Shown here piece by piece: positions 1-30,545 of a DNA stretch of 30,545 nucleotides. Every line of letters begins with the position of its first letter. The stretch's first letter is position 1. The notes beneath the pieces are model-generated. The model did not search any database, was not told the origin of the DNA, and was given only the letters and a program-made list of their open reading frames with translations. The translations under genes were made by a program, and so were the position numbers. This DNA comes from a virus: positions 1-30,545 of the IMG/VR virus record IMGVR_UViG_3300028840_002061; one strand, 5' to 3'.

Positions 1-498
1 TGCCATGATTCTGATAAACATGGATTCAAGGAATTGAAAGTGCTTGAAGAATTACAGCCCGAGAAAGTGTTCAGGTGGAACTATGCAGAGGCATGTAATC
101 CTGTCCATCCGTTTAAAATCAAACCTCCGAAGATAACTAAAAAGCATAAAGAACTGTTAAAACAGTGGACTTCGATTTACGCCTCGATTTACGCTTCGAT
201 TTGCGACTCGATTTACGACTCGATTTACGACTCGATTTACGACTCGATTTGCGCTTCGATTTGCGACTCGATTTGCGGCTCGATTTACGACTCGATTCGC
301 GGCTCGATTTATGCTTACACTGGCTATATTTTCAAAGACTGCGTTATCGACTGGAAATACACAAAGCACAAGAAAAGCGAGTATCCATTCCAATGCTGTG
401 TGGACTTGTGGAAAGCAGGACTCGTACCGAGCTATGACGGCAAGGTATGGCGATTGCATGGCGGTAAAGACGCGAAAGTATTATATAAGGAGCAGTAG
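1..498 (+). CDS. SIYx-tetrapeptide repeat protein, 5' end cut by window
   Basis: Function unknown. The frame is open from base 1, so the gene most likely starts upstream of the window; the first possible start inside is a TTG at 34, which has no ribosome site. After about 57 charged residues comes a run of twelve tetrapeptides of the type S-I-(Y/C/R)-(A/D/G), encoded by a 12-bp tandem DNA repeat. A C-terminal domain of about 60 residues follows, rich in aromatic residues and Cys (YIFKDCVIDW, CCVDLWKAG). Repeating four-residue Ser/Ile/Asp patterns are known from other phage and bacterial hypothetical proteins and could form a beta-stacked rod; that is inference. The next gene starts one base after the stop, so it looks like the first of a plus-strand operon. 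Confidence 0.7.
   Translation, partial: CHDSDKHGFKELKVLEELQPEKVFRWNYAEACNPVHPFKIKPPKITKKHKELLKQWTSIYASIYASICDSIYDSIYDSIYDSICASICDSICGSIYDSIRGSIYAYTGYIFKDCVIDWKYTKHKKSEYPFQCCVDLWKAGLVPSYDGKVWRLHGGKDAKVLYKEQ
172..315 (+). repeat. 12-bp tandem repeat array, about 12 units
   Basis: Twelve consecutive units of the form TCGATTTRCGAY. Units differ mainly at the A/G of TTTAC/TTTGC and at the last two bases. As 12 is divisible by three, each frame reads a repeating peptide: SIYD in the coding frame, LRLD in another plus frame, NRVV on the minus strand. This explains the long open frames on both strands here. Copy number is likely to vary between isolates by slippage. Confidence 0.9.
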
Positions 499-499
499 C

Positions 500-790
500 A
501 TGACAAACGCCGAGAAGATAGCGAAAATCATGGATGAGATTGCAAAGGATTGGTGCGATAGATACGATAAGAGGCCGGAAGAAATCAATATGGATATGGG
601 CGATTTTCTCAAGCGTGAACTCCCGAAGTACGTCATGCCGAAGCTGTCATGGGATGAGATATTAAATAAACTTGAAAATTTATTGAGGGAATTGAATACA
701 TACGGCTTGCCGCCTACATATAGAGAAGAAGCAAAAGCAATTTTAACCGCCATTGGCTACGATAAGCCGAGCAAGAAGGAGGAAGGATGA
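500..790 (+). CDS. small protein carrying duplicated C-terminal module (copy 1)
   Basis: 96-residue protein of unknown function. The start is the ATG at 500, just after an AAGGAG site and one base past the previous stop. Residues 1-47 are an acidic, helical-looking unique part. Residues from about 48 onward (KLSWDEILNKLENLL to KKEEG) are nearly identical to the C-terminal half of the next gene, encoded by a 146-bp direct repeat. The last codons (AAGAAGGAGGAAGG) also form the ribosome-binding site of the downstream gene, whose ATG overlaps this stop by four bases. It is probably cytoplasmic. Confidence 0.75.
   Translation: MTNAEKIAKIMDEIAKDWCDRYDKRPEEINMDMGDFLKRELPKYVMPKLSWDEILNKLENLLRELNTYGLPPTYREEAKAILTAIGYDKPSKKEEG
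641..786 (+). repeat. 146-bp direct repeat, copy 1
   Basis: Matches 970-1115 with three mismatches that I can find. It encodes the shared C-terminal module of two adjacent small genes plus the downstream ribosome site. The unit includes the 3' end of the gene but not the next start codon. Confidence 0.93.
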
Positions 791-1122
791 TGAGACTTTT
801 AAGGGTTGTTGAAATTGAAAATGATGGTTCGACAAAAGAACCTGTAAATTATGTTTGTTATCATCCGATAGCAGATGCCATGCTTAAAGAGGGTCATCCG
901 CATGATTTGGATGGGGAACCATATAAGCCAAGTTGTTGTGCTGTTGATTTTGATGGAGAGTACATGCAGAAGCTGTCATGGGATGAGATATTAAATAAAC
1001 TTGAAAATTTATTGAGGGAATTGAATACATACGGCTTGCCGCCTACATATAGAGAAGAAGCAAAAGCAATTTTAACCGTCATTGGCTACGAGAAGCCGAG
1101 CGAGAAGGAGGAAGGGAAATGA
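787..1122 (+). CDS. small protein carrying duplicated C-terminal module (copy 2)
   Basis: 111-residue protein of unknown function. ATG at 787 overlaps the previous stop (ATGA) and follows AAGGAGGAAGG. Residues 1-59 form a distinct N-terminal domain starting MMRLLRVVEIE, with two adjacent Cys (SCCAVDF). Residues 60-111 repeat the KLSWDEILNKLENLL module of the gene before. Two different N-terminal domains joined to one C-terminal module suggest that the module is an adaptor or interaction segment; that is inference. Its 3' end again supplies the next ribosome site. Confidence 0.75.
   Translation: MMRLLRVVEIENDGSTKEPVNYVCYHPIADAMLKEGHPHDLDGEPYKPSCCAVDFDGEYMQKLSWDEILNKLENLLRELNTYGLPPTYREEAKAILTVIGYEKPSEKEEGK
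970..1115 (+). repeat. 146-bp direct repeat, copy 2
   Basis: Second copy of 641-786, offset 329 bp. The few differences (CGC/CGT, GAT/GAG, GCA/GCG) lie near the 3' end. The last part (AAGCCGAGCGAGAAGGAGGA) occurs a third time at about 1299-1318, at the end of the next gene. Confidence 0.93.
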
Positions 1123-1322
1123 ATGGTTGGAGAATTGCACACTTTATATATTGGTTATTGCTGACAATTATTATAGGTTTTCCAATAAGTGAATGGTGGC
1201 AGAAAAAATATAACAAGTGGAAAAAGAACCGTGAATATGAAAAATGGGAAAAAGCAAACAAAGAACTTCGAGATATATTAAAGGCAGAACAGGCCGAGAA
1301 GCCGAGCGAGAAGGAGGAATGA
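1119..1322 (+). CDS. small single-pass membrane protein
   Basis: 67 residues, function unknown. ATG at 1119 overlaps the previous stop by four bases, and the ribosome site lies in the upstream repeat tail. Residues 7-25 (AHFIYWLLLTIIIGFPIS) form one clear transmembrane helix. They are followed by a Lys/Glu/Trp-rich tail (residues 27-67) likely to be a cytoplasmic amphipathic helix. The protein ends in EKPSEKEE, the same tail as the two preceding genes. It could act at the host inner membrane, for example in exclusion or anchoring, but nothing in the sequence decides this. Confidence 0.7.
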   Translation: MNGWRIAHFIYWLLLTIIIGFPISEWWQKKYNKWKKNREYEKWEKANKELRDILKAEQAEKPSEKEE

Positions 1323-1425
1323 TGATGGGAAAAATGAAATTGATGCGGCACTGGCATATAATAAAGCCGCTTTAAAATATCATGGTGAATATGCATATTT
1401 GAACTGCATAGGGGACGATAAATGA
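1321..1425 (+). pseudogene. AP2-type DNA-binding domain C-terminal remnant
   Basis: This frame reads a short peptide containing AALAYNKAALKYHGEYAYLN. It closely resembles the C-terminal helix and YFGEFAxLN ending of AP2/ERF domains carried by phage HNH homing endonucleases. No HNH part and no usual in-frame start are present. The nearby ATG codons (1319, 1322, 1325) are in another frame and stop at 1375. A G_GGA_AAA heptamer at 1327-1333 would connect the ATG frame to this frame by a -1 shift. I favour a decayed remnant of a homing-type endonuclease; a 35-residue frameshift product is possible. Its TGA overlaps the ATG of the next gene. Confidence 0.55.
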
Positions 1426-1694
1426 AAATAAAGGATAAGCACTTGCGCGAGATACTGACAAAGATGTGTTCCTGTGCTGGTGCTGATATAGATAAAATCA
1501 ATTTTAAGGGTAACTGGTTTCAACAACACACATGGACACAGGAGCAGGAGCGCGAATTTAAACAATGGCTGATTGCATATTTGAAGAAGGCGGGCAATCG
1601 TAGAGCGGTCATGGAGCATCCCGTGAATAATAAAGCAGTAATCAGTAAATTCGTGGATATGTTCTGCTTTCAGTATGGATGGAAATATAAATAA
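1422..1694 (+). CDS. conserved small phage protein, function unknown
   Basis: 90 residues. ATG at 1422 overlaps the stop of the AP2 remnant (ATGA); only a weak GGGGAC site precedes it. The pattern 'MCxxxGAD.DKI.FK..NWF..HTWT.EQE.EF..WL' followed by a Lys/Arg-rich part and a final FxYGWK is, from memory, that of a widespread uncharacterised phage protein. There is no membrane segment and no zinc site. Its place directly before SSB suggests a role in replication or early takeover, which is inference only. Confidence 0.75.
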   Translation: MKIKDKHLREILTKMCSCAGADIDKINFKGNWFQQHTWTQEQEREFKQWLIAYLKKAGNRRAVMEHPVNNKAVISKFVDMFCFQYGWKYK

Positions 1695-1704
1695 GGAGGT
1701 TTTT

Positions 1705-2127
1705 ATGAATCTGTTTGGAATCGGAGGGAATCTCGTGCGTCAACCGGAGATAGGGCATACGGGGCAGAAGGATTTTGTCAATTTCTCCATCGCACACAAC
1801 CATTCAAAGGAAAATGTCTCGTTCTTTGACTGTGTATCCTGGCACGAGAAGATAGTCGAAAAGCTCGTCCATGCCGAGACAGGCCAGCGCGTAGAGATAA
1901 GCGGTTGGCTCAAACAAGAGCGTTGGGAGAGCAAGGAAGGCAAGAAAAGGAATAAAGTTAAGCTCGTGGTCGAAAAACTCCAAACATGGCCCAAAAAGGC
2001 CCATACGTCAAATCATACCACCGCTACCGAGAAAAGCCCATCTGAGCGTTCCTCGCGTGTCTCAGCGGCAACGGGAGGGGGTACCGTGGACCCTAAAACA
2101 GACATGGTTGAGGATATATTTAAATGA
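1705..2127 (+). CDS. ssb: single-stranded DNA-binding protein (SSB)
   Basis: 140 residues with an SSB/OB-fold N-terminal domain. Visible marks are MNLFGIGGNLVRQPEI, FVNFSIAHN, FFDCVSWHEKIVEKL, a GQRVEISGWLKQERWE strand pair and KVKLVVEKLQ. A Ser/Thr-rich linker (about residues 95-128) leads to an acidic tip ending DMVEDIFK, comparable to the bacterial DDDIPF tail that binds partner proteins. The start is ATG 1705, which follows AAGGAGGT with ideal spacing; an in-frame upstream ATG at 1675 lies inside the previous gene and is rejected. It coats ssDNA in replication and recombination. The stop overlaps the next ATG. Confidence 0.92.
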   Translation: MNLFGIGGNLVRQPEIGHTGQKDFVNFSIAHNHSKENVSFFDCVSWHEKIVEKLVHAETGQRVEISGWLKQERWESKEGKKRNKVKLVVEKLQTWPKKAHTSNHTTATEKSPSERSSRVSAATGGGTVDPKTDMVEDIFK

Positions 2128-2300
2128 ACATAGAATTTTATTGTTGCCCTATTTGTGGATGGCTATATGTAAAGGGAAACTATACCCCTATTAACTGCGG
2201 CCATTTAATGTTTGGATATGACGGTAGTACAAAAAGCAATACGGTTTCTGTTCTTCCTAAATATAGAGATTGGAAAAGAGATATAAAAAATGATTCGTAG
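2124..2300 (+). CDS. zinc-ribbon microprotein
   Basis: 58 residues. ATG overlaps the SSB stop by four bases (ATGA), so translation is probably coupled. Residues 7-11 (CCPIC) and 25-27 (CGH) offer Cys/His ligands in a short zinc ribbon; a strand-rich part and a basic C-terminal tail (KYRDWKRDIKND) follow. The 3' end overlaps the HNH gene by 11 bases. Placed between SSB and a nuclease, it may be a nucleic-acid-binding accessory factor. I do not recognise a named family. Confidence 0.65.
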   Translation: MNIEFYCCPICGWLYVKGNYTPINCGHLMFGYDGSTKSNTVSVLPKYRDWKRDIKNDS

Positions 2301-2691
2301 GGGCAAGCGCAAGTCAGGCCGTAAGAAACTTGAGAACCAGTTGACAGACCTGTGGCAGCAGATAGTCAAGCTCAGGGACAACGATGCCTGTATATGGGAC
2401 GAGAGGAAACACAACGGACCTGTTCATGCACATCACATATTCCATAAGTCGAGGTACAAGGTTTTGAAATGGGATAGTATGAACGGTGTAACATTGTGCA
2501 GGTCTTGTCATTTTTATCTGCACCACGGGGGCGAGAGGGAATTTGACCTGTGGTTCATGTATAACTATGAGAAACGATGGCAGTACCTTGTAGAGAAACG
2601 CCATCAACTTTTCAAGGTTAATATGTATAATCTTACAGAAAAATTAGGAGAGCTTGCTTATGAAATGCGTAAAATGCAGGGAGAGGTTTAA
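2290..2691 (+). CDS. HNH-family nuclease
   Basis: 133 residues. A basic N-terminus (RRGKRKSGRKK) leads to a helix and the HNH core. The HH pair is at residues 48-49 in VHAHHIFHKS, the Asn in DSMNGVTLC (N65), and a C70-x-x-C73-H74 pair plus HH78-79 follow. The layout resembles phage NinG/Rap-like or free-standing HNH enzymes that cut DNA or resolve branched DNA. One oddity: the usual first CxxC of the structural zinc site is reduced to a single Cys (C34 in DACIWDE), so zinc binding may be partial or use other ligands. It starts inside the end of the zinc-ribbon gene. The specific substrate cannot be told. Confidence 0.8.
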   Translation: MIRRGKRKSGRKKLENQLTDLWQQIVKLRDNDACIWDERKHNGPVHAHHIFHKSRYKVLKWDSMNGVTLCRSCHFYLHHGGEREFDLWFMYNYEKRWQYLVEKRHQLFKVNMYNLTEKLGELAYEMRKMQGEV

Positions 2692-2705
2692 GCTACATAA
2701 GATAT

Positions 2706-2930
2706 ATGTATAGAATAATAATCGACCAAGACATCAATGTAGAGATAGAAGGCGTTATCTTACAGGGTAAGTCAGGGGATGAGTACGATATTCCGTACGA
2801 TAAATTCTCCCTCGTTACCAGACATCTTAACGAAACGGCTATCAAATATAGGATGGATTTCAAGCTGAACGATAGCAACACATTCATGCTTGAATCGAAG
2901 AGACCGACAAGGAAGGCGTTCAGAAAATGA
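2706..2930 (+). CDS. hypothetical protein before glycosyltransferases
   Basis: 74 residues, unrecognised. It starts at ATG 2706, 14 bases after the HNH stop, and its stop overlaps the next ATG (2927). A strand-rich N-terminal part (MYRIIIDQDINVEIEGVIL) is followed by a mixed part ending in a basic tail (KRPTRKAFRK). There is no membrane helix and there are no Cys ligands. Tight coupling to the glycosyltransferase gene suggests co-expression only. Confidence 0.65.
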   Translation: MYRIIIDQDINVEIEGVILQGKSGDEYDIPYDKFSLVTRHLNETAIKYRMDFKLNDSNTFMLESKRPTRKAFRK

Positions 2931-3817
2931 AGAAAACAATATTGATGACTAACAAGCACCTGCGAGTACCGGGTGGCTCGGAGACATGGACGCACACAAT
3001 AGCTAAAGAACTGTCCAAGAGATTCAATGTGGATATTGCTACCGTCTGCCCCGGAAGGTTCTCGGATTCCTTTGACTTTGCCAATATCATTACCAAGATA
3101 AACGACCCTCATAAATATAACTTCGCCTTTATCAACCACCCCCTGAATTTTCCAGAGTTCAAGTTCCTTACCTGTCTATCGTTTATATTCTGCCACGGCA
3201 TAATAGCTCAGGCGGAAACTCCCGTGTATGGTGCTAAATATTATTTTGGTATATCTGAAGAAATAACCCAAAAGTTCGGGTTCAAGTATCTCGTCAGGAA
3301 TCCCGTTGACTGCAAAAAGTTCAGGCCCAAGAGAAAGATTAATAGGATACCGCAGAAAGTATATTTTCTGAGCAAGCATCCCATAGCATTGAAGATAGTG
3401 CAACGGGCGTGTAAACTGGCAAGGGTTAGCTTGATATGGAATCCCCGACTTGAATGGAAAACAGAAGACGTTATGAATGAAGCCGATATAGTAATTTCGT
3501 TAGGCAGGGGTTGTTATGAGGCGATGGCGTGTGGAAGGAATGTCATAGTATTTGATGGTCGGCCTTACTTTCCTTCCTATGGCGATGGACTTGTTACCCC
3601 TGAATCAATAAAGAATTTCAGGTTGTATAATTGCTCAGGCCGATATAGCAAAAAACTGTTCACAGCGGAAATGCTTGCTGACGAGATAAAGAAATATAAT
3701 CCCAAGCTCGGAGCATGGGGCAGAAAGTACGCGCTCAAGGAACACGATATAAAGAATTTCATACCAACAATACAGGAGAAGATACATGACAGTAGATTTG
3801 ATAATGCTTTGTCATAA
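2927..3817 (+). CDS. GT-B fold glycosyltransferase (GT4-like)
   Basis: 296 residues, somewhat short for family 4. The N-terminal Rossmann domain has the glycine-rich acceptor-side loop PGGSETWTHTIAKELSKRF at residues 15-33. The C-terminal nucleotide-sugar domain has ADIVISLGRGCYEAMACGRNVIVFD (about 186-210), where E198 is the conserved Glu of the retaining GT4 signature. It transfers a sugar from an activated nucleotide donor to an unknown acceptor. The region between the domains is compact, so the fold may be minimal. It overlaps the following glycosyltransferase gene by 32 bases, indicating co-translation. Likely targets are a virion protein, modified DNA or a host surface glycan; the sequence does not choose. 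Confidence 0.8.
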   Translation: MKKTILMTNKHLRVPGGSETWTHTIAKELSKRFNVDIATVCPGRFSDSFDFANIITKINDPHKYNFAFINHPLNFPEFKFLTCLSFIFCHGIIAQAETPVYGAKYYFGISEEITQKFGFKYLVRNPVDCKKFRPKRKINRIPQKVYFLSKHPIALKIVQRACKLARVSLIWNPRLEWKTEDVMNEADIVISLGRGCYEAMACGRNVIVFDGRPYFPSYGDGLVTPESIKNFRLYNCSGRYSKKLFTAEMLADEIKKYNPKLGAWGRKYALKEHDIKNFIPTIQEKIHDSRFDNALS

Positions 3818-5207
3818 TCAGTTATCATATACCAAGCGAGCCGTAGAGAGCATCATCGAAAATACATATCAACCCGTCAATAGATTCTGGATAGTGAATA
3901 ACGCGAGTACAGATGATACGAAATTATATCTTAGCGGTCTCGCGGAAAATTATTCTAACGTTAAGGTTGTTAATAACAGGAAAAACAAGGGATTCGTAGT
4001 GGCTAATAACGAGATAATGAAACGCTCCAAAGCTGATGTAGTCGTATTGCTTAATAACGATATAGAGGTAGAACCATATTGGCTGCATGAAATGATAGTC
4101 CCTTTCAAGAAGCGTAAGAAGGTGGGCATCACAGGCCCGATGACCAACATATCAGGCGAGGTCATGCAGATGTGCGAGAAGGACGAGACAGAATCGGGGA
4201 TATATTGCAGGGCGAGCATAGCCGTACCGTTCTTCTGCTCTGCCATCAGTAAGAAATTGATAGACGATATAGGATACCTTGATACTATATTCGGCATGGG
4301 ATATGGCGATGATGGGGATTATTGCATACGTACAGTCAAAGCAGGTTGGGACATCATAGTATGCAAGGGCGCGTATGTGTATCACTATAAGATGAAAACC
4401 TTCAAATCCATAATGTCAGACGATAATATAAACAAGACCAAGAGAGATGCGATAGAACTACTGAAGGAAAGATACCCTGATAGGTATAAGAAGGATATAT
4501 CGATAGCCGGTATTACGATTGTAAGGAATGAACAGCTTATAATCAGAGATACCCTTGACCATTTTGGACAGTTCTGCAACGGCGGTATATATGTATATGA
4601 CGATGCCTCGGAGGACAACACGAGAGAGATATGCGATAACCACCCTGCCGTGAGACAGACCATAGGCAGAAAAGAATGGACTCCTGACAGATATAAGAGA
4701 CAGGGTTCACTCAGACAGGCAGTATGGGACTTGGCTAAACAGGACGCTGATTGGATACTCGTGTTTGACGCAGACGAGCGCATAGATTTTGATTTTCAGA
4801 ACCTTGTAGGTTACGATGCTGTCTGTATGAAGCTGTTTGATTTTTACATAACCCAAGATGACATATACAAACAATGGAACGAGCGCGAGTGGTGCGGGCC
4901 TGAGTACAGAGAGATACCCGTGCTGTTCAGGAACAACCCTGACGTATCATTCAAGAACAAGGTACGGATACCCCTGTTCACGGGGCGTGTGCTGTTCTCG
5001 GGCTATATAAAACATTATTCCAAAGCCCTGTCTGTCGAAAGGTGGGAACGGGACTGTGATTTCTATTCGGGCTACGATTTCCCTGACAGATTCAAGAAGA
5101 AATGGAGCAAGAGAAAAGGCAAAGCTATCCATACCAAGTCAGATTTCGGCAACGACCTGATGAAATGGGAAGATAAAGAAATAAGAGGATTTAAACTTGA
5201 AGATTAA
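3786..5207 (+). CDS. bifunctional protein with two GT-A (GT2-like) glycosyltransferase domains
   Basis: 473 residues holding two GT-A folds in tandem. Domain 1 (1-230): LIMLCHNQLSYTKRAVESI, VNNASTDDT (38-45), NKGFVVANNE and the acidic metal site LNNDIEV (89-95), then GMGYGDDGDYC (170-180) as the likely base/acceptor region. Domain 2 (237-473): ISIAGITIVRNEQ, VYDDASEDNT (270-279) and a DxD site at D328-A-D330 in LVFDADERID. GT2 enzymes are inverting transferases or glycan-chain builders. Two active sites in one chain suggest successive additions, one linkage each. ATG 3786 follows AGGAG and lies inside the end of the GT-B gene. Confidence 0.88.
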   Translation: MTVDLIMLCHNQLSYTKRAVESIIENTYQPVNRFWIVNNASTDDTKLYLSGLAENYSNVKVVNNRKNKGFVVANNEIMKRSKADVVVLLNNDIEVEPYWLHEMIVPFKKRKKVGITGPMTNISGEVMQMCEKDETESGIYCRASIAVPFFCSAISKKLIDDIGYLDTIFGMGYGDDGDYCIRTVKAGWDIIVCKGAYVYHYKMKTFKSIMSDDNINKTKRDAIELLKERYPDRYKKDISIAGITIVRNEQLIIRDTLDHFGQFCNGGIYVYDDASEDNTREICDNHPAVRQTIGRKEWTPDRYKRQGSLRQAVWDLAKQDADWILVFDADERIDFDFQNLVGYDAVCMKLFDFYITQDDIYKQWNEREWCGPEYREIPVLFRNNPDVSFKNKVRIPLFTGRVLFSGYIKHYSKALSVERWERDCDFYSGYDFPDRFKKKWSKRKGKAIHTKSDFGNDLMKWEDKEIRGFKLED

Positions 5208-5529
5208 ATATAAAAAAGGTGAGTGGAATAAATTTAAAAGCTATTGGAAATTACATAATCGCTGGCAACATTATAGGAAATTTGGTTATGATGCTTTCGG
5301 GGAGCAGATGCCATATGATTTAGAAACAAAATGTCATGAAACCGGAATAACAATAAAGACATCACATGAACAAGCAATAGAATTTTGTTTAAAAAGATGG
5401 GAAAAAATAAAAAAAGATTTAATGAAAAGGGGATATAAAAAATTTACTAAATGCTACTATGCTTATGGACACGATGAACACCCATTTAATGAATATATAA
5501 TACAATGGATAGCCCTTGCAAAAAAATAA
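5197..5529 (+). CDS. hypothetical basic protein at end of the glycosyltransferase operon
   Basis: 110 residues, unrecognised. The best start is a TTG at 5197, seven bases after AAGAGGA, overlapping the end of the double glycosyltransferase gene by 11 bases. It is rich in Lys, Tyr and Trp, and one Cys is followed by His (KCHETG, residues 45-50). Codon use is more AT-rich than in the gene before, which hints at a different origin. It ends seven bases from the stop of the convergent holin-like gene; no clear terminator hairpin separates the two operons. Confidence 0.6.
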   Translation: MKIKYKKGEWNKFKSYWKLHNRWQHYRKFGYDAFGEQMPYDLETKCHETGITIKTSHEQAIEFCLKRWEKIKKDLMKRGYKKFTKCYYAYGHDEHPFNEYIIQWIALAKK

Positions 5530-5536
5530 AAAGGAA

Positions 5537-6091
5537 TTAACGGTACATATTCCTCGGCTGTCTACCTATCCTGTCGCTGAACTTGCTGATAGTCCTGCTC
5601 CCAAACCAGAATGAGACCACCGCGCTGAACAATACCTGTGTCTCGCTGTCAAATATAACATTAGCTACATTAATAAGGGATTGCTGAGATTTTAAGACAT
5701 CCCATATTAAGATTATTTTAAAGAGAATAAACATTAGGAAAAAGGTATAGGTTATGAATGGTCGTACCGATGCGCTGAACTTATCAATAAGCGTTGTCGC
5801 ACCCCTGAGTCCCTTGTCATGTTCCAGCAGTTGCTTGCTCTCGTCTATATCGCCCTGAGCGTTGAGGTTCTTTAGTTTCGCTTCCATCTCTGCGCGTAGC
5901 TTGTTAATCTCCGCGTTAGATTGCGCTTCAGTTTTCTTAGCATCAGCATCAGCCTGAGCATTAATGAGTTCCTTCTCGGCTGTAAGCTCCACAATTCTAT
6001 TCTTCCGCTCCGAGTTCTTCTTAATGACATCTATGACCCCCGTGCCTATAGATGCTCCGAGACCTACGATAGACCCTAAAAGCGCACTCAT
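5537..6091 (-). CDS. 3TM-type holin-like membrane protein
   Basis: 184 residues. The start is the ATG at 6091, behind AGGAGGTAATT; longer in-frame starts run into the endolysin gene. A glycine-rich hydrophobic N-terminus (LLGSIVGLGASIGTGVIDVI) precedes a long charged coiled-coil segment (about 25-105). A strong membrane helix (FITYTFFLMFILFKIILIW) and a second hydrophobic stretch ending WFGSRTISKF follow. The layout and the WFG-x-R-T ending fit the 3TM holin superfamily. It would open the inner membrane at lysis so that the peptidase encoded just upstream reaches the wall. It is the last gene of the minus-strand late operon. Confidence 0.75.
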   Translation of the reverse strand: MSALLGSIVGLGASIGTGVIDVIKKNSERKNRIVELTAEKELINAQADADAKKTEAQSNAEINKLRAEMEAKLKNLNAQGDIDESKQLLEHDKGLRGATTLIDKFSASVRPFITYTFFLMFILFKIILIWDVLKSQQSLINVANVIFDSETQVLFSAVVSFWFGSRTISKFSDRIGRQPRNMYR

Positions 6092-6093
6092 AA

Positions 6094-6450
6094 TTACCTC
6101 CTGAGTTGTATGTGCGGATAGTCCTTGAACGTGCGCCAATCTCCGCCCCATTCAAGGCCAAAGTATTTTGCTATCTCGCCGTAAAGAGTATAGCAGAGTT
6201 TATATCGCTCGTAATCCCACGACCACTTTCCGTCTATGTTCACTACAAAATCAGCGGCTTCTCCAGTAAGGTGCTTGGACTTGAGCGTTTTGGAATATCC
6301 TTTTTCCACTAACTCTTTCTGTCGTTCTCCGGTTCTCCGCGTTTCATACAACTTCAGGGGTATATTATGAATATTTAAAAAATCTATTACATTCATTACG
6401 CGCTGTTTCATATCAGGTAAAAGGTCGCTAAGACTATTGTTTACTGCCAT
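6094..6450 (-). CDS. M15-family peptidoglycan endopeptidase (endolysin)
   Basis: 118 residues, a compact LAS-type zinc peptidase. The motif SKHLTGEAADFVV gives zinc ligands H60 and D67; the C-terminal DYPHIQL gives H113, with D110 as candidate catalytic acid. Family members (VanY / L-alanyl-D-glutamate peptidase, Ply500-like) cut the peptide stems of murein. There is no signal peptide and no wall-binding domain, so it depends on a holin for export; one is encoded two bases downstream. The start overlaps the preceding small membrane-protein gene by 17 bases. Confidence 0.92.
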   Translation of the reverse strand: MAVNNSLSDLLPDMKQRVMNVIDFLNIHNIPLKLYETRRTGERQKELVEKGYSKTLKSKHLTGEAADFVVNIDGKWSWDYERYKLCYTLYGEIAKYFGLEWGGDWRTFKDYPHIQLRR

Positions 6451-6634
6451 TCTTTTTAATTTCCTTTAATAATACATAATCTTCTTTACGCAGGCTTCGC
6501 CCGTTACCGTTTTTTACAATACCAATTATAGTCGCTACTATCTGTGTGCCGATAAGCAGATATACTACTTTCATACCGCTCCATAATATATCTACCTTAG
6601 CCGACATCTCGTATATTAATTTCTCGTCTATCAT
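6434..6634 (-). CDS. small membrane protein of the lysis cassette
   Basis: 66 residues with one hydrophobic helix (VVYLLIGTQIVATIIGIV, about residues 23-40), a short acidic N-terminus and a basic Lys-rich tail. Size, topology and position just before the endolysin resemble XhlA-type or holin-accessory proteins. It could be the true holin, with the larger 5537-6091 protein acting as partner or antiholin. ATG 6634 abuts the stop of the fibre-like gene (TAAATG); its 3' end overlaps the endolysin start. The function is assigned by context. Confidence 0.6.
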   Translation of the reverse strand: MIDEKLIYEMSAKVDILWSGMKVVYLLIGTQIVATIIGIVKNGNGRSLRKEDYVLLKEIKKNGSKQ

Positions 6635-7126
6635 TTACGCTGCCTTAAATATTATTCCGCATATAGAAAACCAAGTAGTAGAACCTACTACACCAGTTTG
6701 TACTTCCCCCGTAGAAAGTATCTGTATCCGTGCTATAGCATTATTAGCTATACAGCAAAACGTTTCTTTATTAGCCGGCCTATATCCAGAAGGCAAAGTA
6801 AATATATCCGTGCCTATGGCTGAACCGTCTTTTACTACGCCTTTAATATGGACAAATCCATCACTATCCAATCTAAAAGCCGCTGTTGCTTCACCGCTTC
6901 CAAAATTAACCCATGAATTTTCAAAAGCCGGTTCTCCCGAATCCCCAACTTCATGCCAAGCTGTATCAGTTGTAGCATCTAATTTATCACTTTCAAGCGC
7001 ATCAATATCTGAAGTATTATCCTTGAAATTGCTATCAATATCCTTAAATGCTTTATCAATCTCAGGAAATGACGGCTTATATTCTTCATCAATAGAAGGA
7101 GATATTTCTCTCATGGTTTCTGACAT
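6635..7126 (-). CDS. fibre-like protein with C-terminal beta domain
   Basis: 163 residues. Residues 1-52 are acidic and helical (IDKAFKDIDSNFKDN), perhaps a trimeric coiled stalk. From about 60 the chain turns strand-rich: AWHEVGDSGEPAFENSW, AAFRLDSDGFVHIKGVV, LPSGYRPANKETF, and a Gly/Thr-rich end. This order (AWHEVG...F.NSW.N.G ... V.IKG.V ... LP.GYRP) is common in phage tail-fibre tip or neck-fibre domains. It may be a receptor-binding or head-surface fibre. TAATG coupling joins it to the upstream large gene. Confidence 0.7.
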   Translation of the reverse strand: MSETMREISPSIDEEYKPSFPEIDKAFKDIDSNFKDNTSDIDALESDKLDATTDTAWHEVGDSGEPAFENSWVNFGSGEATAAFRLDSDGFVHIKGVVKDGSAIGTDIFTLPSGYRPANKETFCCIANNAIARIQILSTGEVQTGVVGSTTWFSICGIIFKAA

Positions 7127-8697
7127 TATTTAGCCGCCTCTTTCAACCATTTAAAATATTGCTTTGATTCTTTAGCAGTTAGGTTTAATTCATCTACCCA
7201 GGGTTGGGCGTGTTCTTTAATATAGTCATCGATTACAGCATCAATCTTAGCCTGATTTCCCCTAAAATAGCGTTTGGTTTCCATTTCTTTTCTCATATTT
7301 CTTAATTGGTATCCCCACCATTCAGCCATTTGCTGTAAAGACCTTTCCTTTTTCTCACCCCAAAATAATTTCTTTAATCGTTTCACTCTTTTAAATTCTG
7401 TTGCCTCTGCTGGTTTAAATGTATAAGCCCTGCCCACAAGGTTAGCAAATAAATTTGACATCAATCGTCTTTTTTCCTGTGGTCTATAATTACCGAACAC
7501 GCCCTTTTTATATTTACTACCAAATATCGGGCCTAGCAATCTATCTATTAATCCCAATGGACTTGCGCTTAGGGCATGATAAAATCTAGGAGTAACCTTA
7601 AGACCTAAAAAATTCATAAATTTATATGGTGTATTAGTTATATCTCTTCCCCTAAACCAATCAAAATCTTCCATCTGCTGTATCGGAATTGATATTAATG
7701 GAATAATCATTGTTCTTAATGCTCTAGGCAACTGTAATAAAGCAAGCATATCATAGGCTGGTATAAGGTCGCTTATCTGCACATGATTAAACTCACCCTT
7801 TTTATTCATAAACCTTATGCTCGGAGACCATCGTAGCCAACTCGGCTGTAATGCTTGTTTGTCTCGTATTTGTTCTAATGTAATATTATCAGGTCCAAAT
7901 ATAAGGTTTTGCATATCCTCTAGCTTGCGCTTAGTTAAGTCGAGCTTTCTATACACGCCCGGATTTTTAAGAAAATTCTGAGTGTGGTACATTAAATTTT
8001 TAGCTCTCCAGGTAAGAAATGGAAATATTGTACTCCGCAATCCTTTTACTGTCGGCGTTAAAGCCCGATAATTATATGTAACTCTGCTAGCAGTATATAA
8101 AGCATCATCAACAGTATCGCCCTTAAGTATCCTATCAAGAAACATAGCAAACTTAGAATTTGTTTCTATAAACTCGCCCCCTTGCCTACCGGCAGCCACG
8201 AGCTTACCGCGCATAAGATTCTCTGTAAATTCTCTGGTGGGTTCAAAAACACGGCCTAATTCTTCGCCCCAAAATCCTGTTCCTATTAAACCACCCCTTT
8301 CAGCAATATCATATAATCTTGTAAGTTCCAATGTTTTTCCATCAACCGTTCTTACAACATTTTTAATTCTATCAGCTTCAGTAAGCGGTATTTTATGTCT
8401 TATTTTATGTATCAGTACTTGCGCGTCTAATGACTTTTTATATGGTTTGGGGCTAACAAGTCCGGCAAACATATTATTAACCACATTAGATATTGCATTT
8501 CTCATGTGGAATCTAGGCCACGGAACGGTAACTATTCCCTTCCATGAATTAACCACGCTCCTTAATTGTCTGGGAACTTTTTCAAATACTTCAACACGGC
8601 TTAAGCTAATTAAATATCTATGTAATTCTTTTTCAACTTCTTTTGGAAACTTATATTTATTCAGTAAAAGCTGATAATCGTCAACATCAAAATCCAC
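7126..8697 (-). CDS. large internal virion/ejection-type protein, C-terminal part
   Basis: 523 residues if it begins at the GTG at 8697, but that GTG has no Shine-Dalgarno sequence. The same frame stays open upstream to the end of the previous gene and reads plausible protein (KIPRRTKIVPIAIDAIDEYK). No ATG, GTG or TTG lies in that part. The chain is long, helical and basic (HMRNAISNVVNNMF, FLTWRAKNLMYHTQNFLKN) without membrane or catalytic motifs that I recognise. By place, between nozzle/internal genes and fibre, it should be an injected internal protein. I infer it is the second half of the 8799-10724 product, joined by a -1 shift at an A6 run or split by a sequence error. Confidence 0.65.
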   Translation of the reverse strand: MDFDVDDYQLLLNKYKFPKEVEKELHRYLISLSRVEVFEKVPRQLRSVVNSWKGIVTVPWPRFHMRNAISNVVNNMFAGLVSPKPYKKSLDAQVLIHKIRHKIPLTEADRIKNVVRTVDGKTLELTRLYDIAERGGLIGTGFWGEELGRVFEPTREFTENLMRGKLVAAGRQGGEFIETNSKFAMFLDRILKGDTVDDALYTASRVTYNYRALTPTVKGLRSTIFPFLTWRAKNLMYHTQNFLKNPGVYRKLDLTKRKLEDMQNLIFGPDNITLEQIRDKQALQPSWLRWSPSIRFMNKKGEFNHVQISDLIPAYDMLALLQLPRALRTMIIPLISIPIQQMEDFDWFRGRDITNTPYKFMNFLGLKVTPRFYHALSASPLGLIDRLLGPIFGSKYKKGVFGNYRPQEKRRLMSNLFANLVGRAYTFKPAEATEFKRVKRLKKLFWGEKKERSLQQMAEWWGYQLRNMRKEMETKRYFRGNQAKIDAVIDDYIKEHAQPWVDELNLTAKESKQYFKWLKEAAK

Positions 8698-8798
8698 CTT
8701 GCTTTTTCTAACGCGCTCTAGTATCTTATATCCTTTTTTCTTATATTCGTCAATAGCATCAATAGCTATAGGAACTATTTTAGTCCTTCTAGGTATCT

Positions 8799-10724
8799 TT
8801 ATTTTTTGTTAGAATCTACAAGTAACCCCAATCTTTTTGCCTCGCTTGGACGCGCCACCTCCATTAATCTTGGTATATCGTCTTTAAGTGTTCCAAATGT
8901 TCTAACAGCATCATCTAACGCTTGAGATAGTCCTATTCTTTTTGATGCGTATAATATTCTTCCAATTAACCAATCCCTTGGGTCGCTTGAAAAAAACTCT
9001 TTAACGACTGGCTTGTTCTTAAATCTATTTACTATTTCCGATAATGATAATGGCAAACCGCCCCTTGCCATTCTTTTTTTCCCGGCGGCTATCATTTTTC
9101 TTAATTCATTTTCATATCCATAACCACGATTTTTCATAAAGACATCTATCTCATCGCGCCTCATGCCTTTAAAAATTTTTACCCTACCCCTATGAGCCTG
9201 CACACCGCCCAATCCATTTTTTAATCCCGTACCCGTTGCCCCTGCTTTAATATCTATATTCGGAGTATAATGTTCAAGGAAAGCTAAGATGTCTCCAGCA
9301 TCATCGCCAAGGTCTGCCGGTAATTCGGGGATAGCCCAATTTTTGAAATTTTTTACAAAATCAAACCCGTCTTTCTTTAATGCGTGATGCACATAATTGA
9401 TATTATCTTTCAATTCCTTGATAGGCACGGCGTTCATCTGTTCTATTTTTATTATTTTTTTCCCAGCTTCAACTGTTTTCTGTGCCAACTCGCCTATCTG
9501 TGTTTTAAATTTCTGTTTATCTAAAACATTAGACAAATCACCAAGTCGTTTCTCTATTTTTCTTATAACATCAGGCGTTGCTTCTTGAACTTCAGCAAGA
9601 AGAACATTAAGCTGGTTCATGCGCTCCATGGCCTGTTCTCTAAGCTCTCTACCAACACGGCCTGGAACTTTATTATATCCCATAGCATCAGCATAATCAT
9701 TGGCAATTTTTCTTGTATCGTCTAGTATATCCCCGAATTGCTCAATAAGTTTCGTAGTCATTCTAGATGTACGAGATATTGTTCTGTCCATCCACTTGTC
9801 TATGCTTGTTATTCCGGTATTGATAGTCAGATTTCTCACTATGGGAATATCTTGAAGATTCTTTGTTCTACCCCACATCCTTTCATTTATTTCTTTTGCC
9901 GCCCTGTATAACTGTTTTCTTTTTAGGCGAGCGGCTATTTTTTTAACTGGCTTTAATTCACCAATAAATTTCAAAGGTTTAGGTAAGTCTATTCTGAAAT
10001 AATCAGCCATACCTTTTACCACTTGCTCAGATAGTTCTTTGGGGAACTTTGTAAATGATTGTATAATATCTTCTGTCGGAGCAAACTTAGCCATATTTTT
10101 AAACTGCTTAGAATTTTTTATAAATTCTAAAGCATCAGTATATCTTTTAATTTCTTTAGGATTAAGTTTTTCTGCTTTCCTTAAATATTTTGCTATGTCA
10201 TCAATCTTAGTCGCGCCCTTAAATGCGCCCTTTGGCATACGACTAATAATTTTATATGCCTTACCAAACTTATTCAGCTTATTTATTTTAAGCATCCATA
10301 ATGGGTCTAATGCAATACCGGCTGCAAGACCCAAAGCCACAGCAGGTAAGTCGGAAACACCGGCATCTATAAGTAAATCTGTATAATCAGGAAACGCTTT
10401 TTTACTAGATTTTTTAAATGTTTCAGGAAATATAGTTGCTACCAATTTAGCAGGCATCCACTCAAAAGCCCCAAGAGTCATGTGGGTTAATTCACCTAGG
10501 TCCGATAAAAATGGCAGTGCTCCCCCACGGGGATATTGGGGTAACGGTTGGCCTCCCGTAGGCTGTGTGCCGGTAACTAAAGATAGTGGTTTTGGCTCTG
10601 CCAATGCCCCTGCTTTAGGAATTTCATCATCAGACAATAACTTTCTTTTTGTTGTAGCCGGTTCTTCTAATGAAATTGTCTCAGTAGGTTCTATAGGAGA
10701 TAATAATTTTCTTTTAGTCGGCAA
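8799..10724 (-). CDS. large internal virion/ejection-type protein, N-terminal part
   Basis: 641 residues. The start is a TTG at 10724, nine bases after GGAGG and inside the end of the previous gene. The N-terminus carries TKRKLLS twice (residues 3-9 and 25-31) and a Pro/Gly-rich linker. A short hydrophobic stretch (VALGLAAGIALDPLWML, about 129-145) may be membrane-active. The rest is long amphipathic helices (KKIAARLKRKQLYRAAKEI). No lysozyme or protease motif is recognised. Phage proteins of this build and place are injected to form a conduit (T7 gp15/16, P22 gp16/20 class); the identity is by context. It stops at AACAAAAAATAA, with the next gene in the -1 frame. Confidence 0.65.
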   Translation of the reverse strand: MPTKRKLLSPIEPTETISLEEPATTKRKLLSDDEIPKAGALAEPKPLSLVTGTQPTGGQPLPQYPRGGALPFLSDLGELTHMTLGAFEWMPAKLVATIFPETFKKSSKKAFPDYTDLLIDAGVSDLPAVALGLAAGIALDPLWMLKINKLNKFGKAYKIISRMPKGAFKGATKIDDIAKYLRKAEKLNPKEIKRYTDALEFIKNSKQFKNMAKFAPTEDIIQSFTKFPKELSEQVVKGMADYFRIDLPKPLKFIGELKPVKKIAARLKRKQLYRAAKEINERMWGRTKNLQDIPIVRNLTINTGITSIDKWMDRTISRTSRMTTKLIEQFGDILDDTRKIANDYADAMGYNKVPGRVGRELREQAMERMNQLNVLLAEVQEATPDVIRKIEKRLGDLSNVLDKQKFKTQIGELAQKTVEAGKKIIKIEQMNAVPIKELKDNINYVHHALKKDGFDFVKNFKNWAIPELPADLGDDAGDILAFLEHYTPNIDIKAGATGTGLKNGLGGVQAHRGRVKIFKGMRRDEIDVFMKNRGYGYENELRKMIAAGKKRMARGGLPLSLSEIVNRFKNKPVVKEFFSSDPRDWLIGRILYASKRIGLSQALDDAVRTFGTLKDDIPRLMEVARPSEAKRLGLLVDSNKK

Positions 10725-11868
10725 ATTTTAATTCCTCCGGTAAAGGAACTCCCATTTTAGGATATAAATATATTCTATACTCTTTTGATGGATATAAGGT
10801 ATCTATTATATTTTTCATTTCTCTTATTTCTTCTTTCCTCTTAGAAGAATTTATCCAAAGATTATATGCTTCAGTGAAATATTCATCTGCTTTATCACTA
10901 TTTCCTTTATCCTCGGCATCTTTCATTTTATCAATCGAAGATATTATTTTTTTATTTATTTTAACTTGTTCTTTAGTTACGGTCTCAGATTTTTCGATTG
11001 GTAATTTTGGCAAAATATCTCTTACAAATTTTTCAGCCGGTTCAGTTTTTAGTTCAGCAGTTAATTTGGGCGGCAACCCCAAGTCCCACATAAGAAACTG
11101 ACCATTTTTATATATTTTTTTAGTTTTAGGAGATTTACCAATATAAGTTGCTAATTTATCAGTTTCTCTCATAATCTCATCTTTTTCTTCTGGTGTTAAA
11201 TCTTCAAATCTAAAACCGCTTTTACCTTTTTTAGCCATTATTAATGTTCTAATTTGGCTTCTTAGAGTTCTTGATTCAAACTGAGATTGCTGTTGAATTT
11301 GTCCGGCGGTTAAAGGCTTCGCCATAGGGGCTTGTCTTGCTAATGCACCCCTATCAAATATAGACGCAGCTTCCTGTAATGCTCCCTGCTTTGCTATTCT
11401 CCGTGTTTCAAACAGACCTTTTAAACCACCCTTCTCAGCTACTTGTAAATCACCTATGCCACTTTCTACTCTTTTAAGCATATCCTGTAAGTTTTCTTTC
11501 TGTGCTTGTTTTTCAGCATCTAACTTGCCCGTAAATTCAGGAGATTCAAGCATATTCTTTATACCCTCAAACTGACCCTGTAATTCCTGCTGTCTTTTAG
11601 TTAAATATTTTTTTGTACCACCGGCTTGACCCATAAGTCTCTGAGCAAGCATACTGACTTCTCTTGGGTTAGCCTTAGCACCAGTACCAGATTCTATAGC
11701 CCTTGCTATTTGTTGTCCACGAAATGCTTCCATCTGTTCAGCTTGCTGCACGGCCTGTGGTACACCCCTCGCCAATCCCCTGCCTATCGCCTCAAGCCCA
11801 CTTATAGGTCTTTGGCGTGGAGGTCTTGTAGCTAAAAACTGTTGTAATCTTCCTAATCCCTGTAGCAT
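10714..11868 (-). CDS. internal virion-like helical protein
   Basis: 384 residues. ATG 11868 follows AAGGAG; an in-frame ATG nine codons earlier lies inside the previous stop region and is less likely. It is rich in Gln, Lys, Glu and Ala, with long helices (LQQFLATRPPRQRP, AVQQAEQMEAFRGQQIARAI, KENLQDMLKRVESGI). A globular-looking C-terminus (RIYLYPKMGVPLPEEL) follows. There is no membrane segment. It lies between the Ala/Gly-rich small internal protein and the large internal protein, as the middle internal protein does in podoviruses. Its end overlaps the next gene's TTG start by 11 bases. Confidence 0.6.
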   Translation of the reverse strand: MLQGLGRLQQFLATRPPRQRPISGLEAIGRGLARGVPQAVQQAEQMEAFRGQQIARAIESGTGAKANPREVSMLAQRLMGQAGGTKKYLTKRQQELQGQFEGIKNMLESPEFTGKLDAEKQAQKENLQDMLKRVESGIGDLQVAEKGGLKGLFETRRIAKQGALQEAASIFDRGALARQAPMAKPLTAGQIQQQSQFESRTLRSQIRTLIMAKKGKSGFRFEDLTPEEKDEIMRETDKLATYIGKSPKTKKIYKNGQFLMWDLGLPPKLTAELKTEPAEKFVRDILPKLPIEKSETVTKEQVKINKKIISSIDKMKDAEDKGNSDKADEYFTEAYNLWINSSKRKEEIREMKNIIDTLYPSKEYRIYLYPKMGVPLPEELKFAD

Positions 11869-11878
11869 TGTATTCTCC

Positions 11879-12514
11879 TTATCCGAATAGTCCACCTACT
11901 AAACTACCACCGCCCATTCCACCAATCAAACTTTCTCCCGCTGTTCGGTATGTTTCCTTAATTTCTTCTTCAGTAGGCGTTTCATATTCCGCAAACATAC
12001 CAGCCATTTCTACGGCTGCTGCATGGGCTTTCGCCTGCTCTGCCGCCATAAGCTGTTCATACCTAAGCTGTGCTTCGGCTTGCTGGCGCGCTATATCGGT
12101 CTCAAACCTTCCGAGTTCCCTTGCAGTACGTTGTGCCATTCTCTGCCCTGCACCGATTCCTATGCTCGACATACCAAGCCCTGCGCCCGCAAGACGTTCT
12201 GCCTGTAGCAATTCCGCCTGTCTGCCTGCTTCCGATATATCCTCTATACCAAGCTGTCTCATACGTTCAAACACAGCTTCATCAGGAGCGGTATATTCGT
12301 ATGGCTGATATTCAGGGATATCTTCAAGGTATCCCCTGCGCCTTTTTCCTACTTTTGCACCAAGCAAATCCCCCGCTCTTGACATTATAAACTGTTGCAA
12401 GTTTTGTTGTTGGGTCTGCGTTGCTTGATATTCTCTATCAGCACTACCCCCTAAAAAATCAAATACCGGACCTGCTATTCCTCCTGCTATTGCTGCTGCT
12501 GTTAATGGGTCCAT
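11879..12514 (-). CDS. Ala/Gly/Gln-rich internal virion protein (P22 gp7 / T7 gp14-like by position)
   Basis: 211 residues. ATG 12514 follows AAGGAGGGC. The N-terminus (AAAIAGGIAGPVFDFLGG) is a small hydrophobic glycine-rich segment typical of membrane-inserting ejection proteins. The middle is helical with repeated Gln/Ala/Glu (QTQQQNLQQFIM, DIARQQAEAQLRYEQL) and residues GAGLGMSSIGIGAG. The C-terminus ends GGMGGGSLVGGLFG. Such proteins are released first and may insert in the outer membrane. The family assignment rests on composition, size and place after the nozzle gene. Confidence 0.65.
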   Translation of the reverse strand: MDPLTAAAIAGGIAGPVFDFLGGSADREYQATQTQQQNLQQFIMSRAGDLLGAKVGKRRRGYLEDIPEYQPYEYTAPDEAVFERMRQLGIEDISEAGRQAELLQAERLAGAGLGMSSIGIGAGQRMAQRTARELGRFETDIARQQAEAQLRYEQLMAAEQAKAHAAAVEMAGMFAEYETPTEEEIKETYRTAGESLIGGMGGGSLVGGLFG

Positions 12515-12515
12515 T

Positions 12516-15155
12516 TTAGCCCTCCTTATCTGTTCCTTTTATCTTATACCATAGAGTATGACTTCTATGGAAAAAATAGTCATCTGCGTTGTTCTGTGTG
12601 ATTGTAAGCTGTATTGACTTGCCCCATTGAGCTGATGGTGTATATCTGAAATTGAGATAATTACCTGTGAGTGTTTTTGTATAATTCTCTACCGTTCTGC
12701 CCTCTACTTGAACCGCATAGTTTAATGTTCCGTTCCCATAATTCTCCGTCTGTAATTCCCTGAACGCCTGCTCGTAGTCCTCCTGTAGTGTTATCTTGCC
12801 TGTCTTTATCTCGCAGTCTATTGCGCTTGTCCCATCGGCTCTCTGTGTGATGTCCTCATACTGCCATACGAATCCCGCGTTGTCCGCTATGTATGGGATT
12901 TCATAATCATCTGCATCTTCCACGGTCTGTCCGCTGATGCCGTTGATACCAGTATCGTAGTAAAAGCAGTTGAGGTGCAAGTCGTAGACAATGCAGGTAT
13001 CACAATATGTGTTTGAACCTGTGGGGATAAATAGGTAATACTTATCCTGGTAGATGAAAGCAAAGCTGAGTTCCTCCTGTTCTTTATTGATAGTCCTTAT
13101 GATGGACTGTATTTTAAGGTCTGTTATTGTCTTTGGCTCGTAGCCTGCCATCATTTCAATGCCTTTTTCTGACAACCAGAATAATTTACGCTCGTACTCC
13201 TGTATTGTCCTGTGAGAAATAGTGCCTGCTCCATCACCACTCTTTATCCTCGCAATATTATAAGAAGGGTACACACCAGTAAGGCGGTGAACACTATCAC
13301 GCTTAAATATAAATAGCTGTCCGTAGTATTCTCGTAGCCCTTTAATCTCATCGCCGTCATTCTCGTACACTCGTATAAAACGCAGAGTACCAGAGCTATT
13401 ATCGTACCAATCATCATCGCTATAGAGTGCGGAGAAATATAAAAATGAAGGATTTGTTCCATAACCTGCTCCAAATATATGTCCCTGATATTCAGCGAAA
13501 TATTTCATCTGGGGGACATAAAGACTTTGAGATGGTATAATATCAGTACCATCATTATTCCCATCTGGGTCGTATCCTATGCTACCATCTGCTGTACTAT
13601 CTTCTGCAAATGTTCCGTCTGCGTCTATCTCATCTACATAATAATAAACAGAGCCACCTGCCTTAGTTCTATACCTTCGTATTTTAGCAATAGTTAATGC
13701 CTGCAACCAAGAAGGAGATTCTACTTCAGAGATTGCTATTTTTTGATTGGTAACTGTTATACTATTACTTTCGGGGCCGCCACTTCCTTTTAATGTTCCG
13801 GTTTCCCAAGTTAGTTTATATTTATATGTTCCTGTAAGACCTGTTGCCGAACCCACGGTAACTTTTGGAGCATTGGGCGTTCCAATATCTCTTACGGTAT
13901 ATTCATCAGAAGAAGTGGCGATTGTTAATATTTCAATATCAGTTAAATATCCAACAACACTTGTTACGCTTGACTCAGCTAAATTCGATAAAGCATATTT
14001 TCTTATTACTGCGCCTGCCAATACAACATATAAATCTGTTCCATATATAGTGCCTTTAAGGGGCGCACGATTGCCACCAGTTCCTTGAATTGCAACATAA
14101 TTTAAATTTGTTGCAAGACGCTTATGTATTCTGTCATTATTTGTATCACAAACATATACATTTGTAGTATCAGATTCTATGCCAACAGGTCCATCAAATT
14201 GGTCATTTCCCGTTCCCGTACTTCCTACTACGACGCTAAGATTTAAATTAGACGCAAGGCGTTTATGTATTCTGTCATTAGCTGTATCAGCTACATATAT
14301 AAAATCAGTACCGCCCACGGTAGAAAAACAAATATCTTCAGGAGAATCAAACTGGTCATTTCCTGTTCCCTGACTACCTATTTTAGACACATAACTTAAA
14401 TCAGAACAAAGATGTTTTTTTATTCTATGATTATTTGTATCGGCTATCCATATATGAGTACCATCAGTATCTATTCCTTTTGGTGTATCAAATTGATTAT
14501 CACCAGTTCCCTGTGTTCCAATAGACGCAACATAAGATAAATCAGCCGCAAGCCTTTTAACTATTCTATGATTTAGACTGTCGGCTATATATAAATAATC
14601 TCCCGACCCACAAATACCTTCAGGATTATTAAATTCATTAATCCCCGACCCCATACCTCTTATTTCCTGAACCAAAGAGAAATTACTCTGTAGCCTATCA
14701 CCTATACCCTCTTTATCAGAGGCGGTATTTGCAAGATAGGCATGAACCGTACTCTCATAGCTTGTTTCTTTTCCATAGCTCATTACATTATTAACAGCAT
14801 TGCCCATAATCATTTTATCGCTAAATTGTAAAACATTCATTATAGCATCTGTTATTTCACTTTTTATACTTGTCCAAGCATCGTCAACATAATGGTATAT
14901 ATCATTAACAAACTGAGACAACAATCTTTTAGTTCCATCAGCTTGCCGTAGCTGTGTAATCATGTTCCCGTTGCCTACGGCTATCGCACTTGCGTTCTGC
15001 TTGCTTGCACCATACCTGCTCATAAGAGTCCCATCGTCCTCTATCCTCATGTTCTTCAGAGTATAGAGTTCGTTATCACGCAGACGGGTCTCCCCTAAGT
15101 CTCTCTGCATACCGCCTCGGAAATCGAGAAATTTCTTAAACTTGTTCTTTCTCAT
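12516..15155 (-). CDS. tail nozzle/hub protein (P22 gp10-like) with NHL propeller
   Basis: 879 residues from ATG 15155, four bases after the adaptor stop; an earlier in-frame start at 15365 lies inside the adaptor gene and is rejected. Residues 1-165 (FLDFRGGMQRD, LKNMRIEDDGTLMSRYG) match the N-terminal part of podoviral stabilisation/nozzle proteins. Residues 170-385 hold four to five NHL-type blades: QFxxPxGI, then Y/I-x-x-D-T/S-x-N-x-R-I-x-K. After 400 comes the gp10-like body (ISHRTIQEYERKLFWLSEKG, CIVYDLHLNCFYY). It plugs the packaged head below the adaptor. NHL propellers often bind proteins or carbohydrate, so this one might meet the receptor. Confidence 0.8.
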   Translation of the reverse strand: MRKNKFKKFLDFRGGMQRDLGETRLRDNELYTLKNMRIEDDGTLMSRYGASKQNASAIAVGNGNMITQLRQADGTKRLLSQFVNDIYHYVDDAWTSIKSEITDAIMNVLQFSDKMIMGNAVNNVMSYGKETSYESTVHAYLANTASDKEGIGDRLQSNFSLVQEIRGMGSGINEFNNPEGICGSGDYLYIADSLNHRIVKRLAADLSYVASIGTQGTGDNQFDTPKGIDTDGTHIWIADTNNHRIKKHLCSDLSYVSKIGSQGTGNDQFDSPEDICFSTVGGTDFIYVADTANDRIHKRLASNLNLSVVVGSTGTGNDQFDGPVGIESDTTNVYVCDTNNDRIHKRLATNLNYVAIQGTGGNRAPLKGTIYGTDLYVVLAGAVIRKYALSNLAESSVTSVVGYLTDIEILTIATSSDEYTVRDIGTPNAPKVTVGSATGLTGTYKYKLTWETGTLKGSGGPESNSITVTNQKIAISEVESPSWLQALTIAKIRRYRTKAGGSVYYYVDEIDADGTFAEDSTADGSIGYDPDGNNDGTDIIPSQSLYVPQMKYFAEYQGHIFGAGYGTNPSFLYFSALYSDDDWYDNSSGTLRFIRVYENDGDEIKGLREYYGQLFIFKRDSVHRLTGVYPSYNIARIKSGDGAGTISHRTIQEYERKLFWLSEKGIEMMAGYEPKTITDLKIQSIIRTINKEQEELSFAFIYQDKYYLFIPTGSNTYCDTCIVYDLHLNCFYYDTGINGISGQTVEDADDYEIPYIADNAGFVWQYEDITQRADGTSAIDCEIKTGKITLQEDYEQAFRELQTENYGNGTLNYAVQVEGRTVENYTKTLTGNYLNFRYTPSAQWGKSIQLTITQNNADDYFFHRSHTLWYKIKGTDKEG

Positions 15156-15159
15156 AATC

Positions 15160-16083
15160 CTAACCGATATTAGGGTCTTCAGCAACCCTTCTAAGAAAAT
15201 CGCGCTCATCTCTCCTATGAGATTGCAGAACGAATCTATCATCATCCTCAGCAGAAGAATCGAAATACTGCTTAAGCAACCCAAGAGAAGTCTGAGCCTC
15301 ACTAAAAAATACCTTATTTCTGTCATCTTCCTTTTCCAAAAATATCCTTGCACAGGTTCTGTCAATCAGATATTTATCCATTCTCGCATCGTCATACACA
15401 GGATAGTTGTCGCTTGCGTTTGTCAGCGCGGCTAAGTGTCTCCAATACTTGACATTAATCTGATAATCGTCATCAGGAGTAGGCATCACGAGCATCTGAG
15501 CAAGCTGAGTCGTGGTCTCGTTATCATAATCAGCCGCGTTCTTCCATATCACAACGTATCTCGGTGCGCCTGGATATATCCTGTAGAACATCTTATGCAG
15601 GTAATCCATCTGCATGATGGACCTGAGATTGACCTGAAGGGGCGTATCCCCCTGCGTAACGGAGAGAATCTTATTGAAATCCGCAGGCAGAGCATATACC
15701 GCTTTATATAAGTAGTATTTCTTACCGCTCAGGGATTCCTGCGTCCAGTTACTCGCTATGGTCAACTGCGTTGCACTCGGACGCGCAGTTACCCTGTGGA
15801 CATCGGCTTCCCCATCAATCTTGATGAACCAACCTATCTGGTCGGTGGTAAAGGCCGTGCCTGAACCCGTAACAGTAGCAGAGCCATTAATAACCGATAC
15901 AGTTCCCGTGTTGTAATACTTTGGAATGTAGAACGTAGTATCGTTAATAAGCTCAGGAAACCTGAGAATGTACTCAAGTTCCTTGTAATAAAAGTTTAGA
16001 TAACGGAGGATTGTGGTTTCATAACCTGAGTCGGTTTCACCAGTAATCCGCGCAACTTCGTCAATAATAGCGGCGGTGTCCAT
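15160..16083 (-). CDS. head-tail adaptor protein (P22 gp4 / T7 gp11-like)
   Basis: 307 residues; ATG 16083 follows AAGGAGT. The helical N-terminus (MDTAAIIDEVARITGE ... LRYLNFYYKELEYILRFPEL) and the later YALPADFNKILSV, VKYWRHLA and YLIDRTCARIFLE segments are typical of podoviral adaptors that dock under the portal. Residues about 58-115 contain a small beta domain (TVSVINGSATVTGSGTAFT, then GWFIKIDGEADVHRV, SATQLTIASNW), an insertion often seen in this family. Its start lies inside the 3' end of a glycosyltransferase gene (88-base overlap). The downstream nozzle gene follows by four bases. Confidence 0.8.
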   Translation of the reverse strand: MDTAAIIDEVARITGETDSGYETTILRYLNFYYKELEYILRFPELINDTTFYIPKYYNTGTVSVINGSATVTGSGTAFTTDQIGWFIKIDGEADVHRVTARPSATQLTIASNWTQESLSGKKYYLYKAVYALPADFNKILSVTQGDTPLQVNLRSIMQMDYLHKMFYRIYPGAPRYVVIWKNAADYDNETTTQLAQMLVMPTPDDDYQINVKYWRHLAALTNASDNYPVYDDARMDKYLIDRTCARIFLEKEDDRNKVFFSEAQTSLGLLKQYFDSSAEDDDRFVLQSHRRDERDFLRRVAEDPNIG

Positions 16084-17165
16084 ATCTTACTCCTTTGGGG
16101 CTTTTCTTTATATTTTATATTGTTCGCCCGCTCAAATACGTTTCGCCATTCATCTGTATGGTCTTTAATATGATATGTCTGCTTTACATGGCTATAAGCA
16201 TTTAATCCCATCTGCTTCCTGAGTTGTTTATCCTTGATAAGTTTAGTCAACTTATCGTACCATTCCTTCTCGTTATTAGCGTACATCCCCGTCTTGCCAT
16301 CATGGAACTTGCCGTGATACGGAGACCATTTGTTCCCAGTGCAGACAGTAGGTATCTTCAATGCGCTATATTCGTAATATTTGATTGCGCTCTTGCTGTA
16401 GTTAAACTTTATATCAGCCAGCGGTGCTATGCCTATGTCAAATCCTTGGTCGGCTATCAGCTTAGGTGCTTCTGGAAATTCGTTTGTCCCCGGCACAAAT
16501 TTACGCCTCGGCAGTTCCTTGAATATCTTACTGTCGTATCCTACATGAACAAAATCCACGTTATCGAACTTGTTCATTATCTTCTTCAGCACGGGTATTA
16601 TCATCTTAAGGTCTGTCTCATGTGTACTGCTTCCCTGCCAACCTATCTTTATACGCCCGTCTTTGCCTATCCTGTTCTCATAAGCCCAATCGTCCATATC
16701 AATATAATTAGGTATTACTGTTATCTTGCCATTGTATTTCTCATACTGCTTTTTAAGATATTCCGTGGATACGGTTATCATATCAGCGTTCCTTAGCATC
16801 GCCTCAATTATATAATATTTGTCAGGTGTAATATGTTTCTTAGCCGAGCTTTTAGGGTCTATGTTAAAGTAATCATCGTCCACATCCAATATTATCTTCT
16901 TCTTGAAATGAGTACGGCTCGCATACATCTGTGCGAGGGCTTCCTTACCGTCCACCTTCATAGTATATATCACATCGTACTTCATCCATATATCCGTCCA
17001 CAACTTTACAGCGTCCATCTTCTCAGGATACATACATCCTTCGCCCATGAGCTTGCCATGCGTTTTTATACCGAGATGTCGCATGGGTGCTATGCAGCGA
17101 TAGTATCCGCAACCACCATAGGTCTCGCGCTCTTTCCAATCTGTGTATATAGCAAGTATTTTCAT
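15996..17165 (-). CDS. GT4-like glycosyltransferase inside the structural operon
   Basis: 389 residues from ATG 17165 (site GAAGGTAGTGG); the ATG at 17249 lies inside the previous gene. It is a GT-B enzyme. The N-terminal domain has GGCGYYRCIAPMRHLG and LDVDDDYFNID (93-103). The C-terminal donor domain has VIPNYIDMDDW, IKIGWQGSSTHETDL (about 172-186) and FDIGIAPLADIKFNYSKSAIKYYEYSALKIP, with the conserved Glu in the last part. It transfers a sugar from an activated donor, target unknown. Expression with head and adaptor genes suggests glycosylation of a virion protein late in infection. The last ~29 codons overlap the adaptor gene and may not be conserved. Confidence 0.82.
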   Translation of the reverse strand: MKILAIYTDWKERETYGGCGYYRCIAPMRHLGIKTHGKLMGEGCMYPEKMDAVKLWTDIWMKYDVIYTMKVDGKEALAQMYASRTHFKKKIILDVDDDYFNIDPKSSAKKHITPDKYYIIEAMLRNADMITVSTEYLKKQYEKYNGKITVIPNYIDMDDWAYENRIGKDGRIKIGWQGSSTHETDLKMIIPVLKKIMNKFDNVDFVHVGYDSKIFKELPRRKFVPGTNEFPEAPKLIADQGFDIGIAPLADIKFNYSKSAIKYYEYSALKIPTVCTGNKWSPYHGKFHDGKTGMYANNEKEWYDKLTKLIKDKQLRKQMGLNAYSHVKQTYHIKDHTDEWRNVFERANNIKYKEKPQRSKIWTPPLLLTKLRGLLVKPTQVMKPQSSVI

Positions 17166-17401
17166 ACCACTACCTTCTTTGGATTCTCCTGTGTATAATG
17201 ATAAGCCTTCTGGTCCTCGGCGGCATCCATCTTTTTGGGATTCCACCACCTCGGCTTATTGTCTATCTTGAACATGAACGGCGTATAAACCCTCTGCATA
17301 AGTTTCTTGCATTGGGGGCATATCGCTATATGTTGGTCGTTCATAAGCTGTATAAGCGAAAGTTTATATCCACATTGACAACTATATTCGTATGTCGGCA
17401 T
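17162..17401 (-). CDS. FmdB-like zinc-ribbon protein
   Basis: 79 residues from ATG 17401, which overlaps the previous stop (TAATG). The N-terminus MPTYEYSCQCGY with a second knuckle CPQC at 28-31 is the FmdB-type small zinc ribbon. The first knuckle is C8-x-C10 instead of CxxC. A tail rich in Trp, Lys and Tyr (PRWWNPKKMD) follows. In bacteria this family is called a putative regulator. In phages short versions are frequent among head genes, with no proven role. Its ATGA overlap with the following glycosyltransferase indicates coupled translation. Confidence 0.75.
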   Translation of the reverse strand: MPTYEYSCQCGYKLSLIQLMNDQHIAICPQCKKLMQRVYTPFMFKIDNKPRWWNPKKMDAAEDQKAYHYTQENPKKVVV

Positions 17402-19419
17402 TAGAATCCTACCCCCAATAAACACATTTCGCCGTAAGGCGTATTGACAAAAGATATGAACAAATTATTTCCTCCATCAGTACAATTGAGGGCTATTAAT
17501 GGTCCTCCTGTAGCGTCTATATCCTGAAACGTCATGCCCGTTATGTTGGCTGCTCCGTTATTCGTTACTGTAAATGCAGCCCTTGTACCACCGCTATCGG
17601 ACTTCATTGTACCGCCGTTACCTGTAAAATCCGTGGCAGTAAGCGTGTTGGTATTATCAAGCTGTAACTCCCCGAGCGTCATGGTAAGTTGAGTTACCGA
17701 ACCACCGCCTGATAATATTGCTTTACCAGATGCCTTATTTATTATTACATTATACAAATAATTATTGCCCTTGGTCCAATTTTGGGTACCAGTTCCAATA
17801 AATTCCCATATTCCATTCGGCGTTGTTGCAATACCGGAATTATATAAATCGCCTTTTATATATATTTTCTTGCTAGCGGTTATATCTATATTCCCACTGG
17901 TGCCAGTCCAGTTATTCACAACAACATCATCAAGAACATATAAAAATATTCCTGTTCCCATCGCCTCCTCGACATTATGCACCTCGTTACCATCCGTGTC
18001 GAAATCCGTACCGCCCGTGGCGTTCGTGAACTTTATCGTCTCGCTGTCGTGATTCCATGTATTGTCCTCAAGCGAGAACAATGTTAAGGGACGGAATTCC
18101 GCGCTTCCCGGCTCAAGGATTGCCCCTCCATTACTGCGTTTCTGGAAATATATCATTGAAAAAAGGCCCGTCCTGAAATATATGGTCCTCCCTGATGCCC
18201 CGTCTATTTTAAAATAAACAGCATTCGTGAGGTTGAAACCATTCCAATCAATCTGAAAATCATTGACTTCTACGCTTCCGGTGCCGTTCAAATCTGAGCT
18301 ACCAGTCATTGTCACGTCACCGCCGCCATCGTCCCAGAAATTTATTATTCCGGTTCCTACATGTGAGAAGCTCTTCTGCGTGTAACTCCCGCCGGAATAA
18401 TATACTTGTATTATGGCGTTCATCGCCGTCGCCGGATTTATGTCCAGCGAGTCGTTCGCTTGTGCAAGCATTCGAGTATTCCCCGCGCTCCTATTGTACG
18501 CCCCACCGTTCAGTTTTATCTTCTCGCAATACACATTCCCTATCGTTGTGGTCGTAAACCCGGCAGGCGCGAACTCGGGAGCGACAAATCTACTGCCGTT
18601 ATGCGGGTTAGTGATGTTCCCGGAACCGAGCGCACGCCATATTCCTGAATTCGTGAGCCCGTTCACGTTAATCCCCATGTGACGCTTCCATTCGACCGTG
18701 TTACCGTTGTCGTCCAACGTTCCGCCGTTCAGGTATATGTCGTTGCTCTTGAAATTGTTCTGCAAGCTGTTCGTGCCGCCTGTGAAATCCACGCTCGCAT
18801 TCTCCGTGAACCAGTTCGCGCCTGTGCCGAGGTCAATATCAGCAATCTCAAAAGTGCAACCATAATTCGCAAACGTACCGCCTGCCTGACTATATACAGA
18901 ACCGTCTCCGTCAAGCACTATCGTGGTATCTGTATTCGCCACGGTGTTGGCGTTCGAATTGAACGCATCGTTTCCCTGATAAAGCACATATATCTTTGCC
19001 GTGCCGCCCCCTGTCTCGTTGATAATCCCGGTGCCGGTCGTCAGCTTGTTGCAGTATATGTCCTGACCATACGAGAGCGTCTGACCTGCCGCAACCGTCA
19101 TCAACTCGGCGATGGCGTTCGCCTTCGTCGGGTTCGCTCCGGTCCCGGACCCCGTGTGATCTAATATGCCCGTTGAGTTGATCGTCGCGCCTGCGTCGAA
19201 GTCGAAGTTCAGGACGACAGTCAGCTTGTTGCCGGCGTCGGTGTAGGTCCCGCCGGAGTCAACGCGGATCGTCCTGCTCGACTCGTTTCCCGTCAGGGCG
19301 ATCGCGTCGCCGTTCAGTATCGTAACATCATCGCCAGCACCAGGGGCTACACCTCCAGCCCAACTCGCACCAACGTTCCAGTTACCACCGCCAGCACCAT
19401 TGGAACTTATATCAGACAT
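17401..19419 (-). CDS. large Gly/Asn/Thr-rich beta-solenoid surface protein
   Basis: 672 residues. ATG 19419 follows AGAGGTTAAT. It opens with GNWNVGASWAGGVAPGAGDDVTI, a start often seen in beta-helical adhesins and phage surface proteins. It then repeats short strands separated by G/N/T turns (IINETGGGTAKIYVL, LYNSGIATTPNGIWEFIGTGTQNW). No hydrolase residues or signal peptide are recognised. Placed between the capsid-decoration gene and neck genes, it could be a head fibre, a decoration or an adhesin; a tailspike is less likely as no catalytic or head-binding domain is seen. The first third (18600-19400) is visibly richer in G+C than the surrounding genes, suggesting recent acquisition or domain shuffling. 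Confidence 0.7.
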   Translation of the reverse strand: MSDISSNGAGGGNWNVGASWAGGVAPGAGDDVTILNGDAIALTGNESSRTIRVDSGGTYTDAGNKLTVVLNFDFDAGATINSTGILDHTGSGTGANPTKANAIAELMTVAAGQTLSYGQDIYCNKLTTGTGIINETGGGTAKIYVLYQGNDAFNSNANTVANTDTTIVLDGDGSVYSQAGGTFANYGCTFEIADIDLGTGANWFTENASVDFTGGTNSLQNNFKSNDIYLNGGTLDDNGNTVEWKRHMGINVNGLTNSGIWRALGSGNITNPHNGSRFVAPEFAPAGFTTTTIGNVYCEKIKLNGGAYNRSAGNTRMLAQANDSLDINPATAMNAIIQVYYSGGSYTQKSFSHVGTGIINFWDDGGGDVTMTGSSDLNGTGSVEVNDFQIDWNGFNLTNAVYFKIDGASGRTIYFRTGLFSMIYFQKRSNGGAILEPGSAEFRPLTLFSLEDNTWNHDSETIKFTNATGGTDFDTDGNEVHNVEEAMGTGIFLYVLDDVVVNNWTGTSGNIDITASKKIYIKGDLYNSGIATTPNGIWEFIGTGTQNWTKGNNYLYNVIINKASGKAILSGGGSVTQLTMTLGELQLDNTNTLTATDFTGNGGTMKSDSGGTRAAFTVTNNGAANITGMTFQDIDATGGPLIALNCTDGGNNLFISFVNTPYGEMCLLGVGF

Positions 19420-19437
19420 AATATTAACCTCTGTTTT

Positions 19438-19770
19438 TTAATCTACGACAATGCCGTAAACGACAACACCGCTGAGTTGAACCGCGCTACCAAGCGTTAT
19501 CACAAACGCCTGATTATCAGACAGGAGAAGCGGAGAATCAGGACCGAATCTCACAACCTCGCCTGAATTAGCGGCTTCTGATATAGCACCCGTAATAGCC
19601 GTTGACCCATCTTTCCATGTCGCGGTATTTGAACCTGCTGACTTGGCAAATACGGCGGCTATGGCAATTTTCTTCCCTGTGCCAGGAGCTGCTATAATCG
19701 TATGGTTTGTAGCAGTAGCTATATCAATCTTTGCATACAGCGGATATTTTATAGTTAACTGTGCTTTCAT
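19438..19770 (-). CDS. small capsid-associated protein, possible decoration protein
   Basis: 110 residues from ATG 19770, directly behind GGAGAAGATA. It is strand-rich with small residues: QLTIKYPLYAKIDIATATNHTIIA, KKIAIAAVFAKSAGSNTATWKDG and a hydrophobic end VVYGIVVD. Size, beta character and place right after the major capsid gene suit a decoration (cement) or head-fibre protein. Between it and the capsid gene is a terminator-like hairpin, which would lower its expression relative to capsid. I do not recognise a named family. Confidence 0.6.
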   Translation of the reverse strand: MKAQLTIKYPLYAKIDIATATNHTIIAAPGTGKKIAIAAVFAKSAGSNTATWKDGSTAITGAISEAANSGEVVRFGPDSPLLLSDNQAFVITLGSAVQLSGVVVYGIVVD

Positions 19771-19796
19771 TATCTTCTCCTTAATCAAAATATGGA

Positions 19797-19817
19797 CGGG
19801 GTTGAATTGCAACCCCG
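19797..19817 (-). terminator. terminator-like hairpin downstream of major capsid gene
   Basis: The minus-strand transcript reads CGGGGTTG, a five-base loop, then CAACCCCG, a perfect 8-bp GC-rich stem, followed within a few bases by ATATTTTG. The U stretch is short, so it may be a weak or leaky intrinsic terminator that sets a step-down after the capsid gene. Confidence 0.55.
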
Positions 19818-19834
19818 CCCATTAGTTGCCTATT

Positions 19835-20761
19835 TTAGGCAGTCGCGCCTGACTGAATCACGCGGACCCAGTTAGCGTTCAGTATCTTCGGAACATAAGC
19901 GAGCTTCCAGCCAGCGGTCGAGTACATATTGAGAGGATTCTCAGTACCACCAGAATCTGCTGAATGGACTATCACTTTCTTCCGCTCCCCTTCAAGGTCG
20001 GTAATGCCGTAGCCTTCCTGACCCATGCAGAGAGTGTAATGAACCGCGCCACTTGACCTGTTAGCCGTGCCGTCCACATCAGAGCGATAGGGCATGGTCG
20101 TGAGGACAAACCTCATACCGAACCACTTGCCTACCTCGCCCTTGTAGAGGTCGGTAACACCCGAGTATGTCTTTGCATCTACCCATGTAGAATCGCCAAA
20201 GAAGTCATACTCCGTGTAAGGCTCAAGGACAGATGCGTAGAAGCCACCGGCGAATTTCATCGCCTTCTCCTGCTGTAAGTCCCTGTACGCCTTTTTGATG
20301 TCTGTAGACGTAAGCACATCGGTTGCCGTGATAGCTGCCATATTAGCAGCCGTGGAAACCACCTGTGCCGTGCCGTTCACATACACCTCGTTACCAGTAA
20401 GTTCCTCCACCGTAGCCGCACACTGCTCCGCAAGTATAGGTATCCTCTGAGTTATTCCCTCATCAAGAGCCGTGAGAGAAACAAGCCCGGAAATCTTGAC
20501 GTAATCGCCATATTCCGCGACAGTTGCGCTCACATTCTCTGCGCTGAGGTTAGAACCAGTGGGATTTGTGCCTTCCGTGAGAGCCGTGGTAGCCGTGGAA
20601 AGGTTCAGATACCTTGAGAAGTATATGACCTTACCTTCGCCCATAGGGAGAGGACGCTTCTGACCGAACTGGTCAAGCACCTTAAGCTCGTCAACTCTTT
20701 TCAGAAACAAATCGTCATAATAAGTCTGCATAAGAGCTGACAGATTAGATGTAGTATTCAT
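19835..20761 (-). CDS. major capsid protein, N4-gp56 family
   Basis: 308 residues from ATG 20761, eight bases after GGAG; a GTG three codons earlier overlaps the ribosome site and is rejected. N4-gp56-type hallmarks are an N-terminal helix (YYDDLFLKRVDELKVLDQFG), PLPMGEGKVIYFSRYLNL, TALTEGTNPTGSNL and EYGDYVKISGLVSLT. A later GFYASVLEPYTEYD and a WKLAYVPKILNANWVRVIQS ending follow. It has the HK97-type shell role and is somewhat shorter than many relatives. Scaffold lies directly upstream in the operon. Its leader can form a strong hairpin over the Shine-Dalgarno sequence. A hairpin after the stop may separate it from downstream genes. Confidence 0.88.
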   Translation of the reverse strand: MNTTSNLSALMQTYYDDLFLKRVDELKVLDQFGQKRPLPMGEGKVIYFSRYLNLSTATTALTEGTNPTGSNLSAENVSATVAEYGDYVKISGLVSLTALDEGITQRIPILAEQCAATVEELTGNEVYVNGTAQVVSTAANMAAITATDVLTSTDIKKAYRDLQQEKAMKFAGGFYASVLEPYTEYDFFGDSTWVDAKTYSGVTDLYKGEVGKWFGMRFVLTTMPYRSDVDGTANRSSGAVHYTLCMGQEGYGITDLEGERKKVIVHSADSGGTENPLNMYSTAGWKLAYVPKILNANWVRVIQSGATA

Positions 20762-20764
20762 TAG

Positions 20765-20855
20765 CTTCACTCCTTTCTTTAGAGTAACAACAGATTACCA
20801 TGATACACGGGTTCCGTTGTTTTTGAACTCGGATTAATGAAAGAAAGGAGTGAAG
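20765..20855 (-). promoter_or_regulatory. capsid-gene leader with Shine-Dalgarno-sequestering inverted repeat
   Basis: Perfect 16-bp inverted repeat: CTTCACTCCTTTCTTT at 20765-20780 and AAAGAAAGGAGTGAAG at 20840-20855. In the minus-strand mRNA the arm at 20765-20780 reads as AAAGAAAGGAGTGAAG and contains the capsid Shine-Dalgarno sequence. The arm transcribed first is its exact complement. The 59-base loop holds a smaller stem (AACAAC/GTTGTT). Paired, it would hide the ribosome site of the capsid gene. No U-run follows, so it is not a terminator. Confidence 0.75.
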
Positions 20856-20866
20856 TAAATCAGAAT

Positions 20867-21685
20867 CTAATAGCGGTGTCTGATTGTTTCCTGTCCTGTT
20901 TCACGCTTCGTATGTTCCTTAGCAAGTTTCTCTCTCTGCTTGGGGGTGAGCTTTCTGAGCTGTTCATAGCTCATGCCCGATGCCCCTGAGGGAGATGGCG
21001 ACTTGCCCCCGCCCTTCGATACACCAGCAACCAATTTCTCGGACTCTTTACTCATATTACCAAAGTTTCCTTTTGCCTCTAATGCTCTCAGGAATTTAGG
21101 GTTTCCCGTTTTCATCAGGGCGTATGTAAAAGGAGTTTCGGTTAATAGTAATCCTTTGTCCTTTCGTATAATATCTTCTACCTGAGACCTGACATCATCA
21201 TAACCTTCAAGCGATTCAATCGCTGCCTTGTCAGATTTCTGAATCTCAAGCAATTTATCTTGTTTCTGTTCCTTCTTTAAAGTCCCTATTTCTTCCTGTA
21301 CCGTGTGTTTTACCACTTCCTTAATAGCCGCAATAGGGTCTTTCTGCGATAATTCCGCTACCTTGTCTCTATCCAACTCGCTTGACTTGCCGGGGTCATA
21401 CTGTTTCTTCACGATGCTTCCATCTTCCCCTATATCAAGCCCATGCTCCGCCAACTTCTTCTTCATTTTGTCGGCTTCGTTCTTGTTCTGCTGCGCCCAT
21501 TTCTGAGCGTCCCTTCTGCGTTTCTCGGTCTTGTCCCTTTCCTTTTCCAGTTCCTTGATTTTAGCCTTGAGAGCATCGGGGTCATCCTCGTCCTCAAGGT
21601 TACTTACCTCCAAATCCTCATCATCCAGTACATCGTCGTTAGCTTGGTCGCCATCTTGGTCGATGTTTGGGTTGACATTAATCAT
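20867..21685 (-). CDS. scaffolding protein
   Basis: 272 residues from ATG 21685 behind GGAGGAATAG. The N-terminus is very acidic (DDVLDDEDLEVSNLEDEDD). It is followed by a charged coiled coil (DALKAKIKELEKERDKTEKRRRD and on to about residue 85), a long helical middle, and a basic C-terminal helix (YEQLRKLTPKQREKLAKEHTKR) suited to bind the inside of the capsid protein. Place between portal and major capsid genes and the low hydrophobicity fit a head-assembly scaffold. No protease motif is present, so the scaffold probably leaves rather than being cut. The start overlaps the previous small gene by eight bases. Confidence 0.85.
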   Translation of the reverse strand: MINVNPNIDQDGDQANDDVLDDEDLEVSNLEDEDDPDALKAKIKELEKERDKTEKRRRDAQKWAQQNKNEADKMKKKLAEHGLDIGEDGSIVKKQYDPGKSSELDRDKVAELSQKDPIAAIKEVVKHTVQEEIGTLKKEQKQDKLLEIQKSDKAAIESLEGYDDVRSQVEDIIRKDKGLLLTETPFTYALMKTGNPKFLRALEAKGNFGNMSKESEKLVAGVSKGGGKSPSPSGASGMSYEQLRKLTPKQREKLAKEHTKRETGQETIRHRY

Positions 21686-21971
21686 CTATTCCTCCTTTCA
21701 TTTGTTTTTCTAATTCAAAACCACCTTCAATGTGGTTTTTTACATGGTTCAATAATTCTATCCAAGTATCCCTGATAGCCCTTCGTTTAACAACTTCCTC
21801 AAGAAATCCATTATAATCTTTAGGAAGGGTATCGAAACTAATAAATTTATCCATCTGCTCAATAGCATCTTTAATATAGGATTCAATTCTTTTCCACCCT
21901 TCGGTTTGACACATCTCTTTGAACTCTTTTGCCGTCTTGAGTAATTCTTTCTGCTCATCGTCTAATTCCAT
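21678..21971 (-). CDS. small helical protein between portal and scaffold
   Basis: 97 residues from ATG 21971, which overlaps the portal stop (TAATG) after GGGGAGGG. It is acidic and helical, with KEFKEMCQTEGWKRIESYIKDAIEQMD and FLEEVVKRRAIRDTWIELLNHVK. Many phages encode an uncharacterised protein of this size and layout at this place. It might be a head-assembly helper or scaffold partner. No motif decides. It overlaps the scaffold start, so the three genes are probably translated in a coupled way. Confidence 0.7.
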   Translation of the reverse strand: MELDDEQKELLKTAKEFKEMCQTEGWKRIESYIKDAIEQMDKFISFDTLPKDYNGFLEEVVKRRAIRDTWIELLNHVKNHIEGGFELEKQMKGGIDD

Positions 21972-23839
21972 TAAGCCCTCCCCATAGCTCCGGCAATACC
22001 GCCTATCTGTGATGCCTCAACTCCCGCAACATTGGGCGGACCAGCCCCGCCAGCCCTCTCGCCCACTTGCCCGAGGTGGGGAGAAACACCGCCAGCGGGG
22101 CCGATGTTAGGTGCTCCTATAAGTTGTTTCATCATCTGCTCGTCCTGTGGCGTTATGACCTCATCCGAATCCTTAAACCCGAATGATTCCCATATACGCC
22201 TTAACAGGGCAAACGTAAGACTTGCCATCGCCTGTGGGGGAAAGCCCCTTATAATATTTAAGAATGATATGAATTGCTGTTGCTTAATCATTTTATTCTC
22301 GGTGTCCATAGCCGTTATTATCTCAAACTTGTAGTCATAATCAAGGTCGCTCAACAGTAAGTCCCTGAATATGACCTCCTTGCCTTCCTTAATCGGTATC
22401 TGTTCAGCCCTTCCGAGGAACTGCTTGTCAAGGTCGTAGGTAGCTTCTACCATCGGCTTTATCACAAGCTCGCTCATACGGTCTGCTATATCTACAACAC
22501 GATTCATACCATGACGCTCCATGCCTGCCACTTCCGTGGCAGTAGTCCTCGCCCGTGCGGGTGCGCCCTGCATTATCGCCTGTGCGCCCGTGGTATTCAT
22601 AATGTTGTCTCTTATCAGCCTAAATAGCTGTATTCCGGTAGCCATTATCTGACCTCCGGCTGTTCTCAATGGTATTATATCATTCTCGTTCCTGACATCG
22701 AATACTTTCATGGGAGCGGCTTTGAGATGGCTCTTTAATGTGGGGCAACCTATGTTCCTGAGCCACATATTATGGAGCGTGAATGTGCCGTCATCTACCA
22801 TCTGGTTCATAACGGTATTTATCTGCGCCTGGTCGTTCTTTATAAGCTCGCATATCCCTATGCCCCACGGCGTATTCGGTACGGGTATGTAAGGGCAGAT
22901 TATATATGGCTTCTTCTGATGATGATACGGATTCCTTGATACCCTGATAACCACGCCGTTAGCCATTGTTATCACACACGGTATCTTCTTGCCTTTGCCC
23001 TCAAGGTCGAAATCGAGCCATAATTCGTATAGTTCCACGGGTATCGTAGATGAGTCCAACTGCTCAGGAGAATACCTCAAATCGTATTTCTGATATGACT
23101 TATCGCTGTTAGGTACGGCATCCCCGAGTGCTTTGGCGGGCACTTCGTCAAGGTTCTGGTAGTATCCTTTGGGCTTACCCTTGTCGGGCCCGCTCTCTAT
23201 CTTGCCCTTCTCGTGCTTTTTCAGTTCCTCCATAGTGGTCTCTGAGCGTTCCATTATCATCTCAAGCTCGTCTGCCGTCTGTCCCTGACCTATGAGAAAC
23301 ATATTAAAGGGGTCTTTATTCTCAAACATCACATCGTCATATATCGTAACGCTTTCCTCTTTGCCGTTCCGTATGACTGTCTTTCTCTGATAATCCCAAA
23401 AGTATTTCATTATTCCTGTGCCGTACAGTCCTGTTTTGCGTATGAACATCTCAAGCGTTTTCTCAACACCTGCATTACGCCATTGTTTCTCGAACTTAGC
23501 CTTGATTACATCAGCCCTTATCTTAGACGCTTCTCGCTGATTCCCCGGTACTGGCCCTTCATACCTCACGTTGAACGGTGGTATGATAGACAGTATAAGC
23601 CGTTTTATACGGCTCACTATGGTCTCCACAGCGTTATGTGTCTCCTGAACGAACAGGTTAGCCGACCCCTTGTACCTGTCCTTGCGGAGTACACCCCTGT
23701 AATTCTTCTCGTACCTCTGCCAATCGGTACGCATATACGCCATCTCAGAGTTAAATCTGTCGCGTATATTCTCTATAATCTGTTTTCCGCGTACCTTCTG
23801 GTCTTCTGTCATTTTCTTTTTTTCCCACGCATAGGACAT
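21971..23839 (-). CDS. portal protein (P22 gp1-like)
   Basis: 622 residues. ATG 23839 lies behind AGGAAAAAT and inside the end of a basic microprotein gene. Portal features are a helical start (IIENIRDRFNSEMAYMRTDWQRYEKNYRG), SIIPPFNVRYEG, MIRKTGLYGTGIMKYFWDY-type wing residues and PFNMFLIGQGQTAD. A PYIPVPNTPWGIGICELIKNDQAQINTVMNQMVDD stem and TGAQAIMQGAPARARTTATEVAGM (clip/crown side) follow. It forms the dodecameric ring through which TerL pumps DNA, and it nucleates head assembly. The C-terminal tail is Gly/Pro/Ala-rich (GPAGGVSPHLGQVGERAGGAGPP), probably flexible. Confidence 0.88.
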   Translation of the reverse strand: MSYAWEKKKMTEDQKVRGKQIIENIRDRFNSEMAYMRTDWQRYEKNYRGVLRKDRYKGSANLFVQETHNAVETIVSRIKRLILSIIPPFNVRYEGPVPGNQREASKIRADVIKAKFEKQWRNAGVEKTLEMFIRKTGLYGTGIMKYFWDYQRKTVIRNGKEESVTIYDDVMFENKDPFNMFLIGQGQTADELEMIMERSETTMEELKKHEKGKIESGPDKGKPKGYYQNLDEVPAKALGDAVPNSDKSYQKYDLRYSPEQLDSSTIPVELYELWLDFDLEGKGKKIPCVITMANGVVIRVSRNPYHHQKKPYIICPYIPVPNTPWGIGICELIKNDQAQINTVMNQMVDDGTFTLHNMWLRNIGCPTLKSHLKAAPMKVFDVRNENDIIPLRTAGGQIMATGIQLFRLIRDNIMNTTGAQAIMQGAPARARTTATEVAGMERHGMNRVVDIADRMSELVIKPMVEATYDLDKQFLGRAEQIPIKEGKEVIFRDLLLSDLDYDYKFEIITAMDTENKMIKQQQFISFLNIIRGFPPQAMASLTFALLRRIWESFGFKDSDEVITPQDEQMMKQLIGAPNIGPAGGVSPHLGQVGERAGGAGPPNVAGVEASQIGGIAGAMGRA

Positions 23840-23943
23840 ATTTTTCCTGATTTTTTTCTGCGTCCTATCCTATATTTTCTTTTTTGATATGACCCCTTAT
23901 AAGGTCCAGTACCATCTCTTACGCCACGTCTATTTTTACTCAT
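23809..23943 (-). CDS. basic microprotein overlapping portal start
   Basis: 44 residues; ATG 23943 overlaps the previous stop (TAATG), and the last ten codons overlap the portal gene by 31 bases in another frame. It is extremely basic (RGVRDGTGPYKGSYQKRKY, then RIGRRKKSGK) and holds one Cys (KICPMRG). GTGPYKGS-type microproteins recur before phage head genes in my experience, without assigned function. Charge suggests RNA or DNA binding, or packing inside the head. Its translation through the portal start could tune portal synthesis. Confidence 0.65.
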   Translation of the reverse strand: MSKNRRGVRDGTGPYKGSYQKRKYRIGRRKKSGKICPMRGKKRK

Positions 23944-24080
23944 TATTTTTTCCTTTTCCGTTTATGCGGTTTCTGTCCGGTTGATGCTACGCAGACGGCA
24001 TAAGGATTAACCTTTTTACCGCCCTTCCGCATTTTTGCCTTTACTTTACGAATACAACGCATGAGCTTTTTGGGAGACAT
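23943..24080 (-). CDS. basic microprotein with NPYAVC motif
   Basis: 45 residues from ATG 24080 behind AAGGAGGGGAAAG; longer in-frame starts lie inside the upstream gene. Sequence features are KKLMRCIRKVKAKMRKGG, then NPYAVCVASTG and a Lys/Arg tail. 'GG-x-x-NPYAVC' is a recurring short motif of unassigned phage microproteins. Two Cys might bind metal with partners. Likely a DNA- or head-associated peptide; function unknown. Confidence 0.65.
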   Translation of the reverse strand: MSPKKLMRCIRKVKAKMRKGGKKVNPYAVCVASTGQKPHKRKRKK

Positions 24081-24241
24081 TACTTTCCCCTCCTTACTCT
24101 TACGGGACGCGGAACCCATGTACCAATAATGCTTTTGTAGAATAACTCGCTGCCACGCTTCTCCTTGACTGTCCATGCGCGGTTAAGCTGTCTCAGGCGT
24201 TTCCTCTGCTTGGCTGCCTGTTTAGCGGTTGACGCAATCAA
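24080..24241 (-). CDS. basic microprotein, start uncertain
   Basis: 53 residues if begun at the TTG at 24241, which has no ribosome site. It contains IASTAKQAAKQRKRLRQLNR and a WVPRPVRVRRGK end, again strongly basic, and ends with TAATG overlap into the next gene. An ATG at 24254 has a good GAGGGG site but runs into a stop after ten codons. One T fewer in the TTTT run at 24238-24241 would join that ATG to this frame. So either a homopolymer error, a +1 shift or a true TTG start. The frame itself looks coding. Confidence 0.45.
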   Translation of the reverse strand: MIASTAKQAAKQRKRLRQLNRAWTVKEKRGSELFYKSIIGTWVPRPVRVRRGK

Positions 24242-24246
24242 AGGTT

Positions 24247-24342
24247 TAGGCATTACTTACCCCCTCGGCGGATAATCTTTCCGTTCTTCTTTTCGTAGCT
24301 TTTGGTCTTTTTCTTGGGTATTAGCTTGGTTTTACGGTGCAT
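24247..24342 (-). CDS. possible Lys-rich leader microprotein
   Basis: 31 residues from ATG 24342 (33 from 24348), rich in Lys (MHRKTKLIPKKKTKSYEKKN, then GKIIRRGVSNA). It is the first open frame after a strong promoter whose start point falls about ten bases upstream, leaving no room for a normal ribosome site. Translation might therefore be leaderless or absent. Composition matches the three basic microproteins downstream. One base more in the C4 run (24261-24264) would change the end to -RRGGK with TAATG overlap, so the 3' end is uncertain. Confidence 0.35.
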
Positions 24343-24358
24343 TACCATAATCACTACC

Positions 24359-24387
24359 ATTTTACTCGTAATTAACTATTTTGTCAA
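24359..24387 (-). promoter_or_regulatory. sigma70-type promoter for microprotein/portal/head operon
   Basis: On the minus strand: TTGACA (24387-24382), 17 bases, TAAAAT (24364-24359). This is a perfect -35, ideal spacing and one mismatch in the -10. It lies in the only clear intergenic gap between the SDR gene and the head genes, and points into them. Two tandem palindromes lie just upstream of the -35, a usual place for activators. Confidence 0.75.
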
Positions 24388-24394
24388 GTCCTTT

Positions 24395-24423
24395 GTGAAA
24401 TTTTTCACTGTGAAATTTTTCAC
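24395..24423 (-). promoter_or_regulatory. two tandem 14-bp palindromes, probable operator/activator site
   Basis: GTGAAATTTTTCAC occurs at 24395-24408 and again at 24410-24423, a 15-bp period. Each is a dyad GTGAAA-TT-TTTCAC. The second overlaps the stop codon of the SDR gene. Together they could also fold into one long imperfect hairpin, but no U-run follows, so a terminator is unlikely. The pair ends about seven bases before the -35 of the head promoter. Confidence 0.7.
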
Positions 24424-25403
24424 AACCATCTCTTATTATTTATAAACCATTTCACGGTTTTTTCAAGTGATTTTTCAAAGTCAATAGGTATCTTCCAGCC
24501 AAGCTCTTTTAATAGAGAGCCGTCCAACGCGTAACGGAGGTCGTGGCCCGGCCTCTGAGAATGAAAATCTGTCATCTCGTACTTGAGCGGTTTCTCCAAT
24601 ATCTCTGCTATCGTGAGTGCCATATCAAGGTTTGAGACCTCTTTCTCGCCCACTATGTTGTATTTATGAGCCGTTGTAGCCCTTGGGAGTATGAAATCTA
24701 CGGCACTTGCCACGTTCCTACAATGGATGTAGAACCTTGACCCTGATACCGTCTTGGCCTTGTTAGCATGGATGGTTACACACTGGTTATCCCTTATCTT
24801 CTTAATGCACATGGGTATGAATTTCTCAGGATGCTGTCTCTCGCCAAACAGATTCATACAATGCGTGATAAATACGGGTAGCTTGTATGTATTGGCATAC
24901 GCCAGGCATAGCTCCTCGCCCCCTGCCTTGCTCGCTGCATAGGGATTCGTACTCCTGTATCTATCCCATTCCTTGTACTTCTTCTTCTGGGGAGCAGGCC
25001 CAAATACCTCATCTGTGCTGAAATAGAGCATATTCTTTAGATTATCGGCTTTTTTTCTTGCGAACTCAAGCATATGCGCCGTGCCAAGTACATTGGTCTT
25101 TACGAAGGATAAGGGGTCGATAATGGAGTTATCTACATGGGTCTCTGCCGCTGTGTGCAGTATATAGTCCAACTTACCCGTTTCCTTAATTATACCCTCG
25201 CTTATCGGCTCTCTGATGTTGTACGTTATTATCTTTATACGTTTGTCATCAAAACAGTTTATATCCCTTAGCCTGTCAAATCCGTTGGATGCGTATGTAA
25301 GCGCGTCCAATACTATAATCTCATAATCACTATTCCTCAGATAATGCTCCACCAAATGGTGCCCAAGGAATCCACAACCGCCTGTAATTAAAATCTTTTT
25401 CAT
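24420..25403 (-). CDS. extended SDR, dTDP-glucose 4,6-dehydratase-like
   Basis: 327 residues. The Rossmann NAD site TGGCGFLGHH is at residues 7-16. LDALTYAS, AAETHVDNS and STDEVFG (with the Asp-Glu pair used for dehydration) follow, then the catalytic NPYAASK (Tyr-x3-Lys). These are the marks of RmlB-like sugar-nucleotide 4,6-dehydratases, which turn an NDP-hexose into the 4-keto-6-deoxy sugar, a donor precursor. RmlB is the nearest type, but the exact nucleotide and sugar cannot be read from sequence. The gene starts right at the stop of the metallopeptidase gene. With the glycosyltransferases it suggests a phage glycan pathway. Confidence 0.88.
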   Translation of the reverse strand: MKKILITGGCGFLGHHLVEHYLRNSDYEIIVLDALTYASNGFDRLRDINCFDDKRIKIITYNIREPISEGIIKETGKLDYILHTAAETHVDNSIIDPLSFVKTNVLGTAHMLEFARKKADNLKNMLYFSTDEVFGPAPQKKKYKEWDRYRSTNPYAASKAGGEELCLAYANTYKLPVFITHCMNLFGERQHPEKFIPMCIKKIRDNQCVTIHANKAKTVSGSRFYIHCRNVASAVDFILPRATTAHKYNIVGEKEVSNLDMALTIAEILEKPLKYEMTDFHSQRPGHDLRYALDGSLLKELGWKIPIDFEKSLEKTVKWFINNKRWL

Positions 25404-25706
25404 TTATTTACCCTCTATTTGTGGAATTATTTGATATAACATTTCAGTTATACGACTAACAAGACCCTCATTGTTTCTTAAATCATCTTCATGTAATAAA
25501 AAAAATATCCAATGAATAATTTCATGTAAAAATGTTATATTAACCATTTCATCAGTTCTATTATTTGATTTATCTTTTGGTACTATTATTATTTTACCTT
25601 TTCTGTAAGCAGCAAATCCATAAGCATCATCATTATCAGATATTTTTAAATCATATTCAATTGGTATCCTGCGCCCCATTAATTTAATTTCTTTAGGTAT
25701 TTTCAT
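25404..25706 (-). CDS. mini zinc metallopeptidase-like phage protein
   Basis: 100 residues; ATG 25706 follows AAGGAGGTTTT. The zinc motif HEIIH sits at 61-65 in ITFLHEIIHWIFFLL, with a third ligand candidate E80 in NNEGLVSRITEMLYQ. N-terminal strands (IKLMGRRIPIEYDL; GKIIIVPKDKS) match the small 'minizincin'-type or SprT/ImmA-related phage proteins. Possible roles are cleavage of a host regulator or a structural zinc fold without activity. It is inserted between a truncated SDR copy and the full SDR gene, an unusual neighbourhood. Confidence 0.75.
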   Translation of the reverse strand: MKIPKEIKLMGRRIPIEYDLKISDNDDAYGFAAYRKGKIIIVPKDKSNNRTDEMVNITFLHEIIHWIFFLLHEDDLRNNEGLVSRITEMLYQIIPQIEGK

Positions 25707-25792
25707 AAAACCTCCTTATCGCTATTCTTGATATAATGCTCCACCAAGTGATGTCCAAGAAATCCGCAACCACCTGTAATTAGAATTTTCAT
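25703..25792 (-). pseudogene. 5' fragment of a second SDR gene
   Basis: 29 codons: MKILITGGCGFLGHHLVEHY then IKNSDKEVL and stop. The first 25 align with residues 1-26 of the intact SDR downstream (24420-25403), but the DNA differs at many third positions, so it is a diverged allele and not a fresh copy. Homology ends exactly where the AAGGAGGTTTT ribosome site of the metallopeptidase begins. It still sits in a chain of ATGA overlaps, so a short peptide may be made and may couple translation. Confidence 0.8.
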
Positions 25793-26031
25793 TGTCTATC
25801 CTTTCTTATTTTTAATCCAAATGGAACTATACCATTAATTATAGATTTCCAATGTTCTCTTACTTCGTCAACTCCATGTTCTTCAGAAAGTAAAAAAGCT
25901 GCTCTTTTTTGTATATATTTCCAAACACTTTCTTTTATACTTTTAAAATTTTTTTCATATTGGGGATATAATAATTCTGTTATTATTGTTATTGGTTTAT
26001 GTTCATATTTCCATGCTTCCTTCTCGTCCAT
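25789..26031 (-). CDS. hypothetical protein between TerL and SDR genes
   Basis: 80 residues from ATG 26031 behind AAGGAGGTTAAA. It is charged and helical: MDEKEAWKYEHKPITIITELLYPQYEKNF, then SVWKYIQKRAAFLLSEEHGVDEVREHW. No zinc site or membrane helix is seen. Its TGA overlaps the ATG of the SDR fragment. I do not recognise the family. The AT-rich, different codon use relative to TerL suggests that this gene and the metallopeptidase came as one accessory insert. Confidence 0.65.
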   Translation of the reverse strand: MDEKEAWKYEHKPITIITELLYPQYEKNFKSIKESVWKYIQKRAAFLLSEEHGVDEVREHWKSIINGIVPFGLKIRKDRQ

Positions 26032-26066
26032 TTTAACCTCCTTATTAAACTTTAAGCCATGAACCT

Positions 26067-27521
26067 TTAATAACCAGTATCCGGGTCTCGCCAGTAATGC
26101 TCCGCTACATCGTCCTGATATTCCTTTGTAGGGTCATAGAATGTAGGGTCGCTCATTACCAAGTACCTGAGCGCGTCTACGGAGTCATCTTTATCCTTCT
26201 TGGGCTTTTCCTTGCCCTGTGTTCCCTTAGTCATTATCCACTTATAGTTCATTATCTCGTCTATCAAGTCCACGCAATTACGACATATCTTTATCTTGCG
26301 GCCTTCGCCCCTGAATAACTGAGCCAGCTTCGCTATCCCGGCAGGTACGTCATTATTAGCGTCCACAGTAGGCACACCTGCCATATCGAACATCTCCTTG
26401 ATGGTCTCCCCTGTATTGGGGTCTCGCTTATTCGTAGCAGGGTCTATGGTAGTCCATACAAAGTTATACGGCTCTATCTGGTCGCTATCCTCATTCCTGT
26501 GGATACTGAACTTACTGCTCCGTATCATCGCCGCCTGCGCCTGTGGAGACAGTTCGCTCTGTGATGTACCCCCGTATATATAAATATCATTCTCGGGGCT
26601 TATAGCGGCCCACAGGCAGGCAGTAGGGTGTCGGTAGCCCCAATCTATAGACCTGTATCTTGTCCAGTTGGCCGGGGGTTCAAACTCGTCTATCACATGG
26701 GTATCCATATCAAAGTCCTTGAATATCTTGCCCTTGAACACGTCAAACGACCCCATGACGTACCGCATCGTCCATTCCTCGGGGTTGTTCACTATTAAGT
26801 CCCACAGGTAATCCTCGGGCAGATACGGGTTCTCAAACGAATGGGCCATGAACAACCTGTATTCCTTCTTCGGATATTTGACCCATTTCTCCCATATCCA
26901 GTTATGACCTTCACTGTTGAACGCTATGAACGCCCTTCTCGGACCCTCCTTCTGCCTGAGCCGACCCCTGAGCAAATCAAATATTTCCTCCTCTATCTCC
27001 TCCGCCTGGTCAACAGCAAACCACCCGAGATTGATATTCTTGAACTTGCTCTTATCTTCCTCGCTTATAGCTGTCAGCGCACGGAATATTATCTCGCTCC
27101 CGTTCCTCAGCCATAGATGGTTCTCTGTCTTATTGAAATTCTCGATTAACGGCTTGGGACAGACATCAAGAAACATCTTCCTCGTGGTATCCCTCAACTC
27201 TGGATAAGTGGCTCGTCCTATCAATCCAAGGGAATTAGGGTACTCCATAGCAAGCAGTATCGCTTCCTGACATAGGGCGAGCGTCTTTCCGTCCCCGAAC
27301 CCACCGCCCATAGCACGGAATTTGGTATCCGCAAAATGAAACTTCTTCAGCGTAGCTATCGGCTTGTAATTAAGTATTATCGCATTATTAGGTTTATCAA
27401 GATGATACCATTTACCGTCATGCTCAGGACAGGCACGTTTCCTTCTGAGAAACTTAAGATATTCCCGCCTCAGCCCGGTATTCTTAATTAATCCGGCATC
27501 ATGCTCCGTATCAATCCTCAT
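26067..27521 (-). CDS. terL: terminase large subunit (TerL)
   Basis: 484 residues. The ATPase has Walker A GGGFGDGKT (72-80) and Walker B WFAVDQAEE (167-175, with D171/E174). The RNase H-like nuclease has D293 in SIDWGYRHPTA, D361 in TTIDPATN and D446/D449 in KDDSVDALRYL. It pumps DNA through the portal ring and cuts the concatemer. It is full length for the family. ATG 27521 overlaps the stop of the zinc-ribbon gene (ATGA). From TerL alone I cannot decide the packaging type (cos, pac or direct terminal repeats). Confidence 0.95.
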   Translation of the reverse strand: MRIDTEHDAGLIKNTGLRREYLKFLRRKRACPEHDGKWYHLDKPNNAIILNYKPIATLKKFHFADTKFRAMGGGFGDGKTLALCQEAILLAMEYPNSLGLIGRATYPELRDTTRKMFLDVCPKPLIENFNKTENHLWLRNGSEIIFRALTAISEEDKSKFKNINLGWFAVDQAEEIEEEIFDLLRGRLRQKEGPRRAFIAFNSEGHNWIWEKWVKYPKKEYRLFMAHSFENPYLPEDYLWDLIVNNPEEWTMRYVMGSFDVFKGKIFKDFDMDTHVIDEFEPPANWTRYRSIDWGYRHPTACLWAAISPENDIYIYGGTSQSELSPQAQAAMIRSSKFSIHRNEDSDQIEPYNFVWTTIDPATNKRDPNTGETIKEMFDMAGVPTVDANNDVPAGIAKLAQLFRGEGRKIKICRNCVDLIDEIMNYKWIMTKGTQGKEKPKKDKDDSVDALRYLVMSDPTFYDPTKEYQDDVAEHYWRDPDTGY

Positions 27522-27682
27522 TTACACGCTTCGCAGTATTTCTCAACACCATCAGGTGTCTTGTCTATATGCAAACACCCGTCCTTCAGATGGACTGTAG
27601 CACCACACCGCTCGCATACGAACTTACCCGCCTTGTCAATATCATCAATGACCTTCTGAATCTCATCGCCCGGCTTGCTCAT
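27518..27682 (-). CDS. four-Cys zinc-ribbon microprotein before TerL
   Basis: 54 residues from ATG 27682 behind GGAGGCTTAAC. Cysteines at 23 and 26 (CERC) and at 50 and 53 (CEAC) form a clear zinc ribbon; the N-terminus is an acidic helix (DEIQKVIDDIDKAG). It is linked by ATGA overlaps to the basic gene upstream and TerL downstream. It is probably a nucleic-acid- or TerL-interacting accessory of packaging; inferred from context. Confidence 0.75.
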   Translation of the reverse strand: MSKPGDEIQKVIDDIDKAGKFVCERCGATVHLKDGCLHIDKTPDGVEKYCEACK

Positions 27683-27933
27683 GTTAAGCCTCCTTTCATA
27701 GCATTATATACAATATCATTAGCTAAGTTGAATTTAAACCTTTTAGCCGTATCCAACACATTCTTAAGATTAACTTCCATCTTATGTCGCTTTAACCACC
27801 ACCTGCAATACCGCGCCATCCTGCGGGCACGACTTTTCATACGCCGGTTCTCATCCCTATACTTCTTACACCACACCTTCATTCTCATGTGCTTTCTGTT
27901 CTTTTTACCGCCCTTAGCTTTAATACCGCCCAT
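27679..27933 (-). CDS. highly basic helical protein in packaging operon
   Basis: 84 residues from ATG 27933, after AGAGGTATAAAA; longer starts have no ribosome site. It is packed with Lys/Arg (GGKKNRKHMRMKVWCKKYRDE, RRMKSRARRMARYCRWWLKRHK) and two Cys. The C-terminal part is a more normal helix (NVLDTAKRFKFNLANDIVYNAM). Charge suggests DNA or RNA binding, and the place between TerS-like and TerL genes suggests a role in packaging. I do not recognise a family. The stop overlaps the next ATG. Confidence 0.65.
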   Translation of the reverse strand: MGGIKAKGGKKNRKHMRMKVWCKKYRDENRRMKSRARRMARYCRWWLKRHKMEVNLKNVLDTAKRFKFNLANDIVYNAMKGGLT

Positions 27934-28084
27934 TTTTATACCTCTTATTTCCGAGTTTTTAGAAAAATTTTTATGCCCACATATAATATATATAGGGACG
28001 GGGGCGGACATCTCAGCACAACCCGTTCCATTAATTAATCATTATAGTGTATATATCCAAGCATTTATTATTATCTGTGTATAA

Positions 28085-28522
28085 TTATACATCAGCTTTA
28101 ACCCTTACTGACAAATTCCTCGATGCTGTTATTATATATATAGGTCTATTACTATCTAAACTATAATCTCCACTATCTAATATCTTATTTTGTAATGAAA
28201 GGGCATTTACCTTGACATTATCAGAGCTTTTATCATCACTAATTATATCAGCGCATAGCTGTAATATAGTGTCTTTACTGATTTTATCTTTATTCACTAC
28301 TGTTTTAGTAGGGTTTAATATCAACTCTTCACAAAAAATACTTATGTCTTTATCATTAATAATTGAATTAATTTGGTATTTAGTGTTATAAGCCCTAATT
28401 CCTGCGCTTTTTAGTGCTTGATGTCCCTTGAACCCTTTGTGTTTATAGTATAGATATGCCTTTATTTTCTTAGCTTTCTTTTTAAAATGGTCTGGAATTG
28501 AAATTGATTCTATATCAAGCAT
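28085..28522 (-). CDS. putative terminase small subunit
   Basis: 145 residues. The N-terminal helices with AYLYYKHKGFKGHQALKSAGI look like the DNA-binding helix-turn-helix of TerS. The later KISKDTILQLCADIISDD ... NVKVNALSLQNKIL matches the usual oligomerisation region ('...D..ARL.ALELLGK.L'). It is the first gene of the minus-strand operon that continues to TerL. ATG 28522 has no Shine-Dalgarno sequence and lies about ten bases after a -10 box, so the message may be leaderless. A general HTH regulator is the main alternative. Confidence 0.55.
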   Translation of the reverse strand: MLDIESISIPDHFKKKAKKIKAYLYYKHKGFKGHQALKSAGIRAYNTKYQINSIINDKDISIFCEELILNPTKTVVNKDKISKDTILQLCADIISDDKSSDNVKVNALSLQNKILDSGDYSLDSNRPIYIITASRNLSVRVKADV

Positions 28523-28531
28523 TTATTTAAT

Positions 28532-28560
28532 CTAATATCAATTATAAGACATTGTGTCAA
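28532..28560 (-). promoter_or_regulatory. sigma70-type promoter for the packaging operon
   Basis: Minus strand TTGACA (28560-28555), 17 bases, TATTAG (28537-28532). The -35 is perfect, the -10 has two mismatches. The expected start point is within one or two bases of the ATG at 28522, with no ribosome site between, pointing to a leaderless transcript. Confidence 0.6.
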
Positions 28561-28805
28561 GTTTTATTTAATTTTTATTGATTAATCATTCCGGGCGGGC
28601 GTTCCCTTGGCTTTTAGGTGTAAGTTTTTAAGTCCGAGTCAAAAGTTGAAGGTTAAATGATTGCTGTATATAGCGTTATAAATTGCGTGGACATTATTTA
28701 ACTTACACTCTTGACAAGCGTTATTTTTTTTACGTTTTTTTCTTTTTTTATTCCCTTGCCGTATAACGATTTACACGCTGCCTGAATAAATCGCTAAAAA
28801 ATCAC
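28561..28805. other. divergent intergenic control region
   Basis: No coding frame seen. It holds a short G+C-rich block (CCGGGCGGGCG, 28591-28601) and a 9-bp inverted repeat GTGTAAGTT / AACTTACAC (28618-28626 and 28700-28708). Three T-tracts follow (28724-28731, 28735-28741, 28743-28749) that should bend the DNA. A 7-bp dyad CGATTTA / TAAATCG (28767-28773 and 28787-28793) lies just before the plus-strand promoter. It could be a regulatory switch, an origin or a packaging start; the sequence does not decide. Confidence 0.5.
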
Positions 28806-28833
28806 TTGACTATTGCCGATTATATGCTATAAC
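28806..28833 (+). promoter_or_regulatory. extended -10 promoter for right-hand plus-strand genes
   Basis: TTGACT (28806-28811), 16 bases, TGC-TATAAC (-10 at 28828-28833 with the TGn extension at 28825-28827). It is preceded by T-tracts that may act as an UP-like element. It drives the 28884 gene and those after it, probably early. Confidence 0.75.
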
Positions 28834-28883
28834 ATAAGCGTACCGTTAAGGGGCGGTGCAAATAAATAAAAAGGGGGCTTAAA

Positions 28884-29447
28884 ATGAGTTATCATATTGT
28901 AAAAGGAATTAAAATTAACGAGAAAGAAAAGAAGGTGTCTATAAAAGGGGCGGATAATAATGTATATCCGCGAGATTATGAATGGCACGAAAGTAATTAT
29001 TTTGGGAAAATGTTACAGGAAAAAGGGAAAAATGCAGTTGAATTGGAAATATTCAGGATGTATGAAAGCGGAAATTTTCAGGCAGGAACAGAGAATAAAT
29101 ACACGAGAGCGTTAAAAATATTAAGGTATGATCCTGAATATAAAAGATTTAATTGGCAATGCGGAGGTATAGGAAAAGAATATGATGAAATAAATGAACG
29201 CAGAAAAACGGATGAGTTTACAAGGTTATTAAAAAAGGCATTAAAAACAAAATTACCTAAAACAAAGTACATCATTGAAAAATCTTATTATGATAATGCT
29301 GTTTATTTAAGGAAAATAACAAAAAAATCCGCCAGATGGACGAGGGAAAAAATAGAAGCAAAAGTTTTCAGGTTTAAGGAAGAATGTGAATTGTTAAAAG
29401 GGTGTTTTTATGGTGGGGATGAATGGTTGATACAACAAATAATATAA
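28884..29447 (+). CDS. hypothetical early protein
   Basis: 187 residues, unrecognised. ATG 28884 follows AAAAAGGGGGCTTAAA, the same kind of A5-G4/5 ribosome site as the following genes. It is basic overall, with KRFNWQCGGIGKEYDEINERRK, LLKKALKTKLPKTKYI and a Lys-rich, mostly helical C-terminus. It has two Cys in the last 25 residues. First gene behind a strong promoter on the strand opposite the late genes, so a host-takeover role is plausible, by context only. Confidence 0.65.
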   Translation: MSYHIVKGIKINEKEKKVSIKGADNNVYPRDYEWHESNYFGKMLQEKGKNAVELEIFRMYESGNFQAGTENKYTRALKILRYDPEYKRFNWQCGGIGKEYDEINERRKTDEFTRLLKKALKTKLPKTKYIIEKSYYDNAVYLRKITKKSARWTREKIEAKVFRFKEECELLKGCFYGGDEWLIQQII

Positions 29448-29464
29448 AAAGGGGGTAAAAGGGT

Positions 29465-29602
29465 ATGAAAAGAAGGGTTTTAAAATGGTACTTATGCAGG
29501 GACGGTAAATCAATAATGATTTACTTATCTGGTGTAGGTCCGAAGGTGTACGGTTTAGAAATTGCCCGCCTTATTTTAAAGACGGGTTATGTAATTTATT
29601 AA
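29465..29602 (+). CDS. hypothetical microprotein
   Basis: 45 residues from ATG 29465, behind AAAAAGGGGGTAAAAGGGT. Composition is basic with a hydrophobic middle (KWYLCRDGKSIMIYLSGVG, then YGLEIARLILKTGYVIY). Spacing and ribosome-site style match its neighbours. Function unknown. Confidence 0.55.
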   Translation: MKRRVLKWYLCRDGKSIMIYLSGVGPKVYGLEIARLILKTGYVIY

Positions 29603-29617
29603 AAAGGGGATTTTAAA

Positions 29618-30052
29618 ATGAGTGCTTATGTAGTATCAGATAAAACAATTAATACAATTATTGCAGGGTTAATTACAGCTAATGAAAACGGCTATTTCGG
29701 ACCGCTTGACCTGTTTTATAGGAACTATAACGAAAACTTGAAATTTAAAAAGGAAAATGCGGAGCAAATAGGAAATATGTTACTTGACCTTAATATATTT
29801 AGTGTTGAACAAAGGTATAAACGGGGCGATAGTATGACCAAAAACCGTGATTTATTTGTATATGATGAAAAAACACCGACACCGGACATGTATCATTTCA
29901 TTAAAGCTCTTTCGTGTTATTTATATCAATCATGCGAAGGACTTGCGAGGGATACAAAACTCTTTAATGATTTATATGATATGAGAAATAGAATAGCGTA
30001 TGTCATATTAAATAAATCTGAAAGATATATGGACGCTCCGGGCTGGGAATAG
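29618..30052 (+). CDS. conserved hypothetical protein
   Basis: 144 residues; ATG 29618 follows AAAAAGGGGATTTTAAA. It is mixed helical with YVVSDKTINTIIAGL, GDSMTKNRDLFVYDEKTPT and FIKALSCYLYQSCEGLARD. From memory 'VVSDxTIN...' and 'KALSCYxYQSCEG' are marks of a small family found in phage and in bacterial genomes with no known role. The stop codon TAG lies at the first base of the tRNA-like minihelix. Confidence 0.7.
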   Translation: MSAYVVSDKTINTIIAGLITANENGYFGPLDLFYRNYNENLKFKKENAEQIGNMLLDLNIFSVEQRYKRGDSMTKNRDLFVYDEKTPTPDMYHFIKALSCYLYQSCEGLARDTKLFNDLYDMRNRIAYVILNKSERYMDAPGWE

Positions 30053-30094
30053 CCTTATATGGTACTTGCCCCGGTTCGATTCCGGGGTAAGGCA
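30052..30094 (+). other. tRNA-like minihelix (acceptor plus T-arm) over a translation start
   Basis: 43 bases. 30052-30058 (GCCTTAT) pairs with 30087-30093 (GTAAGGC) as a 7-bp acceptor stem with one G-T pair, and 30094 (A) is the discriminator. 30070-30074 (CCCGG) and 30082-30086 (CCGGG) enclose TTCGATT, an exact T-loop consensus. The D and anticodon arms are absent; only 11 bases lie between 30058 and the T-stem. No CCA is encoded. The 3' strand GGGGTAAGGC also carries the likely ribosome site of the gene at 30096. It is either a tRNA relic or a folded translation control element. Confidence 0.6.
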
Positions 30095-30095
30095 A

Positions 30096-30263
30096 ATGGT
30101 ATTTAAATTACAAATAGCAAGTGAGTATAAACCCCCACAAAAGGAAATTAATATAAACAATTTAACGGATTTACAAAATTTATATTATCGGTTTAATGAA
30201 ACTGATTTAATTATAAATTTTAAAGATAAATTAATTATTATTTATGATGGATATTTAGAATGA
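30096..30263 (+). CDS. hypothetical small protein behind the tRNA-like element
   Basis: 55 residues from ATG 30096 (MVFKLQIASEYKPPQKEINI). A longer TTG start at 30066 would translate through the T-arm and is rejected. The protein is strand-rich, with LYYRFNETDLIINFKDKLII. The ribosome site (GGGGTAAGG) lies inside the 3' strand of the minihelix, so access may depend on that fold. The stop overlaps the next ATG. Confidence 0.6.
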   Translation: MVFKLQIASEYKPPQKEININNLTDLQNLYYRFNETDLIINFKDKLIIIYDGYLE

Positions 30264-30430
30264 ATGATGTTGAAACAGCAAAAGCAATAACTAAAGTAAT
30301 AATGTTGGCCCAACAACAAGCATTTGAAGGTTTTCCACAAGCTTTTAAATATAATAATAAAAAATGGCGTAAAATGAAAAAGAGACATAAAAAAGAATGG
30401 GAACTGTTAAAAAAAGAACTTAATATATAG
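30260..30430 (+). CDS. hypothetical Lys-rich small protein
   Basis: 56 residues; ATG 30260 overlaps the previous stop (ATGA). An amphipathic N-terminal helix (ETAKAITKVIMLAQQQAF) is followed by a very basic helix (KKWRKMKKRHKKEWELLKKEL). No family recognised. Probably nucleic-acid or protein binding; function unknown. Confidence 0.55.
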   Translation: MNDVETAKAITKVIMLAQQQAFEGFPQAFKYNNKKWRKMKKRHKKEWELLKKELNI

Positions 30431-30438
30431 GGGGTATT

Positions 30439-30545
30439 ATGTTTGACGCTAAAGTAATTCAGGTAATTGTAACAGAACTTAAAAGGGCGGGAGAGGGCAC
30501 AGAAAATGACCCATCAAGAATAATAACTCAATTTTGGGATTTTGA
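30439..30545 (+). CDS. conserved small phage protein, 3' end cut by window
   Basis: 35 codons are visible from ATG 30439 behind GGGGG: FDAKVIQVIVTELKRAGEG, then NDPSRIITQFWDF. From memory the pattern 'RRGxGTxxxPxRIITQYWD' belongs to a short widespread phage protein of unknown function. The end is outside the window. Confidence 0.7.
   Translation, partial: MFDAKVIQVIVTELKRAGEGTENDPSRIITQFWDF

Follow-up and report, generated by a model that had tools for sequence, protein, structure and literature searches.

What might a phage gain from three glycosyltransferase active sites encoded in two overlapping genes? The question is raised by a 30,545-nucleotide stretch of DNA (the window) from a bacterial virus known from environmental DNA alone, in which a small GT-B-type gene, P0001, runs into a gene for two GT-A-type domains, P0002 (Table 1). 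We favour, at a probability of about 0.5, the reading that P0001 and the N- and C-terminal domains of P0002 (P0002-N and P0002-C) form a three-step protein-glycosylation module that most likely acts on a virion protein.

Table 1. Features of the window considered in this analysis.
Feature	Position	Strand	Description
74-aa ORF	2706..2930	+	stop overlaps P0001 start; function unassigned
P0001	2927..3817	+	compact GT-B glycosyltransferase, 296 aa
P0002	3786..5207	+	473 aa, two GT-A-type domains in one chain
P0002-N, residues 1-236	3786..4493	+	GT-A/GT2, NND metal-type motif; PF00535
P0002-C, residues 237-473	4494..5207	+	GT-A, DADE type; PF13704
110-aa ORF	5197..5529	+	overlaps P0002 end; sole match phrog_18063, E 0.0068
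G001 departure point	8799..8820	.	window ORF 8799-10724 stops four codons on; G001 frame open
P0003	15996..17249	-	third glycosyltransferase, GT-B type; phrog_7162, E 1.3e-55
P0004	24420..25403	-	nucleotide-sugar SDR, RmlB-like; phrog_540, E 2.5e-86

Three glycosyltransferase domains in two overlapping genes

The initial annotation had described a GT-B gene overlapping a double-GT-A gene, with a separate acidic site in each GT-A domain. The sequence bears this out: both open reading frames are present and share 32 nt, and their motifs are intact, including LLNNDIEV (residues 88-95) in P0002-N and FDADER (327-332) in P0002-C. Both starts are preceded by a purine-rich stretch that by eye resembles a ribosome site, and neither gene is a chance reading frame, since homologues exist in other phages. 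Searches with the upstream 74-aa ORF were empty in both Pfam (E 1) and PHROG (0.01).

The AlphaFold2 model of P0001 (pLDDT 89.9, pTM 0.89) has a GT-B fold that matches solved enzymes along the whole chain. Superimposition on HepE gave a Foldseek E of 2.6e-8 and a VIA Z of 20.4 over 259 residues (rmsd 3.2); T4 AGT was among the many other GT-B matches (Z 17.4-17.5). P0001 shares this fold with HepE and other GT4 enzymes but is shorter than HepE (296 versus 364 residues), and its Pfam score to the GT4/group 1 families is 12.3 bits, below the cut-off of 28.5. Fused relatives in three loci (L132, L163 and L164) scored 36.1-42.6 bits, with the best stretches located within their P0001-like part. 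The EX7E motif of GT4 enzymes is expected to have a glutamate at both ends; in P0001 the second, E198, is present and nearly invariant, whereas the first position (190) is an isoleucine. Identity of P0001 to its phage homologues is 24-40%, and the 17-row family alignment has invariant G17, H90, G91, E112, G193, R194, N235, S237 and R239, among others.

Residues 5-125 of P0002 matched PF00535 at 99.8 bits (cut-off 23.3). GT2 enzymes use an acidic metal motif, an ED-type catalytic pair and a distal histidine; P0002-N has NND at 90-92, D175-D176 with aspartate replacing the usual glutamate, and H200, and also carries the motifs GYGDDGDYCIR and YVYHY. Structure prediction, proposed earlier as a check on the domains, bore out P0001 and P0002-C and left residues 66-208 of P0002-N without a confident model: residues 66-190 and most of 192-208 had a pLDDT below 50 in a prediction from the P0002 alignment with five N-only rows removed and L016 added. 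The reason is that single-domain N-relatives align onto the C-domain, and the assignment of P0002-N consequently rests on its sequence.

P0002-C is a GT2 enzyme of the PF13704 type: residues 247-337 scored 65.6 bits (cut-off 27.5), the DADE motif is present and the model, with pLDDT mostly above 90, matched GT-A folds at Z 11-15. Across a 25-row alignment D328-A329-D330-E331, H410, W420, W440, S452 and W461, among others, are invariant; a GYIKHYSKA motif and a conserved tail, KW..RKGKAIH..SDFG, were also identified. The aligned relatives are 42-54% identical to P0002-C, and the fused relative in L162 is 34% identical. The top fold matches were ThuS and SunS (VIA Z 15.2 and 14.8; Foldseek 1.4e-8 for SunS), followed by the polysaccharide fucosyltransferase WrtF at Z 13.8. 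The lead over WrtF is small, and likeness of fold to ThuS and SunS by itself shows no function.

Co-occurrence and fusion of the domains in uncultured phages

Scans with single proteins (P0001 and P0002 against viral contigs, P0002 against genome contigs) gave no match, and relatives were reached through a motif scan leading to L016 and then through alignment-based searches. The search for phages with the same set, suggested in the initial annotation, yielded P0002-C relatives in 43 IMG/VR records from 26 clusters. A P0001 relative was also present in 35 of the 43, compared with none of 50 control records carrying the DADE motif pattern; these controls were the first 50 of 119 other motif loci among the matches listed and were chosen by pattern, their GT2 identity being presumed. 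Among the eight records lacking P0001, the C-domain gene lies at the contig end in five (G005, G034, G038, G044 and G045), and for two (G040 and G041) a P0001 relative occurs in another record of the cluster; none was found in the 281-kb G042. The P0001 match in G037 (3e-14) is distant from the C-domain gene.

The frames of the two genes overlap in 18 of the 26 viral clusters, taking longest-ORF starts, and divergence of the P0001 family correlates with that of the C-domain (Mantel r 0.75, 0/5000 permutations). A point against the module is that the nearest relatives of the two window genes differ, being L164/L163 for P0001 and L140/L141 for P0002-C. Among the loci read, the second GT-A is joined to the C-domain in the window and L162 only, and in L132 it is fused to the GT-B instead. 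In L163 and L164 a single chain contains the GT-B together with another GT-B, and its N-terminal part is GT-A-like but scores below Pfam cut-offs. In L150 positions 5161-5820 matched PF13712 at 34.4 bits, above the cut-off of 27, and the L151 F7 gene had no significant Pfam match. Motifs hint that a GT-A may follow the GT-B in L137, L144, L142 and L161, where no Pfam score exceeds the cut-off. Co-occurrence, frame overlap, alternative fusions and correlated divergence fit domains that work in one pathway, in keeping with their first description as a set. The further idea of the initial annotation, assembly of a disaccharide or chain by the fused GT-A domains, is hypothetical. That they are kept together yet variously fused in many uncultured phages suggests one shared job.

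In tblastn against 50,697 GenBank phage records, P0001 had no match at E 10, P0002-C had none at E 1, and a pair of its distant relatives likewise gave nothing at 1e-3. Full-length P0002 returned nothing in a search limited to 1e-5 and matched 12 records at E 10, three of those listed falling below 1e-5; 11 of the 12 matches lay within or mostly within the N-domain, and the four records that were read encode long GT2 proteins on gut contigs with an architecture different from that of P0002. The podovirus ctQWt234 (MW202801) encodes a homologue of P0003 (2e-34) and a capsid protein that is also related (2e-25), and its sugar cassette lies between the capsid and stabilisation genes; neither P0001 nor, at 1e-6, P0002 was matched in the 37,013 of its 40,140 bases compared.

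One relative, L135, is on a contig of 5137 b within a Desulfobacterales MAG, which may be host or phage DNA. A common chromosomal origin in that phylum was considered and found no support: the C-domain profile matched 1 of 297 genomes (E 1e-20), and that match was the query row itself.

Candidate acceptors

Likeness to enzymes with known acceptors points to a polypeptide. A 5-row C-domain profile searched against PDB chains placed the N-terminal domain of GmaR, the Listeria flagellin GlcNAc transferase (PDB 22ao), first (7.1e-9), followed by SunS (4.6e-7 and 5.8e-7) and ThuS (1.1e-6). The substrates of SunS and ThuS are peptides. These 'glycosin S-glycosyltransferases' (PDB 7msn, 7msp and 7msk), of which SunS is SPbeta prophage-derived, share with P0002-C a GT-A core with the DAD motif; identity is about 20%, and the conserved C-terminal tail is P0002-C's own. 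Sequence profile and predicted fold thus make P0002-C resemble SunS-type enzymes, whose own reaction is sugar transfer to a peptide cysteine. In the passages available of PMC9638930, GmaR glycosylates flagellin, a filament-forming protein, and is a cellular enzyme fused to TPR and antirepressor domains, unlike P0002-C. Because its closest solved relatives modify polypeptides, we infer by analogy that P0002-C does so as well. In the module so envisaged, the constant GT-A P0002-C would start the glycan by attaching a sugar to a side chain of the polypeptide, and P0001 and the variable second GT-A would then extend it; a tail tube, head or decoration protein could serve as acceptor, giving a glycosylated particle.

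The gene setting in relatives is consistent with a virion target. Chosen neighbours were scanned in 19 of the 26 clusters (leaving out L154, L155, L157, L162, L168, L173 and L176), and 14 of these 19 had head, connector or tail PHROG matches no more than about 6 kb away (L132, L133, L134, L137, L140, L142, L144, L150, L153, L158, L161, L163, L164 and L170), a raw count rather than an excess over other phage glycosyltransferase genes. The neighbours in L170 include terminase and capsid. None of the scanned neighbours in L141, L143, L152 and L159 gave a virion-gene match; L151, with endolysin or peptidase families and weak tail matches, was left out of the 14. Inspection by eye of putative tail-tube proteins adjoining five modules revealed no obvious Ser/Thr tail. 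The window pair itself lies outside the virion operon, on the strand opposite the virion genes and downstream of an SSB and an HNH gene.

Neither the host envelope nor DNA is as well supported a target. The set might alter a surface polysaccharide or lipid-linked sugar, blocking superinfection or changing the receptor in the manner of phage seroconversion genes. The similarity of P0002-N to polysaccharide GT2 enzymes (the PgaC and TuaG models, and phrog_841, 'GtrB-like O-antigen conversion', at E 1.5e-6) and the early-type genes beside the window pair (SSB and HNH) would suit such a role. A GtrA-type flippase (PF04138), however, turned up in none of the 44 records searched, fragments and the window included, against 7 of 14 control genomes; P0001, P0002-N and P0002-C have no membrane-type segment (highest 19-residue hydropathy 1.49), and the virion-gene setting of most scanned clusters also argues against an envelope role, which we consider unlikely.

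A role in host take-over or counter-defence, in which the set would glycosylate a small molecule or a host protein and leave the virion glycan-free, appears distinctly improbable. It would accord with the position of the window pair away from the virion operon and next to early-type genes, and with the cellular target of GmaR, the top profile match, but not with the setting in those 14 clusters, which include L170 with all four gene families.

Least probable of all is glycosylation of hypermodified phage DNA, carrying a hydroxymethylated base, against restriction. In its favour are a weak match of P0002-N to TAGT, a TET-associated GT family (15.3 bits, cut-off 27.5), and the SSB and HNH nuclease genes next to the pair; against it, T4 AGT is one of many GT-B matches of P0001 and scores below HepE. 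The thymidylate-synthase family includes dCMP hydroxymethylases, and none of 43 records yielded a gene of this type (window excluded; many of the 43 are fragments, and six are 56-281 kb long) against 9 of 14 controls. TET/JBP matches numbered 0 in the 43 records, the positive control also giving none. Phage glycosyltransferases that glycosylate DNA do exist (Pyle 2024, as told in passages of PMC12619734).

Additional sugar genes and wider occurrence

The initial annotation credited one phage with four sugar-transfer domains and an SDR. All of these genes are real, but the shared genome is unsure. G001, a second record of the phage, is about 99.99% identical to window positions 8810-30545 and diverges at 8810, a junction that falls between the P0001/P0002 pair and P0003 and P0004; the pair, P0003 and P0004 therefore may not share one genome. 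The odds given for the protein-glycosylation module are unchanged by the junction, because they rest on relatives. P0003 probably starts at ATG 17165, giving 389 aa as judged by eye. P0004 scored 282.9 bits to dTDP-glucose 4,6-dehydratase TIGR01181, under the equivalog cut-off of 365.1, and is 54% identical to the SDR of G039/G040 (L170/L171). Both families are rare alongside the module, with P0003 relatives in 5 of the 43 C-domain records and P0004 relatives in 6, one of them at 6e-4 only; loci with P0003 relatives are L143, L158, L007, L153, L134 and L170. L170 (G039) is the sole record with all four families (P0001, P0002-C, P0003 and P0004). In phages that encode them along with the module, an enzyme of the P0003 type may attach another sugar residue, and an SDR of the P0004 type may provide a modified sugar nucleotide.

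Glycosyltransferases of phages have been linked to capsid and tail-tube glycans in mycobacteriophages (Che8 and others; Freeman 2023), according to passages of PMC11256854 and PMC12619734; the findings of Freeman 2023 and Pyle 2024 are cited here as told in those two papers and PMC13313380. The Maravista glycosyltransferase genes are near the genome 3' end, according to PMC11256854. A search of open-licence papers, covering titles, abstracts and passages, returned no description of the present module.

It is possible, though we would sooner bet against it, that the module is a mobile protein-glycosylation machine, placed among head genes in some phages and among tail genes in others, in which a constant pair of a GT-B and a SunS/GmaR-like protein glycosyltransferase works with an exchangeable GT-A, fused in varying orders, to put a related glycan on the particles of very different phages. 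Phage glycosyltransferases, common as they are, have rarely been assigned a target. A conserved, variously fused trio with a key domain similar to protein modifiers offers a testable prediction, that a virion protein carries sugar, across many uncultured phages at once, along with a small group of enzymes suited to recombinant work. If it is true, virion glycosylation would extend more widely than the actinobacteriophage cases described in the passages of the literature cited here.

The P0001–P0002 gene pair

The initial annotation described a compact GT-B gene overlapping a gene for two GT-A domains, each with its own acidic site, and both points held on closer analysis. The reading frames of the two genes share 32 nt, and a 74-aa ORF likewise runs into P0001, with its stop across the P0001 start. 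P0001 falls under the Pfam cut-offs but is clearly predicted to be a GT-B enzyme by its model. The two domains of P0002 match PF00535 (99.8 bits) and PF13704 (65.6 bits), and pairwise BLAST of one against the other gave no significant similarity. Their acidic motifs are NND (residues 90–92) and DADE (328–331), and other catalytic-type residues are also retained. In a 17-row alignment of P0001, His-90, Gly-91, Glu-112, Gly-193, Arg-194, Asn-235, Ser-237 and Arg-239 are among the invariant residues and Glu-198 is nearly invariant. Residue 190, the site of the first Glu of EX7E in GT4 enzymes, is Ile.

Positions of the gene pair and of the junction with record G001
Feature	Position	Basis
P0001	2927-3817	GT-B model
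P0002	3786-5207	two GT2-type domains by Pfam
Junction G001/window	8799-8820	sequence comparison

Conservation, fusions and gene setting of the module

Starting from locus L016, found among the matches listed by a motif scan, alignments were used to find further relatives of the P0002 C-domain. These comprise 43 IMG/VR loci plus a single contig from a Desulfobacterales MAG; at 90% identity they group into 27 clusters, of which 26 are viral. Of the 43 viral records, 35 carry a relative of P0001 (23/26 viral clusters), as do 0 of 50 control phage records chosen by a DADE motif pattern. GT-B and C-domain frames overlap in 18/26 viral clusters, as counted from longest-ORF starts; one gene separates them in L150, and the distance is 1.4 kb in L162 and 6 kb in L170. 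Pairwise distances among P0001 relatives track those among C-domain relatives (Mantel r 0.75, 22 pairs, 0/5000 permutations as high; r 0.73 over 19 pairs with L154, L155 and L157 left out), a test that leaves shared phage ancestry in. The nearest relatives of window P0001 and of the window C-domain differ.

The position of the second GT-A varies between loci. It lies N-terminal to the C-domain in one chain in the window and L162, is joined ahead of the GT-B in L132, and forms a separate gene immediately upstream in L150 (PF13712, 34.4 bits). In L163 and L164 the GT-B shares one chain with a second GT-B and with a GT-A-like part that scores under Pfam cut-offs, and motif reading places a GT-A-like stretch after the GT-B in L137, L142, L144 and L161 (Pfam match sub-cut-off or none). 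Such varied fusions of the same domains are the expectation for enzymes of one pathway. In L134 (2-1078) the C-domain is joined in one gene to a sulfotransferase domain (PF13469, PF00685), a hint that the glycan may be sulfated.

In 19/26 clusters, selected neighbours up to about 6 kb away were scanned; head, connector or tail matches occur near the module in 14 of the 19. Neck and tail-terminator genes precede the pair in L142, as does a tail-terminator gene in L140, and a tape measure gene lies downstream of the module in L137, L144 and L161. Adjoining genes encode terminase or portal (L132, L133, L134, L163, L164, L170), capsid (L153) or, in siphovirus-like loci, a putative tail tube protein assigned by position with no PHROG match. 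One stretch of L170 carries an SDR (54% identical to the window SDR), C-domain, terminase, portal, unnamed ORF, capsid, GT-B and third GT. The gene adjoining the GT-B of L152 (9632-10564) resembles Stealth CR2 at 31.9 bits, under the cut-off of 39.4, and is possibly a sugar-phosphate transferase. A small zinc-ribbon gene adjoins the third GT in the window (17162-17425; PF09723, 36.5 bits), and zinc-ribbon genes of family F15 were seen by eye near the module (L154 8942-9205, L155 8922-9185, L157 8940-9203, L160 9617-9877).

The window, record G001 and the junction at 8810

The window spans a complete IMG/VR record of 30,545 bases and is assigned to a tailed phage because it encodes terminase, portal and head protein (PHROG matches). 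Record G001 is about 99.99% identical to window 8810-30545 and extends 2,948 bases past its right end; P0002 was not found in G001. The two part at 8810, and the final 169 bases of G001 (L006 19832-20000) have no match in the window. Past this point the frame of G001 stays open; the 641-aa window ORF ends four codons later and is followed by a second ORF in a different frame. Collinear similarity between the two continuations is no more than weak, at 27% over 33 residues (E 0.10), and the left 8.8 kb is not set apart by four-base composition (distance 0.124 versus 0.153-0.285 for right-part blocks). The junction is therefore either a difference between two related phages (strain difference) or a wrong join in one record. 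The three domains of the pair stand independently of it; that they share one genome with P0003, the third glycosyltransferase, and P0004, the SDR, as initially proposed, is unsure. The virion operon of the window contains P0003 and P0004 but not the pair.

Several other features were observed. The ORF at window 34-498 has a run of short SIYDS/DSIY-type repeats, long ORFs on the opposite strand and no Pfam match at 0.01. The successive ORFs 311-790 and 787-1122 have some 48 C-terminal residues in common (KLSWDEILNKLENLLRELNTYGLPPTYREEAKAIL...), a tandem partial duplication. In a 73-bp direct repeat (25326-25398 and 25718-25789, 83.6% identical), the SDR gene's 5' end recurs beyond a small SprT-like gene (25404-25706; 18.5 bits, cut-off 25.6), an arrangement suggestive of insertion of the small gene. 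Window 12516-15365 encodes a 949-aa protein with NHL repeats (49.1 bits), in the place of the phage stabilisation protein of podovirus ctQWt234. In ctQWt234, a sugar cassette (L007 16513-21176: Fe-S oxidoreductase, GT2, PhyH, methyltransferase, NodB-like, GT-B) lies between capsid and stabilisation genes. Downstream of the window capsid genes, a 672-aa Thr/Gly/Asn-rich protein (17401-19419), which matches a G8 domain weakly (18.9 bits, cut-off 22.9), is possibly a fibre or decoration protein and one candidate for the acceptor.

Predicted function

SunS and ThuS add sugar to polypeptide substrates. Together with GmaR, they are the best sequence matches of the C-domain profile among solved structures, and they are also its best fold matches, with a modest lead of ThuS over polysaccharide enzymes (Z 15.2 versus 13.8). 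GmaR glycosylates flagellin (PMC9638930). Because of this likeness and the virion-gene setting, we give a probability of roughly 0.5 to a module for protein glycosylation, whose C-domain would place the first sugar on a protein and whose other transferases would lengthen the glycan; the likeliest acceptor would be a virion protein. Action on the host envelope is a distinctly weaker candidate; a GtrA flippase was found in 0/44 records (working control; many records are fragments). Modification of a host protein or small molecule is improbable, and modification of DNA slightly more so: a thymidylate-synthase-like gene occurs in 0/43 records (working control; many fragments). TET/JBP matches were absent from the records and from their control set alike.

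Among 50,697 GenBank phage records, P0001 had no match at E 10 and three C-domain queries had none; no account of the module was found in the literature searched, itself limited in coverage. Since virion-decorating phage glycosyltransferases are already known (Freeman 2023, as described in PMC11256854 and PMC12619734), the predicted protein glycosylation module would add a new variant to known phage virion glycosylation.
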